Source of the DNA: Synechococcus sp. BIOS-U3-1
GTDB taxonomy: Bacteria; Cyanobacteriota; Cyanobacteriia; PCC-6307; Cyanobiaceae
DNA: 64,000 nt
Reading direction: 5' to 3'
Assembly (NCBI RefSeq): GCF_014279975.1
Contig: NZ_CP047936.1
Location: forward strand, 1,922,001 to 1,986,000
Shown: one piece after another, positions 1 to 64,000 of the stretch
Layout of the letters: each line of letters starts with the position of its first letter
Position numbering within the stretch: position 1 is the first letter of the stretch
Program-made: the position numbers and the translations under genes
The notes under the pieces: model-generated
Told to the model about the DNA's origin: nothing
Databases searched by the model: none
What the model saw: only the letters and a program-made list of their open reading frames with translations

Positions 1-467
1 GTCACTTTCACTCCCCATGGATCGGTGGCCTCATCAAGCTCCCTCAGCAGAAGCTCATTCACCTCGCTGCGCGTGGTGAAGGTTTGATCCAGATCCAACT
101 TGCCCATCTCGGCACGAATCTGGGTCAACACCAGGTTCACCATCGCTGCCTGCAGATCGTCCACGGCGTAATACGCCTGAGAATGCTCAAGCAATTGCCA
201 ATACACCACCGCATCAACCTCGATGGAGACGTTGTCTCGGGTAATGCAGAGCTGGGGCGGAATATCCAGAACCCGTTCCTTGAGTGACTCGTGACTCACC
301 ACACGTTCGACCACAGGAATCACGATGGAGAGCCCAGGCTGCAACTCACGGTCGAACTTGCCGAGCCGCTCGACGAGCCGCGATCGGCCACCGCTGGTGA
401 CCTTGACACTGCCACTGCCCAAAAGTGCGATCAGGATCAATGCAGGCAGGCTCAGCAGCGCTTCCAT
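1..467 (-). CDS. SPFH/band 7 (stomatin-like) membrane protein, 3' part cut by window edge
   Basis: Reading the minus strand from the ATG at 467 gives an N-terminal hydrophobic segment ([19 protein letters not shown]) followed by a band 7 domain with the typical stretches [35 protein letters not shown] and VYWQL. The frame stays open to base 1, so the C-terminal part lies outside the window. Stomatin-like SPFH proteins form membrane-bound rings or scaffolds and often act with NfeD proteins. An NfeD gene starts divergently only 60 bases away, which fits that pairing. The family call is firm; the specific role (membrane microdomain or protease regulation) is unknown. Confidence 0.88.
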
Positions 468-527
468 GACGAAAAAGATGTCTAATGCGACGTTAGTCCC
501 CAAAGTAAGGAGAACAAGCCACCAGAC

Positions 528-971
528 ATGCCACCTCTCTGGAGTCCTTTGATCTGGTTGCTAGTGGCCGGCGTGCTGCTGGTCGTCGAACTGGTGCAAC
601 CCAGTTTTGATGGCTTGATGTTCGCCGTCTTCGCCGGACTTGTCGTGTCGGTGCTGACAGCCTTGCTGCCCCTGCAAGTCTGGATTCAGATCATCTTGTT
701 CAGTGTCATCACAGTGCTGGGGACGCTTTGGCTGAGCCGCTGGTCTGCCCAACGCAATCCAAGACCTGGACGTCGAAGACTGAAAGACAACACAGCCGAA
801 GTACTGGGCACGATTGAGCCCGGAGGAGAAGGCAGGGTTCGCTGGCAGGGCCAGAGCTGGGCGGCTAGTTCACTGGATGTGGAAGCCCCCCTACAGGCTG
901 GAGAACGCGTACTCGTGATTAGCAGAGAAGGAACCCAACTTCAGGTTCTGCCGAGCCCACCTTTGCCCTGA
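528..971 (+). CDS. NfeD family membrane protein
   Basis: This 147-residue protein has two or three hydrophobic segments in its first 75 residues ([50 protein letters not shown]) and then a small soluble domain of about 60 residues ending in [17 protein letters not shown]. This is the short NfeD layout: membrane anchor plus an OB-fold (NfeDC) domain. NfeD proteins work with SPFH proteins, and the divergent neighbour is one. An AAGGAG sequence lies at about 507-512, somewhat far from the ATG at 528, but no better start is visible. Confidence in the family is high; the process served is unknown. Confidence 0.85.
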
Positions 972-974
972 ATG

Positions 975-1487
975 TCAGTCGAAAAACAGGAGGCTGACAA
1001 CCTTCCCCATATCCTCGGCACTGCGACAGCTGGCAAGAAGTGTCTCGCTGTCATGAAAAGCCAAACAAATCAGTTGATCACAACGACTGATGATGTCCTG
1101 ATTGCAGAGGCTGCTGGCCAAAGGCAGAGGCAGATCGTCGTGCTCTGGCTTCTCAATCAGATGCAAAACAGTCTCTAATTGATCACGGATCTCAGGGCCC
1201 TGACGACTCAAACTCTGCGGCAGAAGCACTGTGAGCTTCGAGGCATCAACAGCCAGAACACCTCGAATCACCGCTGCATTAACCCCCTGCGCACCTGAAG
1301 TCACGAGAGAGTGGCCCTCCTGCGCAAGCGATCGGGCGATCAGCTCAATCAGATGGATGGCGACTACAGGAACATGACGACTACCGAGGATGGCAATCCT
1401 CCGCGCTCCCTGGTCTTGGAGCAAAGCCAATTCCTGCGCAAGGGTGTCCACCCTGTCCAGTGCAGGAAGATCAAGGGATCGGCTCAA
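975..1487 (-). CDS. DprA/Smf-like Rossmann protein (short cyanobacterial form)
   Basis: The 170-residue product shows a Rossmann-like core: RRIAILGSRHVPVVAIHLIELIARSL, then VTSGAQGVNAAVIRGVL, which resembles the GSR and SGxAxGID-type motifs of DprA/Smf DNA-processing proteins. Full DprA is about 300-370 residues; here the N-terminal SAM-like and C-terminal winged-helix parts are absent, so only a single nucleotide-binding-type domain remains. Cyanobacteria carry such short forms, often labelled DNA recombination-mediator protein A. Its real substrate is not evident. It lies just downstream of the DRTGG-domain gene on the same strand and could be co-transcribed with it. Confidence 0.65.
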   Translation of the reverse strand: MSRSLDLPALDRVDTLAQELALLQDQGARRIAILGSRHVPVVAIHLIELIARSLAQEGHSLVTSGAQGVNAAVIRGVLAVDASKLTVLLPQSLSRQGPEIRDQLETVLHLIEKPEHDDLPLPLASSLCNQDIISRCDQLICLAFHDSETLLASCRSAEDMGKVVSLLFFD

Positions 1488-1541
1488 TGACTACCTGCGA
1501 GCGTTCCTAGAAGCTAGCAGCGGTGAACCCTGTCGGGACCA

Positions 1542-2651
1542 TCACTTTGAGCCGATCGCCAGGTGTTCGAGTCCCACGGCGCTGAGCAAGTCCGCTAAGC
1601 GGCAGTGTTCCTCCACCAAGCGGAAGGCGTAAGTCGCCTTCACCGCCTCATGCAGACGCACGTGGCCGAACGCCTGTTCGATCACTTCAACGGTCCCGAG
1701 TGTGTCCTGCTCGACCTTGAGCAATGGCACCTCCAGTTCATCCGCTCTGCTGATCAACTGAGGAAGCGGATCTCCGGCACCCGTCAAAATCAAACACTGA
1801 GTGGATGCCTCCAGGGCTGCCAGCTGAATATCGGTGCGATCTGCTCCGGTCACGACAGCCATATTGCGGCGGCGGCGGAAGAACTCCATCGCTGAGTTCA
1901 CATTCATTGCCCCGATGCTGAGGGTCTCGACCAACAGGTCGAGTTTCTCGCTGCAGCAGATCACCCGCGCATCGAGCCGACGCACGAGTTCTCCAACCGT
2001 GACACTGCGCAGCAGTGGCGAGCGGGGCATTACACCGAACACCTGAATGCCAAGCGCCTGGAGAGAGGGCACAACATCACGTTCCAGGCTTTCCACATCA
2101 TCCGGAGTCACTGCATTGAGCACCACCCCGCGCAATCGGTCACCAAGCTGCTGACTGGCAGCCAGCAACGCATCGACGCTGCGACTGTCTTCCCAGAGAT
2201 GCACGAGCACCACTGGTGCATCGAGGTCGCGGGCCAGTTGGACCAGACTCAGCCCATAGAGCAAACCCTCATGGAGATTGCCCGCGGCTTCCAACAGGGT
2301 GACAGAACTCTCCGTCTGCCGAAGACTGGACCGAAGCTGTTCAAGCCCCTCACCGGCCGCCAAGGTTCCCTTCGACAGCCGTTGCTGTGCAGTATCGGGA
2401 GACAGCAGATGCAGAGAAGGGATCAGGTCCTGATGGGGCAACCCGAGGGTCTCTCCAACGAAACGGACATCGTCATCGATCAAGGGTGAAGGCAGCGTTC
2501 CTTGATCGGACTCCCAGTCAAGGCTGGTAGCAAGCGGTTTTCCGAACAGGACACGAATGCCCACCGAGCGCAGATGCCGTGCAATCCCAAGGACTAAGGC
2601 GGACTTACCGCTGAAGGGTTCACAGGATCCGATCAGCAGCGTTGAGCCCAT
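1542..2651 (-). CDS. P-loop BioD-like / DRTGG domain protein (phosphotransacetylase N-terminal type)
   Basis: This is a 369-residue protein. Residues 1-30 hold a P-loop of the dethiobiotin synthetase type (IGSCEPFSGKSALVLGIARHL). The central part (VVLVHLWEDSRSVDALLAASQQLGDRLRGVVLN) continues the BioD-like fold, and a DRTGG domain follows around residue 210-320, including VVTGADRTDIQLAA and CLILTGAGDP. The same two domains form the N-terminal half of long phosphotransacetylases, but the catalytic PTA_PTB domain is missing, so this is not a Pta enzyme on its own. It may be a regulatory or nucleotide-sensing protein; function unproven. Confidence 0.75.
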   Translation of the reverse strand: MGSTLLIGSCEPFSGKSALVLGIARHLRSVGIRVLFGKPLATSLDWESDQGTLPSPLIDDDVRFVGETLGLPHQDLIPSLHLLSPDTAQQRLSKGTLAAGEGLEQLRSSLRQTESSVTLLEAAGNLHEGLLYGLSLVQLARDLDAPVVLVHLWEDSRSVDALLAASQQLGDRLRGVVLNAVTPDDVESLERDVVPSLQALGIQVFGVMPRSPLLRSVTVGELVRRLDARVICCSEKLDLLVETLSIGAMNVNSAMEFFRRRRNMAVVTGADRTDIQLAALEASTQCLILTGAGDPLPQLISRADELEVPLLKVEQDTLGTVEVIEQAFGHVRLHEAVKATYAFRLVEEHCRLADLLSAVGLEHLAIGSK

Positions 2652-2680
2652 CCGGGAGATCTGAGATTGGTGCTTACAAT

Positions 2681-3058
2681 TTAAGGGGAACCATCCCCGG
2701 CAATCTGCTCAAGCAACAACCACTGCCAGAAGCTATTCGGGAGATCCTGACGGCCAGCTTCCACAGCTTGCATTAGCCAATCCAACAGTTGATGTGCAGG
2801 GCACTCAAAGGGATACCGCTGATCAACTCGGTCCTGAAATTGCAACTCACAGCGACAGGCCTGCAAGGGGGCATTGGCAGGGCTCCAGCTCAGCAGGTAT
2901 CGATGGGGCTGAGCATCACTACGGGCGCGCTCGCCTCCGAACTTGCCCAGAGGCAATTGTTCAAGAGCAAGTCGCAGGGCATGCTCTCTCCGAAGCCCTC
3001 CGCAGTAAGGAGCGAATAGCGCCAGTTGAGCGTCACCGGACGGACTGGACAACGTCAT
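2681..3058 (-). CDS. EbsA-like small cyanobacterial protein
   Basis: A 125-residue soluble protein starting MTLSSPSGDAQLALFAPYC; an in-frame ATG six codons upstream (3076) is the alternative start. The pattern of an N-terminal aromatic Y-C/Y patch, then LSWSPANAPLQACRCELQFQ and YPFECPAHQLLDWL, resembles the cyanobacterial EbsA family, which is linked to biofilm self-suppression and type IV pilus assembly. The match is from memory of the family pattern rather than an alignment, so the name is tentative. It is divergent from the dehydrogenase gene that starts at 3097, leaving a very short shared promoter region. Confidence 0.5.
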   Translation of the reverse strand: MTLSSPSGDAQLALFAPYCGGLRREHALRLALEQLPLGKFGGERARSDAQPHRYLLSWSPANAPLQACRCELQFQDRVDQRYPFECPAHQLLDWLMQAVEAGRQDLPNSFWQWLLLEQIAGDGSP

Positions 3059-3096
3059 ACCGTCGAGCTGTTCCAAGCATGCACCAGTTCACCGCC

Positions 3097-3867
3097 ATGG
3101 CCAAACTTGTGCCGAGGACCTCCGACGCCAGCTCCGTGGCAGAGACCTGGGCAGGTCGAAGAGTGGGAATCACAGGCGCAGGAGGTGCACTGGGTCGCTC
3201 ACTCACGCGCAGGCTCAGACAAAGGGGCGCCTGGGTCATTGCCCTGAGTCATCGTCCCAAGCCGAGGGAACTGGACAGCTCGGTCGGGCCCCAGGAGTGG
3301 GTCTGCTGGAGCTGCGGAAAGGAAGATGAGCTTGATTCCACATTGAGTCGTCTCGATGTGCTCGTGCTCAACCACGGCATCAACCCGGGTGGCGATCAGA
3401 GCCCCAAGAGCCTGAACCAGGCCCTTGAGGTCAATGCCCTCAGCCAATGGAGGCTCTTACAGCGGTTTGAGCAGCTGGAGAGAGACCTCAAGCAACCGGC
3501 ACAGCCGCCGGAGCTATGGGTAAACACATCGGAGGCTGAAATCCAACCTGCACTAAGCCCTGCTTATGAGCTGAGCAAGCGCCTAATTGGCCAGCTCGTC
3601 AGCCTGCGCTGGAGTGCACCACGTGAAGAGCGAAACAAGCTTCCGAAGCTTCGCAAGCTTGTGCTCGGCCCATTCCGTTCTGAACTCAATCCAATTGGTC
3701 TGATGTCAGCGGATTTCGTGTCAAGTCAAATCCTTTGGCAAGCCGACCGAGGCCTGCCTCTGATCATCGTCACCCCTAATCCGCTCACCTTGCTAGCGAT
3801 GCCTCTCATCGAGCTGGGGCGTTTGGCCTACAACAAAATTTTATGGATTAATCACCACGATCGGTGA
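3097..3867 (+). CDS. Short-chain dehydrogenase/reductase family protein
   Basis: The 256-residue product begins with a Rossmann nucleotide motif, [19 protein letters not shown], and contains [12 protein letters not shown], corresponding to the NNAG position of classical short-chain dehydrogenases. A YELSK segment at about residue 160-165 provides the Tyr and Lys of the YxxxK pair. The C-terminus ([21 protein letters not shown]) is hydrophobic and unlike standard SDRs, suggesting membrane association. An upstream in-frame ATG at 3079 is possible; 3097 leaves room for the divergent EbsA-like gene. Its tail overlaps the convergent map gene by 20 bases. The substrate cannot be read from the sequence. 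Confidence 0.75.
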
Positions 3868-4687
3868 GGATCTCGCATCCATCGGAGGTCACGACAATCG
3901 TGTGTTCCCACTGCGCTGAAAGGCTGCCGTCGCGAGTCACCACAGTCCAGCGATCTCTGAGCGTTCGACAGGCATTGCTGCCGGCATTCAGGATCGGTTC
4001 CACCGCCAGGGTCATGCCAGGACGCAGTTTGACGTTCGGCAGAACGTCAGTGCGAAAGTTGAACACGGACGGTTCTTCGTGGAGATTGCGACCTACTCCG
4101 TGACCGGTGTAGTCCTCCACCACACTGAATCCACCTTCATGGACGCGATCCTCCACGGCACCAGCGATATCGAGCAACGTGTTACCCGAGCGGATCTGTG
4201 CCAGTCCTGCCATCAGTGACTCTTGAGCCACTTTGCTGAGGGCGGCCGCCTGATCACTCACCTCACCAACACAAATGGTGACGCAACTGTCGCCGTGATA
4301 ACCCTCAAAAAATGCACCTGTGTCCACCTTGAGCAAATCCCCGGCATGAATCACTTTTTTGCTGTTGGGGATGCCGTGAACCACCTCGTCGTTGATGCTT
4401 GAGCAGATGCTGGCGGGGAATCCGTGATAGCCCTTGAAACTTGGGGTTGCACCCATTTCCCTGATGCGTCGCTCGGCATAAGCATCCAGATCGGCAGTGG
4501 TTTGGCCGGGCTCAACCATTTCCATGATTTCCCGAAGCACAGTCGCCACAATGCGACTGGCCTTAGCCATGATTTTCAGCTCTCTCGCGGATTTGATTTC
4601 CACTCCCCGACGCTTCTGAATGCGCGGACCCGTGGCGGTCACACTGCCGGCGTTGGTCGAGGCGAGCAGATCAGCGAACAAGTTCAT
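3848..4687 (-). CDS. map: Methionine aminopeptidase, type I
   Basis: This 279-residue enzyme removes the initiator methionine from new proteins. The metal-dependent pita-bread fold is recognised from [21 protein letters not shown], the two-Asp segment [13 protein letters not shown], the [12 protein letters not shown] histidine region and the late EPIL glutamate. An N-terminal extension of about 35 residues ([16 protein letters not shown]...) precedes the catalytic domain, as in other cyanobacterial paralogues. An in-frame ATG 13 codons earlier (4726) is less likely because it adds a basic, poorly conserved stretch. It converges on the dehydrogenase gene and overlaps it by 20 bases. Confidence 0.95.
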
Positions 4688-4747
4688 CGGTGATTTCTTC
4701 GGGCAGTCCCGACGTCCTGCTGTCACGCTATCAATGGTGACGAGCTA

Positions 4748-5071
4748 ATGCTGGTGGCTCTCTGGATGGCACGACTGCGGCGCTGGCACAGCAGAGTGGC
4801 GCCCTTAGTACTTCTACCGTTGATGACCACGGTCATCACTGGTCTGAGCTATCGGCTAGCGCGCGACTGGTTTGGCATGAGTCGCGACAGCGCTCACTGG
4901 CTGATGAGCCTGCATGAGGGTGAATGGCTAGGACCGCAGCTTGAACCTTTGGTGGTTGTCCTCAACGCGCTGGGCGTGCTCTGGATGTTGATCACGGGCG
5001 GAGGAATGATGGTGCAGTCCTGGAGAAACGCCTGGAAGAAGCGCGGAGTCGACGGTGAGTCGAGGGGGTAA
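4748..5071 (+). CDS. Small PepSY-associated-type membrane protein
   Basis: A 107-residue protein with two membrane segments: one near residues 17-38 (VAPLVLLPLMTTVITGLSYRLA) and one near 68-90 (VVVLNALGVLWMLITGGGMM). Between them lies HWLMSLHEGEWLGPQLEP, a short HEG-type loop seen in PepSY-associated membrane helices. It sits between map and rplS, 33 bases upstream of rplS on the same strand. The PepSY-type assignment is based on the overall pattern (TGLSYR..., LHEG, G...ITG) and the function is unknown. Confidence 0.6.
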   Translation: MLVALWMARLRRWHSRVAPLVLLPLMTTVITGLSYRLARDWFGMSRDSAHWLMSLHEGEWLGPQLEPLVVVLNALGVLWMLITGGGMMVQSWRNAWKKRGVDGESRG

Positions 5072-5104
5072 GCTGGTTGTTTGGCGTGATTACCCGGAGC
5101 TGGG

Positions 5105-5566
5105 ATGGCAGCGGACCAGAAAGACACATCTGCACAAGACAATGCAGATGTCACAAGCACTGAGAACGAGTCCCCGAAGACTGCTGCTCCAGCCGCCAAG
5201 GCTGACCGCCTCAACCCTGCTGATCTAATCAGAGAGTTTGAGAAAGCGCAGCAGAAAACAGATCTTCCCGATATTTACGTGGGAGACACAGTTCGCGTTG
5301 GCGTTCGCATCAGCGAGGGCAATAAGGAGCGTGTTCAGCCCTACGAGGGGGTGGTGATCGCCAAGCGTCACGGCGGGGTGAATCAGACCATCACTGTTCG
5401 CCGCATTTTTCAAGGGATTGGCGTTGAAAGAGTGTTTATGCTGCATAGTCCCCAAGTGGCCTCCATCAAGGTGGAGCGCCGCGGTAAGGTACGGCGGGCG
5501 AAGCTTTTCTATCTGCGGGAACGGGTGGGCAAGGCCACCCGCGTGAAGCAGCGCTTCGACCGCTGA
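5105..5566 (+). CDS. rplS: 50S ribosomal protein L19
   Basis: A 153-residue protein; the last 110 residues are unmistakable L19: [53 protein letters not shown], and a basic tail [22 protein letters not shown]19 sits at the 30S-50S interface. The first 40 or so residues are an Ala/Thr/Glu-rich extension not found in E. coli L19 (about 115 residues), which is common in picocyanobacteria. It is followed 62 bases later by tRNA-Trp and then the PSHCP gene, so a translation-related transcription unit is possible. Confidence 0.97.
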
Positions 5567-5628
5567 GGCTTAGGTCTCGTTCATTTCAATGCCATTGCTT
5601 AAGTGATGGTCGAGGGGTCCATCGCCTT

Positions 5629-5701
5629 GCGCCGTTAGTTCAGTTGGTAGAACGCAGGTCTCCAAAACCTGATGTCGGGGGTTCAAGTCCTCCACGGCGC
5701 G
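5629..5701 (+). tRNA. tRNA-Trp (CCA anticodon)
   Basis: A complete 73-base cloverleaf: acceptor arms GCGCCGT and ACGGCGC with discriminator G, D-arm with AGTTGGTAGA, anticodon stem-loop around CTCCAAA giving anticodon CCA, and a T-arm with GGTTCAAGTCC. No CCA tail is encoded. It lies between rplS and the PSHCP gene. Confidence 0.97.
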
Positions 5702-5738
5702 TCCGATGGCCCTTTCTGCAGTTTCCTAGATTTCGAGC

Positions 5739-5927
5739 ATGGAGTTGGATCTTCAACCTGGTGATGTGGTCAAGGTCCTCGAATCAGCCGCCCTCGGCTG
5801 GGTTCGTGCCCGTGTGATTCGTGTCAAATCCGGAGGACGTGTGGTCGTGCAGAGCGATCAAGGTCGTGAATTTACGGCCCGTGGCAACCAAGTTCGTCTG
5901 ATCGAGCCTGCAGGCTTCCGTCCCTGA
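5739..5927 (+). CDS. Picocyanobacterial hyper-conserved protein PSHCP, Tudor domain, tRNA-binding
   Basis: A 62-residue protein, MELDLQPGDVVKVLESAALG onwards. Length, sequence and setting match the Prochlorococcus/Synechococcus hyper-conserved protein, known to be nearly identical in all picocyanobacteria. Published NMR work on that protein reports a Tudor domain over 53 residues and tRNA binding centred on Lys-30; residue 30 here is Lys, in a basic strand RARVIRVKSGGR. It starts 37 bases after tRNA-Trp and is followed by a strong terminator. Its tRNA neighbours and the ribosomal gene upstream fit a translation role, but the cellular function is not established. Identification rests on my recall of the family. 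Confidence 0.9.
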   Translation: MELDLQPGDVVKVLESAALGWVRARVIRVKSGGRVVVQSDQGREFTARGNQVRLIEPAGFRP

Positions 5928-5963
5928 ACAAGCTGAATTCGTCCCGTCATGGGATCACCATCG

Positions 5964-5989
5964 CCGGTGGCTGTAGCCGCCGGTTTTTT
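5964..5989 (+). terminator. Rho-independent terminator after PSHCP gene
   Basis: An 8-bp stem (5964-5971 with 5976-5983, one G-T pair) with loop TGTA is followed directly by six T residues. It sits 37 bases past the PSHCP stop codon and would end a transcript from rplS, tRNA-Trp or the PSHCP promoter. Confidence 0.85.
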
Positions 5990-6027
5990 ATGCCTTCCTT
6001 AAAGCGCTGTCACAGAGAACACTTGTA

Positions 6028-6054
6028 GGTTCTGAAGTCAAGTTGTTCAGAACC
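6028..6054. repeat. Perfect 9-bp inverted repeat in spacer before tRNA-Asp
   Basis: GGTTCTGAA (6028-6036) and TTCAGAACC (6046-6054) are exact reverse complements around a 9-base loop. No T-run follows, so it is not a simple terminator. It could be an operator or part of a structured leader; nothing in the sequence decides this. Confidence 0.5.
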
Positions 6055-6121
6055 CGAGCAGCGCGTGTATTGACGGAGGGCAGGGCAACAGTCGATACTT
6101 TCGATGTCGCGCGAGCGACGC

Positions 6122-6166
6122 AGATCAGATTCCAACGGACGAGCACCGTCGATCTGAATCCGATCT
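6122..6166 (+). other. Potential hairpin abutting the 5' end of tRNA-Asp
   Basis: AGATCAGATTC (6122-6132) pairs with GAATCCGATCT (6156-6166) at 10 of 11 positions, and an inner ACGG/CCGT pair can extend it. The right arm ends exactly one base before the mature tRNA-Asp 5' end at 6167. It may be a tRNA leader structure relevant to processing; this is inference from the pairing alone. Confidence 0.45.
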
Positions 6167-6240
6167 GGGACCGTAGTTCAACCGGTTAGAGCACCGCCCT
6201 GTCACGGCGGAAGTTGCGGGTTCGAATCCCGTCGGTCCCG
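6167..6240 (+). tRNA. tRNA-Asp (GTC anticodon)
   Basis: A 74-base cloverleaf: acceptor GGGACCG paired with CGGTCCC, discriminator G, D-arm GTTCAACCGGTTAGA, anticodon loop CTGTCAC giving GTC, T-arm with GGTTCGAATCC. No CCA is encoded. The gltX start codon follows 21 bases later, so the two may share a transcript. Confidence 0.97.
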
Positions 6241-6261
6241 TTCTTCATCCCGAGCCACACC

Positions 6262-7695
6262 ATGGTGCGTGTTCGTCTGGCCCCAAGTCCAACGGGCACT
6301 CTCCATATTGGAACGGCAAGAACAGCAGTTTTCAACTGGTTGTTCGCCCGACACCAAAAGGGTCAGTTCCTGCTGAGAATTGAGGACACTGACAAAGAAC
6401 GTTCCAAGCCGGAGTTCACTACCAACATCCTTGATGGCCTCGCTTGGCTAGGAATCGACTGGGATGAAGATCCCACTATTCAGAGCGAGCGGGTACACGA
6501 GCATCGTTCTGCCATCCAGTTGCTGCTCGACCGAGGCCTCGCCTACCGCTGTTACGCCAATGAAGAGGAGCTCGCAGCAATGCGAGAACTCCAGAAAGCG
6601 GAGAACAAAGCACCTCGCTACGACAACCGACACAGGCACCTCACAGCCGAGCAGGAAGCATCGTTCAAAGCCGAGGGCCGTGAGGCGGTGATCCGCTTCC
6701 GAATCGATGACAGTGAGGAGATCCACTGGCGCGACCTTGTGCGTGGACCGATGCAGTGGCGCGGAGCCGATCTCGGTGGTGACATGGTGATTGCCCGACG
6801 CGCTCCCAACGACCAGATCGGGGACCCTCTTTACAACCTTGTAGTGGTGGTCGATGACGCGGCCATGGACATCACACATGTCATCCGCGGCGAAGACCAC
6901 ATCGCCAACACCGCCAAGCAACTCCTGCTGTACCAGGCTCTTGAGCTGACCGCGCCGGTCTTTGCCCACACCCCGCTGATCCTCAATGCTGAGGGGCGCA
7001 AACTCTCGAAGCGAGACGGCGTCACATCGATCAACGATTTCCGTTCCATGGGGTACACGGCCGAGGCGATCGCCAACTACATGACCCTCCTGGGCTGGTC
7101 CGTTCCCGAAGGAATGGAGGAACGCTTCACCCTCACGCAGGCCGCTGAAGTGTTCAGCTTCGATCGGGTGAACAAAGCCGGTGCGCGTTTCGACTGGGAC
7201 AAGCTCAACTGGCTCAATGCCCAGGTTCTGCATGGCCTCACACCGCAGCAACTGCTGAATGAAATCTCGCCGCTCTGGCGCGAACAGGGATGGAGCCTGC
7301 CTGAGGACGTGAGCTGGAGCCTGGCCTTATGCGAACTACTCGGACCATCACTCACCTTGCTGAAAGACGGCATTGACCAGGCACAACCCTTTTTTGTCTG
7401 CCCTGAGCTTGAGGACGATGGCCTCAAGCAACTGGAGTTGGAAGGAGCCCGGGGCGCAATCGGTCAGCTGGTGGAATCCCTCGAGAGTGATCCATGGGAC
7501 GGCGGTGACATCGCAGAGGCTCAGTCCTTGCTTGCCGGGGCCGCGAACAAAGCCGGTGTGAAAAAGGGCGTTCTGATGAAATCCTTGCGCGCAGGTCTGC
7601 TCGGCCGTCTCCAGGGACCGGATCTGATCACAACCTGGTCATTGTTGGCCAGGGTCGGGCAGGACCTGCCCCGCCTGAAGCGCTGTCTCACCTGA
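6262..7695 (+). CDS. gltX: Glutamyl-tRNA synthetase
   Basis: This 477-residue class I synthetase charges tRNA-Glu, which in cyanobacteria also feeds tetrapyrrole synthesis. The HIGH-type motif is HIGT at residues 15-18 and the KMSKR-type motif is KLSKR at about 247-251. The length fits bacterial GltX. The ATG at 6262 is the right start because the protein then begins [17 protein letters not shown]; an upstream in-frame start at 6214 would lie inside tRNA-Asp. The tail overlaps the convergent antiporter gene by 57 bases. As a non-discriminating enzyme it may also charge tRNA-Gln, but that cannot be judged here. Confidence 0.98.
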
Positions 7696-8898
7696 CTCTT
7701 CAGGCTCGACTTGAATCAGACCTAAAACACGCGCCAGGGGCTGGGCCGTCAGTCCCTGAAATCCCACTGTCATCAGGATCGTCAGAAACACGAGGCCCTG
7801 AAGTCGACCAGCTCCGAGGATCCCCGCCTGCTCAAGACGGATTGAAAACAGGGAAGCCACGGCGGCCGTGACAATGCCCCGCGGCGCTAGCCATCCCATG
7901 AAGAGGCGTTGACGCCAGTCAAGAGGCAATCCGATTGTGGCCACGCCCACTGCCGCTGGACGCACCAGCAGCATCAGCGCCAGAACACAGCTGACGCCAC
8001 CCCATCCGAGCGGACTCAGTTCAGCCCACGAGACATCAGCAGCCAGCAGCGGGAAAAGCATCGTGATTGCCAATCTCGCCAGCTCGCGGATCAACTCATC
8101 CAGCTGAGCCGCCTGCGTTGAAGGACGACGGCCAACCACAACGCCTGCAGCAACCGATGCCGGCAGACCGGATTCGGGAAGCAGCCATTCGCAAATGGCA
8201 AACATGAGAAACAGAACGCCAAGGGTCAGCTGCAGCCTTAAGCCCACGGCCTGCTCCGAAGGCAGACGTCTCAACAGCTCAGCAAGCAGCCATCCAACAG
8301 CAACTCCGATCAGCACTCCACCTCCGAGGCGAGACAGCAGGCCAATCGCAAGACCTCTCCAGCCGTAGAGATCGCCAAGCAGCAGCTCGAGCAGCAGCAG
8401 GGCCAGAACGGCTCCCACAGGTTCGAGCACCAGTCCCTCCGCTTCGAGCACATCTCCGAGCGGAGGAGCCAGGCGAATCTGTTGCACGATCGGCGTGACC
8501 ACCGTTGGTCCCGTTCCCAGCACGATGGCGCTGTAAACAGCAGCCACGGACCATCCCAGTCCAGCCAGCCAATGCGCTGCCAGGATTCCAGCGCCCAGCG
8601 ACAGCAACAAACGCAGTACGGAGATCCGCAGCACGGTTGCCTTGATGGTGTCACCGGGCAAGCGCAGATTCAGCCCTCCATCAAACAGAACGAGACTGAC
8701 AAGCAGGCCAACGGTTGTCTCAAGCCCCTCTCCCAGGTCCAAAGGCTCCACAAGGCCAAGACCGGATCGTCCGATCAATAGACCAGACAACAGCAATAGA
8801 ACCACCCCTGGCAGTCCTGAAATGGCCGCAAGCAATCGAGCTCCGGCGCCGGCAAACACCGTGATGCCCCAAAGCAGTCCGAGCCTGTCAGGCGTCAT
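7639..8898 (-). CDS. Cation:proton antiporter, CPA1/NhaP type
   Basis: The 419-residue protein is almost entirely hydrophobic with about 12 predicted membrane segments. It contains the family features [10 protein letters not shown] in an early helix and [23 protein letters not shown] near residue 120-145, the region of the ion-binding unwound helix; the family's usual ND/TDP motif appears here as [21 protein letters not shown] segment near residue 345 is also typical. It would exchange Na+ or K+ for H+ across the plasma or thylakoid membrane. Its 3' end overlaps gltX tail to tail, and its start overlaps the stop of the 81-residue gene upstream, so it belongs to the wecB-led minus-strand cluster. 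Confidence 0.88.
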
Positions 8899-9133
8899 CG
8901 ATGGATGCGAATTGCGGTTCTACACGCACGCCGATGACTGCTTCGGGGCGAATCACCAGATATTCCCCTTCGAGATCCCCGAGTGGGATATTCACGAAGG
9001 TCTGACCACTCCCGCCGCTGACCAGACCCTGATACCACTCCTGAAACGTCTCAAGAGTCGGGAAATGCACCATCTCTGTTTGACCTCCCGAGAGATGAAG
9101 CAAAATCTTGTAGCGGCGAGGGCTGCGTGTCAT
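8888..9133 (-). CDS. Unknown 81-residue cyanobacterial protein
   Basis: A small soluble protein, MTRSPRRYKILLHLSGGQTE onwards, with alternating strand-like hydrophobic stretches (YKILLHLSGG, YLVIRPEAVIGVRVEP). I recognise no family. It is supported as a gene by its position: it starts at the stop of the DUF1643 gene (one-base overlap) and its own stop overlaps the antiporter start by 11 bases, a tightly packed minus-strand unit. The pattern of a short beta-rich protein could suit a modulator, but no function can be claimed. Confidence 0.65.
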   Translation of the reverse strand: MTRSPRRYKILLHLSGGQTEMVHFPTLETFQEWYQGLVSGGSGQTFVNIPLGDLEGEYLVIRPEAVIGVRVEPQFASIDDA

Positions 9134-9714
9134 CAGCGAACCGTACAGGCCCAGGGGAAAAGCCGGCTCCCTGCAGCCACATAGAGCGGGTGACGAGGTT
9201 GACCGCTCCGTGTTGTGCCAATCACCAGTGGGGGAGCCCCCTGAAAACGCAGAGCTAGAGCAGTGGCGAGCATCGTCACCACCTGATCGTCACGGCGATA
9301 CAGGGAGCCTGCCTCACCCCACCCCAACCAGAGGTCGCAGGCAGGTGAGCGAGACCAGCTCTGAAACCAGCTATTCAGCACTGGGTCGGTGTCCAGCCCC
9401 ACAGAATCATCGCAACGACGCAAAGCCCTTGGGGATGGAGAGATCCTTCCGAACACATTGAGAACCACCAGCTGGTGATAGCCCCAGTCCCGAGCGAAAC
9501 CCTGAAGTCGCCTCAGGGTGGGGTCATCACGACCAGCATCGGCCAGGGAAGGATTGAGACCGACAAACAGAAGCAGCTTGCAGGGATCATCCCGCGACGG
9601 CATGCGGATTGAACGACGCAGCATCCAGCGGTAATGGCCGCAAGGGCTGAAAGCGGCATCAGCCGTTGAGTAAAGCAAGTGCTGCTTCAAGAATCCTGCC
9701 GCTAGCTCGACCAT
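9133..9714 (-). CDS. DUF1643 family protein
   Basis: This 193-residue protein shows the DUF1643 hallmarks: YRWMLRRSI early, LLFVGLNPSLADAGRDDPTLRRL (the NPS...D.T core) near residue 50-70, and LVVLNVFG...SP shortly after. A LWLGWGEAG segment near 130 completes the pattern. The biochemical role of DUF1643 is unknown. The start at 9714 overlaps the 3' end of wecB by 56 bases in another frame, so translation may be coupled. It may be shorter if a later start is used, but no good internal ATG is visible before the conserved core. Confidence 0.8.
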   Translation of the reverse strand: MVELAAGFLKQHLLYSTADAAFSPCGHYRWMLRRSIRMPSRDDPCKLLLFVGLNPSLADAGRDDPTLRRLQGFARDWGYHQLVVLNVFGRISPSPRALRRCDDSVGLDTDPVLNSWFQSWSRSPACDLWLGWGEAGSLYRRDDQVVTMLATALALRFQGAPPLVIGTTRSGQPRHPLYVAAGSRLFPWACTVR

Positions 9715-10771
9715 CTCCGAAGGGGTTCACCGCCCGAGCCATTTGCTCATAAGCCTTGGGATCATCGAGAAGGCGTGAAGCCTCACGAGCAATGGAATCA
9801 CTGTCTGTCCCGACCAACCGTGCTGTACCGGACTCCACAGCTTCTGGACGCTCAGTCGTGCGACGCAACACCAGGACCGGCTTCCCAAGCGCTGGAGCTT
9901 CCTCCTGGAGTCCACCGGAATCGGTAAGCAGCAGGGTGCATCCCTTCATCGCAGCGACCAGGCGGTCATAGTCAAGGGGCTCGCTGAGGACGACACGGGG
10001 ATGATCGCCAAGCAGAGCACGCAATGGCTCCCGAACCGTCGGATTGCGGTGCAGTGGCAGCAGCAGGACGGTATCAGGATGGCCGTCAAGCACCTGAAGC
10101 ATGCCCGCAGCGATGTTGCTCAGCCGCTCTCCCCAATTCTCCCGGCGATGAACCGTGGCGAGAACCACGCGCTGGTTGGCCCAATCGATGGGCAGATCAG
10201 ACAGAACAGGAGCCCGCTCAGCCATATGCAAGAGCGCATCGATGACCGTGTTGCCGGTGACCATTACACGACCGACCACACCGGAAGCCTTCAGGTTGGC
10301 TTCCGAGCGCTCGGTGGGAGCGAAATGCAACTGGGCAACCTGAGAGATCAAACGGCGGTTGGCCTCCTCTGGGAAAGGGTCTAAGAGATTGTCCGTTCGT
10401 AAACCGGCCTCCACATGGCCAACAGGGATCTGCTCATAAAATGCAGCGAGCGCAGCGGCAAAAGCTGTTGTGGTGTCTCCCTGCACCAGCACCAAGCCTG
10501 GAGGGAAAGCCTGGAAGTCATCTCGCAGGCCCTGAAGAGCCGCGCAGGTCACGTGGGTAAGGGTTTGGCGCGGCGCCATCAAATCAAGATCGTGATCGGC
10601 CTTTAACGCAAAGAGGTCCATCACCTGAGTGACCATCTCACGATGCTGTCCAGTCAGAACAACCCTCGTCTCGAGAGCTGAACAGGCCTGGAATTCCTGG
10701 ATGACGGGGGCAAGCTTGATGGCTTCCGGGCGGGTGCCAAGCACAATGGTGACGCGGGGCCTGGCAGCCAT
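9659..10771 (-). CDS. wecB: UDP-N-acetylglucosamine 2-epimerase (non-hydrolysing)
   Basis: A 370-residue enzyme interconverting UDP-GlcNAc and UDP-ManNAc for surface polysaccharides. It starts VTIVLGTRPEAIKLAPVIQEF, the family's N-terminal signature, and carries VQGDTTTAFAAALAAFY, GHVEAGLRT and the C-terminal LLTDSGGLQEEAPALGKPVLVLR. All fit WecB/MnaA and the length is standard. It leads the minus-strand cluster with DUF1643, the 81-residue protein and the antiporter, and is divergent from pilT. The nanE gene at 35 kb handles ManNAc-6-P, but nothing in the window links the two. Confidence 0.96.
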   Translation of the reverse strand: MAARPRVTIVLGTRPEAIKLAPVIQEFQACSALETRVVLTGQHREMVTQVMDLFALKADHDLDLMAPRQTLTHVTCAALQGLRDDFQAFPPGLVLVQGDTTTAFAAALAAFYEQIPVGHVEAGLRTDNLLDPFPEEANRRLISQVAQLHFAPTERSEANLKASGVVGRVMVTGNTVIDALLHMAERAPVLSDLPIDWANQRVVLATVHRRENWGERLSNIAAGMLQVLDGHPDTVLLLPLHRNPTVREPLRALLGDHPRVVLSEPLDYDRLVAAMKGCTLLLTDSGGLQEEAPALGKPVLVLRRTTERPEAVESGTARLVGTDSDSIAREASRLLDDPKAYEQMARAVNPFGDGRASGRILEAALALLNG

Positions 10772-10883
10772 AAACCGTGGGTTGGTGGCGGAATCTTAAG
10801 CGGGTTTCATCAACCTCCCAGCAAGCCTTCACTTGCCAGCAGTCCAGCGATGGCGAAGCTGATACGAGAGGACATCGAGCAGC

Positions 10884-12050
10884 GTGAGTCAACCGATCTT
10901 TCCACCGGGATTCCCATCAGGCGCGGTAACGCCAAGCCGCCATGCCCCATCGGTTGAAGAGCCACTCCGATCGATGACTGAGCCGACTCCGAGTCTGGAA
11001 AAAATCGTTCGCATCGCCCATGAGCACGGGCATTCCGATGTCCATCTCGGAGTCGGCGAGGCACCCAGATACAGAGACCGCGGCGAAATGCTGTTAACCG
11101 ATTGGCCGTTAACGACCCATCAGGTCTTTCATGGATGGCTTCGGGAAATCCTCTCCCCGCAGCAGATCGACGATTTCAATCGCAGTAAGGAATTCGACGG
11201 GTCCCATGCATTCCCTTTCGTTCGTGTGCGCATCAACCTTCTGGACTCCCTGCTGGGCCCAGCGATGGTGCTGCGACTGATCCCACAGACGATTCTCACG
11301 CTTGAGCAACTGCAGTTGCCGGATGTTCTCCAGGATCTGTCTTCAAAACCAAAGGGACTGGTGCTGGTCACGGGACCAACAGGGTCCGGGAAAAGCACGA
11401 CCCTGGCCGCCATGATCGACTGGATCAATCGTCATCAGACACGCCATATCCTCACCATTGAGGACCCTGTGGAGTTTGTTCACGCCAGCCAGCGATCACT
11501 GATCCGACATCGGGAGGTGGGAATTCACACTCTGAAATTCCACAATGCCCTCAGAGCGGCACTTCGGGAGGATCCCGATGTCATCCTGGTGGGTGAAATC
11601 CGCGACCGGGAAACCTTGAGCACAGCCCTCGAGGCCTCCCAGACAGGTCATCTGGTGTTTGGAACGCTGCACACGAATTCGGCTGTCAAAACAGTCGAAA
11701 GAGTGCTCGGTCTATTCGCTCCGGAAAACCAGGAAAGTATCCGCCGCTCACTGTCTGAATCACTCCTTGGCGTGATTTCTCAGGGATTAATCCGAACCAC
11801 CGATGGCAGGCGTGCCGCCTATCACGACATTTTGGTGAACAACGAAGCCTGTAAGGACTACATCCAGCGAGGAGCCCTGGATGAGGTGGAGGAGATCATG
11901 GAACGCAGTGAATTCGATGGAATGATCACCACAAATCAATCACTGTTGAAACTCCTCGAGAGCGGACGAATCGAAACCAGAGATGCATTGGCAGTCAGTC
12001 CGAGACCGAATGAACTCGATCAGGCTTTACGAGGAAGAAGTGGAGTCTGA
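10884..12050 (+). CDS. pilT: PilT-type twitching motility ATPase
   Basis: A 388-residue hexameric ATPase of the type IV pilus retraction class. The N-terminal domain has SDVHLGVGEAPRYRDRG, the Walker A motif GPTGSGKST is at about residues 164-172, and the Asp box, Walker B (DPDVILVGEIRD) and His box (TGHLVFGTLHTNSAVKT) follow. The frame opens with GTG at 10884; the proline-rich N-terminal 30 residues would be lost if ATG 10974 is used. Type IV pili serve motility, DNA uptake or adhesion; other pil genes are not in this window. It converges on the hli gene. Confidence 0.92.
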   Translation: MSQPIFPPGFPSGAVTPSRHAPSVEEPLRSMTEPTPSLEKIVRIAHEHGHSDVHLGVGEAPRYRDRGEMLLTDWPLTTHQVFHGWLREILSPQQIDDFNRSKEFDGSHAFPFVRVRINLLDSLLGPAMVLRLIPQTILTLEQLQLPDVLQDLSSKPKGLVLVTGPTGSGKSTTLAAMIDWINRHQTRHILTIEDPVEFVHASQRSLIRHREVGIHTLKFHNALRAALREDPDVILVGEIRDRETLSTALEASQTGHLVFGTLHTNSAVKTVERVLGLFAPENQESIRRSLSESLLGVISQGLIRTTDGRRAAYHDILVNNEACKDYIQRGALDEVEEIMERSEFDGMITTNQSLLKLLESGRIETRDALAVSPRPNELDQALRGRSGV

Positions 12051-12061
12051 ATCCGTTGACG

Positions 12062-12259
12062 TCAGGCAACCGGGGCGCTTGCAGCGGAAACCCGGATCAC
12101 AAACAGAATTCCGAGCGACACAGACAAACCGAGCATCGCCAGGCGTCCATTCCAGATTTCTGCCTGAGGAGTAAACCCTCTACGCCAGGCATTGAGTTCT
12201 CTGGAATCCACCTCTTCAACGTTGTTCGGCTGGCGCGTCTCGGCCTTGATCGACATCAC
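12062..12259 (-). CDS. hli: High-light-inducible protein (Hli/Scp)
   Basis: A 65-residue single-helix chlorophyll-binding protein. The core ELNAWRRGFTPQAEIWNGRLAMLG holds the ExxNGRxAMxG chlorophyll a/b-binding signature, followed by a membrane segment SVSLGILFVIRVSA. Hli proteins bind chlorophyll and carotenoid, protect photosystem II assembly and quench excess energy in thylakoids. The start may be Met1 or Met2. It is only 35 bases downstream of the tsaD stop on the same strand, so read-through from tsaD is possible in addition to its own stress promoter. Confidence 0.95.
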   Translation of the reverse strand: MMSIKAETRQPNNVEEVDSRELNAWRRGFTPQAEIWNGRLAMLGLSVSLGILFVIRVSAASAPVA

Positions 12260-12294
12260 CGGGTTGCAAGTCGCGACACCCTATGCACTGAATC

Positions 12295-13365
12295 TCAGAA
12301 AGGCGGATTCGATTGATACAGAGGTGCGCAGTTTTCGAGAGCCCAGCGTGCTGAAACACCTAAAGCTAAAGAACTGGAAATGGATTCACACGTCAACCGA
12401 TCAAGGGCAGCAGCACCCACCATCGCTGCGTTATCGGTGCAGTAGCTCAGGGGTGCCAGGTGCACATCAACCCCCTGTTCAGCTCCTTTTGCATGCATGC
12501 ATTGACGCAACCGTTGATTGGCCGCTACCCCACCAACCATGACCAATGTCGACAGGCGGAGATCAGAACAGCATCGGAGGCTGCGCTCGACCAGCACATC
12601 CACAACGACTTGCTGGAAGCTGGCAGCCAGATCAGCCAGGGGTAGTGGCTCTTTCCAAGTCCGACAAGCCTCCACCTGACGAAGCATTGCGGTTTTTAGA
12701 CCACTGAATGAAAAGTCGTAGGGGTAAAAACCCCCTCCGGGTTTTGAGACACGCCCTTTTGGCAACAGGAAACGGGTCACATCACCCTCAACGGCCGCAG
12801 CCTGGATCGCGGGGCCTCCCGGGTACTCAAGTCCCAACAGACGAGCCACCTTGTCAAAGGCTTCTCCAGCCGCATCATCATGACTGCGTCCGAAACGCTC
12901 CAGCGCTCCTGTTGCATCGACGCGAATCAATTCCGTATGCCCACCGCTGACGAGCAGAACGAGGTAAGGAGGTTCTGGAGGGGACAAAGCCAGCCGAACC
13001 GAAGCCAGATGGGCTTCGAGATGGTGAATAGCGATGAAAGGTCGGTTGTGAAGCGCCGCCAAAGTACGACCCGTCACGGAACCCACCATCAGGGCCCCAA
13101 CGAGACCTGGGGTGACAGTGGCAGCCACGGCATCCAGATCGCTGATCGGCAGTCCGGCATCACTGAGCGCCTGATCGATCAAATGAGGAAGTGCCTCCAC
13201 ATGCCTGCGTGAGGCGATCTCGGGCACCACACCGCCCCATTGGGCATGCTCCTCGATTTGAGACGCAATCCGGTGCGACAGCACCTGCAGGCGACCATCG
13301 CTGTGCTCTACAACAGCCGCAGCAGACTCGTCACAACTTGTTTCGAGGGCTAGGACCTTGGCCAT
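12295..13365 (-). CDS. tsaD: tRNA N6-adenosine threonylcarbamoyltransferase
   Basis: The 356-residue enzyme adds the threonylcarbamoyl group to A37 of tRNAs reading ANN codons. The metal-binding HHLEAH motif is at residues 114-119, the N-terminal [15 protein letters not shown] and the LVSGGHTEL nucleotide segment are in place, and [13 protein letters not shown] precedes the C-terminal CTDNAAM. Start at 13365 gives [10 protein letters not shown]; an ATG three codons earlier is possible. It is divergent from psaF and followed by hli. TsaD needs TsaB, TsaC and TsaE, which are not visible here. Confidence 0.97.
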
Positions 13366-13441
13366 GCAGGTCAACAGCCTCCACTACTGTCAATTTGATA
13401 CATCCTGCCTCTCCAGGGCAGGTTCGACAGGAACCGTTCCG

Positions 13442-13921
13442 ATGCGTCGTTTCTTCGCCCTCGCGCTTTCGGCCCTGCTGGTCTTCGGTTTTGCACCGGC
13501 CGCCAGAGCTGATGTTGCGGGCCTGACTCCCTGTTCTGAAAGTGCACGCTTCCAGCAACGTGCCAGCGCAGCATCAACTCCACAGGCCATCGCCCGCTTC
13601 AAGATGTACAGCAAGGCCTCCTGTGGCGAGGACGGTCTCCCCCATCTGATCGTTGACGGCCGCTGGAACCATGCTGGTGATTTCGTACTCCCGGGACTGA
13701 TGTTCCTCTACATCACTGGAACGATTGGCTGGGCAGGGCGCGACTATCTCAAGGCCATTCGCGGTCGCAAAGATCAGAACATGCTGGAGATTCAGCTGGA
13801 TCTGAAGCTTGCATTGAATTCAGTAGTCAAGGCAGCGACATGGCCTGTCGCCGCCATTGCAGAGTTCAATAGTGGCAAGCTGACTGAAAGTGATTCGAAA
13901 ATCACAGTTTCACCCCGCTGA
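13442..13921 (+). CDS. psaF: Photosystem I subunit III (PsaF)
   Basis: A 159-residue thylakoid protein. A signal sequence [20 protein letters not shown] ends in ARA, leaving mature [11 protein letters not shown] with the typical lumenal domain ([24 protein letters not shown]) and a membrane helix around [21 protein letters not shown]. PsaF helps dock plastocyanin or cytochrome c6. The start at 13442 gives the best signal peptide; longer upstream reading would extend into the tsaD promoter region. psaJ follows 31 bases downstream, the usual psaFJ operon. Confidence 0.98.
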
Positions 13922-13952
13922 CCAGAAAGTTTCTCCTTCTCACTGTCCAACG

Positions 13953-14069
13953 ATGAAAAAATTTCTCTCCACAGCACCAGTGGTCGCAGCCATTTGGTTC
14001 ACATTGACTGCAGGAATCCTGATCGAGTGGAACAGATTCTTCCCGGACCTGCTGTTCCACCCGCTCTAA
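13953..14069 (+). CDS. psaJ: Photosystem I subunit IX (PsaJ)
   Basis: A 38-residue protein, [20 protein letters not shown] onward, ending [10 protein letters not shown]. It has one membrane helix and the conserved [12 protein letters not shown]-terminal segment of PsaJ. It binds chlorophyll and carotenoid next to PsaF in photosystem I. It lies 31 bases after psaF in the standard psaFJ order and is followed by the convergent gmk gene after only five bases. Confidence 0.97.
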
Positions 14070-14074
14070 CTCGC

Positions 14075-14647
14075 TCAAGCATCGGCAAGCCCCATTAACC
14101 GCTCAACATCACCGAGAGCGGTTTCAAGGTCATCATTGATGACAACAGCATCAAATTCTTGCTGTGCTTCGAGTTCAGCCCTGGCGCGATCCAGCCGCTT
14201 CACGATTGCGGCTTCTGCGTCAGTGCCGCGGCCTCTGATCCTTTGTTCAAGCTCTCCAAAACTTGGTGGTGCGAGAAAAATCTGCAGAGCATCAGGAAAA
14301 CTGCAACGCACCTGGCGAGCACCCTCGAGTTCGATTTCAAGCAAGACGGGAGTTCCCGCCTCAAGCTTGTCCAAGACTGGTCGCTTGGGAGTTCCGTAGC
14401 AATTTCCTGCGAATTCAGCCCACTCCAGCAATCCTCCTTCGCTGACCAGTCGGTCAAACGATTCACGCGAATGGAAGAAGTAATGAACTCCATCTTGTTC
14501 ACCCTCTCGAGGAGCACGAGTGGTGGCGGAAACAGAAAGCCAGAGCTGGGGATGGCGCTCAAGTAGGCGTGTCACCAGAGTCCCCTTGCCAACGCCGCTG
14601 GGGCCAGTCAGCAAAGCGAGCCTGGCGCGGAAATCGGTCGTTGCCAT
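14075..14647 (-). CDS. gmk: Guanylate kinase
   Basis: A 190-residue enzyme converting GMP and ATP to GDP and ADP. The P-loop [13 protein letters not shown] is near residue 14-24 and the GMP-binding segment [21 protein letters not shown] follows, with [15 protein letters not shown] after it. The ATG at 14647 gives [20 protein letters not shown]; a longer open frame upstream would lack family similarity and run into the promoter of the divergent RqcH-like gene. Convergent with psaJ. Confidence 0.97.
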
Positions 14648-14710
14648 GACTTGTGTGCGGTCACGCAGCAGGGTAGGAAGGCACCCCAGTCGAAAGGCCA
14701 CCGGATAGCG

Positions 14711-16429
14711 ATGGCGAACAGCACGCTTCAGGTGATGGACCTCACCAGCCTTCGGGCGGTGCTGGTGGATCTGCGAGCACAGATCATTCCAAGTCGCTTT
14801 GAAAAGGCACAACAACCAAATCCACAGAGCCTGCAGCTGGGCTTCCGCACCCTCACAGGGATGGTCTGGCTGGAACTCAGCTGGCAAGCCGATGCCGCCA
14901 GACTGGTTCAGATTCCTTCTCCAAGCCGGATCGGAAGTGGAAGCACGCTGGCACAGCAAATTCAGCACGGCCTGAAACAACTTGCCCTGGTGGAACTAGA
15001 GCAGCGAGACTTTGAGCGAGTTGTGCTACTTCACTTCGCGCCACGCCCAGGCGAGCCGAGCGTGCGGACTTTGGTTCTGGAGCTCATGGGCCGCCACAGC
15101 AATGTGCTGCTGCTGGATGACCAGGAACGGATCACCGCCATTGCCAGGCAGGTCAGGCAGCACCAGTCACGAGTCCGTCCGCTGAGCAGTGGGGATCCCT
15201 ACATCCCACCGCCATCACTGCAGAGCCTGCCACCAAGCCGCGAGGAACCCTTCGCACAATGGAAACGCAGACTGACACTGCTGCCGGTCGATTTGGGGAA
15301 AGCACTGCGGGACACCTATCAGGGCATCAGCCCAGCGCTTACCAGGCAACTCATCAACTTTCCCGCGAGTGATGAGGCGCCGCTGCCGCTCTCAGCCAGC
15401 ACTCCTGTCCAGCAGATCAGCGACAACCAATGGCTGCTTCTTCATAGGCGTTGGACGCAATGGCTGAACCATCTCAGTTGTGGCGAATTCATCCTTCACC
15501 TGGATGAGGCAGGCGGCTACCGCGTCTGGAATGATCCTGCTGACTCAGCAAGCAACAGCGAATCACTCAGTCTTCGTTTAGGGCTGTATTACCGGAACCA
15601 TCTCAACCAGCGACAACTCCTGAAAGAGAGCCTTGAACTGCAACAGCTTCTGGAACAAAGCCGACAACGAGAACAGGCCCAGCGCATCGAGCAGGTCGAG
15701 CGACTGAATGCCACTGGGGGTGCCGATGATCTGCAACATCAGGGGGATGCAATTCTTTGTCAGGCCGCTCCTAATAAAGAAAGTATTGACCAGGCGCAGA
15801 AGCTTTACCAGCGCGCGAAGCGACTGCGACGATCTATTCCCTTAATCGAAGAGCGACTGGTCCATCACGATCAACGTCTTGCGCTGATTGAAGGCAGCGC
15901 AAGCTTCCTGACAGACTTAATCCAGGCGGACTGGGACGATGCCGAGGATCGCAACCGACAACTGCGTGAGCTGAAGCTCGAACTGGAGGATCTGCTGACC
16001 CCTCGGCGTCGCCGTCGCCGCAGCGGTCCGCCTCCTGGGCAACCTCAACCCCTAGAGATCCGCTCCCAGCATGGCTTGGTGATTCAAGTAGGACGCAATC
16101 ACCGCCAGAACGAGTGGATCAGTCTGCGTCAGGCTCGTGCAGGGGATCTTTGGTTCCATGCACAGGAGTGCCCAGGAAGCCATGTGGTGCTGAAGGCTTC
16201 GGCAGCGGCCGCTTCGGAACAGGACCTTCAACTTGCGGCAGACCTAGCGGCCTGGTTCAGCCGGGCGAAGGGAAATCGACATGTGCCTGTGGTGATGACT
16301 GGCGTGGAACATCTGCAGAGAATCCCCGGCACAGCACCAGGAACCGTGAGACATCGCCAAGCCGAGCTGGTTTGGGCGGAACCAGACCGTGCACACAGAA
16401 ACCTTGAAGCTCGGAACCCCCTAGCCTGA
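14711..16429 (+). CDS. rqcH: NFACT/Rqc2 family protein (RqcH-like)
   Basis: This 572-residue protein has the NFACT-N domain ([42 protein letters not shown]), a central coiled coil rich in Gln/Glu/Arg at about residues 310-440, and the C-terminal NFACT-R domain with [17 protein letters not shown]. Bacterial RqcH binds stalled 50S-peptidyl-tRNA complexes and directs alanine tailing of stuck nascent chains. The older name is fibronectin-binding protein. ATG 14711 is preferred over the upstream frame start. Divergent from gmk. Family call is firm; alanine tailing is inferred from the bacterial homologue. Confidence 0.92.
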
Positions 16430-16540
16430 CGCCAGTCCACTGCTCACTCACCTCTGACGCCGATCACGCCTGAAGAGTCCCCGAAGCTGTCACCACCCCC
16501 GCCGATCCGGATCGGAGTTCAGGGCGGCCCTCCCAACGAC

Positions 16541-17281
16541 GTGGAAATGCCTCTGGTTGATCATCTGGAGGAACTGCGTCAAAGAGTGCTGCGCAGCCTT
16601 GTGGCCGTGGTTGTCTGCGCATTGGCCTGCCTTCTGGCGGTGCGTCCACTAGTCAGAATTCTCGAAGAACCTGCGGGCTCGATTCGTTTCCTGCAACTGG
16701 CCCCAGGCGAATTTTTATTCGTGTCTTTCAAAGTTGCTGGTTACGCAGGACTCACGCTGGCACTTCCTTACGTGCTCTATCAGGGGCTTGCTTTTGTTTT
16801 GCCAGGCCTGACTCGAGGAGAGCGCCGACTGATTGCACCTTCGGTGGCGGGATCAGCCGTTCTATTCATGGCAGGCCTTGGATTTGCCTGGTGGGCTCTG
16901 GTGCCTGCGGCGCTGAATTTTCTCGTTAGTTACGGCGCCGATGTTGTGGAGCCCATCTGGTCGATTGAACGCTATCTGGACTTCGTTCTTTTGCTCATGC
17001 TGTCAACAGGACTGGCCTTTCAGCTTCCTGTTCTGCAGCTTCTTCTTGGAGTTTTCGGACTGGTCAACTGGCAACGCATGCTCTCCGCATGGCGTTGGGT
17101 CGTGTTGATCTCGGCCCTGGCCGGTGCTGTGCTCACTCCCTCCACTGACCCGGTCACCATGTTGCTGCTGGCAGGGGCAATCACAGCTCTTTATTTAATT
17201 GGAGTGCTGCTTGTCGCAGCGGTTCAGCAGTTCAAAGAAGAAACTCCTCCAGAGTCCCCTCCCCCTGCAGCTGCAGACTGA
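16541..17281 (+). CDS. tatC: Sec-independent translocase subunit TatC
   Basis: A 246-residue six-helix membrane protein. MPLVDHLEELRQRVLRSL is the cytoplasmic TatC signature and PGLTRGERRLIAPSVAGSAVLFMAG is the conserved first periplasmic/loop region. It receives twin-arginine signal peptides. GTG 16541 or ATG 16547 can start the protein; the frame is also open further upstream to 16430 without an ATG, so a longer form using a rare start cannot be excluded. petC, whose Rieske product is a Tat substrate in cyanobacteria, lies 420 bases downstream. Confidence 0.95.
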   Translation: MEMPLVDHLEELRQRVLRSLVAVVVCALACLLAVRPLVRILEEPAGSIRFLQLAPGEFLFVSFKVAGYAGLTLALPYVLYQGLAFVLPGLTRGERRLIAPSVAGSAVLFMAGLGFAWWALVPAALNFLVSYGADVVEPIWSIERYLDFVLLLMLSTGLAFQLPVLQLLLGVFGLVNWQRMLSAWRWVVLISALAGAVLTPSTDPVTMLLLAGAITALYLIGVLLVAAVQQFKEETPPESPPPAAAD

Positions 17282-17579
17282 GGGCTTTGCCGAGTCGTGG
17301 CTTATCCCGGGTTGTGAGCAACCAGTCCCGAACAGCCTCCGCTTCCCCCAGTCTGTTGACAATTTCCAAAACTTCGGCGATGTGAGCCCTGTAATCGGGC
17401 TCATCCAAAGGGAAGGATTGTTGCTCCAGGTAGGCCCACATCACCTGGAGATACATCCGTTTGCGCCTGGTGACCAGTTGGAGGTCATAGCTGGCTTGCC
17501 AACGGGAGCGCAGCAAGTCGATGACTTCATCGACACAGAGAGGGCGCGATTCTCTCGGGAAGGTTGGATCAACGAGCAC
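17232..17579 (-). CDS. DUF3067 family protein
   Basis: A 115-residue protein typical of cyanobacteria and plastids: VIDLLRSRWQASYDLQLVTRRKRMYLQVMWAYLEQQSFPLDE, then YRAHIAEVLEIVNRLGEAEAVRDWL. The ratio of Tyr/Trp/Arg and the LEQQSFP segment are characteristic of DUF3067. Function unknown; homologues are often kept near photosynthesis genes. Its 3' end overlaps tatC by 50 bases in a convergent arrangement, which is long but both frames show family conservation. Divergent from petC. Confidence 0.85.
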   Translation of the reverse strand: MLVDPTFPRESRPLCVDEVIDLLRSRWQASYDLQLVTRRKRMYLQVMWAYLEQQSFPLDEPDYRAHIAEVLEIVNRLGEAEAVRDWLLTTRDKPRLGKALSLQLQGEGTLEEFLL

Positions 17580-17700
17580 TGACGAAGACCTTAAACATCA
17601 GAAGACCTTGAACATCGATGAAAATCCAGTCTCCGCAAAGTGTGACACGACCATATAGAGCCCATAATGAGCCCCATCCAGTGCCCAACGAACGTCAGAC

Positions 17701-18237
17701 ATGACTCAGATGCCAGCCGCTGATGTGCCCGGAATGGGCCGCAGGCAGTTCATGAATCTGCTGACCTTCGGGTCTGTGACCGGCGTCGCCCTCGGAGCTC
17801 TCTATCCGGTGGTGAGTTACTTCATCCCTCCACGTGCCGCCGGAAGCGGTGGAGGTACCAGTGCCAAGGATGAGCTCGGCAACCCAGTAACGCTCAGCGG
17901 CTGGCTGAGTAACCACTCCACAGGCGATCGCAGCCTTGTCCAGGGGCTGAAGGGGGATCCCACCTACCTAATCGTTGAAGGCGAAGATGCCATTGGCAGT
18001 TATGGCATCAACGCCATCTGTACCCACCTGGGTTGTGTAGTGCCCTGGAACAGTGGCGCCAACAAGTTCATGTGCCCTTGTCATGGCAGCCAATACGACG
18101 CCGCCGGCAAGGTCGTGAGGGGACCGGCGCCCCTTTCGTTGGCCCTAGCCAACGTGAGCGTTGAAGACGACAACGTGTTCATGAGCCAGTGGACCGAAAC
18201 CGACTTCCGAACAGGCGAAAAGCCGTGGTGGGGCTGA
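17701..18237 (+). CDS. petC: Cytochrome b6f Rieske iron-sulfur protein
   Basis: A 178-residue protein carrying the [2Fe-2S] cluster of cytochrome b6f. The ligand motifs are CTHLGC at residues 107-112 and CPCHGS at 125-130. An N-terminal [14 protein letters not shown] segment resembles a twin-arginine signal/anchor, followed by one membrane helix to about residue 41 and a glycine hinge (GSGGG). It transfers electrons from plastoquinol to cytochrome f. petA follows 44 bases downstream, the usual petCA operon. A cluster of AT near 17650-17690 may hold the promoter. Confidence 0.98.
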
Positions 18238-18281
18238 TTAATCACCGTTTTTCCACCGATCTCTCCCGACACTCGCCTCCG

Positions 18282-19214
18282 ATGCGCCGAATTTTCTCCT
18301 CATTGTTCGCAGCCCTGATCCTGGGCGTAGCCGTATTCATGGCCCCGTCAAGCAGCTGGGCTTACCCCTTTTGGGCTCAGCAGAGCTATGCCTCTCCAAG
18401 AGAAGCCACGGGCAAGATTGTCTGCGCCAATTGCCACCTGGCCAAGAAAATCACACAGGCAGAAGTACCTCAGTCCGTTCTTCCTGACACGGTGTTCAAG
18501 GCGGCAGTGAAAATCCCTTACGAGCCAGGACTCCAAGAAATTGGTGCCGATGGCAGTGATGTCGGTTTACAGGTCGGAGCTGTCATCCAGCTGCCTGATG
18601 GCTTCACCCTGGCCCCCCAGGATCGATGGACTGATGAGATCAAAGAGGAAACGGAAGGTGTCTACTTCACTCAGTACAGCGACGATCAACCCAACATTCT
18701 TCTTGTAGGTCCGATTCCAGGTGATCAGCACCAAGAAATCGTCTTCCCTGTTTTATCACCGGATCCTGCCACCGACAGCAATATCCACTTCGGCAAATAT
18801 CAGATTTTCGTAGGGGGCAACAGAGGCCGTGGTCAGGTCTATCCCACTGGAGAAAAGAGTAACAACACCGTCTACACAGCACCTGTGAGTGGCACCGTCT
18901 CAGCCATTGATGACGGGGAAAATGGGGCCAAAGTTGTCACGATCAACTCCGCCGATGGCGAAAGCACGAGTGAAACAATTCCAGTGGGGCCTGCTCTGAT
19001 TGTGGGAGTCGGTGACGCAATTGAAGCCGGTGTTCCCCTAACCGACGATCCGAATGTGGGTGGTTTCGGACAGGTTGATGCAGAGGTTGTGCTTCAGAAC
19101 CCAGTTCGCATCTATGGTCTACTTGCCTTCTTCGCAGCTGTTTCGCTTGCTCAGATCATGTTGGTTCTGAAAAAGAGACAGATTGAGAAGGTGCAAGCAG
19201 CAGAGGGTGTCTGA
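18282..19214 (+). CDS. petA: Cytochrome f
   Basis: A 310-residue c-type cytochrome of the b6f complex. The signal peptide ends SSSWA, leaving mature YPFWAQQSY with the N-terminal Tyr as heme ligand. The heme motif CANCH is at residues 48-52. The large beta domain follows, then a C-terminal membrane anchor ([16 protein letters not shown]) and a basic tail. ATG 18282 is the start giving a proper signal peptide. It forms an operon with petC and is followed by lgt after five bases. Confidence 0.98.
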
Positions 19215-19219
19215 GATCA

Positions 19220-20086
19220 GTGTTGATCCCTGCAATTTTTACGTCCCCCGGGCCCGAGCTGTTTCAGTTCGGGCCCTTCATGCTGCGTTGGTACGGGCTG
19301 CTGATTGCGGTTGCCGTCCTCATTGGACTCAATCTCTCCAGCTGGCTGGCACGACAGCGCTGCCTTGACGCCAATCTGATCAGTGATTTACTCCCAATCC
19401 TTGTGCTCGCAGCGATTATCGGAGCGAGAACCTACTACGTCGCCTTCGAATGGAACGCCTACCAACGCTCATGGTGGGATGTAGTCGCGATTTGGAAAGG
19501 AGGTATTGCTATCCATGGAGCACTTCTAGGAGGCTCGCTGGCGGTGATTCTGTTTTGCCGTTGGCGACGAGTGTCCTTCTGGGATGTTCTGGACGTGCTG
19601 GTGCCTTCAGTGGTACTGGGGCAAGCCATTGGCCGCTGGGGGAATTTTTTCAATTCGGAAGCGTTTGGTGTCCCAACCGATCTGCCGTGGAAACTTTTTA
19701 TTCCCACAAACAACCGGCCAGGAATCTTTAAAACTGCTGAATTCTTCCACCCCACATTTCTCTACGAATCCCTCTGGAACATCGGAATTTTTGTGTTGTT
19801 AATGGTGCTATTCCGGCTCGGCCGCCAACGAAAGATTTCCCTACCGACGGGAGCTCTCAGCTGCATCTATCTGCTCAGCTACAGCCTTGGTCGCATCTGG
19901 ATCGAAGGCCTGAGGATCGACCCGCTCTGTCTTGGCGGACAACCTCCGTTCTGTGACGGTGGCCTGCGTATCGCTCAGCTGATGAGCCTCAGCTTGATGG
20001 CCATTGCAGGCTTCGGTCTGTTCTGGCTGTATGGACGCAAGTCGCCTCTTCCAGACCCAGGCCTGAAACAGGTAGACCCTTCATGA
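19220..20086 (+). CDS. lgt: Prolipoprotein diacylglyceryl transferase
   Basis: A 288-residue, seven-helix membrane enzyme that attaches diacylglycerol to the lipobox Cys of prelipoproteins. The family signature [17 protein letters not shown] is at about residue 135-150, with [12 protein letters not shown] and the C-terminal [11 protein letters not shown] also present. The start is GTG 19220, five bases after the petA stop. The cobM ATG overlaps its TGA (ATGA), so lgt and cobM are translated as a coupled pair within the petCA-led unit. Two lipoprotein candidates (47-50 kb) are possible clients. Confidence 0.95.
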
Positions 20087-20838
20087 CCATGATCTCGATC
20101 GTGGGTGCGGGCCCGGGAGCACCTGATCTGCTGACCCGCCGAGCCGAAAACCGCATCATCAATGCTGATGTTCTGATCTGGACTGACTCGCTGGTGTCAC
20201 CCCAGATCGCCGATCTTGCGCCTGCAGGGTGTGAACGGGTCCGGACGAGCACCCTCACGCTGGAACAGGTTCTGCCCTTGATGATCGAACGCGCCAACAG
20301 CGGAAAGAAAGTAGTACGTCTTCACGATGGCGACCCCTGTCTGTACGGAGCTCTCAGTGAACAGGTGTGCGGGCTAACCGATGCAGGAATCGAGGTGGAA
20401 GTAGTTCCTGGCATCAGCGCCTATCAGGCAACCGCTTCTGCTCTCAAGGCGGAATTGACCATCCCAGGTCTTGTGCAAACCATCGTGCTGAGTCGCAGCG
20501 GAGGTCGAACCGGCGTTCCTGAACGAGAAGATCTGAGGCACCTAGCAAGCCTGCAGGCCTCGCTATGCCTCTACCTCAGCGCCCGTCATGTTGACGAAGT
20601 TCAATCCACCCTGCTTGAGCATTACCCAGCAGACACCCCGGTCGCAATCGGCTACAGGGTCAGCTGGCCTGATGAATCGCTGGACCTCGTCCCCCTCGAT
20701 CAGATGGCGAAGATCACTCACGATCGCAATCTGATTCGCACCACTCTGTATGTGATCAGTCCAGCCTTTCGTTCAACCAATCAACGATCGAAACTGTATT
20801 CGCCCGATCATGACCACTTGTTCCGTCCCAGGCACTGA
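20083..20838 (+). CDS. cobM: Precorrin-4 C11-methyltransferase
   Basis: A 251-residue S-adenosylmethionine-dependent methyltransferase of corrin-ring synthesis. It starts [22 protein letters not shown] and has [18 protein letters not shown] and [24 protein letters not shown], all typical of CobM/CbiF. It methylates C11 in cobalamin (or pseudocobalamin) synthesis. ATG 20083 overlaps the lgt stop; ATG 20089 is an alternative. The next gene downstream is tRNA-Val. Confidence 0.95.
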
Positions 20839-20875
20839 AAAATCCGGACAGGTGGTGTTTTAAGATGGCTTGATC

Positions 20876-20947
<72 letters not shown>

Positions 20948-21336
20948 TCTAATTCATACCCAGCTTTTGAGCAGGTTTCCTTTTGTCTATTTAGCGCCGA
21001 AAACAGACCATATTCACCTCAATCAGCACAGGAGGACGAAGCTCTTGCAAATACTTGAGTTCCGCACTTCGCTTGATCTAATTTTCCTTAACCACGAAAG
21101 GAACAAAGACCATGGCTTAGGACTATCTCCGGTTGTTCGGCAACACGCGAGCCATAGCCGCCCAACCACTGGCGATCACGTTCATGGATCAACCACCAGT
21201 TGATCGAGATCAAACAAGTACTGCGAACGCACTAGTTCAAAAGAGCCTAAAAAGGCCTCCGAAAGAGACAGATCTCAAATCTAAGCATGTCATGATTGAT
21301 GAGAAGCAGCTCTGAAAAAGTAAGTTCCTAGTGGGC
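20948..21336. other. Gene-poor spacer behind tRNA-Val
   Basis: This 389-base stretch between tRNA-Val and the acyltransferase is more AT-rich than the flanks. It holds only the broken frame at 21112-21315 and a weak overlapping open frame at 20967-21203. No second copy of the tRNA-Val 3' end, no integrase and no clear terminator are seen. Confidence 0.55.
21112..21315 (+). pseudogene. Possible broken small gene with in-frame stop at codon 3
   Basis: An AAGGAAC ribosome-binding-like site (about 21099-21105) precedes ATG GCT TAG at 21112-21120. After the TAG the same frame stays open for 64 codons to the TGA at 21313, reading DYLRLFGNTRAIAAQPLAIT onward with a Lys-rich end. A good translation start followed at once by amber, then a long open frame, suggests a gene inactivated by one substitution. 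I do not recognise the family. It could also be a chance frame, or be restarted from TTG at 21133. Confidence 0.3.
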
Positions 21337-23382
21337 ATGACTGCAAAGAAAATACAACAGACATCCAACAAGAGCCATGTTTACAGGCCTGAGATCGACG
21401 GCCTTAGAGCATTTGCAGTAATCATCGTAATCATCAATCATTTCAACAAAGATTTTTTACCAGGAGGCTATCTAGGGGTTGACATATTTTTCGTAATATC
21501 TGGCTATGTAATCACTTCGTCTCTACGCGGCAGGTCCAACAAAGACTTTACCGATTTCATTACTGGATTCTACGAGCGCAGAATTAAACGATTAGTTCCA
21601 GCACTGACAGTTTTCATAGCAATCACAAGCCTAGCTATTTGCCTATTCAATCCAGAACCAAGAGATCAACTGGGAATCGCGAAAAGAGCACTTTTGGGAT
21701 TTGCCAACATTGCTCTTTACAATCAGGTAACTGATTATTTTGCGCAATCAACTGAACTAAATGCCTTTGCTCATACTTGGTCACTTGGCGTTGAAGAACA
21801 ATTTTACGTCCTCTTCCCTTTGCTAACTTGGTTTTCAGGGTTTACACGCATCAGCAAGAACGGTGATCGGAATTTATTCTTATTGGTCGGGGGATTAACC
21901 TCTTTATCGTTAATCAGCTATCTTTATCTCTATCAAGCAGATCAGTCAGCGGCGTATTTTTTGATGCCGTCAAGATTTTGGGAAATGGCAGCAGGCTGCC
22001 TGATCTTTATTAGCCTCAGAAAACGAGCATCTGTTGCACAATTTTTTGCAAAGGTCCCATCACTCCTTCTGTTGGCATTGATTGTCGGAGTTTTATATCT
22101 ACCGATATCACGGGGCGCCACATCAACAATGGCAGTTGTTGCTCTCACTTCAGGAATGATCGCATCACTAAGAAAGGACACAGCTGCCTTCATTCTTTTC
22201 ACTAATCCAAAGATCGTCTATGTAGGATTAATCTCTTACTCACTATACTTGTGGCATTGGGGTGTGCTGGCAATTAGCCGATGGACAATTGGTATCCATT
22301 GGTGGACAGTGCCTGCTCAGATCGCTCTAATGTTTCTGCTTGCACGTGCTTCATATCGATGGATTGAAGAACCGATACGCAAGGGCAGCTGGCCAGGAAA
22401 ACGCTGGAAAACCTTGACATTTGGAGGAAGCGTACTGATTATATTTGCCGGAGGCTTGACAATACTCGGCAAGCCCGAGCAATCATTCATCTATACAGGC
22501 AGCAAAAGCTCTTTAGAGAAAGCAAAACTAAATGGAAGAGAGTGCATTGCGGAGTCATATTTTCCGGCATGCTCCACCAATGGATTTACTAATGGTGATA
22601 TAAAACAAGGCCAATTAACCAAAAGACTTCTTATCGTCGGGGACAGCCATGCAAAAATGCATGCTCCGCTTGCCCAAACAATCCGAGAAAGACTTGGATA
22701 TGAAGTAGGAATTCATTCTATTCCAGGCTATCCATTCCCACCCAATAAGGTAATCAGAAAAAAAGACAAAGCAAGCAAGGCTAAATTCTCATATGAAAAG
22801 CAAAAAAGGTCGCTCGAGTCATCTTTAAATATACTCAATCCAGGAGACATCCTGATCATCATCAATTCTGGCTCTTACACCACAGACCATGCATCCATTG
22901 GGGAATTCAATGGATTTAGATATCCAGATTCACAATGGAGGGGAGACAATCAATCGAATTTTCTTAAACGGCTTCAAACTGAGCTTTCTTCGCTATCAAA
23001 ACAGCTACACCAGAGGGGAGTGAAAATTATATACTTTCTGCCAACCCCAGTCTTCAAAGAATATGCCCATGAAGACCTGTGCTACGAGCCACAGTGGTTT
23101 GAGTGGCTGAATGATAAAAGGCGAGACTGCAAACAAACAAGGCTCAAAGCAGACATAGAGGCAAGGCACACAAAAACACTAAATCGCTATTTAGAAAAAC
23201 TTAAAAAAACTCCTGGTCTTTTATTTTATAATCCTCAAGAAACTCTATGCACCCCAAAAGAGTGTCATACCATAATTGACTCGAATCAAATGTATCTTGA
23301 CGGAAGCCATCTGAGCCCTCTAGGGAGCCGGCACATCTACAATTCATTCGCAAACTTCCTAAAGAAAAATAATTTGAACTAG
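21337..23382 (+). CDS. Acyltransferase 3 / SGNH hydrolase fusion (OafA-like)
   Basis: This 681-residue protein has an N-terminal acyltransferase-3 membrane domain (residues about 15-370, roughly ten helices): EIDGLRAFAVIIVIINHF with the catalytic His, GVDIFFVISGYVI, and HTWSLGVEEQFY. The C-terminal part is a periplasmic SGNH domain: VGDSHAKMHAPL supplies the Ser block and DGSHLSPLG the Asp-His block. Such fusions O-acetylate surface polysaccharides. Its codon use is much richer in AAA, AAT and ATA than its neighbours, and it lies behind tRNA-Val, so lateral gain is likely. GTG 21331 is an alternative start. Confidence 0.92.
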   Translation: MTAKKIQQTSNKSHVYRPEIDGLRAFAVIIVIINHFNKDFLPGGYLGVDIFFVISGYVITSSLRGRSNKDFTDFITGFYERRIKRLVPALTVFIAITSLAICLFNPEPRDQLGIAKRALLGFANIALYNQVTDYFAQSTELNAFAHTWSLGVEEQFYVLFPLLTWFSGFTRISKNGDRNLFLLVGGLTSLSLISYLYLYQADQSAAYFLMPSRFWEMAAGCLIFISLRKRASVAQFFAKVPSLLLLALIVGVLYLPISRGATSTMAVVALTSGMIASLRKDTAAFILFTNPKIVYVGLISYSLYLWHWGVLAISRWTIGIHWWTVPAQIALMFLLARASYRWIEEPIRKGSWPGKRWKTLTFGGSVLIIFAGGLTILGKPEQSFIYTGSKSSLEKAKLNGRECIAESYFPACSTNGFTNGDIKQGQLTKRLLIVGDSHAKMHAPLAQTIRERLGYEVGIHSIPGYPFPPNKVIRKKDKASKAKFSYEKQKRSLESSLNILNPGDILIIINSGSYTTDHASIGEFNGFRYPDSQWRGDNQSNFLKRLQTELSSLSKQLHQRGVKIIYFLPTPVFKEYAHEDLCYEPQWFEWLNDKRRDCKQTRLKADIEARHTKTLNRYLEKLKKTPGLLFYNPQETLCTPKECHTIIDSNQMYLDGSHLSPLGSRHIYNSFANFLKKNNLN

Positions 23383-23534
23383 GGCTATTTCAAGCACAAC
23401 AATAACTTCGCCAGACCCATCCGCCAACAATCTTCTACTCGTTACTTGGATATCTCGACAGCGTCAGACATGTCTTTCTCAACTTCTCATATGCACTAAT
23501 CCATAAAAACAACCACTTCTAAGCATCACGACAT

Positions 23535-23582
23535 GTGAACCTCGATTGTGATGACATATCATTCATCAGAATCGAGGTTCAC
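23535..23582. repeat. Long near-perfect hairpin upstream of DUF1330 gene
   Basis: Bases 23535-23547 are the exact complement of 23570-23582 (13 bp); after one G-G mismatch, 23549-23554 pair with 23563-23568 (6 bp), closing an 8-base loop. No T-run follows on either strand, so it is not a standard terminator. It ends 56 bases before the DUF1330 start codon. Confidence 0.8.
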
Positions 23583-23638
23583 GCAGAGCGCCCACCACGA
23601 GAGCTCAACTACATTGGATGCATTAGATTTTTATTGTC

Positions 23639-23932
23639 ATGGCGAAAGGCTACTGGATTAGCACGGGCACGATTCATACTCCATTAGCCATGGTTCCCTA
23701 CATCAGCCGACTCTCTGAATGGCTACCCACCGTTGGTGCAAAATTTCTTGTGCGTGATGTGCAGTGCGACGTTCGTGAAGGCTGTCCCGGTTCCTTGAAT
23801 GTGATTATCGAGTTCCCATCTCTGGAATCAGCAGTGTCGGCCTATGAGTCGACGGCCTATCAATCGCTGATTGAGCTGCGAACTCCCCACTCGGATCTCA
23901 CTCTGTCGATCTCAGAAGAATTGCTTCCCTAA
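23639..23932 (+). CDS. DUF1330 family protein
   Basis: A 97-residue small protein: MAKGYWISTGTIHTPLAMVP onward, with VIIEFPSLESAVSAYESTAYQSLIELR, the typical DUF1330 dimeric alpha/beta-barrel (ferredoxin-like) pattern in which EFPS and A..Y.S..Y are conserved. The family has no settled enzymatic function. Its codon use returns to the GC-richer core style, unlike the acyltransferase upstream. A 48-base hairpin lies in its leader and could regulate it. A weak hairpin overlaps its stop codon. Confidence 0.85.
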   Translation: MAKGYWISTGTIHTPLAMVPYISRLSEWLPTVGAKFLVRDVQCDVREGCPGSLNVIIEFPSLESAVSAYESTAYQSLIELRTPHSDLTLSISEELLP

Positions 23933-23972
23933 ATCTTCAGGGTGTTGATTAATACGAATATTTTGAAGATTT
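23931..23972 (+). repeat. 9-bp inverted repeat overlapping the DUF1330 stop
   Basis: AAATCTTCA (23931-23939) and TGAAGATTT (23964-23972) are exact complements with a 24-base loop and a short T-run in the right arm. It may be a weak terminator of the DUF1330 transcript. Confidence 0.4.
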
Positions 23973-24022
23973 TCATGCAAAGTCAACTCGTCTTCGGGTC
24001 ATCTCCGGAGATGCGTCGAACC

Positions 24023-24050
24023 AAGGAGGGGTGGGACCCTCCTTTTTTTT
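24023..24050 (+). terminator. Strong rho-independent terminator
   Basis: AAGGAGGG (24023-24030) pairs fully with CCCTCCTT (24037-24044) around loop GTGGGA, followed by a run of T to 24050. It lies 90 bases after the DUF1330 stop. A 14-base palindrome (24000-24013) sits just before it, so the 23.93-24.05 kb stretch could be a small structured RNA or simply the DUF1330 3' end. Confidence 0.85.
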
Positions 24051-24142
24051 GGCTGCTCAGCGCCGCCCAGCGTGACAACCGAGGTCAATCCGCAGCTTCG
24101 GGATCAAGTGCGCCAAAATCTCTGAACTTCACGGATCATTCG

Positions 24143-24343
24143 ATGCTCCGAATGAAAAGCCCGCTTGCTCAAAAAATCTGGGCAATCATCACCTGGCGAT
24201 GGCGCTTGCAGATCGCCCTCAATGCTCCATTTGCTCTGCTTTGGGTTGCTGATAAAACCAATCCAGCAGTGCATGCCTTCAACATGACGGCTCTCTCCGC
24301 GATGCATGCTGAGTGGCTGGCACCGATGATCGGTATTGCTTGA
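24143..24343 (+). CDS. Unknown 66-residue protein
   Basis: From ATG 24143 the frame encodes MLRMKSPLAQKIWAIITWRW and continues through a hydrophobic stretch (LQIALNAPFALLWVAD) and an H/M-rich end (AVHAFNMTALSAMHAEWLAPMIGIA). The frame is open further upstream, but that part crosses the strong terminator and is unlikely to be coding. I recognise no family. The alternation of hydrophobic helices and conserved-looking W/H residues makes it a plausible small membrane-associated protein; it could be spurious. Confidence 0.35.
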   Translation: MLRMKSPLAQKIWAIITWRWRLQIALNAPFALLWVADKTNPAVHAFNMTALSAMHAEWLAPMIGIA

Positions 24344-24361
24344 AGTTCCAAGCAGCACTGA

Positions 24362-24472
24362 TTAGCGTTGTCGGAGGGTAAGTATCCAAAGCCAGACAGC
24401 GAAGAGTGTGCCGACTGGAATCACGATCACAAGCAGCTGAGCGATCACCAGATTGCGCACTTCAGGGTCCAT
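24362..24472 (-). CDS. Unknown 36-residue single-helix membrane protein
   Basis: The minus strand encodes MDPEVRNLVIAQLLVIVIPV followed by GTLFAVWLWILTLRQR and a TAA stop: acidic N-terminus, one clear membrane helix of about 23 residues and a basic end, the layout of small photosynthetic-membrane subunits. It starts three bases after the stop of the 130-residue gene upstream on the same strand, which favours an operon. No Shine-Dalgarno site is evident and I do not recognise it as a known Psb, Pet or Psa subunit. Confidence 0.45.
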   Translation of the reverse strand: MDPEVRNLVIAQLLVIVIPVGTLFAVWLWILTLRQR

Positions 24473-24475
24473 TGC

Positions 24476-24868
24476 TCAGAAGGGAATCACCAGTGACCAG
24501 CGTTTGCGTCTGTATCTCCAACGTTTGCCTGTGTCCTCCGCCTGAGGGACCTCACCTGCATTGAACCCTTGCGGATCTCCAGGATCGTCGCTGACCTCAG
24601 CAGATCCCTGCATCGGCAATTCAAATCCCACAACTTGATCACCTTCCTTTTTGCAAGTTCGCACTGAATGTTGCGAATAGCTGGTCCAGAGCCCTGCTCT
24701 GCGAACGCTGTAATCACCTGCAGATTCAGCCCACCGATTGCATGCCCGCAATGCTGACTCTGGCGACCCATACCTGCCCAGGGCTTCGATGAAGCTGATG
24801 AGGTTGGGAATCTGAGTCACTACCAATGCAGCCAGGAGAAACTGCGTCATTCGGATTGATTTCATCAT
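24476..24868 (-). CDS. Unknown 130-residue protein with N-terminal signal or anchor
   Basis: It begins MMKSIRMTQFLLAALVVTQI, a basic start and hydrophobic segment typical of a signal sequence or membrane anchor (Met7 could also be the start). The rest is hydrophilic: ALRACNRWAESAGDYSVRRAGL, a second Cys in RTCKKEGDQVVGFELP, and a strongly basic end KRWRYRRKRWSLVIPF. Two Cys about 35 residues apart could form a disulfide outside the membrane. No family recognised. The short membrane protein follows three bases later on the same strand. Confidence 0.5.
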   Translation of the reverse strand: MMKSIRMTQFLLAALVVTQIPNLISFIEALGRYGSPESALRACNRWAESAGDYSVRRAGLWTSYSQHSVRTCKKEGDQVVGFELPMQGSAEVSDDPGDPQGFNAGEVPQAEDTGKRWRYRRKRWSLVIPF

Positions 24869-25050
24869 GCTGTCTCTCTCTCACGATCACCGAAAATCCG
24901 CACGCCAAACAAGAAACGGGGCTCAACTACGCCTAGCGGCAGCCAGGGAAGGCTGGAGGACGATGTGGCAACTCTCTCTGTGTGCCTCGTGGCACTGACA
25001 GAACTTCCAATCAAGCTTAATTTCACCTCAACGGTTTCAGTAAGGGTCGG

Positions 25051-25857
25051 ATGTGGTTGTCGGATTCCGAGCAGGCGAAAGATGGAGCAACCATCTCAAC
25101 CCTGCAGGAGATCGGTGAACTGCTTCGACAGGCCCGCGTCGAACAGGGTCTGAGCTGCGAGCAACTGGCTCAGTCTCTGAAAATGGGCAGTGAACAGTTG
25201 CAGGCTCTGGAAAGTGGTGATCTGGAGAGGCTTCCTGAACCTGTATTCATCAAGGCGATGACCCGCAGAGTCGCCTCCAAGCTCGGCCTCGATGACGACT
25301 CCCTGATCAGCAGACTTCAAGACGTTCTGCCAGCGCCCAAGACTGCTAACAGCCAGTCAAGCTCTCTCCCTGGCGGTGGTGCGACAAACAGCGCTGCCGC
25401 AAACGGTCGTGTCGCAATGGGCTTGGGAAGCAGCAAAAAACCAGACGTGCCATGGCAGCGTCTGGCCCTGGTGGCTCTGGCGATCGGCGCTGTCACCGGT
25501 GGGGCGATGGTGATCGCAAGTCAGCGTCGCGCCCTTGAGCCTGCCTCCCTCAAGGCTACAAACGAACTCAAACAACCCACTACGACAACCCCTCAACCCG
25601 TTGCACCCGATCAAAAGTCCGCAGCACAGATCTCCATCAGCAGCCAAGAACCCAGCTGGGTCTTAATCCGCAATGGCGAAGGCGACGTCGTATACGAGGG
25701 AACCCTCTCTGATCCCAAACTCTTCCCAGCTGACGCGAAACTGGAGATACTGCCCGGACGTCCCGACCTGGTCTTAATGAGTCATGGTGAGGACGCACCA
25801 AGAGCACTCGGACCGATCCATCAGGTGCGCTGGTACAAACTCAATCCTGAACGATGA
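25051..25857 (+). CDS. RodZ-like helix-turn-helix membrane protein
   Basis: A 268-residue protein. An N-terminal helix-turn-helix of the RodZ type occupies about residues 18-95 (IGELLRQARVEQGLSCEQLAQSLKM, LQALESGDLERLPEPVFIKAMTRRVA). A Ser/Gly-rich linker leads to one membrane helix (LALVALAIGAVTGGAMVIA, about 145-165) and a C-terminal DUF4115-like beta domain (SSQEPSWVLIRNGEGDVVYEGTL). In other bacteria RodZ links MreB to the cell-wall machinery; here it is a probable cell-shape protein. Its 3' end overlaps the convergent ppx gene by 17 bases. Confidence 0.85.
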   Translation: MWLSDSEQAKDGATISTLQEIGELLRQARVEQGLSCEQLAQSLKMGSEQLQALESGDLERLPEPVFIKAMTRRVASKLGLDDDSLISRLQDVLPAPKTANSQSSSLPGGGATNSAAANGRVAMGLGSSKKPDVPWQRLALVALAIGAVTGGAMVIASQRRALEPASLKATNELKQPTTTTPQPVAPDQKSAAQISISSQEPSWVLIRNGEGDVVYEGTLSDPKLFPADAKLEILPGRPDLVLMSHGEDAPRALGPIHQVRWYKLNPER

Positions 25858-27451
25858 TCTTGAGGTTCAGACCGGTGACATCTTTCACCAGTGCTGAGCA
25901 ACTTTCGAGACTCCACTGTTCAAGGCTGAGGTTCTGATTCAGACGCTCCGGCACCAGTTCCAGGATCAGATCACCGGCTTTCACCTCCGCTTTCAGCGTC
26001 TGAACAACGGGATCGGGGCGTCGATCCAGCGCAGCGGCCAGACGCAGCAACAAAGCCATCTGTGACACTGTCCTCCGGTTATCACGGGTCTGAAGCGCCT
26101 GCCAAGACTCATGACGCTTCTTGGGAAGACTGCGGCGGTGATAACGGGCGATGGCCGCGATCATCAGATGTTCTGATTCGGAATAACCGAGCAGCTCGCC
26201 GTGACGGATCAGATACCAGGAATGCTTGTGATAGGCACTCAGATTGATGTGCTGACCGCAAGCATGAAGCATGGCCGCAGCCCAGAGAAGATCTCGGCCA
26301 GATCCGTCATCACGGTGCAAGGTTTTATGGGTGCTGTCGTAAAGATTGAGTGCGTGGCTGGCGACCCGCTCGGCACGGGTTTGATTGACCGCAAAACGTT
26401 GCACCTGATGGACCACGGTGCGCTGGCGGATACTGCTTTGAAAGCTGAAGCGGTCTTCGAGAAGGCCATGGCGCAGCATCCAATCCACGATCAGCCCCTC
26501 ACGCAGAGCCCGTTCGCTCAGAACCAGTTCATCGACTCCGAGCATCTGCATGGTGGTTTGCAAGATCAGCGAACCAGGAACGATGATTTCTGCACGCCGA
26601 TCGTTGATGGCCGCCAGACCGCGGCGTTGCTCCGGTGTCATGACGGCCAGACGATCCACAACACGGTTTAGACGCTGCCTAGAGAGCTTGTAGCCATGAA
26701 GCTTTAGAGGTGGCCGGTCATCTTCGCTGGCCGCTAACGCACCGATGGCCATTGCCGTACCGCTGGTCGCAACAAGCACTGGCGTCTCTCCCGGCTTGAT
26801 CCGTCGATGCACTTTGTCCACGGCCGGTTCCAGCGAGCCCTGGATGAAAGCCTGCAGAAATGAACGGCGCTGAGGGGGGATCGGATCGTCCTTGACGAAA
26901 TCCCTCTGCAGTCTCACAGCACCGACGCGGGTACTGGTGAGTGCGCGTGCATCCCGACCATCCGCCAAGATCAGCTCGGTTGAACCTCCGCCAATATCCA
27001 GCACCAGATGAGGACGATCGCCAAAGGGCATGCCAGATAACACGCCTAGGTAAATCAGCCGGGCCTCCTCCGGACCACTGACCAGATCCACATCAAGGTC
27101 GAGTTCATCTTTGATTGTTTGCAGAAAGTCCCTGCCATTTGGAGCCTCTCGTACAGCACTGGTCGCTGCGACAACGACCTGCTCCACGTGGTGGCTCACA
27201 GCCAGCTCACGGAAACGGCGCAGGCTCTCCAACCCTCTCGACATCGCCTCGGGTGTCAGTTCGCCCGTCTCGGGGTCTCTTTCACCAAGACGGGTATTGG
27301 ACTTTTCAGCTTGATCAATGCTGAAAGTTCCCAGAGCCACATCCACCGAAGCCACGAGCATGTGCGTGGAATTGGTGCCCACGTCGATTGCAGCCACAGT
27401 CCTGACTTTTCGCGATCCAACGGGATCACTGAAAGATGATTGCCTCACCAT
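25841..27451 (-). CDS. ppx: Ppx/GppA exopolyphosphatase
   Basis: From Met at 27451 this is a 536-residue protein. The N-terminal actin-like ATPase fold shows VAAIDVGTNSTHMLVASVD and the second phosphate motif LVLDIGGGSTELILADG. A C-terminal HD-like helical domain follows (LLWAAAMLHACGQHINLSAYHKHSWYLIRHGELLGYS). It degrades polyphosphate or pppGpp; the two activities cannot be separated by sequence here. The frame is open further upstream to an ATG at 27502 and GTG 27529, which would overlap the divergent ubiA start. Convergent with the RodZ-like gene. Confidence 0.92.
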   Translation of the reverse strand: MVRQSSFSDPVGSRKVRTVAAIDVGTNSTHMLVASVDVALGTFSIDQAEKSNTRLGERDPETGELTPEAMSRGLESLRRFRELAVSHHVEQVVVAATSAVREAPNGRDFLQTIKDELDLDVDLVSGPEEARLIYLGVLSGMPFGDRPHLVLDIGGGSTELILADGRDARALTSTRVGAVRLQRDFVKDDPIPPQRRSFLQAFIQGSLEPAVDKVHRRIKPGETPVLVATSGTAMAIGALAASEDDRPPLKLHGYKLSRQRLNRVVDRLAVMTPEQRRGLAAINDRRAEIIVPGSLILQTTMQMLGVDELVLSERALREGLIVDWMLRHGLLEDRFSFQSSIRQRTVVHQVQRFAVNQTRAERVASHALNLYDSTHKTLHRDDGSGRDLLWAAAMLHACGQHINLSAYHKHSWYLIRHGELLGYSESEHLMIAAIARYHRRSLPKKRHESWQALQTRDNRRTVSQMALLLRLAAALDRRPDPVVQTLKAEVKAGDLILELVPERLNQNLSLEQWSLESCSALVKDVTGLNLKIIVQD

Positions 27452-27500
27452 CTGATTGCTGAGGTCCACCGCGGTCGCTGGGGAAGACTCGGCACCTGAC

Positions 27501-28496
27501 ATGGCGCACCGTGATGGAGACGGGCCCACTCTGCCATCGGCGCTCCGGGCCGGGTCGCCGCTGATTAAGGTTCCGAAAAATCAATCTTCGGGTTCTGCGC
27601 AAGTGACTGGCACGACCTTTTCTCGCGTCACGTCTCATTGGGTGGCATTGCTGCGATGGAACAAACCCACCGGACGCCTGATTCTGCTCGTGCCAGCCGG
27701 ATGGAGTTTGTGGCTCGCGCCGGATGCACCTCCGCCTGCAGCCTTAGTGATGCAAATCCTGATCGGCGGGCTGGCCGTGAGCGGGGCCGGATGCATCGCC
27801 AATGATCTCTGGGACCAGAAAATTGATAGAGAAGTAGAACGCACTCGCCAGCGCCCCCTCGCCAGCGGCGCACTGAACCGGAGCCAGGCGGCGGCTGCGC
27901 TTGTGCTACTGCTGGCTCTGGCCCTAGGTGTGGTGCTCAGCCTTTCGTCCCAGATGCTGCTCTGCCTGCAACTGGCAGTCCTGGCACTCCCGCCGATCCT
28001 GATCTACCCATCGGCGAAACGCTGGTTCCCATTCCCTCAGGCACTGCTGGCGATCTGCTGGGGCTTCGCCGTGTTGATCCCCTGGGCGGCATTCACAGGA
28101 AGCATCAGTCCGTCGATCCCCCTGCTGGGCTGCTGGTTCTCCACTTTGTGCTGGACCTTCAGCTTTGACACGGTCTATGCCATGGCCGACCGTCCAGATG
28201 ATGCGCGGCTTGGCTTGCGCAGCAGCGCATTGACACTCGGCCGCAACGCAATCCGAACTGTTCGAGCGGGATACGGACTGATGGCGGCATCCCTGGCCGT
28301 AGCGGCTGCAGCTGCCGGTGTGGGGGTGTTGTTCTGGCCCTTCTGGCTGATCGCCACCATTGGACTTTGGCGCTCCACACACACCCTGCGAGCCAGTGAA
28401 CAACAACCGGCAACGATCTATGCACGCCATTTCGGACGTCAGGTCCAAATCGGAAGTTTGCTACTCATCGGCCTTGTGTTGTCACGCCTGGGTTGA
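27501..28496 (+). CDS. ubiA: 4-hydroxybenzoate polyprenyltransferase (UbiA family)
   Basis: About 331 residues from ATG 27501, all-helical with nine or so membrane segments. The first Asp-rich motif NDLWDQKID and the following REVERTRQRPL are typical; the second is DTVYAMADRPDD. In cyanobacteria the enzyme prenylates 4-hydroxybenzoate on the plastoquinone pathway. The exact start is uncertain: the conserved part begins at about FSRVTSHWVALLRWNKPTG, and the first 40 residues are poorly conserved. It overlaps the next gene by one base. Divergent from ppx. Confidence 0.9.
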   Translation: MAHRDGDGPTLPSALRAGSPLIKVPKNQSSGSAQVTGTTFSRVTSHWVALLRWNKPTGRLILLVPAGWSLWLAPDAPPPAALVMQILIGGLAVSGAGCIANDLWDQKIDREVERTRQRPLASGALNRSQAAAALVLLLALALGVVLSLSSQMLLCLQLAVLALPPILIYPSAKRWFPFPQALLAICWGFAVLIPWAAFTGSISPSIPLLGCWFSTLCWTFSFDTVYAMADRPDDARLGLRSSALTLGRNAIRTVRAGYGLMAASLAVAAAAAGVGVLFWPFWLIATIGLWRSTHTLRASEQQPATIYARHFGRQVQIGSLLLIGLVLSRLG

Positions 28497-29413
28497 TGCA
28501 GCACTCCAAACATCTCTGGCCGTTACCGAGTCCTTTGCAATTCGGCGACAAGGTCACCATTGCCGCTCCAAGTTCGGCGATCTGCGATGAATCCGGCCTG
28601 CTCGCAGGAATCACCATGCTCAAAGAATGGGGTCTGAGAGTGAACACCCCGGCCTGCCAGGGACGGCACTGGGGCTACCTGGCAGGGCACGACAGCGAGC
28701 GATACAGCGATCTCTCTACTGACGACGGAAGTGCGTTGCTGGCCTGTGCCCGCGGGGGCTGGGGGGCAGCCCGTCTTCTGGAACAAACTATTCCTTGGAA
28801 AAAGGGATGGTTTCTTGGCTTCTCCGATGTCACAGCCTTGCTCTGTAGCCGCATGGCGAGGGGCTTTGGTGGAGGGATCCATGGACCACTGGTGACAACC
28901 CTGGCTGGCGAACCTGCATGGAGCCAACAGCGTCTTCATGATCTGCTGTTCGGGCATCCTGTTGCGCCCCTTCAGGGAAACAGCTGGGCTGGCGGCACGG
29001 CGTCTGGCCCATTGGTCACAGTGAATCTCACGGTGGCATCCCACCTACTCGGCAGCCGTCACTTGCCCGATCTACAGGGAACGATCCTGGTAATTGAAGA
29101 CGTGGGTGAGGCTCCTTACCGGCTTGATCGAATGCTCACCCATTGGCGGCTGGTAGGCAGCTTGCAGAATCTTGCAGGTCTTGGATTGGGTCGTTTCAGC
29201 GGTTGCAACGAGACAGAGGACAGCGATCCAGCTCACACGTTCAGCTTGGAGCAGGTTCTGAGAGAACGCACTCAGGACCTGGGCTGTCCTGTGGTTGCCG
29301 ATTTACCTGTGGGTCACGGAGACGGAGGCAATGCGGCTCTGCCGATGGGCGCTCACGCTCAACTGGATGGCAACAGCGGCACCCTGAGCCTGGAGCTGTC
29401 GACTCAGCGCTGA
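28496..29413 (+). CDS. S66 family LD-carboxypeptidase (LdcA-like)
   Basis: A 305-residue serine peptidase that removes the terminal D-Ala from tetrapeptides in peptidoglycan recycling. The nucleophile lies in [16 protein letters not shown] at about residue 105, the catalytic Glu in [17 protein letters not shown] near 200, and the His in [12 protein letters not shown] near 275. The ATG at 28496 shares one base with the ubiA TGA, so translation is coupled. Its 3' end overlaps the convergent ispD gene by ten bases. Confidence 0.9.
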
Positions 29414-30114
29414 GCGAGCACAGCCTCCGCCACGGTGAGATCGAACGGCGTGGTGACCTTGATGTTGGCGGGGCCTGCATCCAGCACCCTGACCGGCCAG
29501 CCCAGGCGTTCAAACAGGGAGGCATCGTCGGTGACCGACCAACCGAGGGCTCTGGCCTTTGCATGGCCTTCACGCAGAGCAGAAACAGCAAAACCCTGGG
29601 GCGTCTGCGCGGCCCAGAGCTCAGCCCGATCTGGTGTTTCAGCGATGAGCCCCCCGCTGTCCACACGCTTGATCGTGTCGGTGACCGGCGTCGCAGCGAT
29701 CACTGCATCACCGTCAAGAACCGCTGCCGCACAGCGGTTGAACAGGCTGGGATCGACCAGACATCGTGCACCGTCATGGATCAAGACGTGCTCCACATCC
29801 CCGGGGAGTGCGGCCAATCCTCGCTCTACCGATTCCTGGCGTGTACTGCCACCTTCGATCCAGGCCACAGGCTTGGACGCACCCTGCAGAAGGGGGGCAA
29901 TCTCGTTCTGGTCTCCAGGCTGACCGATCACCCCGATCCAAGCGATGGCTTCAGCCGCAAACGCCGACCGCAGGGTCCAGGCGAGCAGCGGCCTGCCCCG
30001 AAGCATCAGCAGCAGTTTGTTGCGATCAGCTCCCATACGCCGGCCACTGCCCGCTGCGGCAATCAACAGATGCACAAGCGACTCCTGCTGCCAGCAGTCT
30101 GAAACGGCCTCCAT
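29404..30114 (-). CDS. ispD: 2-C-methyl-D-erythritol 4-phosphate cytidylyltransferase
   Basis: The 236-residue enzyme forms CDP-ME in the MEP isoprenoid pathway. The CTP-binding motif [21 protein letters not shown] lies near residues 17-36 and the [11 protein letters not shown] motif around 115-125; VTDDASLFE precedes the C-terminal strand. The usual start is ATG 30114; a GTG immediately before the core is another option. It feeds carotenoids, chlorophyll phytyl tails and the prenyl chains used by the UbiA enzyme 1 kb away. Convergent with the S66 peptidase gene and divergent from the GT9 gene. Confidence 0.95.
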
Positions 30115-30147
30115 ACAATCAGCTCGCACCACCTGTGCTGCTGGTTC

Positions 30148-30978
30148 ATGCGCGTTCTCGCTCTTAGCCCCGGAAGCCTGCAGCAGCAGCTCGAGCGCCT
30201 GCCGGCTCTCGCTGCTGCCGCTGATCAGCTTGAGGCCAGCCTTCAGGTGGCCTGCGATCCATCCCATCGCGGGTTATGGACCATGCTTCCGGCGGTGAAG
30301 AAAGTCATTCCCTTCCCGTTCGAGGCGGATCCGAACCTCTCGGATTGGGCCAACCTTCTTGGCCTGGTCAGGGAACCTGACTTCCAGGCATGCCTCAATT
30401 TCGCCACAGGTAGGCAGGTGAATTTAATGCTGTCCATGAGTCATATCCCGATGCGGGTAGCCACGGAAGGCTTTGCCAGTACAGCCTCCGCCACTGTGGA
30501 AGCAGGCTGGACGCCACAGAAACTTGAAGCCTTTCTGTCCCCGATGGGCGTTTCTCTTAATGCCGATGCCTTCCGCCTCAGCCTGCCTGCGGATGCTATG
30601 GAGAAAGCCCGCAGTGCTCAGCCGCCTGGGGATGGCCCTCTGCTGCTGCTTGCGCCAGGAGCCTTCCCGGGTGACTGGCCTCAGGAACGCTGGACCTCAC
30701 TCCCGGAAACTATTCGCAGCAAACTGCCCCAGTTGCGCAGCCTGGTCCTGCCGACCGACCGACCCGTCGCTGAGCGGGCCGCGGCTGTGGCCTGCGCTGA
30801 TGTGGTGCTCAGCAGTTGTTCCCTTACCCAGTTGATGGCCACCTACTGCGGACTGCCTCTGGTTGCACTGGGTGCCAAAGCGGACCAGCTTCCGGAGAGG
30901 GAGATGATTCGCAGGCTCGACAGCGAAGATCTGTCCACACTCTCGGTCTCCGATGTGATGCAGGCTCTCGGCTTCTGA
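30148..30978 (+). CDS. Glycosyltransferase family 9 (heptosyltransferase-like)
   Basis: A 276-residue GT-B fold protein. The N-terminal [21 protein letters not shown] and the segment [20 protein letters not shown] correspond to the WaaF/WaaC type nucleotide-sugar domain, where APGA..G..K.WP..R is diagnostic. [25 protein letters not shown] matches the D-x-x-H/G-like C-terminal region. It is shorter than typical heptosyltransferases (about 330-350 residues), and the catalytic Asp near the N-terminus is not evident. Acceptor and donor unknown. Divergent from ispD; its TGA overlaps the ATG of the K+ channel gene. Confidence 0.75.
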
Positions 30979-32078
30979 TGAGGCGCCCGAGGCGGAGCAG
31001 ACAACAAGCTCTGCTCAGTGGCCGTCCCATTCAACTAAGACAGCTTGCACAACCCTGGTTACTGCCAGGGCTGGCACTCACCATGTTGGTCTTCGGTGGA
31101 GCCATCGGTTATCGAGTCACCGAAGGTTGGGATTGGGGGGATTGCCTCTGGATGGTGCTGATCACGATCAGCACCATTGGCTACGGAGAAGTGGAGCCTC
31201 TCTCCCAGCCGGGGCGGTTGGTCACGGTGTTGATCATTGCCGGAGGACTGCTGGTTGTTCAGCTTTCGATTCAGCGTGTTCTGGGCTTGTCAGAATCCGG
31301 GTACTTCCGTCAAGTACGGGAGCTGAGGTTTCGCCGGATGCTGCGGCGCATGCAAGACCACGTCATTCTTTGCGGCTACGGCAGGATCGGTCGTGAAATC
31401 GGCGAGCAGCTGCTGCTCGAAAAAGCAACGGTGCTGGTGGTCGAACTCGACCCGTTGCGTCAAAAAGCGGCTGAAGAACGTGGCCTGAACGTGCTCCGAG
31501 CCGATGCCACCTTGGACGAAACACTGATGGAAGCCGGGCTGGACCGTTGCCGAAGTCTGGTGACTGCACTGCCGAGCAATGCAGCCAATCTCTACGTGAT
31601 TTTGAGCGCCCGGGGGCTTGAACAGCGATGTCGTCTCATCGCGCGTGCTGACAGCGAGGAAGCAGCGGCGAAGCTTGAACTGGCTGGCGCCAGTGTGGTG
31701 GTGAGCCCTTACGTGGCTGGTGGTCGGCTGATGGCGACAACGGCCCTGCGACCACTAGCGGTCGACTTCACGGATTTGTTAGCAGGATCCGACTGTGAAA
31801 TCGAGGAATTCCGCCTCAGTGAAGACCCCCTGCTGATGAGTCAGATTGCCCACCGCAGCCTGCAGGAACTGGACCTGGCGCGACGCACCGGAGCCATGGT
31901 GCTCGCCATCCGTGACAACAACACCTTGTTGGCCAATCCCAATGGCGAAGTCACCCTGGCCCCAGGCCAAATGCTTGTGGTGATGGGAAGCAAGCAGCAA
32001 CTGCAGGATCTTCGTCAGATTCTTGGCGATGCCATCGACGCAGTGGAAACGATGCGAGGCATGCAAACGAATGAATGA
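30978..32078 (+). CDS. Potassium channel with RCK (TrkA-N/C) domain
   Basis: A 366-residue channel of the two-helix type. Helices lie near residues 30-47 and 80-103, with the selectivity filter TIGYG at 66-70. The soluble part has an RCK domain starting [17 protein letters not shown] and a TrkA-C-like domain at the end ([35 protein letters not shown]). It probably gates K+ flow by ligand binding to the RCK ring, as MthK-like proteins do. ATG 30978 overlaps the upstream stop (ATGA), so it is translationally coupled with the GT9 gene; the pairing may be incidental. Confidence 0.92.
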
Positions 32079-32125
32079 AAGCTGGTCCTGCAGGTCCGTA
32101 CGATCAGCCGGTCACAGGTCCTTGC

Positions 32126-32878
32126 ATGAGCAGCATCCGCACCCTCGATGGCCAGATCGCTCTGGTGACTGGCGCCAGCCGTGGAATCGGTCGCGCCGTT
32201 GCCCTTGCCCTGGCTGAAGCCGGTGCTGAGGTGGTCGTGAATTATTCCAGCTCACCTGATGCAGCCAATGCTGTGGTCAGTGAGATCAAGGAAACTGGAG
32301 GTGAGGCCTATGCCCTTCAAGCCAATGTGGCCGACGAGGAGGCTGTCAACGGTCTGATCAAGACCGTGATCGAACGGAGTGGAAAAATCGATGTTTTGGT
32401 CAATAACGCTGGCATCACCCGCGACGGTCTGCTGATGCGCATGAAGACCGAAGACTGGCAGGCAGTCATCAATCTGAACCTGAGTGGCGTGTTCCTCTGC
32501 ACCAGAGCTGTGACTCGTCCGATGCTCAAGCAGAAAAGCGGCCGGATCATCAACATCACCTCTGTCGTGGGCCTAATGGGCAACGCCGGCCAGTCCAATT
32601 ACGCCGCAGCCAAAGCCGGAGTCGTTGGATTCACCAAAAGCACCGCCAAGGAGATGGCCAGCCGCGGTATCACCGTGAATGCAGTGGCTCCTGGCTTCAT
32701 TGCCACCGACATGACCAAGGACCTTGAAGCGGAGGGCATCCTTGCCGCTATCCCACTTGGACAGTTCGGAACCCCCGAACAGGTCGCCGGGGCTGTGCGG
32801 TTTCTGGCCGCTGACCCTGCTGCTGCCTACATCACCGGGCAGGTTCTGCAGGTGGACGGCGGCATGGTGATGGGCTGA
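32126..32878 (+). CDS. fabG: 3-oxoacyl-[acyl-carrier-protein] reductase
   Basis: A 250-residue short-chain dehydrogenase of fatty acid synthesis. The NADPH motif TGASRGIG is at residues 15-22, NNAG at 93-96, and the catalytic Ser146, Tyr159 and Lys163 are in ITSVVG and YAAAK. C-terminal GGMVMG is as in FabG. ATG 32126 gives [10 protein letters not shown]; the longer open frame upstream is not conserved. A separate gene from the K+ channel, 48 bases downstream. Confidence 0.96.
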
Positions 32879-32903
32879 ACACGCTCAGAGCCGACTTGCT
32901 GCG

Positions 32904-33080
32904 TCAACGCTCAAGTGGCTGCCCCAATTCATCCCTGAGTTTGCGAATCCGCTGCAGCAATCTGAATCTGCGACTGCGCTCTGTTGCGGTCAAAAAGATA
33001 CGCAATGGCACATAGACCAAAGCCATCATTCCGGCCAGGCCGGTCAGTAGAACAAAGAAAAGTGCTCCTGAATTGCCCAT
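32904..33080 (-). CDS. Unknown 58-residue membrane protein
   Basis: Minus strand from ATG 33080 reads MGNSGALFFVLLTGLAGMMA, then ALVYVPLRIFLTATERSRRF, and ends RDELGQPLER. It has one or two membrane helices in the first 32 residues and a basic, amphipathic tail of about 25 residues. No family recognised. It converges with fabG and is divergent from groEL, sharing the 130-base control region at 33081-33210. The clean hydrophobic/basic layout and tight spacing suggest a real gene. Confidence 0.55.
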   Translation of the reverse strand: MGNSGALFFVLLTGLAGMMALVYVPLRIFLTATERSRRFRLLQRIRKLRDELGQPLER

Positions 33081-33210
33081 ATGGCAACGCTAACGAGCGT
33101 TACCCCCTCCGACAGAGATTCAGCGGGCCGTGATTCGGCTTTCCCCACTTCTTGCACCGTGTCAAGAGTCCAGTCGTTATGGGACATTGACGGTCGGGTA
33201 AGTGTCGATC

Positions 33211-34872
33211 ATGGCCAAGCTTCTCAGTTTTTCGGATGAATCCCGCGCTTCTCTGGAGCGCGGCATGAATGCTCTTGCCGATGCGGTGCGCGTCACGATC
33301 GGCCCACGCGGTCGCAACGTGGTGCTCGAGAAATCGTTCGGAGCACCAGACATCGTCAATGACGGCGACACGATCGCGAAGGAGATCGAGCTCGAGGATC
33401 CCTTCGAAAACATCGGCGCCAAGCTGATCCAGCAGGTGGCATCCAAGACCAAGGACAAGGCCGGAGACGGCACCACCACAGCAACCGTTCTGGCACAAGC
33501 GATGGTGGAGGAAGGACTCCGCAACACGGCAGCCGGAGCAAGCCCGATCGAACTTCGCCGTGGCATGGAAGCCGCTGTTGAACATGTCGTTAAAGGCTTG
33601 GCTGAGCGGAGCCAGGCCGTGAGTGGTGATGCCATCCATCAGGTGGCCACAGTCAGCGCCGGCGGCGATGAAGAAGTGGGCCAAATGGTGAAGGAAGCGA
33701 TGGACAAGGTCAGCGTCGACGGGGTGATCACCGTCGAGGAGTCCAAATCACTGGCCACTGAGCTCGATGTCACCGAAGGCATGGCCTTCGATCGTGGCTA
33801 TAGCTCCCCGTATTTCGTGACCGACGGCGACCGCCAGATCTGCGAGTTCGACAACGCACTGCTGTTACTGACTGACCGCAAGGTGAGTGCAGTGGCCGAC
33901 CTGGTGCCCGTGCTGGAAGCCGTTCAGCAGTCGGGATCTCCCCTTGTGGTTTTGGCCGAAGAGGTGGATGGGGAAGCTCTTGCCACCTTGGTGGTGAACA
34001 AAAATCGCGGCGTTCTGCAGGTTGCAGCTGTTCGGGCCCCATCGTTTGGTGAGCGCCGCAAAGCAGCTTTGGCAGACATCGCCATCCTGACCGGCGGCAC
34101 AGTGATTAGCGAAGACCGCGCGATGACCCTCGAGAAGGTCACACTCGCCGATCTCGGCCGCGCCCGCCGAATCACAATCAGCAAGGAAAGCACGACAATC
34201 GTTGCTGGCGAGGACAGCAGTGACGCAGTGTCGGAGCGTGTGGCCTCCATTCGGCGTGAACTTGAGAACACCGAGTCGGAATACGACCGGGAGAAGCTCA
34301 CCGAACGCATTGCCAAACTTGCTGGTGGTGTTGCGGTGATCAAGGTGGGAGCACCCACCGAGACCGAGCTCAAAAATCGCAAGCTGCGAATCGAGGATGC
34401 CCTGAATGCAACACGGGCCGCCGTCGAAGAAGGAATTGTTGCCGGGGGTGGTTCCACATTGCTGCAACTGGCAGGAACCCTCGATTCCGTTGCTGCTGAG
34501 CTGCGGGGAGATCAGCGAACGGGTGTGGAGATTGTCCAGCGCGCCCTCAGCGCTCCCCTCAAACAGATCGCCATCAACGCCGGCGCCAATGGAGACATCG
34601 TTGTGGAGCAAGTGAGACGCTCCGGCCAGGGGTTCAATGCCGTGACTGGCCAGTACGAGGATTTACTGCAGGCAGGCATCCTTGATGCCGCCAAGGTGGT
34701 TCGCCTTGGACTTCAGGATGCGGTTTCGATTGCATCGCTGCTGATCACCACCGAAGTGGTGGTTGCCGACAAACCTGAGCCCCCTGCTCCTGCTGCACCC
34801 GGTGGCGATCCCATGGGTGGTATGGGCGGCATGGGTGGTATGGGCGGCATGGGAATGCCTGGAATGATGTGA
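33211..34872 (+). CDS. groL: Chaperonin GroEL (solitary copy, no groES)
   Basis: A 553-residue Hsp60. It has [21 protein letters not shown], the ATP site segment [20 protein letters not shown] and [14 protein letters not shown], and ends with a methionine/glycine tail (GGMGGMGGM...). ATG 33211 gives [11 protein letters not shown]. It has no groES next to it, matching the second, GroES-less groEL of picocyanobacteria. No CIRCE element (TTAGCACTC-N9-GAGTGCTAA) is found in the 130-base upstream region; only a short AACGCT/AGCGTT repeat at 33086-33101 is seen. Confidence 0.95.
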
Positions 34873-34880
34873 AGCGGCTA

Positions 34881-34924
34881 ACGCGCGCCTAGCTCTGCTC
34901 AGAGAGCCTGAACCAGGCGCGCGT
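34881..34924. repeat. 10-bp GC-rich inverted repeat after groEL
   Basis: ACGCGCGCCT (34881-34890) and AGGCGCGCGT (34915-34924) are exact complements around 24 bases that can form an inner hairpin. It lies between the convergent groEL and a small minus-strand gene and may limit read-through, though no T-run is present. Confidence 0.5.
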
Positions 34925-35081
34925 GAATCCGACAAACAGCGAGGGCTTCGCGCGGGGGCTTGCTGCAGAGATGTCCGAGCTCCCTATTCAGAGCCTGGAG
35001 CTCACCTACCGGTAGACCCGCAACAGGCAAAGCCAGAACAAGTCCACCAACCATTGCCGGGAAGGAGATGAGGCGCAACAC
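34899..35081 (-). CDS. Unknown 60-residue exported protein
   Basis: From GTG 35081 the frame reads MLRLISFPAMVGGLVLALPV and then AGLPVGELQALNRELGHLCS, ending CRIHARLVQAL. The first 22 residues look like a signal peptide or membrane helix, and the remainder has two Cys that could pair in the periplasm. A later ATG (MVGGLVL) is another start. The gene follows the nanE stop by about 20 bases on the same strand, so it may be in that unit. No family recognised. Confidence 0.45.
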   Translation of the reverse strand: MLRLISFPAMVGGLVLALPVAGLPVGELQALNRELGHLCSKPPREALAVCRIHARLVQAL

Positions 35082-35100
35082 GGCATGAGTCTCGCGGGAC

Positions 35101-35817
35101 TCACTCAGTCTGCCTTTTGAGGTGCCTGCAATAAGCCGCCACCTGCAAATCCACACCTGTGATGGCTGTCCCGACAACCACCGCGTCGGCTCCACCGTGG
35201 ATGGCATCAGCTGCGGTCACCGCCGAAGCGATCCCCCCCTCGCACACCAGCAGCGTGGAGGCGGGAAGCTGTTGTCTTAAAGGACGCAACAGGTCAATAG
35301 CTGGAGGAGAGAGCTGAGCGGTGTCTTCCGTGTAGCCAAACAGGGTCGTCCCCACCCAATCACATCCGAGAGTTGCAGCCTTCAGCCCGTTCTCAACGCT
35401 ATCGATATCGGCCATCAGAGCTGCGCCGAGCTCCGTTTTCGCTCGCTGGATCAGCTGCTCAAGCACTTGACCCGAGGGGCGCGTACGTGCCGTTGCATCC
35501 AGCGCTATGACATCGGCACCGGCTGCCCAGACAGCTCTGATGTCCTCCCATCGAGGTGTGATGTAGACCGAACTGTCAGGAAAGGAACGTTTCCACAAAC
35601 CCACGATCAGGGCATCCGGACAACGCTCCCGAACAGCTCCAATGTGCTCAGGACTCTCAAGCCTGACCCCAATCGCTCCATTGCGAAGACTGGCTTCGGC
35701 CATGGCGGCGATGACATCGGGATGACGCATGGCAGAGCCCTCTGGGGCCTGCACCGAAACGATCAGGCCGTGCTGGAGATGGTCCCGGGACAAGCGATTG
35801 GCGGACGAGGCGACCAT
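35101..35817 (-). CDS. nanE: Putative N-acetylmannosamine-6-phosphate 2-epimerase
   Basis: A 238-residue TIM-barrel protein: LIVSVQAPEGSAMRHPDVIAAMA, NGAIGVRLESPEHI, IVGLWKR, and the C-terminal LVCEGGIASAVTAADAIHGGADAVVVGTAITG match NanE. NanE converts ManNAc-6-P to GlcNAc-6-P in sialic acid use. No nanA, nanK or sialic acid transporter is in the window, and this lifestyle does not usually include sialic acid use, so the physiological substrate may differ. Same strand as the hypothetical gene and ABC permease upstream, with tight spacing. Confidence 0.85.
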   Translation of the reverse strand: MVASSANRLSRDHLQHGLIVSVQAPEGSAMRHPDVIAAMAEASLRNGAIGVRLESPEHIGAVRERCPDALIVGLWKRSFPDSSVYITPRWEDIRAVWAAGADVIALDATARTRPSGQVLEQLIQRAKTELGAALMADIDSVENGLKAATLGCDWVGTTLFGYTEDTAQLSPPAIDLLRPLRQQLPASTLLVCEGGIASAVTAADAIHGGADAVVVGTAITGVDLQVAAYCRHLKRQTE

Positions 35818-35823
35818 GACGTC

Positions 35824-36315
35824 TCAGGACGCCTTGGGCAGATCGTGCTGGCTGACGGGTGTCAACCAGCGACGTAATCGTTGTGGACCGGCTGCAGGAA
35901 CCGGCCGAAGACTTGGGGCAGGCGTGTCGCGACTGATTTCAGGATCAACAACGCGGCCCACATCGTCGAGGCAGTTTTTCAACAACGAGCTGAAACGGTT
36001 CACCCCTTTGATCGGTATCTCAGATTGCACAGCCTCGGCCCCTTCGGGTTGAACATCCAGTGCCGTAGTCGATTCAGACGACGCGATCGGACAAACTTCA
36101 GCGGCTGGCTGTGCCATGAATGGGTGTAAAGCTTCTTCAGAAGACACAAAACCCTCTGGCAAAGACTCGACCCCGAAACGATGAACCCACTGCAGTTCGA
36201 GGCGGGTCAACAGGGAATGATCATCCTCTTGCAGTGCCTGTTCGATTAAGCGCTGAAGGCTGATTTGGCGAGGGTCCTGATGCTGGTAAGGGGAATGGTT
36301 CACGGAATCAGGCAA
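35824..36315 (-). CDS. Unknown 163-residue soluble protein
   Basis: MPDSVNHSPYQHQDPRQISL starts a hydrophilic protein. Its N-terminal third contains a likely helix (ISLQRLIEQALQEDDHSLLTRLELQWVHRFG), the middle is Ala/Glu/Ser-rich and probably disordered, and the end is basic (PAAGPQRLRRWLTPVSQ). No family recognised; it looks like a picocyanobacteria-specific protein. It overlaps the permease gene by eight bases and is followed by nanE, so it is part of the minus-strand series. Confidence 0.55.
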   Translation of the reverse strand: MPDSVNHSPYQHQDPRQISLQRLIEQALQEDDHSLLTRLELQWVHRFGVESLPEGFVSSEEALHPFMAQPAAEVCPIASSESTTALDVQPEGAEAVQSEIPIKGVNRFSSLLKNCLDDVGRVVDPEISRDTPAPSLRPVPAAGPQRLRRWLTPVSQHDLPKAS

Positions 36316-37165
36316 GCTTGCGATTGAGCAGAGGGCGGATCAGCAGGAACAAAGCGGCCGTCAGCAGCGTCAACACCAAAAGACAGGTGGTGCCGGTGAC
36401 GGAGCCATAGGGCGCTTCCAACAGAACCGATGACAGATCAAGCGGGCCGGCATAAGCGGCACGAATGGGTTCAATCGCGAAGGTAAGGGGATTTAGCGAT
36501 GCAAGCCAGCCCAGCCAGGGAGGCATGAAGCTCAGCGGGGCAAGTGCCGTGCTCGCGAACAGCAGAGGCAGATTGGCTACAAAGATCACCGCAATCAGCT
36601 CAATGTGTCCTGGCAGGGCAAACGCCAGTCCAAGACTCAACGCTGTGACTGCGAACACCAACAGCAGCAACGTCACCATCACCAACACCAGACCAGCCGC
36701 TCCTGGCCACCCATAACCAAGCAGAGATGCGGTGAGCATGATTGCGAGGCTCTGCACAAGACTCAACGTTGTGATGTAGATCACAGAAGCCAGAACAATC
36801 GAGCTGCGACTGCGCAGCGGAGCAACTAACAAGCGGTTCAGGAAGCCGAATTCACGGTCGAACATCACCGGAAGTCCTGCATTGAGCGCAGCACTGAAGG
36901 CAGTGAAGACGATCACCCCCGCCCCGAGAAAACGGCCGTAGCTCATACCTCCGGGCAGCAATCCCTCCGGTGCACGGGAGAACAGAGCACCGAACAGAAC
37001 CAACCAGATCAATGGCTGAAGCACACCGGCCACCAACGTGGATGGACGCCGTTGCAGCTGAAGGAACAGACGTCGCGTGAGCGCGAATGTTTCCTGCAAA
37101 AGCTCGGCAATTGCCGAGCTTTTGTTGGCGTTAGAGGAGCTTGTACCGAGGGCAGGACTGGTCAT
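36308..37165 (-). CDS. ABC-2 type transporter permease
   Basis: A 285-residue six-helix permease. After a cytoplasmic N-terminus come LVAGVLQPLIWLVLFGALF, SYGRFLGAGVIVFTAFSAAL, NRLLVAPLRSRSSIVLASVI and a late LLFASTALAPLSFMPPWLGWLASLNPLTFAIEPIR, the ABC-2 signature. With the ATPase gene 38 bases upstream it forms an exporter. The ATG at 37165 gives MTSPALGTSS; the 28-bp palindrome at 37097-37124 lies within codons 14-23, and a TTG within it is a possible alternative start. Substrate unknown; placement after ctaB-ctaA may be meaningful. Confidence 0.88.
   Translation of the reverse strand: MTSPALGTSSSNANKSSAIAELLQETFALTRRLFLQLQRRPSTLVAGVLQPLIWLVLFGALFSRAPEGLLPGGMSYGRFLGAGVIVFTAFSAALNAGLPVMFDREFGFLNRLLVAPLRSRSSIVLASVIYITTLSLVQSLAIMLTASLLGYGWPGAAGLVLVMVTLLLLVFAVTALSLGLAFALPGHIELIAVIFVANLPLLFASTALAPLSFMPPWLGWLASLNPLTFAIEPIRAAYAGPLDLSSVLLEAPYGSVTGTTCLLVLTLLTAALFLLIRPLLNRKLA
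37097..37124. repeat. 28-bp perfect palindrome within the ABC permease gene
   Basis: CAAAAGCTCGGCAA and TTGCCGAGCTTTTG are exact complements with no spacer, centred between 37110 and 37111. On the minus strand GCTCGGC-AATT-GCCGAGC-TTTT resembles a short intrinsic terminator, placed about 80-110 bases after the ATPase stop and inside the permease reading frame. Confidence 0.85.
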
Positions 37166-37202
37166 TGACAAGACAGAAACAGAAAAAACATCAGGTGAGG
37201 CA

Positions 37203-38216
37203 TCAACGCATCGACTGGCGTCGTTCTTGCTTGGGATCGCGCTGACCTGCCACGGCAAGCTCGGCATCCATCAGGGTGCGGCCAGTGGCCTGCAGATACA
37301 CATCATCAAGACTGGGACGGCTCTGCGACAGAGAGAACACTTCAAGGGCCTCACTCGCCAACTGCTGCTTCAGCGTTGCAAGAACATGCTCACCATCGAC
37401 AACGAGGTTGAGCGAATAACCCTGAGCGCGGTTAATCACGATCCGCCTCACGCCATCTACTACTTCCAGAAGTTCACACACCCGCTCAGCCTCAGGCTGG
37501 TCGCTGAATTCGCGCACTCTCAGAGTCACCCGATCTCCACCGAGCTGCTGTTTCAGGACTTCAGGCGCTCCTTCTGCAATCACACGGCCGGCATCGATGA
37601 TCGCCATCCGATCAGCAAGAGCCTCCACTTCTTCGAGATAATGACTGCTCAAAAGAATCGTGGTTCCCTGATCGCGGAGGTCTCGAAGCACCTCCCAAAT
37701 CACAGCGCGACTTTCAATATCAAGGCCGACCGTCGGCTCATCCAGAACCAGCAGCTGAGGTTGGTGCAAGAGTCCGCAGGCCAGATCCAACCGCCGTCTC
37801 ATCCCGCCGGAATAGGTACCGCAGCGACGGTCAATCCAGTCACCCATCGACATGCGATCCACCAGCTGATCAATGCGGTTGTTCCGGTCCTGCCGTGGCA
37901 GGTGATAGAGATCTCCCTGGAGTGCCAGAAGTTCGCGGCCAGTAAGGATTTTGTCAATCGCCACCTCCTGAGCCACATACCCCATCAGTTGGCGAACCGT
38001 TCGAGGTTCCTGCAACGCATCCACTCCTGCAACAACAACACGTCCTTGGTCAGGTGCAAGCAATGTGGCCAGGATGCGCAATGCAGTGGTCTTTCCCGCT
38101 CCATTCGGCCCAAGCAATCCGTAGAGGCAGCCTGAGGGAACAGACAAACTGAGTCCGCTCAGAGCTGAAACAGTCCCATAGGACTTTTCCAGTTGATCCA
38201 GCTCAAGCAGTGACAT
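37203..38216 (-). CDS. ABC transporter ATP-binding protein (drug/lipid export type)
   Basis: A 337-residue ATPase. Walker A GPNGAGKTT is near residue 38-46, the signature YSGGMRRRLDLA is near 136-147 and Walker B LLVLDEPTVGLD follows, with the H-loop SSHYLEEVEALAD. The C-terminal 100 residues are the usual DUF4162-like extension of this subfamily. ATG 38216 gives MSLLELDQLEKSYG; the open frame extends 13 codons upstream. It precedes the permease on the same strand and follows ctaB closely, so it may be cotranscribed with ctaA-ctaB. Confidence 0.93.
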   Translation of the reverse strand: MSLLELDQLEKSYGTVSALSGLSLSVPSGCLYGLLGPNGAGKTTALRILATLLAPDQGRVVVAGVDALQEPRTVRQLMGYVAQEVAIDKILTGRELLALQGDLYHLPRQDRNNRIDQLVDRMSMGDWIDRRCGTYSGGMRRRLDLACGLLHQPQLLVLDEPTVGLDIESRAVIWEVLRDLRDQGTTILLSSHYLEEVEALADRMAIIDAGRVIAEGAPEVLKQQLGGDRVTLRVREFSDQPEAERVCELLEVVDGVRRIVINRAQGYSLNLVVDGEHVLATLKQQLASEALEVFSLSQSRPSLDDVYLQATGRTLMDAELAVAGQRDPKQERRQSMR

Positions 38217-38244
38217 GCCACCCACGGAAACAATCGTTTGAAAT

Positions 38245-39252
38245 CTAGGAAGCAATCCCAGGAAACCCTGCAGTCAGCGTCATCAGCCATCCCCTGAGCT
38301 GAAGATCGAACAGAGAAGCAGCGGAGAGACGGCTGATAATCAGCAACAAGCAGATCCCGAAGAGATAAAGAATCGACCAGCGGAACAGTCCTTTGGCACG
38401 ATCAGTGCTGTCGGGCTCCTCGGCGAGTTTGCCAATCATCTGAAGCAGACGCCCGTTGAAGGGAAGCAGTAGCAGGCCATAGAAAAGACCTCCCTCCGGT
38501 AACGCCCAGATTCCGAGCATGCTGATCACAACAGTGGCCCAGCCATAACGGCGAATGGCGCGAGCTGTGACGACAGGTCCTTTCACCACAGGCAGCATCG
38601 GGATGCCGACCGCTCGATAGTCATCGCGCAGGAGCAAGGCCAGAGCCCAGAAATGCGCCGGCGTCCAGACCATCACAAGCGCAAAGAGCCACCAACCACT
38701 TAGGCCCACATGGCCAGTAGCTGCCGCTGCACCGACCAGAGGAGGGATGGCACCAGCGACACCGCCAACCACGATGTTCTGTGGTGTCCTTGGCTTCAGC
38801 ACTGCCGTGTATAGCAACACATAGCTGCAGAGTCCAAGCAGCGACAGCCCTGCAGCGAGACAGTTCACCCCACTCACAAGCAGCGTTGCCGCCGCCAAGG
38901 TGCAGGAGACTGCACCGGCAAAAGCGGCTGTGGGCGACAGGCGACCCGAAGGCAGAGCACGGCCGCTTGTGCGCTGCATGCGGCCATCCAGTTCCTGCTC
39001 CCAGAGACAGTTAAGAACGCCTGCGGCGGCTGCGGCAAGAGCGCCACCACCAAGCGTGCAGGCCAGCCGCGGAGAGGTGAGTGGCCAGCCCTCGGTTAAG
39101 GCCATCCCACCGAGGGTCGTAGCCAGCAGCAGAGGAATTAGTCGCGGCTTGGCCACCTCAAGCCAAGGGGGAAGCTTGACGCGCTTCCGCGAAGGAACAA
39201 TTTGCTCGCGAGTGAGCGGAGCCGAGAGTGCAGCTGTGGTGGAACTAGCCAT
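38245..39252 (-). CDS. ctaB: Protoheme IX farnesyltransferase (heme O synthase)
   Basis: A 335-residue UbiA-type membrane enzyme adding the farnesyl group to protoheme for heme O/A. The Asp-rich site is [21 protein letters not shown], matching the N-x3-D-x2-M-x-RT motif, and the second is [12 protein letters not shown]. The N-terminal 30 residues are a hydrophilic leader. The start overlaps the ctaA stop by eight bases. Together with ctaA it supplies heme A to the ctaCDE oxidase encoded divergently. Confidence 0.95.
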
Positions 39253-40204
39253 GACAGGCCTCCAAGGCGGAAGAGTCGAGAACGACGGGAAGTGGATCTG
39301 ATGAAGTGGGTTGACGCCTGCAGGTCAGTCCTGCGAGAACCGCAACGAGTAGACAAGCCACCAACTGATGAGCCACGGTCACTGCGGGCTGTGAAAGGCC
39401 AAGACGCAGCGTCGTGACACCAAGGCCGATCTGTGTGCCCACCAGCACAGGAGCCATTAATAAAAGTGGCCACTGCTCTCGTCCCCAGCGCCCACTGAGC
39501 AGGGCCACCAGTACGAACAGCAGCACACAGAGAGCTGTCGGCGTTGCCGCGGCACGATGCCAGTACAGCCACTGACAAGACTGACCCGCTTCAAGACAGC
39601 GCTGAGAAGCCCACGACGTGGCCATGCCAGCACCCAGCAGGCACTGGGCAGAAACCGCCAGCACACTCAATGAGCCGAAAACAGTCCACCAGCGAGGAGC
39701 AGCAATGGACTTGGGCTCTGACAGAAGAGTCTGTGTCAGACCACTGACCGTGATCACTAGCGCAAGAGCCAGGGCCAGATGGGCTGTGACAACACCGGAA
39801 GGCAACAGCTTCAACACCGTGAGCGCTCCAAGACCTCCTTGCAGAGCAACCATCAGCACCAGAAGCGCACTAAGGGGTAATAACCAACGAGGCAGCTCTC
39901 GGCGGTACCACCAAACGACCGCCATCTGCACCAGAAGTGCCAGGCCGACCACAAAGGCGTCGAGTCGGTGGAACCACTCGAGGAAAACCTGGACGTTCAT
40001 CTGACGACCAGGCAGCAAGCTGCCGTAACAAAGAGGCCAATCAGGACAGGCAAGGCCTGCCTCCATGACCCTCGTCGCTCCTCCGATCACCACCAGAGCG
40101 ACGAGGGCCACTACAAGATGGGCAGCTAACTGAGCTAGCCGAAGACGAATCGGATTAAGTGACGAAGCAGTCAACGCAAACTCCGAATGGAGATGGTGAT
40201 CCAC
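39245..40204 (-). CDS. ctaA: Heme A synthase (CtaA/Cox15)
   Basis: A 319-residue, eight-helix membrane protein that oxidises heme O to heme A. It has [21 protein letters not shown], the periplasmic loop HR in [12 protein letters not shown], and paired His residues in late helices ([21 protein letters not shown]). It leads the minus-strand unit ctaA-ctaB-ABC exporter, divergent from ctaC. An operator-like inverted repeat lies in the 200-base intergenic region at 40336-40363. Confidence 0.95.
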
Positions 40205-40335
40205 GGAACGTAGCCGTCTGAATCAGAACGGCACGATGTGTAGCCGAGTGCAACATCTTCAATCTCAGACTTGATGCGACTTTGCTGACAAGACAGCCCT
40301 TGAACTCAGAAAAGCCGAAGGATTTTCAGGCTTGC

Positions 40336-40363
40336 TTAACAATCAACGCGTGGTGATTATTAA
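40336..40363. promoter_or_regulatory. Operator-like inverted repeat between ctaA and ctaC
   Basis: TTAACAATCA (40336-40345) and TGATTATTAA (40354-40363) match as reverse complements at 9 of 10 positions around ACGCGTGG. The position between the two divergent cta units, 41 bases upstream of the ctaC start, suits a regulator that controls both. The regulator is unknown. Confidence 0.5.
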
Positions 40364-40394
40364 CCAACCTCCATAGCCTGAAGAAACACAAGTT

Positions 40395-40398
40395 GAGG
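40395..40398 (+). promoter_or_regulatory. Shine-Dalgarno site that favours the GTG start of ctaC
   Basis: GAGG at 40395-40398 lies six bases before GTG 40405. The other possible start, TTG 40393, would place this site inside the gene and has no site of its own. Confidence 0.6.
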
Positions 40399-40404
40399 TC
40401 CGGG

Positions 40405-41229
40405 GTGCCCATCCCCTCAGCAATTCTCACCCTGGTTTTAGGGATGCTCCTCGTGCTCGGGGGGCTTTGGATTGGCCAGAACATCAACCTTCTTCCAGTT
40501 GATGCCAGTGCCAATGCGCCGATTTACGACGAACTGTTTCGCGTTTTGTTCAGCATTGGCACAATCCTTTTTATAGGAATAGTCGGATTAATTGTTTTCA
40601 GCCTTGTACGTTTCCGTCGTCGCCCCGGACAACTCGGAGATGGATTGGCTCTGGAGGGCAACCTTCCACTCGAAGTGTTCTGGACTGCAGTGCCGGCGAT
40701 CGTCGTTCTCTTCGTTGGGCTTTACAGCTACGACATCTACGAACGCATGGGCGGGATGGTTCCACTCGGCCATGGCAACCACGGTTCGCAAACAGTTGGT
40801 GATCAGCGCGTCTGGGGTGGCATTGGCTCAACACAGGATTCCCAGACAGCAACGGCGACAGGAATTCCGCCATTGCCCATCGAGGTGACAGCGATGCAAT
40901 TCGCATTCCTCTTCCATTACCCAGAAGGAGACTTCATTTCCGGAGAAATGCATGTCCCTGTCGACCGACCGGTTTCACTGCGGATGGAAGCCAAGGACGT
41001 GATTCATGCTTTCTGGATTCCTGAATTCCGCCTGAAGCAGGACGTGATCCCCGGGCAACCGACGGTTCTCGACTTCACCCCGACCCGCACGGGGACTTAC
41101 TCGATCGTTTGCGCAGAGCTCTGTGGTCCATATCACGGAGGCATGCGTTCGAGCGTCGTAGTCGATAGCACCGACGACTTCGACACCTGGCTCCAGTCCA
41201 ACCGAAAGCCCCCCGTTGCTGAAGCATGA
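40405..41229 (+). CDS. ctaC: Cytochrome c oxidase subunit II
   Basis: A 274-residue subunit of the aa3-type terminal oxidase. Two membrane helices lie near residues 5-25 and 50-72. The CuA site is CAELCGPYHGGM, with Cys236, Cys240, His244 and Met247, and the aromatic electron-entry stretch is Trp-containing HAFWIPEFRLKQDVIPG. GTG 40405 is chosen from the upstream GAGG; TTG 40393 adds four residues. The stop overlaps ctaD (ATGA), the first junction of the ctaCDE operon. Confidence 0.95.
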   Translation: MPIPSAILTLVLGMLLVLGGLWIGQNINLLPVDASANAPIYDELFRVLFSIGTILFIGIVGLIVFSLVRFRRRPGQLGDGLALEGNLPLEVFWTAVPAIVVLFVGLYSYDIYERMGGMVPLGHGNHGSQTVGDQRVWGGIGSTQDSQTATATGIPPLPIEVTAMQFAFLFHYPEGDFISGEMHVPVDRPVSLRMEAKDVIHAFWIPEFRLKQDVIPGQPTVLDFTPTRTGTYSIVCAELCGPYHGGMRSSVVVDSTDDFDTWLQSNRKPPVAEA

Positions 41230-42896
41230 CGATCACAGCTCCCCAGAAAACAGCGCCAGCGTTACCTCCTCTTCAGCCGACAGGATGGCTTCGCTATCTG
41301 AGCTTCAGCGTCGACCACAAGGTGATCGGCCTTCAGTATCTCGTTTGCGGATTTGCCTTCTATCTGATCGGTGGCGCAATGGCCGGCGCGATTCGAACAG
41401 AACTGCTGAGTCCGGTTTCAGACTTCATGGCCAGGGATGTTTACAACCAGATCCTCACCCTGCACGGAACCGTGATGATCTTTCTCTGGATCGTCCCAGT
41501 AGTCAACGGGGCCTTCGGAAATTATCTAATCCCCTTCTATGTGGGAGCCAGGGATATGGCCTATCCCCGACTGAATGCAGTTGCTTTTTGGCTCATTCCT
41601 CCAGCAGGACTAATGCTCATCAGCAGCTATTTCATCACGGGTGCTGCTCAGTCGGGCTGGACAGCGTATCCACCACTCAGCATCACAACACCTGCTACTG
41701 GTCAGATTATCTGGATTCTGAGTGTTCTTCTTCTAGGCGGGAGTTCAATCTTCGGCGGCATTAATTTCATCGCGACAATACTCAAACTTCGTCGCCCTGG
41801 ACTGAAACTGATGCAGCTTCCGATGTACTGCTGGGCGATGCTTGGCACCAGCATTCTCGTTGTTCTCTCTACTCCAGTTCTCGCAGGAACACTCATCATG
41901 CTGAGCTTCGATATTGTTGCTCACACTGGTTTTTTCAATCCTGGTATGGGAGGAAATGTTGTTGTTTACCAACATCTTTTCTGGTTCTACTCTCACCCAG
42001 CTGTTTACATCATGGTGCTACCTGCCTTTGGCTTGGTGAGTGAAATTCTTCCGGTTCACTGCAGAAAACCCCTATTCGGATACACAACAATGGTGTATTC
42101 GATCATGGCCATCGTTGTTCTTGGATTGGTGGTGTGGGCTCATCACATGTTCACAAGTGGCACTCCACCCTGGATGCGTCTGTTCTTCACCATTGCGACA
42201 GCCTTCATCGCAGTTCCCACCGGAATCAAATTCTTCAACTGGCTGGCCACACTTTGGGGAGGTCGAATCAGTCTGAACAGTGCTGTGCTGTTTTCTTGTG
42301 GCTTCATTGTGAACTTCGTACTCGGGGGAATCACCGGTGTTGCCCTCGCACAGGTTCCATTTGACGTTCACGTTCATGACACCTACTTCGTTGTTGCCCA
42401 TTTCCACTACATCGTCTACGGAGGCTCGGTGTTTGTGATTTTTGCTTCGATCTATCACTGGTACCCCAAAATCATCGGACGCATGCTCGATGAGCATCTC
42501 GGGCGTTTGCATTTTCTACTGACCTTCGTTGGCTTCAACCTCTGCTTTGCTCCCCAGCACTGGCTTGGCTTGAACGGCATGCCACGACGGGTTGCCGAAT
42601 ACGACCCACAGTTTGAGTTCGTTAATCAGATCAGCAGCGCAGGAGCACTGCTGATGGCCATCAGCACCCTTCCTTTTCTCTGGAATGTGATCGCCAGTGC
42701 CTTTTCCGGTGCCATCGCAGGTGACAACCCATGGAGGGCACTCACTCCTGAGTGGCTGACATCATCGCCACCACCGGTCGAGAACTGGAAAGGAGATCCC
42801 CCTCTGGTGACCCATCCCTACGGCTACGGCACCCCTGCCGACGAAATCGATCTGAACTCTGCCAGCGGCAGTGATCTTTGGAGAAACGGTCAATGA
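41226..42896 (+). CDS. ctaD: Cytochrome c oxidase subunit I
   Basis: A 556-residue, twelve-helix catalytic subunit. His ligands of heme a and the a3/CuB site are seen in LTLHGTVMIF, FWFYSHPAVYIMVLP, VWAHHMFTSG and HDTYFVVAHFHYIVYGG; the YSHPEVYI-type motif carries Ala in place of Glu (YSHPAVYI), so the helix VI glutamate of the D-channel in A1-type oxidases is absent here. It reduces oxygen to water and pumps protons. ATG 41226 overlaps the ctaC stop and its own stop overlaps ctaE. Confidence 0.96.
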   Translation: MTITAPQKTAPALPPLQPTGWLRYLSFSVDHKVIGLQYLVCGFAFYLIGGAMAGAIRTELLSPVSDFMARDVYNQILTLHGTVMIFLWIVPVVNGAFGNYLIPFYVGARDMAYPRLNAVAFWLIPPAGLMLISSYFITGAAQSGWTAYPPLSITTPATGQIIWILSVLLLGGSSIFGGINFIATILKLRRPGLKLMQLPMYCWAMLGTSILVVLSTPVLAGTLIMLSFDIVAHTGFFNPGMGGNVVVYQHLFWFYSHPAVYIMVLPAFGLVSEILPVHCRKPLFGYTTMVYSIMAIVVLGLVVWAHHMFTSGTPPWMRLFFTIATAFIAVPTGIKFFNWLATLWGGRISLNSAVLFSCGFIVNFVLGGITGVALAQVPFDVHVHDTYFVVAHFHYIVYGGSVFVIFASIYHWYPKIIGRMLDEHLGRLHFLLTFVGFNLCFAPQHWLGLNGMPRRVAEYDPQFEFVNQISSAGALLMAISTLPFLWNVIASAFSGAIAGDNPWRALTPEWLTSSPPPVENWKGDPPLVTHPYGYGTPADEIDLNSASGSDLWRNGQ

Positions 42897-43507
42897 CATC
42901 ACTCACACCTCAAAACGCTCAGCTCGATCACGTGGATGATCATGACTCAGACCACGGATCTGAACACCCGGATCACCGCATGTTTGGTTTGGCCACCTTC
43001 TTGGTGGCTGACGCCATGACGTTCGCCGGATTCTTCGCTGCCTATCTCACTTTTAAGGCGGTGAATCCGTTGATGCCAGGTGCGATCTATGAGCTTGAAC
43101 TGCCTCTGCCAACGCTCAACACCGTTTTGCTGTTGGTGAGCAGCGCAACCTTTCACCGCGCTGGCGTGAACCTGCGTAGACAGCAGAACGAACGCTGCCG
43201 GCTTTGGCTGATGCTGACCGCAATGCTCGGCATGGCCTTTCTCGCCAGCCAAATGGTGGAGTACTTCACCTTGCCCTTCGGCCTCGCCGACAATCTCTAC
43301 GCCAGTACTTTTTATGCCCTCACGGGCTTCCACGGATTACACGTGACCCTGGGGACACTGATGATTCTGATTGTGTGGTGGCAATGCCGTACACCTTCAG
43401 GTCGTATCAGCGCCAACAATCATTTCCCGCTCGAGGCAGCCGAGCTCTATTGGCATTTCGTGGATGGAATCTGGGTCATTCTGTTTGTGATTCTCTACCT
43501 GATCTGA
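42893..43507 (+). CDS. ctaE: Cytochrome c oxidase subunit III
   Basis: A 204-residue membrane protein with about five helices, starting with a hydrophilic, Asp/His-rich tail (VDDHDSDHGSEHPDHRMFG). TYKALTGFHGLHVTLGT-type sequence appears as YALTGFHGLHVTLG, the main family motif, and the end AELYWHFVDGIWVILFVILYL is diagnostic of subunit III. ATG 42893 overlaps the ctaD stop (ATGA). It closes the oxidase operon; cyAbrB follows. Confidence 0.95.
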   Translation: MTSLTPQNAQLDHVDDHDSDHGSEHPDHRMFGLATFLVADAMTFAGFFAAYLTFKAVNPLMPGAIYELELPLPTLNTVLLLVSSATFHRAGVNLRRQQNERCRLWLMLTAMLGMAFLASQMVEYFTLPFGLADNLYASTFYALTGFHGLHVTLGTLMILIVWWQCRTPSGRISANNHFPLEAAELYWHFVDGIWVILFVILYLI

Positions 43508-43601
43508 CGAGCATCGACTCGAATCAAGTGAAGGAAATTCGACGAAATTCTTGCCCAGGTTGCAATCTGGGGTCAGAATTGATGTGTCTTTTCCGATAGA
43601 C

Positions 43602-43958
43602 ATGCTGGTTGGAGAGGAATTACTGAACAAGGCGCGGGCTCTCAGCAACCGCCCTGAAGATGAGATCGCCCGGGGCTGCGGTTACGTCGGCCCGAGTGGC
43701 CGCCTGATGCGCAAAAGTTTTTACAGAGCCCTAGTGGAAGCCAAGGGTTACAAGCTTCCCTCCAGCAATGGCGGTGCAGGAGGAGGCAGCCGAGGACGTC
43801 AGGCCGAATTCCGCACACGCGTTCATGGCAACGGCAACCTTCTGATCGGCCACGCGTATACCAAACGCCTTGACCTTGTACCTGGCCAGGAATTCAAAAT
43901 TGAACTGAACAAGGATTCCGGCACGATCACGCTTCTGCCTCTCGCCGAGTCCATCTGA
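43602..43958 (+). CDS. AbrB-like transcriptional regulator (cyAbrB)
   Basis: A 118-residue protein of the cyanobacterial AbrB family. LNKARALSNRPEDEIARGCGYVG is the family's conserved N-terminal part, and the C-terminal RTRVHGNGNLLIGHAYTKRLDLVPGQEFKIELNKDSGTITLLP is the swapped-hairpin DNA-binding domain; in cyAbrB it is C-terminal. A Gly-rich linker joins them. cyAbrB proteins act in carbon/nitrogen balance. ATG 43602 is chosen; an upstream in-frame start at 43551 is possible. It lies 94 bases after ctaE and is followed by a terminator. Confidence 0.92.
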   Translation: MLVGEELLNKARALSNRPEDEIARGCGYVGPSGRLMRKSFYRALVEAKGYKLPSSNGGAGGGSRGRQAEFRTRVHGNGNLLIGHAYTKRLDLVPGQEFKIELNKDSGTITLLPLAESI

Positions 43959-43995
43959 CTCAAGAGTTAGGACATCGACCAACTCAACCGCTCAG

Positions 43996-44030
43996 CCAAG
44001 GAGACAGCTATTGGCTGCTCCTTGGTTTTT
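43996..44030 (+). terminator. Rho-independent terminator after cyAbrB
   Basis: CCAAGGAG (43996-44003) pairs with CTCCTTGG (44018-44025), the inner CAGC/GCTG adds four pairs, and TTTTT follows at 44026-44030. It would end the cta/cyAbrB transcripts. Confidence 0.85.
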
Positions 44031-44033
44031 GCG

Positions 44034-44055
44034 TCAGCCTGTTGATTCAGGCTGA
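44034..44055. repeat. 8-bp perfect inverted repeat between convergent genes
   Basis: TCAGCCTG (44034-44041) and CAGGCTGA (44048-44055) pair with a six-base loop, just behind the cyAbrB terminator and six bases from the stop of the convergent HdeD gene. Without a T-run its terminator role is unclear. Confidence 0.5.
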
Positions 44056-44060
44056 GTGGT

Positions 44061-44651
44061 TCACGCGATCGCAGGTGGATCCTGGCCGTCATTGATGCTG
44101 GAGCTGAATGCGATCAGCTCGATTCCGCTGAATAGGAAGCTGATGCCCACCAGCGTTCCGAGCACCCAGAGCAGACCCCAGAACTTGAGGGTGACGATCA
44201 GCAGGCCAAGAATGAAGGTGATCACTCCATTGGCGATAGCCCATCCTGCACCAGGTTGACCGCTGTTGGCCAGTCCGTTGAAGAAGGCCACAACGCCCTC
44301 GACGATGAAGACGATGCCAATAGCCAAGGCGAACGCAACCACCTGCTCAGCGGCTTCACCGGGATCACGGAAGTTACTGATCATCGAGCCACCGGCCACG
44401 AGGAACAGCGTGGACACAACCAAACGCCAGAAGCAGATCCAGCGACCCATCCGGCGGGAACGAGCCAGGTTGCTGATCCAGCCGACTACACCGCCGACGA
44501 GAAACAAAACGGCAATCACGCCTGTGGTCCAGAACGAAGCGACAACTGGGAAAATCAGGGCCAGGACGCCCAAAACAATCAGAAGAATGCCCTCTGCGAT
44601 CGAGAAGGCTTTGAAGGTGCCCAGGGATTCGGAGCGGTCCTCGGAATTCAT
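44061..44651 (-). CDS. HdeD/DUF308 family membrane protein
   Basis: A 196-residue protein with six membrane helices in pairs: FSIAEGILLIVLGVLALIFPVVASF, TGVIAVLFLVGGVVGWIS, RLVVSTLFLVAGGSMI, VVAFALAIGIVFIVEGVVAFF, NGVITFILGLLIVT and WVLGTLVGISFLFSGIELIA. The GxxxLxxG-like repeats are typical of DUF308 (HdeD-type, acid-stress family in enterics). ATG 44651 gives MNSEDRSESLGTFKAF; the frame is open further upstream. Function in cyanobacteria unknown. Confidence 0.85.
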   Translation of the reverse strand: MNSEDRSESLGTFKAFSIAEGILLIVLGVLALIFPVVASFWTTGVIAVLFLVGGVVGWISNLARSRRMGRWICFWRLVVSTLFLVAGGSMISNFRDPGEAAEQVVAFALAIGIVFIVEGVVAFFNGLANSGQPGAGWAIANGVITFILGLLIVTLKFWGLLWVLGTLVGISFLFSGIELIAFSSSINDGQDPPAIA

Positions 44652-44725
44652 GAACAGTTCAGAGTGAACAACATCCGAAAGGTATTGAGACCTAACCAAT
44701 CCCGCCATGTTGTTGTGGTCGCCGC

Positions 44726-45373
44726 TCAACCCCAGCCGTGCTCTGCAAGCCAGGCGGCACTAATTGGTGGTATTCCGTCCTTGGAGCCACTGGCACTGAT
44801 GAGCCGCTCCGTATAACGAGCCAGCAGATCGATCTCGAGGTTGACCTCATCGCCAACCTGCAGATCACGAAGGGCTGTGACCGACCACGTATGTGGAATC
44901 ACAGCGAGCCAGAACCGCGCCCCGGCATCAGCGCAACCCGCCACTGTGAGGCTGATGCCATTCACCGCAACACTGGCCTTGTCGCAGATGTAGCGGCCGA
45001 AGTCCGCATCTCGCCAGCGCAGTTCCAAATGCCATGACTGGGGCAGAGACTCCACGGCGACCACCTCACCGATGCCGTCCACATGGCCGCTCACGAGATG
45101 TCCTCCCAATCGGTCAGACAGACGAAGAGCAGGTTCGAGATTTACAGATCCTCCTCCAGCGGCCTTCGCCCCGAGAGTGGTGCGCTGAAGCGTCTCCTCA
45201 CTCACATCCGCGAGAAAACCGTCACCCACCAGTGATGCCACTGTGAGGCAAACACCGTCCACGGCGACGCTGTCACCAAGGTGCAATGGAGCGAAAGCAC
45301 TACAGCCGTCAACGAGCAGAGCGCGACCGCGTCGTTCGACCTGACCCACCGCCTGGACCAACCCCGTGAACAT
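44726..45373 (-). CDS. ribE: Riboflavin synthase alpha subunit
   Basis: A 215-residue enzyme making riboflavin from two lumazine molecules. It has two similar barrel halves: MFTGLVQAVGQVERRG with LGDSVAVDGVCLTV and later HLVSGHVDGIGEV with KASVAVNGISLTV. The MFTG start is diagnostic, so ATG 45373 is the correct start; the open frame further upstream belongs to no family. It is divergent from the bifunctional nuclease-like gene with a 63-base gap. Confidence 0.96.
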   Translation of the reverse strand: MFTGLVQAVGQVERRGRALLVDGCSAFAPLHLGDSVAVDGVCLTVASLVGDGFLADVSEETLQRTTLGAKAAGGGSVNLEPALRLSDRLGGHLVSGHVDGIGEVVAVESLPQSWHLELRWRDADFGRYICDKASVAVNGISLTVAGCADAGARFWLAVIPHTWSVTALRDLQVGDEVNLEIDLLARYTERLISASGSKDGIPPISAAWLAEHGWG

Positions 45374-45436
45374 TGCCCATCTCCTTCCCTTGCACTGGTC
45401 ATAATCGAGATAGCGGCGGAGCCGTACTTGATCGAG

Positions 45437-46027
45437 ATGAGCGTGGCGGGAATCGCCCTGGATGCCAGCAACCGCAGTCCAATTGTGCTGCTGCGGGACC
45501 CATCGCGACGTCGACAGGTGCCGATCTGGATCGATCAGGCTCAAGCGCACAACATCATGGCCGGCCTCAATGGCACGCCTCAGCCCAGGCCCCTCAGCCA
45601 TGACCTGATGGCTGCATTGCTGGATGCAGGGGGATTGCAGCTGGAGCGCGTGATCATTCATGCGATCGAAGACAGCACGTTCCGGGCCGTACTGCGGCTT
45701 CGTGACAGTGATCTCGACAGCGACACCGTCTCTGCCGTAGTGGATGCAGTTGAGACTGTTGTCGACGGGGATGACAACCTCCTAGAGATTGATGCACGCC
45801 CCAGTGATGCGATCGCACTGGCTATTCGCACCGGCAGCAGCATCTGGATGCTTGAAGAAGTCGTCGCGGAAGCCTCAATTGCCGTGGATGCCGAAGCGGA
45901 TGCAGAAGATCGAGATGAATTCCGTCGCTTCCTAGACGGGATCAGTCCCGCCGCCCTAGGACGCCACCTGGAATCGCGCCAGCCTGGGGATTCCAGGGAC
46001 GCCCAAGGCGACACCCCGGCCCCTTGA
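45437..46027 (+). CDS. Bifunctional nuclease-domain (BFN/DUF151) protein
   Basis: A 196-residue protein. The BFN domain spans about residues 1-140: SNRSPIVLLRDPSRRRQVPIWIDQAQAHNIMAGLNG, LERVIIHAIEDSTFRAVLRL and the conserved IDARPSDAIALAIRTGSSIW. Plant and bacterial BFN proteins are described as nucleases; their general role in bacteria is unsettled. A disordered acidic tail follows. ATG 45437 gives MSVAGIALDASN. The stop overlaps the TTG start of the aldo/keto reductase gene, so the two are coupled. Confidence 0.85.
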   Translation: MSVAGIALDASNRSPIVLLRDPSRRRQVPIWIDQAQAHNIMAGLNGTPQPRPLSHDLMAALLDAGGLQLERVIIHAIEDSTFRAVLRLRDSDLDSDTVSAVVDAVETVVDGDDNLLEIDARPSDAIALAIRTGSSIWMLEEVVAEASIAVDAEADAEDRDEFRRFLDGISPAALGRHLESRQPGDSRDAQGDTPAP

Positions 46028-47181
46028 GCAGCACACTCCCCCGTCCTGTTCTGCGTCGCTCATTCGGTGATGGAGCCGATGTGAGCCTGTTCACGCTCGG
46101 CACCATGCGCGCCGTCCAGTCTCCGCAACAGATGCTGCAGCTGTTACGCGCAGCTCTTGCGGCTGGCATCAACCATCTCGAAACTGCACCTGCTTATGGG
46201 CCTGCTGAAGCTTTTCTAGGCAAGGCCTTGGCACAGCTGATCAAGGAGGGCGCATCACCCGCCGACGGTGGCTGGGTGATCACCAGCAAGCTGCTTCCGG
46301 GGCAGAGCTTTCTCTCTGGGCGTGAGGCTCTGGAGTCCAGCCTCAGCAGACTCGGGATCGACACGCTGGACAATCTGGCCATTCATGGCCTGAACCTGGA
46401 CTGCCATCTCGACTGGGCGCTTTACGGCGAAGGAGCCAAGCTGATCGAGTGGGCCCTCGCCAGCGGCAGGGTTCGCCAGGTGGGCTTCAGCAGCCACGGG
46501 TCCAATGCCCTGATCGAGCGTGCAATCGCCAGTGGCCGCTTCAGGTTCTGTTGCCTGCATCTGCATCTGCTGGACCCCACGCGCATGCCACTGGCACAGC
46601 AGGCCCTAGCGAGATCCATGGGCGTACTTGCGATTTCTCCGGCTGACAAGGGTGGTCGACTGCAGGCACCGAGTGAGCTGCTGGTAGCTGACTGCAGTCC
46701 GTTCCAGCCTTTGCAGCTGGCCTATCGCTTTCTACTTGCGGCTGGCGTCAGCACACTCACCGTAGGAGCCCAGAGCGCCGCAGACCTCAAATTGGCTCGA
46801 TCGCTGGCAGCCAGCGGCGGTCCATTGGATCTCGAGGAGCAAAGAGTTCTCGCTCACCTTGAGCAGCAGCGTGAGAGTCGGCTTGGCCATGAGCTCTGCG
46901 GCCAGTGCCGTGCCTGCCTGCCATGCCCCAACGACGTCCCGATCCCCGAGCTGCTGAGGTTGCGCAATCTCGCCAACGGCCATGACCTGATGGAATTCGC
47001 CGGAGAGCGCTACAACTTGATTGGCCGAGCTGGGCACTGGTGGGAAACGATCGATGCGAGCCAATGCGACCGCTGCGGTGACTGCCTGCCGCGCTGCCCT
47101 CACCAGCTACCGATCCCAGAGCTGCTGGCCGACACCCATCGACTTCTGGCAGCGGCACCGCGACGGCGGCTATGGGGCTGA
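46024..47181 (+). CDS. Aldo/keto reductase with C-terminal 4Fe-4S motifs
   Basis: A 385-residue protein. The AKR barrel fills residues 1-270: FTLGTMRA, HLETAPAYGPAEAFLGKAL with the catalytic Tyr, DNLAIHGLNL and LTVGAQS. After it come two Cys-rich motifs: CGQCRACLPCPND from residue 292 and CDRCGDCLPRCPHQLP from about 348, each CxxCxxCxxxCP-like, suited to bind Fe-S clusters. This AKR-FeS form is known in cyanobacteria and other bacteria; electron partner and substrate are unknown. TTG 46024 is the likely start, overlapping the previous stop (TTGA). Convergent with the lipoprotein gene by 12 bases. Confidence 0.88.
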   Translation: MSSTLPRPVLRRSFGDGADVSLFTLGTMRAVQSPQQMLQLLRAALAAGINHLETAPAYGPAEAFLGKALAQLIKEGASPADGGWVITSKLLPGQSFLSGREALESSLSRLGIDTLDNLAIHGLNLDCHLDWALYGEGAKLIEWALASGRVRQVGFSSHGSNALIERAIASGRFRFCCLHLHLLDPTRMPLAQQALARSMGVLAISPADKGGRLQAPSELLVADCSPFQPLQLAYRFLLAAGVSTLTVGAQSAADLKLARSLAASGGPLDLEEQRVLAHLEQQRESRLGHELCGQCRACLPCPNDVPIPELLRLRNLANGHDLMEFAGERYNLIGRAGHWWETIDASQCDRCGDCLPRCPHQLPIPELLADTHRLLAAAPRRRLWG

Positions 47182-48180
47182 CGCCTTCCAGAGCTGCTGC
47201 AAACGTTGCTGCTCGGCAGCATCAGGTGGCAACAACATCCAGCTCTGCGCCCAGACCGATTCCTGCGGAAGCACAAAAGGGCGTAGTCGGAGGGGAATCC
47301 GACCCACCGCTCCGACAAGCTCATCCCTGGACAGCGGCGGAATCCAGCCCTGAGCTAACAATCTTGACAGCAAAGGTTGCTTCCAGGCCTTCAGCACCCA
47401 TTCCTGGGGGATGGGTTCAGCGGTCTGGGAAGGTCGAACCAGCAGCGTCCAGTGCAGTGGTGCACCCTGCTCAGGCAGCACAGCAATGAGTCTGGGATCA
47501 CGCTGGAGAGCCGCCATACAGCGCTGCAGCGGCAGCACGGCACACCTGGCATCGCCCTGCAGCAGCCAGTTCATTGCGAAACGGTCGTCAAAACTGAGAG
47601 CCGCAGCACGAAGGCGACGCAGAGCGTCACTACCACCCATCCTCTCGGCGAGTGAAATCAGCAGCCTCGGACTGGAGGGCAGCAGCAGCTTGCCCTGCAC
47701 TGCAGAGTCGAGCAGTGCGTCCCAGCCGGCATCTGGAGCAGGAGCATTCGTCCCATCTCGCCGGACCACCATGACCCACGGGCTGAAGGCCACCGGCAAC
47801 AACAGACGCCTCCAAACCGGGGAGGCCTCATTGAGAAAGCGTTGTCCAAGAGGACCAATTTTCGACTGAAGAGCATCAGTGGCGACCGCCTGCAAACGCT
47901 CAGGGCTGATCACCGACAACCAGCCGTCAGTCAGAGCCAGCATGTCCGTTGGCAGCGGCCACGGACTGTCCAGAAGGGTCTCACTTGAGAGCGCACCGAA
48001 ACGCCATGGTGCGGGCAGATCACGACGCCAGATCGAGGGCAAACTCTCAGGCGCTGCACGCAGCGTTGGGACCGATCCTCCCCGGCTGCAGCCACTGAGC
48101 CCCGCCGCTGCTGTCACAGCAGCGAACTGGAGAAACCGACGACGGTTCAACAATGGCGCCGGAACGACAACAGGCTTCAT
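47170..48180 (-). CDS. Solute-binding-like lipoprotein with Tat-type signal
   Basis: A 336-residue protein. The N-terminus has a twin-arginine motif (NRRRFLQFAAV) followed by a lipobox LSGC with Cys31, so it is probably Tat-exported and lipid-anchored. The rest resembles a type 2 periplasmic binding protein of the spermidine/iron kind: LPSIWRRDLPAPW, a hinge segment FAMNWLLQGDARCAVLPLQRCM, and a C-terminal Trp-rich end. No ABC permease or ATPase partner is adjacent. The ligand is unknown; it may not belong to a transporter. Confidence 0.65.
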   Translation of the reverse strand: MKPVVVPAPLLNRRRFLQFAAVTAAAGLSGCSRGGSVPTLRAAPESLPSIWRRDLPAPWRFGALSSETLLDSPWPLPTDMLALTDGWLSVISPERLQAVATDALQSKIGPLGQRFLNEASPVWRRLLLPVAFSPWVMVVRRDGTNAPAPDAGWDALLDSAVQGKLLLPSSPRLLISLAERMGGSDALRRLRAAALSFDDRFAMNWLLQGDARCAVLPLQRCMAALQRDPRLIAVLPEQGAPLHWTLLVRPSQTAEPIPQEWVLKAWKQPLLSRLLAQGWIPPLSRDELVGAVGRIPLRLRPFVLPQESVWAQSWMLLPPDAAEQQRLQQLWKASAP

Positions 48181-48189
48181 GATCCGAAC

Positions 48190-49392
48190 CTACGGGGCGG
48201 TAGTGCCCTCATGGCCAGCTGCGATCAACTGATCGACGGCCCGATCACAGGACTGCACCAAAGTGTCGACGGAAACACCTCTCCATTGAGCCAGAAGGGC
48301 CAGGCCACCGGCACCCACCCCTTCTTTCACATGACCCTGCTCAAAGTCGCGCAAGCGGGAGTGGCGGCTTGCTGAGAAGCGCAGACCCGCGGCATAGGCC
48401 TGAAGGGATACGGAGTAGTGCTGCTCCAGGTTGCTGAGCAACATCATCAGGGAAGAAGCCGGCGTGGCGGGCTGGAGACACTCCGCGGCAAGCCATGCAG
48501 TTGTCCCAATCAGAACGCGATCGCAGAGCTGCTGACGACGGTCTGCTGGAAGTGCATGAAGCGCCAACGCAAGCACCGCTGCCATCTGACTGCCGCCGGC
48601 CAGTAAAACAGGCTGTTCCGAATCGAGCACGCCGATCAAAAGCCCCGTGGCGAGGGCCTGAAAAGGATCACCGACTGCCGAGAGCAAGTCCTGAACATCG
48701 ACGTGTGGTTGGCAAGAGAGACGAGAAAGACCCTCGCTCACCAACCGCTGCTTGAGCGCCATGGGCGGATGCAGAGCACTGCCACTAACCAGTGCCTGCA
48801 CAGGCAATCCCAGACCGGTCAACACGGCGAGAGCTGTAGTGGTGCCGCCGGGAACACATTCCGCCAGCAGCAACGGTCGACGCAGTCGTTGTCCCAGCCA
48901 CCGACCGCGGTCCAACAACTGCTGCACCCGTTCGGCTTGCATCGCAAGGCCGCTGGAGACACACCCAGCAGGACCCAAACGTGGATCCTCAAAGCGGAGA
49001 TGGGGAAATTGTGGTGGCATCGGCAATCCGAGAGCGGCGACCTGCGGATCGAGACCGAGGAGCTCGCAGACCACCCAGCTGATCAAGGCTGGTGAGACCC
49101 CCGCGGGAAGAGGTGGCAGGCACCAGAGCGGAGGAACGGATGGCCCCTTCAGCAGCAGTTCCGCATCGGCCAGAGCCGTTGTGCGACGTGCTGCTGGGGT
49201 GCAGCCAGCCGCGGAGATTCCTGGTTGTTCTGCGGTCCTAGTGGACGCGAGCACCAGCATCAGATCCGGCAGCGGTTGGGCAGGGTCACTCCAGAGGCCT
49301 GCAAAGCGTGTTGCCTCGACCGAAGGGGGCGACCCGGTGAGACGACGCACCCCGAACTGCGGGTCAGAGGGGGTCGAGGGCCACCAGTCCAT
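48190..49392 (-). CDS. CobT-like nicotinate-nucleotide phosphoribosyltransferase family protein
   Basis: A 400-residue protein of the cyanobacterial/archaeal CobT-related type (TIGR00303-like), distinct from enterobacterial CobT. It shows LLLAECVPGGTTTALAVLTGLGLPVQALVSGS, LLAGGSQMAAVLALAL and GVGAGGLALLAQWRGV. It may activate a base for the lower ligand of a corrinoid; many marine Synechococcus make pseudocobalamin with adenine, so the true substrate may differ. ATG 49392 overlaps the stop of the DUF2232 gene by 29 bases; the open frame extends further upstream. Confidence 0.75.
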   Translation of the reverse strand: MDWWPSTPSDPQFGVRRLTGSPPSVEATRFAGLWSDPAQPLPDLMLVLASTRTAEQPGISAAGCTPAARRTTALADAELLLKGPSVPPLWCLPPLPAGVSPALISWVVCELLGLDPQVAALGLPMPPQFPHLRFEDPRLGPAGCVSSGLAMQAERVQQLLDRGRWLGQRLRRPLLLAECVPGGTTTALAVLTGLGLPVQALVSGSALHPPMALKQRLVSEGLSRLSCQPHVDVQDLLSAVGDPFQALATGLLIGVLDSEQPVLLAGGSQMAAVLALALHALPADRRQQLCDRVLIGTTAWLAAECLQPATPASSLMMLLSNLEQHYSVSLQAYAAGLRFSASRHSRLRDFEQGHVKEGVGAGGLALLAQWRGVSVDTLVQSCDRAVDQLIAAGHEGTTAP

Positions 49393-50008
49393 GAAGCAGC
49401 AGGGGAGGGTCAGGCACAGGGGCCTGCAATCGGGGAAAGATCCAGTAAGCAAGCGCGTGGAGAGCGAGGACGTACACGAGCTGCTGAATGAGCACCAAAG
49501 CGAGAGCCATCAGCTGAACCAGCAACAAATCAGGGGCAAGAGGTAACTGCAGCAATTCCAACAATCTGTCCAGCAGGCCAGCACCGGCTCGAGTGATGAT
49601 CACCCAAAGGTTTTCACCCACCAGCAAAGAGAGCGCAACGACCCTCACAAGAAACCCAGCAGCGCCGATCAGCAAGCCGATTCCCCAGCTCAGCCACCAA
49701 CTGCAGCGATGCAGCCAACACCAGCCGAGCCATATCGACAGAAGGCCATAAGGAAACAGCATCAAGGGTCCGCGAACCGGTCCCATCAAGGTGATCAGTA
49801 GAAGAATCGCCACCCCAAGGCCTTCGATCCCGGCACGGGCACCGCGTCGGACTGCCAGCAGAGCAAGTGGCAGAGGCAAGGCAAGGCGGAACAGAGCTCC
49901 TCCGACCGGGAGGTAGTACAGCGCGAGCCAGATCAAGGCAGCCGCGGCCGCTAAGTAAGAGGATTCCATCATCCGCAAGGCCTGGCGATGGCTGAGAGCT
50001 GGTCGCAT
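49364..50008 (-). CDS. DUF2232 (YybS-like) membrane protein
   Basis: A 214-residue protein of about six helices: AAAAALIWLALYYLPVGGALFRL, AILLLITLMGPVRGPLMLFPYGLLSIWLGW, WWLSWGIGLLIGAAGFLVRVVALSLLVGENLW and LVQLMALALVLIQQLVYVLALHALAYWIF. The P-G-F-R-like start and the GP.rgP...fP.GLLS segment match DUF2232. Family function unknown, though relatives sit near ribosomal genes in Firmicutes. The last ATG option (MMESS) shortens the start. One-base overlap with the lipoprotein gene upstream. Confidence 0.75.
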   Translation of the reverse strand: MRPALSHRQALRMMESSYLAAAAALIWLALYYLPVGGALFRLALPLPLALLAVRRGARAGIEGLGVAILLLITLMGPVRGPLMLFPYGLLSIWLGWCWLHRCSWWLSWGIGLLIGAAGFLVRVVALSLLVGENLWVIITRAGAGLLDRLLELLQLPLAPDLLLVQLMALALVLIQQLVYVLALHALAYWIFPRLQAPVPDPPLLLHGLVALDPL

Positions 50009-50538
50009 CAGGAAGCAGGCTTCTGCCGGAGGTTGGAGGGCTGATTGCGATCGCTGACGGGCGCTTTTTCGATGGTCTCCACTTCAAAACCGATACCAGC
50101 ACGCCTGAGAGCCTCTGTGACAGCCTCCGCGGGAGCCGCTGGATCTGCTGCTGACAGGCGAATCATGATGCGATACGGCAGGGTGCGCTCCGGAGTGGAC
50201 CTCAGCTCAGTGCTATTGCTCGAATCAGCCCTTGCCGCCGGTTGTTCACGTTCAGGCACGCGTTCAGATTCGGTGGAGTCCTCATCTTCATCGACTTTGA
50301 CTTTGGGCTTTTCTTTGTCTTTGGCTTTGACCTTGGCCTTGATCTGCTGCTCGTCCTTGCCAGCAACCACGCGAGTGTCTGAAACGCTGTCGTCTGGGTC
50401 ATCCTGGGTGCCAGCTGGGCTGACCTCCCCTGCCTGAGAGTCAAAACTTTCAGAAAGCCTCTGGCCGAAGGGTGTGCCATCACAAGCCTGCAGCAGCATC
50501 AGCAAAGGCAACAACAGGACAAAAAGCCTGGTGCCCAT
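50008..50538 (-). CDS. Unknown 176-residue lipoprotein, charged linker
   Basis: The N-terminus is a lipoprotein signal ([19 protein letters not shown], lipobox LQAC, Cys19). A highly charged, disordered linker with Lys and Glu clusters covers residues 60-115, and a small C-terminal domain near 120-165 (PYRIMIRLSAADPAAPAEAVTEALRRAGIGFEVETIEK) has a strand-helix-strand pattern that may be a SPOR- or ferredoxin-like fold. Family not recognised. It overlaps topA by one base, so translation is coupled after topA. Confidence 0.65.
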   Translation of the reverse strand: MGTRLFVLLLPLLMLLQACDGTPFGQRLSESFDSQAGEVSPAGTQDDPDDSVSDTRVVAGKDEQQIKAKVKAKDKEKPKVKVDEDEDSTESERVPEREQPAARADSSNSTELRSTPERTLPYRIMIRLSAADPAAPAEAVTEALRRAGIGFEVETIEKAPVSDRNQPSNLRQKPAS

Positions 50539-53270
50539 CAGGACTCGGCTGGGCGAATCACGCGCACGGCACTCGCTCGTAAGCGCCCTGACTTCGTTGT
50601 AGCAGGAGGCTTTTTCGCTGCAGGCTTCTTGGCTGCAGCTTTTTTGGCTGCAGGTTTCTTGGCTGCAGGTTTCTTGGCTGCAGGTTTCTTAGTAGTGGAA
50701 GCCTTACGGCCACCCTTCTTGCTGGCGGCCTTGGCCTCCAACAGCTCTACCGCCTGCTCAAGGGTGATGTCATCAGCCCCCTTCCCTTCGGGAAGAGAAG
50801 CGTTGACCTTGCCCTGCTTCACGTAGAGACCGTAGGGGCCGTCATAGACCTGCACTGACTCTTCACTGCCCTCGGGCTTACCGAGATCCTTGAGCGCAGT
50901 ACGACCACCTCGACCGCGTTTGGGCATGGCCAGCAGCTCAAGAGCACGGCTGAGTCCCACAGCGAGAACATCGTCATCGCCTTTCAGAGAGCGATAGTCC
51001 TTCTCACTCTTGCCCTTGTCCCAGACCACATAGGGGCCGAAACGACCGAGTCCTGCCTGGACCTTGCCACCATCAGGGTGCTCTCCGAGCAACCTGGGCA
51101 GTCGCAACAGGCCGAGAGCGTCATCGAGGCTGAGGTCCTCCGGCTTCACACCCTTAGGGAGCGAAGCCCGCTTGGGCTTGGGGTTCTCATCACTCACCTG
51201 CCCACGCTGCACATAGGGCCCGTATTGACCGAACAGCAGGTAAACAAGATCTCCCGTTTCGGGGTCTTCACCTAAGGCCTCAGGCCCATCCGCCTTTTGC
51301 TTAAGGATGAGCTCAGCCTGATCGTGATCGAGATCAGCAGGGGTGATCTCGCGAGGCAGGGTGGCCTTGATCAGCTCCTCCTCACCGTCATCACCAACAC
51401 GTTTGGCTTCGAGATAGGCACCAAAGCGGCCAATCCTGACCACACAGGGAAGTCCCTCGAGGTCGATCGTGCGCGAGGCTCCGGGGTCGATATCGCTCTC
51501 TCGCAGGTGCACCTGGGATTCCAACCCCTCGTTCCCCTTGTAGAAGCTCTCTAGGTAAGGCAACCACTGCACCTTCCCATGAGAAATCTCATCGAGGGTG
51601 TTCTCCATCCTGGCGGTGAAGGAAGTGTCAACCAGATCTGGGAAGTGCTCCTCGAGCAGCGCAGTCACCGCAAAGGCGGTGAAGCTGGGCGTAAGCGAAT
51701 TGTTCTGGAGCGCGGCATAGCCGCGATCAACGATCGTTCCAATGATCGAGGCATAGGTGGAGGGCCTGCCGATTCCTTCCTTCTCGAGCATCTTCACCAG
51801 GGAAGCTTCCGAGAAACGTGCTGGAGGCTGGGTCTGATGGCCAAGCGCCTCAACGTCTTTCAGGTTGGGAGAATCTCCCTGATTGAGGGCTGGCAGCAGC
51901 ACTTCCTGGCCTTCCAGTGCCGCATCGGGATCATCGCTGCCCTCCACATAGGCACGGAAGAACCCCGGAAAATCAATGCGCTTTCCACTGGCACGGAACA
52001 CCGCATCAGCGGCACTCAGATCAACAGACAGCATGGTGAGGCGGGCCTCAGCCATCTGACTGGCGACGGTGCGCTTCCAGATCAACTCATAGAGGGCTAG
52101 GTCCCTGCCATCAAGGCCCGTCTCTTGTGGAGCACGAAAACTCTCTCCGGCAGGGCGAATCGCTTCGTGAGCTTCCTGTGCGTTTCGGGACTTTGTACTG
52201 AACTGCCTGGGGCCCTTGCTCAGATAGTCCTTGCCATATCGCGATTCCACACAGCTGCGAGCAGCGCTGATCGCCTGATCAGAGAGATGCACCGAATCGG
52301 TGCGCATGTAGGTGATGAAACCACGCTCATAAAGACCCTGAGCGCAACGCATCGTTTCGCGGGCAGAAAGCCGGAGCTTGCGGTTCGACTCCTGCTGCAG
52401 GGTGCTGGTCGTGAACGGCGGAACGGGACGTCGAACCGTGGGTTTTTCTTCAACGGACGTGACGCTCCATGCCACCGACTTGACCGTCTCGGACAAGGTC
52501 AGGGCATCGCTCTCACTGAGAAGGCGAACCTTGCTTCCAGCCTTGAGTTCACCGGTGTTTTCATCAAAGTCATTGCCGGTGGCAATGCGCTGTCCCTCGA
52601 GCTGGGTGAGCTTGGCGTCAAAGCGACTGCCAGCCTGCTCAAGGCCAGCCTTGAGGTCCCAATAACTGCCGCTGCGGAATGCCCGTCGTGCGCGTTCCCG
52701 TTGCACCAGCAAACGCACAGCCACGGACTGCACACGACCCGCAGACAGGCCCCAGGCGACCTTCTTCCACAACAGAGGCGAGAGGGTGTAGCCCACCAAC
52801 CGGTCGAGGATTCGTCGTGTTTCCTGGGCATGCACAAGTTCCATGTCCAGCTCACGGGTCTGGTCAAGAGCGCGCCCAATCGCCTCCTTGGTGATCTCGT
52901 GAAAGACCATTCGCTTCACCGGAACCTTTGGCGCAAGCAGCTGCAACAAATGCCAGCTGATGCTTTCGCCTTCGCGGTCTTCATCAGTCGCCAGCAAAAG
53001 CTGATCTGCGCCTTTAAGGGCGTCCTTCAGCTCCTTGACCGTTTTTTTCTTGTCCTTCGGAACCACGTAAAGGGGCTCAAAATCGGACTCGGTGTTAACG
53101 CCGAGATTGGCCCACTTCTGCCCCTTCTGAGCCGCTGGAATCTCACTGGCGTTATTGGGAAGATCACGCACATGCCCCATGGAGGCTTCCACCCGGAAGT
53201 CCTTAGGGAGGAATCCACGGATGGTGCGGGCCTTGGTGGGGCTCTCAACGATGACCAGGGTGTGCGCCAA
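50538..53270 (-). CDS. topA: DNA topoisomerase I
   Basis: A 910-residue type IA topoisomerase that relaxes negative supercoils. It starts [20 protein letters not shown] from TTG 53270, which matches the family start; an upstream TTG at 53315 adds 15 non-conserved residues. Toprim motif DEDREGE lies near residue 100, the active-site Tyr is in [10 protein letters not shown] near residue 320, and C-terminal zinc-less topoisomerase repeats follow. The last 60 residues are Lys/Ala/Pro repeats (AAKKP units), a DNA-binding tail. It covers the antisense open frame at 52.1-53.4 kb, which is a shadow. Confidence 0.97.
50617..50691 (-). repeat. Five 15-bp tandem units encoding the Lys-rich TopA tail
   Basis: Five successive 15-base units of GCTGCAGGTTTCTTG type (with small differences) encode the AAKKP/PAAKK repeats of TopA. 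Repeat number may vary between strains by slippage. Confidence 0.85.
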
Positions 53271-53397
53271 AAGAGGGCAGATAACCGTTCCCTTCTTTAT
53301 CGCACCGCCGCTCAAGTTGCAGCGAATACGAGTGATGCCTCAAGGAAGAACGGAGGCGCAGCTAAAGTCGCCCGAACCGCTTTGCCCTGCGCGCGCC

Positions 53398-54969
53398 ATG
53401 CCCGAGATGGGTGCCTTGCTTCTCGACACCCAGCCATTGGCAGCGCCGGGTGATCTGCTCAATCTTGCGCTGAACGCCGGTGCTATTGCCCCGGAAGGCG
53501 CAGTGCTACTGGCGATGCTGGCCACCCTGCTGGTTGATCTAGCCGGTGAAAAGGTCTCCGTGCGCTGGGTTCCACCCATTTGTTACGCAGGCCTGGGGAC
53601 AGCCCTTGTGCTGCTTGCCCTGCAGTGGAATGCTCCCTTGGAACCGTCCTTCTTGGGCGCATTCCTCTCCGATCACCTGGCCATTGCTTTCCGAGCCGTC
53701 GTGGCCAGCTCAACGTTGCTGTCCTTGCTGATCAGCTGGAGGTATGCCGAACAGGGAGGAACACCTGTTGGTGAGTACGCCGCGATCCTGCTGGCGGCAA
53801 CGCTTGGAGGCATGTTGCTCTGTGGTGCCACCGATTTGGTGAGCATTTTCGTTTCACTGGAAACGCTCTCAGTCGCGAGTTATCTGCTCTCCGGCTACAT
53901 GAAACGCGATGCACGCAGCTCAGAAGCAGCACTGAAATATTTACTCGTGGGTTCCGCCGCAGCTGCGGTCTTTCTCTACGGCTCCTCACTGCTCTACGGA
54001 CTCAGCGGCTCCACCAGCCTTGAGGCGATCGGGCAGTCACTGCTGACCAGTCCCACCCCCCTCGCAGCTCTGGCGCTGGTGTTCGTGCTGGCAACCGTGG
54101 CGTTCAAAATTGCAGCAGTGCCCTTTCACCAGTGGACACCAGACGTCTACGAGGGTTCTCCAACGCCAGTCGTCGCCTTCCTGTCAGTCGGTTCGAAAGC
54201 CGCCGGTTTCGCGTTGGCTCTACGCATTCTTGTGGGCTGCTTCGCCAGTTTCGACACGCAATGGAAACTGCTGTTCACCGTTCTCGCGGTGCTCAGCATG
54301 ACCCTCGGCAATGTTGTTGCGCTCGCCCAGACCTCAATGAAGCGGATGCTGGCCTACAGCTCCATTGGCCAAGCCGGTTTCGTCATGATCGGCCTGGTTT
54401 GCGGCACCGAAGACGGTTTCGCCGCCATGGTCCTCTACATGGCCGCCTACCTGTTCATGAACATGGGGGCATTTGCCTGCATCATCCTGTTCTCGATACG
54501 CACCGGTAGTGATCGAATCTCCGATTACGCCGGCCTTTATCAGAAGGATCCTCTAATCACACTTGGGCTCAGTCTCTGCCTGCTGTCTCTCGGTGGCATC
54601 CCACCGATGCTCGGGTTCTTTGGCAAGATCTACCTCTTCTTTGCGGGCTGGGCAGATCACCAGTATCTGCTGGTGGTTGTGGGACTGATCACCTCAGTGG
54701 TGTCGATTTACTACTACATCGGAGTGATCAAGATGATGGTGGTCAAGGAGCCCCAGGAAGCCTCTGATGCAGTGAAGGCCTATCCACCGATCCAGTGGAA
54801 CACCCTGGGCCTGCCCCCACTCCGCGTCGCTCTCGTGACTTGTGTAGTCGTTACAGCTGTTGGTGGAATCCTTTCCAATCCTCTCTTCCAGTGGGCCAGT
54901 GATGCGGTGGCTGGAACGCCAATCCTGCAACAGGCGATCGCCAATGCCTCCGGAGCCACTCTTGGCTGA
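53398..54969 (+). CDS. ndhB: NAD(P)H-quinone oxidoreductase (NDH-1) subunit NdhB
   Basis: A 523-residue, roughly 14-helix membrane subunit. [42 protein letters not shown] and [20 protein letters not shown] are characteristic, the last containing the conserved Lys-His of the proton channel. The length equals the standard cyanobacterial NdhB. It functions in NDH-1 respiration and cyclic electron flow. ATG 53398 gives [14 protein letters not shown]; divergent from topA, with a short shared region. The end overlaps the next gene by 26 bases. Confidence 0.97.
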
Positions 54970-55690
54970 CAGAGCCAGAGGTCAACGTTCTCCAGTCGCT
55001 GAGTTGCGAGCTGTCGACAAGATCTATGGGAGCGGAGCTGGCCTTGTGAGAGCGCTTGATCAGCTTGATCTGACCGTGCGCAAAGGCGACTATCTCGCCG
55101 TCATGGGGGCCAGCGGCTCCGGCAAAAGCACCGCGATGAACATTCTGGGCTGCCTCGACCGCCCCAGTAGCGGCTCTTATCACCTCAATGGGAATGCGGT
55201 GGAGGATCTCGATGATGACGCTCTAGCAGATCTGCGCAATCAGCAGCTTGGTTTCGTGTTTCAGCAATTCCATCTGCTGCCCCACGCAACGGCTCTCGAA
55301 AACGTCATGTTGCCGATGATCTATGCAGGGCTCTCACCCCAGCAGAGACGAGACAAGGCCAGAGAAGCGCTGGACCGCGTGGGGCTTGGAGAAAGGATGC
55401 AGAACAAGCCCAATCAGCTGTCCGGCGGTCAACAGCAGAGAGTCGCCATTGCAAGAGCCATCATCAACCAGCCTGCCCTTCTCCTGGCTGATGAACCCAC
55501 CGGTGCCCTCGATTCACGCACCACGGATGACGTGTTGAATCTGTTTGATGCCCTGCACGACCAGGGCATCACGCTGGTTCTTGTTACCCATGAGGATGAT
55601 GTGGCGGCACGTGCCGAACGAGTGGCCCATTTCCGAGACGGACGCGTGGAACGCTGGGACGGTGGCACCCACGATTTCAAGCCGACCTGA
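54944..55690 (+). CDS. ABC transporter ATPase of MacB/LolD/DevA type
   Basis: A 248-residue ATPase. Walker [10 protein letters not shown] is near residue 56-64, the signature [14 protein letters not shown] near 158, Walker [15 protein letters not shown] follows, then the H-loop [14 protein letters not shown]. The pattern fits the MacB/LolD/DevA family, which moves lipoproteins, lipids or peptides across the envelope with separate permease/HlyD partners; no partner gene is adjacent. ATG 54944 is chosen and overlaps the ndhB end, so translation may be coupled. Confidence 0.92.
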
Positions 55691-55729
55691 GCGGTCTGAT
55701 TAATCTGGTTCTTGGGTGAACTGGATTGC

Positions 55730-56470
55730 ATGGTCTCCTCAGCCACTCCGAAGACCAGACTCCTGTTAGTGGATGACGAGGCTCGCCTCACAGAACTCCT
55801 CAAGATGGAACTGGAGGTTGAGGGGTATGAGGTGGATGTGGCCTCAGATGGAGCCACAGGCCTAATCCGAGCCCGTACGGAACCATCTCCAGACCTGATT
55901 GTTCTGGATTGGAATCTTCCAGATTTCAGTGGTGTGGACATTTGCCAGCGAATCCGCAGCAGCGCCATCACCACACCGATCCTGATGCTCACTGGCCACG
56001 ACGACGTCGCTGATCGGGTGACGGCCCTGGATGCGGGAGTAGACGATTACCTGGTCAAGCCTTTTTCAATTGAGGAATTGATGGCACGACTGCGGGCCAT
56101 GCAAAGACGTGCCAGCACATTCTCCGCAGCGACTGGCGACGGACAGCATCCTGAAACGCTCCAAGTCGGAGATCTGGTGATGAATACCAGTACTCGGGAT
56201 GTAAGTCGTTCAGGCCAGTTGATACAGCTGTCCGTGAAGGAATTCGAATTACTCCTCTTCCTGATGCGTGGTCAGGGAAAAGTGCTCGAACGCGACGCAA
56301 TCATGCGTGGAGTCTGGGGTGAAGACTTTTACGGCGATGACAATCTGCTCGATGTCTATATCCGCTACTTACGCCAGAAAATTGAATCGAGCGAACGTCC
56401 TGCCCTAATCCACACCGTGAGAGGTGTGGGTTTCATCCTGAGGGAAGAGCGTCAGCCTCAGATGTCATGA
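55730..56470 (+). CDS. OmpR/PhoB-type response regulator
   Basis: A 246-residue two-component regulator. The receiver has LLVDDEARL (Asp15, Asp16) and phospho-acceptor Asp60 in IVLDWNLPDFSG, with the Lys in DDYLVKPFS near 110. The C-terminal winged helix has LSVKEFELLLFLMRGQGKVLERDAIMRGVWG and VYIRYLRQKI. No histidine kinase is adjacent. It may belong to the RppA/ManR or NrsR-like group, but the sensor and targets are not evident. ATG 55730 gives MVSSATPKTR. The tail overlaps the convergent peptidase gene by six bases. Confidence 0.93.
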   Translation: MVSSATPKTRLLLVDDEARLTELLKMELEVEGYEVDVASDGATGLIRARTEPSPDLIVLDWNLPDFSGVDICQRIRSSAITTPILMLTGHDDVADRVTALDAGVDDYLVKPFSIEELMARLRAMQRRASTFSAATGDGQHPETLQVGDLVMNTSTRDVSRSGQLIQLSVKEFELLLFLMRGQGKVLERDAIMRGVWGEDFYGDDNLLDVYIRYLRQKIESSERPALIHTVRGVGFILREERQPQMS

Positions 56471-57436
56471 ATCCTGAGAACGTTCCAGACTGGTCATCAG
56501 CTGCCCCACAAGCAGCGACACAGCGTCTGCACCCGAGGCGGTGAGCGGATTGAGGTCCAGATCGCCAGGATCAACAGCCACCCAGCCGCTGCCTTCAGGT
56601 TTGCGCAGCTCAAAATGCAGATGAGGTCCGGTACTCAGGCCCGTACTCCCGACACGGCCAATCACTTCACCCTGGCGAACCCTCTGGCCGGACTTCACGT
56701 AAATCTCTGAAAGATGTCCGTACAGGGTCCGGCGTTTGGGCTGATCATGATCCAACTCCACAGCAATGCCGTAACCACCTGCCAGACCACTGCTCAGCAC
56801 GGTTCCTGACAACGCAGCAACCACCGGGGTCCCTTCAGGGGCGGCCAGGTCCTTACCGGCATGCAACAGCCATCGCCCGATGATCGGATGGATCCGCCAT
56901 CCGAAGCCACTGGTGGTGATGGCTGAACCGATGATCGGAAACAACAGCTTGCGATCACCGTTGCCAGAGATCGACGCGGGGCGAGGCGACACAGCAAACA
57001 CCGTCTCTAGACGAAACGTAGCGGCGGAGCCTGCCAGCAGAGCCTTCACCGGAACGGAAATCGGAGGAAGCGGTGTGCCATCAAGACCGCGCCTGGACAA
57101 CCCTGTGAGAGTTGCATCACGACCCTTCCACACAACGCGAGGTTGAAGACGGGAACTGCGCCGGCGCACTGCAACGCCACTGCTGCATTCCTGCCGTGAT
57201 AAAGCACCGCTTCGGCAAGCCTGCTGGAACGCGGGAACATCAATCGGACGTGCCTGTTCTCCGGTTTCAAGCTCTCGCCGCTCACGGGGCGTGATCACCC
57301 GGTTTCGCTCCAAGGACTCCAGCGAACGATCAAAGGTGAGCGGTGGCGGAAGCGGCTTGAGCTCAGGCGGGTTCACTGGCCCCTGCAGGGCAGGGATGGA
57401 CAGCAGGACCGAGGCAGCAAGCCAACGCAGAACCAA
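56465..57436 (-). CDS. M23 family (LytM-like) metallopeptidase
   Basis: A 323-residue exported protein, with an N-terminal hydrophobic signal (MVLRWLAASVLLSIPALQG). A hydrophilic middle region leads to the peptidase domain in the last 140 residues: GFGWRIHPIIGRWLLHAGKDLAAPEGTPV with the H-x3-D zinc site, and GPHLHFELRKP with the H-x-H site. M23 enzymes cut peptidoglycan cross-bridges or, when some ligands are lost, act as regulators; here the visible ligands are intact. Convergent with the response regulator gene and upstream of birA on the same strand. Confidence 0.92.
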   Translation of the reverse strand: MVLRWLAASVLLSIPALQGPVNPPELKPLPPPLTFDRSLESLERNRVITPRERRELETGEQARPIDVPAFQQACRSGALSRQECSSGVAVRRRSSRLQPRVVWKGRDATLTGLSRRGLDGTPLPPISVPVKALLAGSAATFRLETVFAVSPRPASISGNGDRKLLFPIIGSAITTSGFGWRIHPIIGRWLLHAGKDLAAPEGTPVVAALSGTVLSSGLAGGYGIAVELDHDQPKRRTLYGHLSEIYVKSGQRVRQGEVIGRVGSTGLSTGPHLHFELRKPEGSGWVAVDPGDLDLNPLTASGADAVSLLVGQLMTSLERSQDS

Positions 57437-57466
57437 CGGATCAAGACAGTCTCATCGAGCGAGACT

Positions 57467-58252
57467 CTAGAGATCCTGGCCTGGACTGTCTGCCCAACGG
57501 GTCCAGCTGGTTCTCCGGGTCCCCTGCTCCAGAAGCAGACGTCCGTCGATGCCGATGCCTCGCACCTGCCAGGACTCTCCTGAGCCAGGATCAACCACCG
57601 ATGAAGCCCAGAGACGCTGCTCGGCTTGACAGACCACCATATTGGGCTCAAGCGCCAACTCTCGAGCGCGATCGAGTGCACGCAGCACCGCACCTTGCCA
57701 GCCCCTCAGCCTGCATCGACCTGAAGACAGCAGTTCCCGCAGGGATACCGCGCCAGGGGGCACCGGATTATTCACATTCAGCCCGACTCCAATTTTCGCC
57801 AAACGGACCCGACTGCCTCGGAAGACCAGGGTGGGCAACACACCGGCCAGCTTGCGGGACTCAATCATCAGATCATTGGGCCATTTGATGGAGACCTGCA
57901 GACCAGTGGACTCGACCTGCTCCGCCAGGGCAAGAGCCACGGTGAGACCGAACAACCCCGTTGAGCATTGCTGCTGAGGCCAGGGAAGAGCCGCACTCAG
58001 CCAGACGCCGCCCATCGGTGCCACCCAGCGGCGTCCGTACTGGCCATGACCACGAATCTGACGGTCAGCCAAGACAGCACGTGGATGGTGGCCACACCAG
58101 GGCTGCTGCATCAGCCATTCAGACAACTCGGTCTCGGTGCTGGCACAGACGCCTAAACGTCTCAGCCACCAGGAGTCATGACCATCGCGACGCAGATCAT
58201 GCAGCAATCTCCCCCGGCCCGCTCGCCCAGTGGTCAATGGTGCTGCTCCCAC
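57467..58252 (-). CDS. birA: Biotin-[acetyl-CoA-carboxylase] ligase
   Basis: A 261-residue enzyme that attaches biotin to the carboxyl carrier protein. It lacks the N-terminal DNA-binding domain of E. coli BirA, so it is a ligase only. The usual GRGRRGR segment is replaced by GHGQYGRRWVAP near residue 68, while KWPNDLMIESRKLAGVL and the metal/biotin GVGLNVN motif are normal. The start at 58252 overlaps the aminotransferase gene by 19 bases. Confidence in the family is high; the loop change is noted. Confidence 0.9.
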   Translation of the reverse strand: MGAAPLTTGRAGRGRLLHDLRRDGHDSWWLRRLGVCASTETELSEWLMQQPWCGHHPRAVLADRQIRGHGQYGRRWVAPMGGVWLSAALPWPQQQCSTGLFGLTVALALAEQVESTGLQVSIKWPNDLMIESRKLAGVLPTLVFRGSRVRLAKIGVGLNVNNPVPPGAVSLRELLSSGRCRLRGWQGAVLRALDRARELALEPNMVVCQAEQRLWASSVVDPGSGESWQVRGIGIDGRLLLEQGTRRTSWTRWADSPGQDL

Positions 58253-59427
58253 CAGGGATACAGGCGAGCGACAGCAGTCTCCAGATCCTCAACCGGACGG
58301 ACAAGAGCCAGTCGCAACCAGTCACGCCCCGCATCACCGAAACCGGATCCAGGGGTCAGCGCCACACCGCAATGCAGCAGCAGCTCAGCCGCAAGTTGTT
58401 CGTCGCTCCACCCCCTAGCACTCGCCCATTCCGGAATAGGCATCCAGAGATAGAGAGCCATCGAAGGCATCGGCACGGTCCAGCCAAGATCAGCCAAGGC
58501 CTGACGCATGCGGTCGCGGCGTTGGCGATAGACGGGAAGAAGACGTGAAGGCCAGTCGGCATGTTGATCCAGCGCCACCACCGCGCCCCGCTGAAGGCCC
58601 TGGCACTGGTTGAAATCAACGACACCTTTCAGCTGACGCAATGCCTTGATCAACGGAGCAGCCCCCACCGCAAATGCCAGCCGGAATCCACCGAGACACC
58701 ATCCCTTGGACAGAGAAAAGAATTCGATTCCCCGCTCACGCCAGTGGGGGCAGCACAGCAGGGACGGGGCATCACCCTCCAGCGCGAGATCCACATACGG
58801 GTTGTCGTGGGCCAGCACCAGATCATGTTGAACCGAACGGTGCATGGCCTCATCAAGCCAGGCCTGCTCTCCAGTGCGGGCGGTGGGGTTATGAGGAAAA
58901 CCGAGCACCATCAGACGCAACTGCTGCCATTGGTCTGCGGAAAGCGCATCGAAGTCGGGAGTCCAATTCCGCTCAGCAGTCAGTGGAAGAGTGTGAATAT
59001 CGGCATCCGCTAGTTCCAAGCCACCCCGATGAGAGGGGTAGGAGGGGTCAAGGATCAGAGCTGAATCCCCAGGGTTCAGAACGGCAAGGGGCAGATGAGC
59101 TGTACCTTCTTGCGACCCCACCAGCAGGAGCACTTCGGTCTCAGCATCCACTTGAACACCAAATCGTTGCCGACACCATGCGGCAGCAGCACGCCTGAAC
59201 GGTTGGGTGCCGGCATGGAGACAGTACGAGGCGCTGGTGGGATGCTGAAGCACCTCGGCCATGGCTTCCACGGCAGCTATCGGTGGCGCCAAATCAGTGG
59301 AGCCGAGTGACAGGTCGATCAGAGACTGATGCGTCTGCCGTTCGCTCTCCACATAAGCGGATTTGCGCCGATCATTGCGATCAAAGACACCGCTGCCAAG
59401 CCTTGCGAGGCGATCAGAGGTGATCAT
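58234..59427 (-). CDS. Class I/II pyridoxal-phosphate aminotransferase
   Basis: A 397-residue fold-type I aminotransferase. The PLP Lys is in SLSKGWCLGGFRL near residue 240, NPTARTGE precedes a cofactor Asp/Tyr in AHDNPYVDL near 200, and GSQEGTAHLPLAVLNPGD begins the PLP phosphate site. It most resembles LL-diaminopimelate or succinyl-DAP transaminase-like branches, but the substrate cannot be decided from sequence. The 3' end overlaps birA. Confidence 0.85.
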   Translation of the reverse strand: MITSDRLARLGSGVFDRNDRRKSAYVESERQTHQSLIDLSLGSTDLAPPIAAVEAMAEVLQHPTSASYCLHAGTQPFRRAAAAWCRQRFGVQVDAETEVLLLVGSQEGTAHLPLAVLNPGDSALILDPSYPSHRGGLELADADIHTLPLTAERNWTPDFDALSADQWQQLRLMVLGFPHNPTARTGEQAWLDEAMHRSVQHDLVLAHDNPYVDLALEGDAPSLLCCPHWRERGIEFFSLSKGWCLGGFRLAFAVGAAPLIKALRQLKGVVDFNQCQGLQRGAVVALDQHADWPSRLLPVYRQRRDRMRQALADLGWTVPMPSMALYLWMPIPEWASARGWSDEQLAAELLLHCGVALTPGSGFGDAGRDWLRLALVRPVEDLETAVARLYPWWEQHH

Positions 59428-59470
59428 CCAGAGGAGTCTGCGGTTGAGGTCGGGTGATCACAGATGAGGA

Positions 59471-60250
59471 TCAGATCTTGTCAATGGATCGGCGAAGCTC
59501 CTCGAGGTCGTTGTCGACCTCAGACACTTTCACAGGTTGAACAGCTTCACCCTTGCCCTGATCAGCTGCTGGCAGCGCAACGGCTTCGGGACCTCCCGCA
59601 AGTTGCTGACGAAGGGCAGCAAGATCATCATCAACATCATCTCCACCCTCCAGGGCTGCGAACTGGCTCTCCAGATCGGCTCCTGCTAGTTCCGCCGCGG
59701 CCTGACTGCTGGCTTCCATTGCCTGAACTTTGTCCTCCATTCGCTCAAAAGCGGCCATGGCGGAATTGCTACCCATGTTCCCCACCGCGCTCTGAAGCTG
59801 CTGCTGAGCCTTAGCCGCCTGGGCCCTGGCCTTGAGCATGTCCTTCTTGGTGCGCGCCTCGGCAATTTTGCCCTCGAGTGCCACAAGACTCTTTTTGAGG
59901 GTTTCCACCTGAGCGTCCTGCCCTTGCACCTGCTTGGCCAGAGACGTGGAAGTCTCCTGGAATGTCTTTCGCCGAGTGAGAGCCTCTCGGGCCAAATCCT
60001 CTTCGTTCTTCTTAAGAGCAAGCTCTGCCCGTTCGTACCAAGTACGGGCCTGCGATTCCGCTTGATCCGCCTGATTGCGAAGGCGCTTCTGACTGGCGAT
60101 CGCCATGGCGACCGCCTGGCGCAGCTTCACAAGATCCTCCTGCATGTCCGCCACGGACTGGTCGAGAATCTTGACCGGATCCTCGGCCTTACTCACGAGA
60201 TCGTTGACGTTGGCGCGCAGCAGTCGGCTGAGCCGGTCGAAGAAACCCAT
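59471..60250 (-). CDS. PspA/IM30 (Vipp1-like) membrane-stress protein
   Basis: A 259-residue coiled-coil protein of the ESCRT-III superfamily. The first helix MGFFDRLSRLLRANVNDLV is amphipathic and membrane-binding, and four further helices follow, rich in Lys/Glu/Ala/Gln. The tail ends VDNDLEELRRSIDKI. In cyanobacteria Vipp1 shapes and repairs thylakoid membranes; PspA and Vipp1 are hard to separate by sequence alone. ATG 60250 is the conserved start; an upstream ATG adds 14 residues. Divergent from the DciA-like gene. Confidence 0.93.
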   Translation of the reverse strand: MGFFDRLSRLLRANVNDLVSKAEDPVKILDQSVADMQEDLVKLRQAVAMAIASQKRLRNQADQAESQARTWYERAELALKKNEEDLAREALTRRKTFQETSTSLAKQVQGQDAQVETLKKSLVALEGKIAEARTKKDMLKARAQAAKAQQQLQSAVGNMGSNSAMAAFERMEDKVQAMEASSQAAAELAGADLESQFAALEGGDDVDDDLAALRQQLAGGPEAVALPAADQGKGEAVQPVKVSEVDNDLEELRRSIDKI

Positions 60251-60331
60251 GGAACGGGGCGAGCAGCAGCTTGAGGGTAGCGAGCAAATCAACAGTGCCT
60301 GCCTAAGGTCGATTCAAACTCGGCATTTGCC

Positions 60332-60877
60332 ATGGGTCGGGCCCCCAAATCGCAGCGGCGCCGCTTTGGTAAGGGTGAGGTGCTGATGCCACCTGAACCC
60401 GCACCCGTTCAGCCACTCAGTGGATGCCTGGAGGCTCTCAAAAGCAGTTGGAGACAGGAAGGTTCACTGGCTGCGCTTTGGCAGGACTGGCCAAAACTGG
60501 CGGGCGATCCTCTCTCCAGCCATTGCCAACCGCTGTCGCTGCGAAGCGGAATGTTGACCGTGGGAGCCAGCCATCCCCAATGGCGCCAGGCCTTGCAGTA
60601 CAGCAAACCTCAGTTGCTCGCAGCCATCCGTGCAGCAGGCCATCCTGTGCGCGATCTGCGGATTCAACAACACCATCCTGCTCCGCGTGAGGTGCTCGGA
60701 GATCCGCTCGAGGAGTGGAAACGACACCCGAGTCGCATTGATGTTCATGGCATCGCGGCATGTCCACGATGTGGAACGCCCTCTCCAATGGGAGAGATGG
60801 CGGAGTGGGGACATTGCAGCTTTTGCCGCCGAATCCAGCTAAGCGAGCTGTCGGCACCGGATCATCGCGATCAATAA
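60332..60877 (+). CDS. DUF721 / DciA-like protein with C-terminal zinc ribbon
   Basis: A 181-residue protein. Residues 30-115 carry the DUF721 (DciA-like) core: LKSSWRQEGSLAALWQDWPKLAGDPL, LTVGASHPQWRQALQY and LLAAIRAAGHPVRDLRI, a KH-like fold. DciA loads DnaB helicase in many bacteria. The extra C-terminal part has four Cys, 144, 147, 162 and 165 (CPRC...CSFC), that suit a zinc ribbon. The combination is the notable point. The 3' end overlaps the GT39 gene by seven bases. Confidence 0.8.
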   Translation: MGRAPKSQRRRFGKGEVLMPPEPAPVQPLSGCLEALKSSWRQEGSLAALWQDWPKLAGDPLSSHCQPLSLRSGMLTVGASHPQWRQALQYSKPQLLAAIRAAGHPVRDLRIQQHHPAPREVLGDPLEEWKRHPSRIDVHGIAACPRCGTPSPMGEMAEWGHCSFCRRIQLSELSAPDHRDQ

Positions 60878-62727
60878 CGCTCAGGTCGCGGAACTCGCCA
60901 ACTTGGCAGGAACTTGTCAGCTTGGAGATCCGCTGCACGCTGATCAAGCTGGGATCGATCAAGCCTCCATAACTCGTAGATCCCTTCGCTTGAAAGTCGC
61001 TGCGGATTGAGTCCTTGCCAGTGCTGCTTGGCAGCAGTGAGTTTGTCAATGACAACCAGTACTGAAGGAGAGGCTCCCAGACTTGTGCGCGGAACCCCCT
61101 TAAAACCTCGACGCCGCTCAGAGCTCAAACGATCCGACAGGTTGACAAGAGCCCACCGCGATTGCCCCTCATAAACCACTACTTGACCTGTGTAGAAGTG
61201 AAGGGAAGGCTTGAGCACACCGATCATCGCCAGGGGTTCCCCAGGACGGCGCTGCTCCACAACTTGTTTTGCAACCTCCCGTACCGGCAGCTGACGTACC
61301 CGATCCCCCAGCTGGATCATTGGCACGAGTGCAATCAGCTGAAACAGCACCATCGGTCCCTGCCAGGCCAGCAGGCGTCCAGGCACAGCGCCCCAAAAAA
61401 ACCTGGTTCCAAGCAAGACGGCAACGATGAAACACACCGCAGCCCTGATCACCAACCCACTGGCCATCAGTTCGGCCGGCAGGGTGGGCATCTCCGGATC
61501 CTGAATCAGAGGAATCCAGAGAGGTGATGCCAGCAAGCCAGCCGCCAGGATCGCCGTGCATAAAGCGGTTGAGCACCAGGCAACCAGCAAACCCTTGCGT
61601 TGCTGAAGAGACGGGGGAAGGGCTGTCGAGGCGATCACCAAGGCAGCAGCCGGTGTGGCGGGTAGCCAGTAGCTAGGCAACTTGGTTGCCGCTGCGGTGA
61701 AGAGCAAGAACACCGCCAGCAGCCAGCAGCCGGCGAAATGGTTCAGGCTGTCGCGATTAGGAATGCGCCGCATCGAAGCGCCCCTTGAGAAATCGGCAAT
61801 CAGCTTTCCCAGACCAAATAGGAGCAGCGGGGTAAATGGGAATGACGCCACCACCAGGACAGGTCCGAAAAACCACCAGGGCTGCAGATGGTCGTTCACA
61901 ACACTGGTGAGGCGTTGAAGATTGTGATATCCGAAAAAGCTGTCCCAGAAGGGCTGACCTTCCACCAGCAGCTCGGCTGCATACCAGGGAAGACTGATCA
62001 GGCCTGTGATCAGAAGTCCTTGCAAAGGCCTCAGAGACGCCCACAGACCTGAAAGATCCCGGCGAATCAAGGCGAACAGCATCAGGGTGATGCCTGTAAG
62101 AACAACCGCTACAGGGCCTTTGGTCAGCACGGCGAAGGCCAGAACGATCCAGGCCAACCACCAACGCCGACCCGATCCACTCGCGTAGCAGCGCCATTGA
62201 CAGAGCAAGCTGAGAGCGAGCGTCCCAGTGAGCAGCGAATCACTGACAGCGGTCCTGCTCCAGATCAGCACCAGTGGAGACAGGGCAAAAGCGAGCGCTG
62301 AGGCGATGGCCGTCCGACGGGGAAACGAATCGCCCTGCAATGGGTACCGCAGCAGGGTGTCCCCGAGAGCGAGCATGGTCAGCACCGAAGCCAGGGCCGA
62401 GGGCAGGCGGGCCGCCCATGTGCCGAGTGGATCCCAAAAAGTCCCTGCTGGCAGGGCATATCCCAGGCCCATCAACCAATACACCAGTGGTGGTTTATCG
62501 AACCGGGGCAACCCGTTCACCCGAGGCGTGAGCCAGTCACCGGTCTCCGCCATGGCACGGCCAGATGCCGCGAATAAAGGCGGCGTTTCATCAACGAGAC
62601 CTGTGCTGCCGAGCTGCCAACAGAAGATCGCCAATGCCAGTACGAGGATGAGCAGCATTCCACGCCTTCGCTGCCGAGCGGTTGGCAGAACGATGGAAGG
62701 AATCTGGGCTGATGAATCCGCTGTCAT
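60871..62727 (-). CDS. ArnT-like glycosyltransferase (GT39/GT83)
   Basis: A 618-residue membrane protein of about 12 helices with a large periplasmic C-terminal domain. The first loop DETPPLFAASGRAMAETGDWLTPRVNGLPRFDKPPLVYWLMGLG carries the Asp-Glu and DKPP features of dolichyl-phosphate-mannose or ArnT-type lipid-linked sugar transferases. It probably transfers a sugar from an undecaprenyl carrier to a lipid or protein outside the membrane. The start overlaps the GT4 stop by one base (62727), so it belongs to a GT4-GT39 operon with the EamA gene. Confidence 0.9.
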   Translation of the reverse strand: MTADSSAQIPSIVLPTARQRRRGMLLILVLALAIFCWQLGSTGLVDETPPLFAASGRAMAETGDWLTPRVNGLPRFDKPPLVYWLMGLGYALPAGTFWDPLGTWAARLPSALASVLTMLALGDTLLRYPLQGDSFPRRTAIASALAFALSPLVLIWSRTAVSDSLLTGTLALSLLCQWRCYASGSGRRWWLAWIVLAFAVLTKGPVAVVLTGITLMLFALIRRDLSGLWASLRPLQGLLITGLISLPWYAAELLVEGQPFWDSFFGYHNLQRLTSVVNDHLQPWWFFGPVLVVASFPFTPLLLFGLGKLIADFSRGASMRRIPNRDSLNHFAGCWLLAVFLLFTAAATKLPSYWLPATPAAALVIASTALPPSLQQRKGLLVAWCSTALCTAILAAGLLASPLWIPLIQDPEMPTLPAELMASGLVIRAAVCFIVAVLLGTRFFWGAVPGRLLAWQGPMVLFQLIALVPMIQLGDRVRQLPVREVAKQVVEQRRPGEPLAMIGVLKPSLHFYTGQVVVYEGQSRWALVNLSDRLSSERRRGFKGVPRTSLGASPSVLVVIDKLTAAKQHWQGLNPQRLSSEGIYELWRLDRSQLDQRAADLQADKFLPSWRVPRPERY

Positions 62728-63830
62728 CAGGAGATGGTGCCATTCACAGGTAACAGGCCCCTACGGATCCAGGCTTCGACCCGGGCTGCCAAACCTTCCT
62801 GACTCGCGCAGCGCTCAACCCAGCGACGGCAGGCCAAACGATCGATGGCCGACGCCTGAAGTGTTGCTTTTGCGAGGGCTTCCCAATCATCGGGAGCAAC
62901 CAGCCAACCGGTTTCGCCGTCCTGAATAATTTCTCCTGGGCCTCCGCGGTCATAAGCGATCACCGGCACACCACAGGCCAAGGCCTCAACCACAACATTG
63001 CCGTAAGCCTCATTCCACTTCGGCGTGTTGAGCAGCGCTCTGCAACCGCCAAGCTCGCGCTGCAGCTCATCGGTGGGCTTGAAGCCACACCACTCAATCG
63101 TTCCTGCGGGCACTGCACTCTCGACACGCCTGGCATAGGCATCGTCCTCCACCAGCCCCCAGACACGCAGCGTCTCGCCTAGCTGAGCCGCAACCAACGC
63201 CGCATCCTCAAGCCCCTTTTCGGGAGCAACTCGTCCGGCCCAACCCAGGGGACCATCGGTGATGAGCTGCAGCTCATAACGAGAGAGATCGAAACCGTTT
63301 CCCACCACATCAGGGGGATCAACGAGAGCGAAGTCGTCCGACTGACGACGGGTGTGAAACGCAAGGCGTCGCTGATCCCAACGGGCCAGATCAGCCACGG
63401 CACTATCCATCACCGCAGACACGGACCCCATACTCACGAGGTGAAAAATGTTTGGTGCCACATGGGGGGTAAGCCATAGCGGCAGCCAGTCGTATCCAAA
63501 ATTGAGCAGGGCATCAACATCGCTGGCCAGTTCCAGCGCCCGGTCCCAGAGACGAGGCAGCACAGCATCCCTGGGAATCCGCATCGGTTCATTCCGATCC
63601 GCATGCTGCCAACTCGGCTGATCAACCCCAGGGACGGTATGGAGTGTCACGCGCTCATCGATCACTGGTGAGCAGGAACCTTCCGGAGCCACGAGGTGCA
63701 GGCGATGACCCCGCTGGGCTAGGCCCTTCACCAGAGATGCAAGCGTGAGCTCAACCCCTCCTCCTCGTCCGCTGCCGAGCTGTCCGACGGGTGTGCTGAC
63801 CAGCACCAATGACAAAGGACGATCGGTCAT
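62727..63830 (-). CDS. Glycosyltransferase family 4
   Basis: A 367-residue GT-B retaining glycosyltransferase. GSGRGGGVELTLASLVKGLAQRGHRLHLVAPEGS is the N-terminal acceptor domain, and the donor site has GWAGRVAPEKGLEDAALVA and the EX7E-type stretch EAYGNVVVEALACGVPVIAYDRGGPGEII. ATG 63830 overlaps the stop of the upstream EamA gene (ATGA). Substrate unknown; likely builds surface or lipid-linked glycans with the GT39 protein. Confidence 0.92.
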   Translation of the reverse strand: MTDRPLSLVLVSTPVGQLGSGRGGGVELTLASLVKGLAQRGHRLHLVAPEGSCSPVIDERVTLHTVPGVDQPSWQHADRNEPMRIPRDAVLPRLWDRALELASDVDALLNFGYDWLPLWLTPHVAPNIFHLVSMGSVSAVMDSAVADLARWDQRRLAFHTRRQSDDFALVDPPDVVGNGFDLSRYELQLITDGPLGWAGRVAPEKGLEDAALVAAQLGETLRVWGLVEDDAYARRVESAVPAGTIEWCGFKPTDELQRELGGCRALLNTPKWNEAYGNVVVEALACGVPVIAYDRGGPGEIIQDGETGWLVAPDDWEALAKATLQASAIDRLACRRWVERCASQEGLAARVEAWIRRGLLPVNGTIS

Positions 63831-64000
63831 GCCTTCAGGTCTCCAGGACGCGGCATCGAGGCCGAAAACCAAGGCTCCCAGATGCGCTGGCGCTGACTCA
63901 CTAAAAGCACTGAGATCAGCACCAGAAGCACCGCAAGCCACTGCAGGTTGTCGAGGCGTTCACCCAGCAACACTCCCCCGGAGGCAAGCGCAAACACCGG
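63827..64000 (-). CDS. EamA/DMT family transporter, C-terminal part
   Basis: The minus strand is open to the window end and encodes the last 57 residues: PVFALASGGVLLGERLDNLQ followed by a hydrophobic helix (WLAVLLVLISVLLVSQ) and a short tail. P-x5-G-x-x-x-L-G-E-x-L in the penultimate loop is typical of EamA proteins. The stop overlaps the GT4 start, so the genes are coupled. The N-terminal part lies beyond base 64000. Confidence 0.8.
   Translation of the reverse strand, partial: PVFALASGGVLLGERLDNLQWLAVLLVLISVLLVSQRQRIWEPWFSASMPRPGDLKA

Follow-up and report, generated by a model that had tools for sequence, protein, structure and literature searches.

Gene identity and layout of the PSHCP locus

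The open reading frame at positions 5739-5927 of the window (the whole stretch of 64,000 nucleotides analysed) starts with ATG on the forward strand and encodes 62 residues with lysine at position 30; the length and the lysine are among the features from which the preliminary description had recognised PSHCP. The assignment holds, as residues 1-56 are identical at 56 of 56 positions to the chain of PDB entry 6NNB, which is named Prochlorococcus/Synechococcus Hyper Conserved Protein and is titled 'Solution structure of the Tudor domain of PSHCP'; to judge from the alignment (109 bits, E 2.4e-31), the identity is far above chance. The frame is the already described PSHCP gene of a picocyanobacterium in its published setting, and the order rplS, tRNA-Trp, PSHCP, tRNA-Asp, gltX is that given in the available text of the 2014 report (PMC4215834). 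The features of the locus are as follows.

5105..5566, forward strand: rplS, ribosomal protein L19 (TIGR01024, 156.5 bits; Pfam Ribosomal_L19)
5628..5704, forward strand: tRNA-Trp (cca) by ARAGORN; 5629-5701 by Rfam
5705..5738, forward strand: PSHCP leader, following tRNA-Trp; contains T-rich blocks and, by eye, a -10-like TAGATT (5727-5732)
5739..5927, forward strand: PSHCP coding sequence, 62 residues (6NNB identity and family survey)
5742..5765, forward strand: PSHCP codons 2-9, silently constrained across the family (third-position changes, synonymous entropy)
5963..5989, forward strand: terminator-like hairpin and T tail (9-pair stem, 7 G-C pairs)
6070..6099, forward strand: promoter-like site before tRNA-Asp (TTGACG, 18 bases, GATACT; 9 of 12 matches)
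6166..6241, forward strand: tRNA-Asp (gtc) by ARAGORN and Rfam
6262..7695, forward strand: gltX, glutamyl-tRNA synthetase (TIGR00464, 511 bits)

The earlier reading of rplS upstream and gltX beyond tRNA-Asp is borne out by these profile matches, and its spacings are close: the gap after tRNA-Trp, put at 37 bases, is 34 or 37 bases to the ATG depending on whether the tRNA boundary is that of ARAGORN or Rfam, and the distance to tRNA-Asp, put at about 240 bases, is 238 from the PSHCP stop codon. The terminator that had been assigned to the gene corresponds to the terminator-like hairpin at 5963-5984, followed by T; three such sites occur in 5000-6300, where shuffles give 1.2, and the promoter-like site (one found, 0.4 expected in shuffles) is weak on its own. 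The frame 5' of the PSHCP ATG closes early in the window, leaving 65 open codons compared with 91 in many relatives; conservation therefore does not extend to a longer N-terminus. Directly 5' of rplS there is a 107-codon frame (4748-5071, forward strand) with a sub-threshold match to PepSY_TM (17.3 versus 28.8 bits), possibly encoding a small membrane protein.

Conservation of the protein and its neighbours

We examined 115 PSHCP loci after removing two extra copies of the window's own locus, in a set deliberately enriched with 30 chosen genomes that included the most divergent. Two loci are cut short, leaving 113 full-length copies, of which 96 are identical over all 62 residues (eight of these without a stop at codon 63). 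The remainder comprise three copies of one genus at 93% identity, ten with one residue changed, three that differ in the last two residues, and one that differs at the N-terminus; where a difference occurs in a single copy of a draft genome, it may be an error. The near-total identity across picocyanobacteria that had been anticipated is thus evident, and the lowest value, 93%, lies above the figure of about 90% below which the preliminary description would have doubted the identification. Such identity across the picocyanobacterial clade was reported in 2014, as was a copy with 89% identity in the chromatophore of Paulinella (PMC4215834). In six loci of the set, the aligned parts of the neighbouring genes are 57-80% (gltX) and 71-86% (rplS) identical to those of the window.

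The neighbourhood had also been expected to recur in other strains, and it does. Among 65 distinct loci (67 rows, with the window's own locus present three times), tRNA-Trp is directly upstream in 64, at 33-38 bases, and tRNA-Asp is downstream in 64. In a larger set of 105 distinct copies, 99 have 33-38 bases between tRNA-Trp and the ATG, and the other six have 39-49. The distance from PSHCP to tRNA-Asp ranges from 136 to 1235 bases across loci. Six genomes of the window's genus (L001, L014, L021, L025, L026, and L027) have gaps of 1151-1235 bases here, and that of L025 contains a reverse-strand gene (1756-2751) with a LysR substrate-binding domain.

Distribution of PSHCP

Within the searched scope (the class Cyanobacteriia, phages, and viral contigs), PSHCP is restricted to the window's own family, f1, which we take to be Cyanobiaceae. 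It was matched in 363 of 400 genomes of this family, including 247 of 251 of good quality; in a panel of 60 relatives, the 37 genomes with PSHCP all belong to the family and none of the 23 from other families has a match. The class-wide search matched 64 family genomes and, at E<=0.001, none of about 324 from other families, a figure judged from list order, the printed misses being of other families only. Weak matches (E 0.007-0.1) in nine of these other cyanobacteria compare with roughly 32 expected by chance, and none of the five that we read (G051, G439, G458, G578, G637) looked like a real divergent PSHCP; that in G578 is the SH3-like tail of a large protein. A 924-codon open frame in a cyanobacterium other than that of the window (L333) has a C-terminal barrel-like stretch with 38% identity to PSHCP residues 5-41 (E 0.08), which probably reflects a common SH3-like pattern. 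Weak second matches in G141 and G231 also did not look real on reading.

A second copy was not found in the window's own genome up to E 10, nor was PSHCP matched in any of 50,697 phage records; 34 stretches of viral contigs fit a short PSHCP pattern, and none encodes a relative. The drafts G032 (contigs 4 and 253) and G201 (contigs 102 and 199) each have two copies, probably from contamination or strain mixture. True absence within the family was rejected as unproven after checking 12 of the 37 matchless genomes: in three (G075, G199, G227) rplS is present and the contig ends there each time, and in the other nine, including the good-quality G215, DNA of rplS and tRNA-Trp was not found.

Adjacent tRNA genes without PSHCP

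In two other families (f10 and f11), rplS, tRNA-Trp, and tRNA-Asp occur without PSHCP in all six genomes read. In the four from f10, gltX is next in each, and the spacers between the tRNA genes are 116-390 bases; in the two from f11, the spacer is 204 bases, and gltX was not found nearby. An rplS match is absent from G464 and G474 of f10. Neither inspection by eye nor tblastn found anything resembling PSHCP or nusG in the f10 and f11 spacers, and PSHCP would not fit into two of those in f10, which measure 116 and 125 bases. One f11 spacer has a terminator-like hairpin after tRNA-Trp and a promoter matching at 10 of 12 positions before tRNA-Asp.

These empty spacers point to the likely birthplace of PSHCP, which was probably gained between the two tRNA genes; the simplest reading is that, along the stem lineage of the window's family, it probably arrived with tRNA-Trp on one side and a terminator on the other. 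The species tree (rplS plus NusG, 31 rows) is too small for ordering events. Family f10 does not group with the PSHCP-bearing family in it and is not supported as its sister; f11 is nearer than f10, with weak support (82/33).

Predicted fold and sequence profiles

PSHCP is modelled as a Tudor-like, five-stranded SH3-like barrel. The best AlphaFold2 model, from an input alignment of eight near-identical rows, has five strands and a pLDDT of 86; the other four reach 80, 77, 54, and 53, so that two of the five stand at only 53-54. The first Foldseek match of the model is 6NNB. The best Pfam family is SH3_1 (22.0 bits, slightly under the cut-off of 22.9), the Tudor-related Agenet domain is also under its cut-off (E 0.027), and neither the Pfam family named Tudor nor KOW, whose family cut-off is not reached, is among the matches up to E 1.

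PSHCP was also compared with five cyanobacterial profiles built from only those rows caught by a residue pattern (47 NusG, 19 MutS2, 29 L24, 14 L19, and 30 L11). NusG KOW ranks top, with a score of 22.9 compared with a shuffled mean of 9.8 (maximum 20.4; none of 40 shuffles as high) and a probability of 39% over 27 columns. The MutS2 KOW and L19 profiles likewise exceed all 40 shuffles; for L24, 3 of 40 shuffles score at least as high. Descent as a duplicate of rplS, L24, or the MutS2 KOW was rejected at profile probabilities of 3.7-5%, with 0.3% for the L11 control. Kinship with NusG KOW is weakly suggested by these profiles and is a lead only.

Leader and constrained start of the message

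Two blocks of the PSHCP leader, roughly -16 to -11 and -8 to -6, are rich in T. Predicted pshcp promoters lie within tRNA-Trp, 37 bases in, and 12-14 bases ahead of the start codon, and transcripts with complete rpl19 are given as <2% of pshcp transcripts, those reaching only the rpl19 3' end as 7-11% (PMC4215834, available text). The first codons of the gene are unusually constrained at silent positions. Codons 2-9 changed 43 times at third positions on an 86-locus tree from which PSHCP was excluded, a count so low that it is reached by none of 100000 draws taken from codons 10-62 and matched for degeneracy. Normalised synonymous entropy over 94 loci is 0.20-0.49 per codon for codons 2-9; thereafter it is mostly at least 0.6, with five codons at 0.29-0.58. 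For codons 2-12 of gltX in the same 94 loci it is 0.71-0.98, except for one serine at 0.39, and a general start-codon effect was rejected as the cause because gltX in the same loci is without constraint. An apparent constraint at the gltX start in a 20-copy subset is absent from the 94-copy count.

The pattern is shared with a ribosomal protein gene. Codons 2-9 of rplK are also low in synonymous entropy (0.41 versus 0.72 in 30 genomes), a possible sign of easy initiation or of autogenous control; the PSHCP start is therefore not unique and looks like that of a ribosomal protein gene. In the rplK genes of 30 family genomes (L214-L243), single codons up to 17 also vary little synonymously. Compared with synonymous versions, the start of PSHCP is the less structured (z averages +0.82 and is above zero in 74% of 94), and so is that of rplK (+1.34 on average, above zero in 87% of 30). 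In our reading, selection for easy initiation has shaped codons 2-9 of PSHCP as it would a ribosomal protein gene, and promoter overlap perhaps adds to this. These codons offer a small and cheap target for silent-mutation tests.

Function of PSHCP

PSHCP is a long-standing puzzle, being abundant in very common ocean phototrophs, hardly changing, and without a known relative. The available text of the 2014 report gives an abundance of 8-26 fmol per ug protein, on the order of the RuBisCO large subunit, and pull-down partners that include L2, PsaD, and a Ycf48-like protein (PMC4215834). The tie to tRNA or ribosome use that the preliminary description drew from this gene block is plausible, and had already been proposed in that report (PMC4215834).

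Since PSHCP is abundant, arginine-rich, encoded beside translation genes, and pulled down with L2, the explanation that we favor, with a probability of roughly 0.6, is a protein that binds RNA and assists either the large subunit or tRNA. The single, small, arginine-rich barrel, SH3-like and of Tudor/KOW type, would bind RNA as a clade-specific translation accessory, would sit on rRNA or tRNA near large-subunit protein L2, and would be produced at a high rate. Its gene would have been gained along the stem lineage of the clade, between two tRNA genes that were already adjacent, after which the protein would have been nearly frozen; it is the ribosomal site of action and the reason for this freezing that we infer. 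The fit of the model to 6NNB and to Tudor and KOW barrels, the gene order and spacing kept in nearly all distinct loci, the confinement to one family within the genomes searched, and a start region that behaves like that of rplK are each consistent with such an accessory, as are the L2 pull-down and high abundance (PMC4215834). However, PsaD and the Ycf48-like protein were also pulled down, which fits a photosystem role, and transcripts with all of rpl19 are rare relative to those of pshcp (PMC4215834). Shared neighbors are also weak evidence, as tRNA-Trp lies beside rplS, without PSHCP, in most of the loci read outside the family. Ribosomes in slow-growing cells would be expected at something like 100 fmol per ug, on the assumption that about 8% of protein is ribosomal. 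The abundance of PSHCP is below this expected level, and by this rough reckoning, with the ribosome content assumed and not measured, the protein would be substoichiometric to ribosomes.

PSHCP could instead work chiefly on tRNAs, tRNA-Trp among them, as a chaperone or a helper in their maturation, and not on the ribosome. The two tRNA genes that flank it in almost every locus would suit this, as would the tRNA binding that the 2019 structure paper reportedly described. Nonetheless, tRNA-Trp and tRNA-Asp adjoin without PSHCP in f10 and f11, so the setting says little about function, and we regard a role mainly in tRNA handling as rather unlikely. Picocyanobacterial cells have special photosystems, which the clade restriction of PSHCP would suit, and a further proposal is that the protein links nascent photosystem proteins to assembly at thylakoid-bound ribosomes via PsaD and the Ycf48-like protein, with RNA binding as a tether only. 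Both partners were pulled down in all three strains, although with low counts of one to four unique peptides for PsaD and one for the Ycf48-like protein (PMC4215834), and the same reading is repeated in the available text of a 2016 review (PMC4823308). With translation genes adjoining PSHCP in nearly all loci read and a start region like that of rplK, we consider the photosystem link improbable.

The constrained start could also mean that the PSHCP message is repressed by its own product, in the manner of ribosomal proteins, through a cis element made up of codons 2-9 and the T-rich leader. The operon to which rplK belongs is under known autogenous control in E. coli, and the similarly constrained start of rplK would agree with this, as does a constraint that matched draws never reach and that gltX lacks on the same tree. 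Of the 91 copies with glutamate at codon 2, 87 use GAG, and so do all 19 AT-rich copies, but other glutamate codons in the AT-rich copies are about half GAG (31 GAG, 26 GAA), and the copies are related. Moreover, a conserved RNA stem was not found in the leader and start (consensus energy -0.2, gappy alignment), low structure there is also expected from selection for easy initiation, and the published promoter 12-14 bases before the ATG may account for the leader. We regard self-repression as doubtful.

The last explanation concerns origin, and starts from the genes that take the place of PSHCP elsewhere. In 29 of 41 loci read outside the family, nusG follows rplS and tRNA-Trp: among the 30 best-scoring NusG loci, all from other families, 25 have rplS, tRNA-Trp, and nusG in order on one strand, as do 4 of 11 further hand-picked nusG loci outside the family, with secE between tRNA-Trp and nusG confirmed in one locus. 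Near the nusG of the window's family, neither rplS nor tRNA-Trp is present within the 8-9 kb fetched in 8 of 8 loci, and in the window's own genome nusG is about 590 kb distant from the PSHCP locus. Because nusG occupies the present place of PSHCP in those loci, PSHCP might descend from a NusG-type KOW barrel, the relic of a moved-away nusG copy turned free-standing ribosome-associated barrel, with an mRNA that is in part nearly leaderless, starting from a -10 element 12-14 bases before the ATG, and with codons 2-9 as a self-control site; the f10 and f11 spacers without nusG-like or PSHCP-like sequence argue against this, and we think it very improbable.

Comparison with known systems

Eukaryotic Tudor domains (TDRD3, PHF1, PHF19, SMN, and others) resemble the PSHCP model in fold, with Z up to 9.6, but at just 5-26% identity; 'Tudor' names the fold of PSHCP, not demonstrated descent. 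Spt5-type KOW barrels are the top-ranked prokaryotic fold matches, the archaeal Spt5 KOW barrel having a Z of 8.2-8.6 and 22-32% identity. In the B. subtilis MutS2-disome complex, one chain, which we read as the KOW part of MutS2, matches with a Z of 8.4 and 24% identity; the Spt5 and MutS2 matches trail the best Tudor Z by about one to one and a half units. Ribosomal protein L19, the product of the adjacent upstream protein gene, is also SH3-like in fold class. It shares with PSHCP a local GDxVKV match that none of 40 shuffles reaches, but its profile probability of 5% over 10 columns gives no clear signal of duplication. The closest comparison is with the described PSHCP itself, which the window gene equals in sequence (100% over residues 1-56), in its length of 62 residues, and in gene order, with no difference in the protein. 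Both the protein and its gene setting are already published, and the present analysis adds detail to a known gene rather than a discovery.
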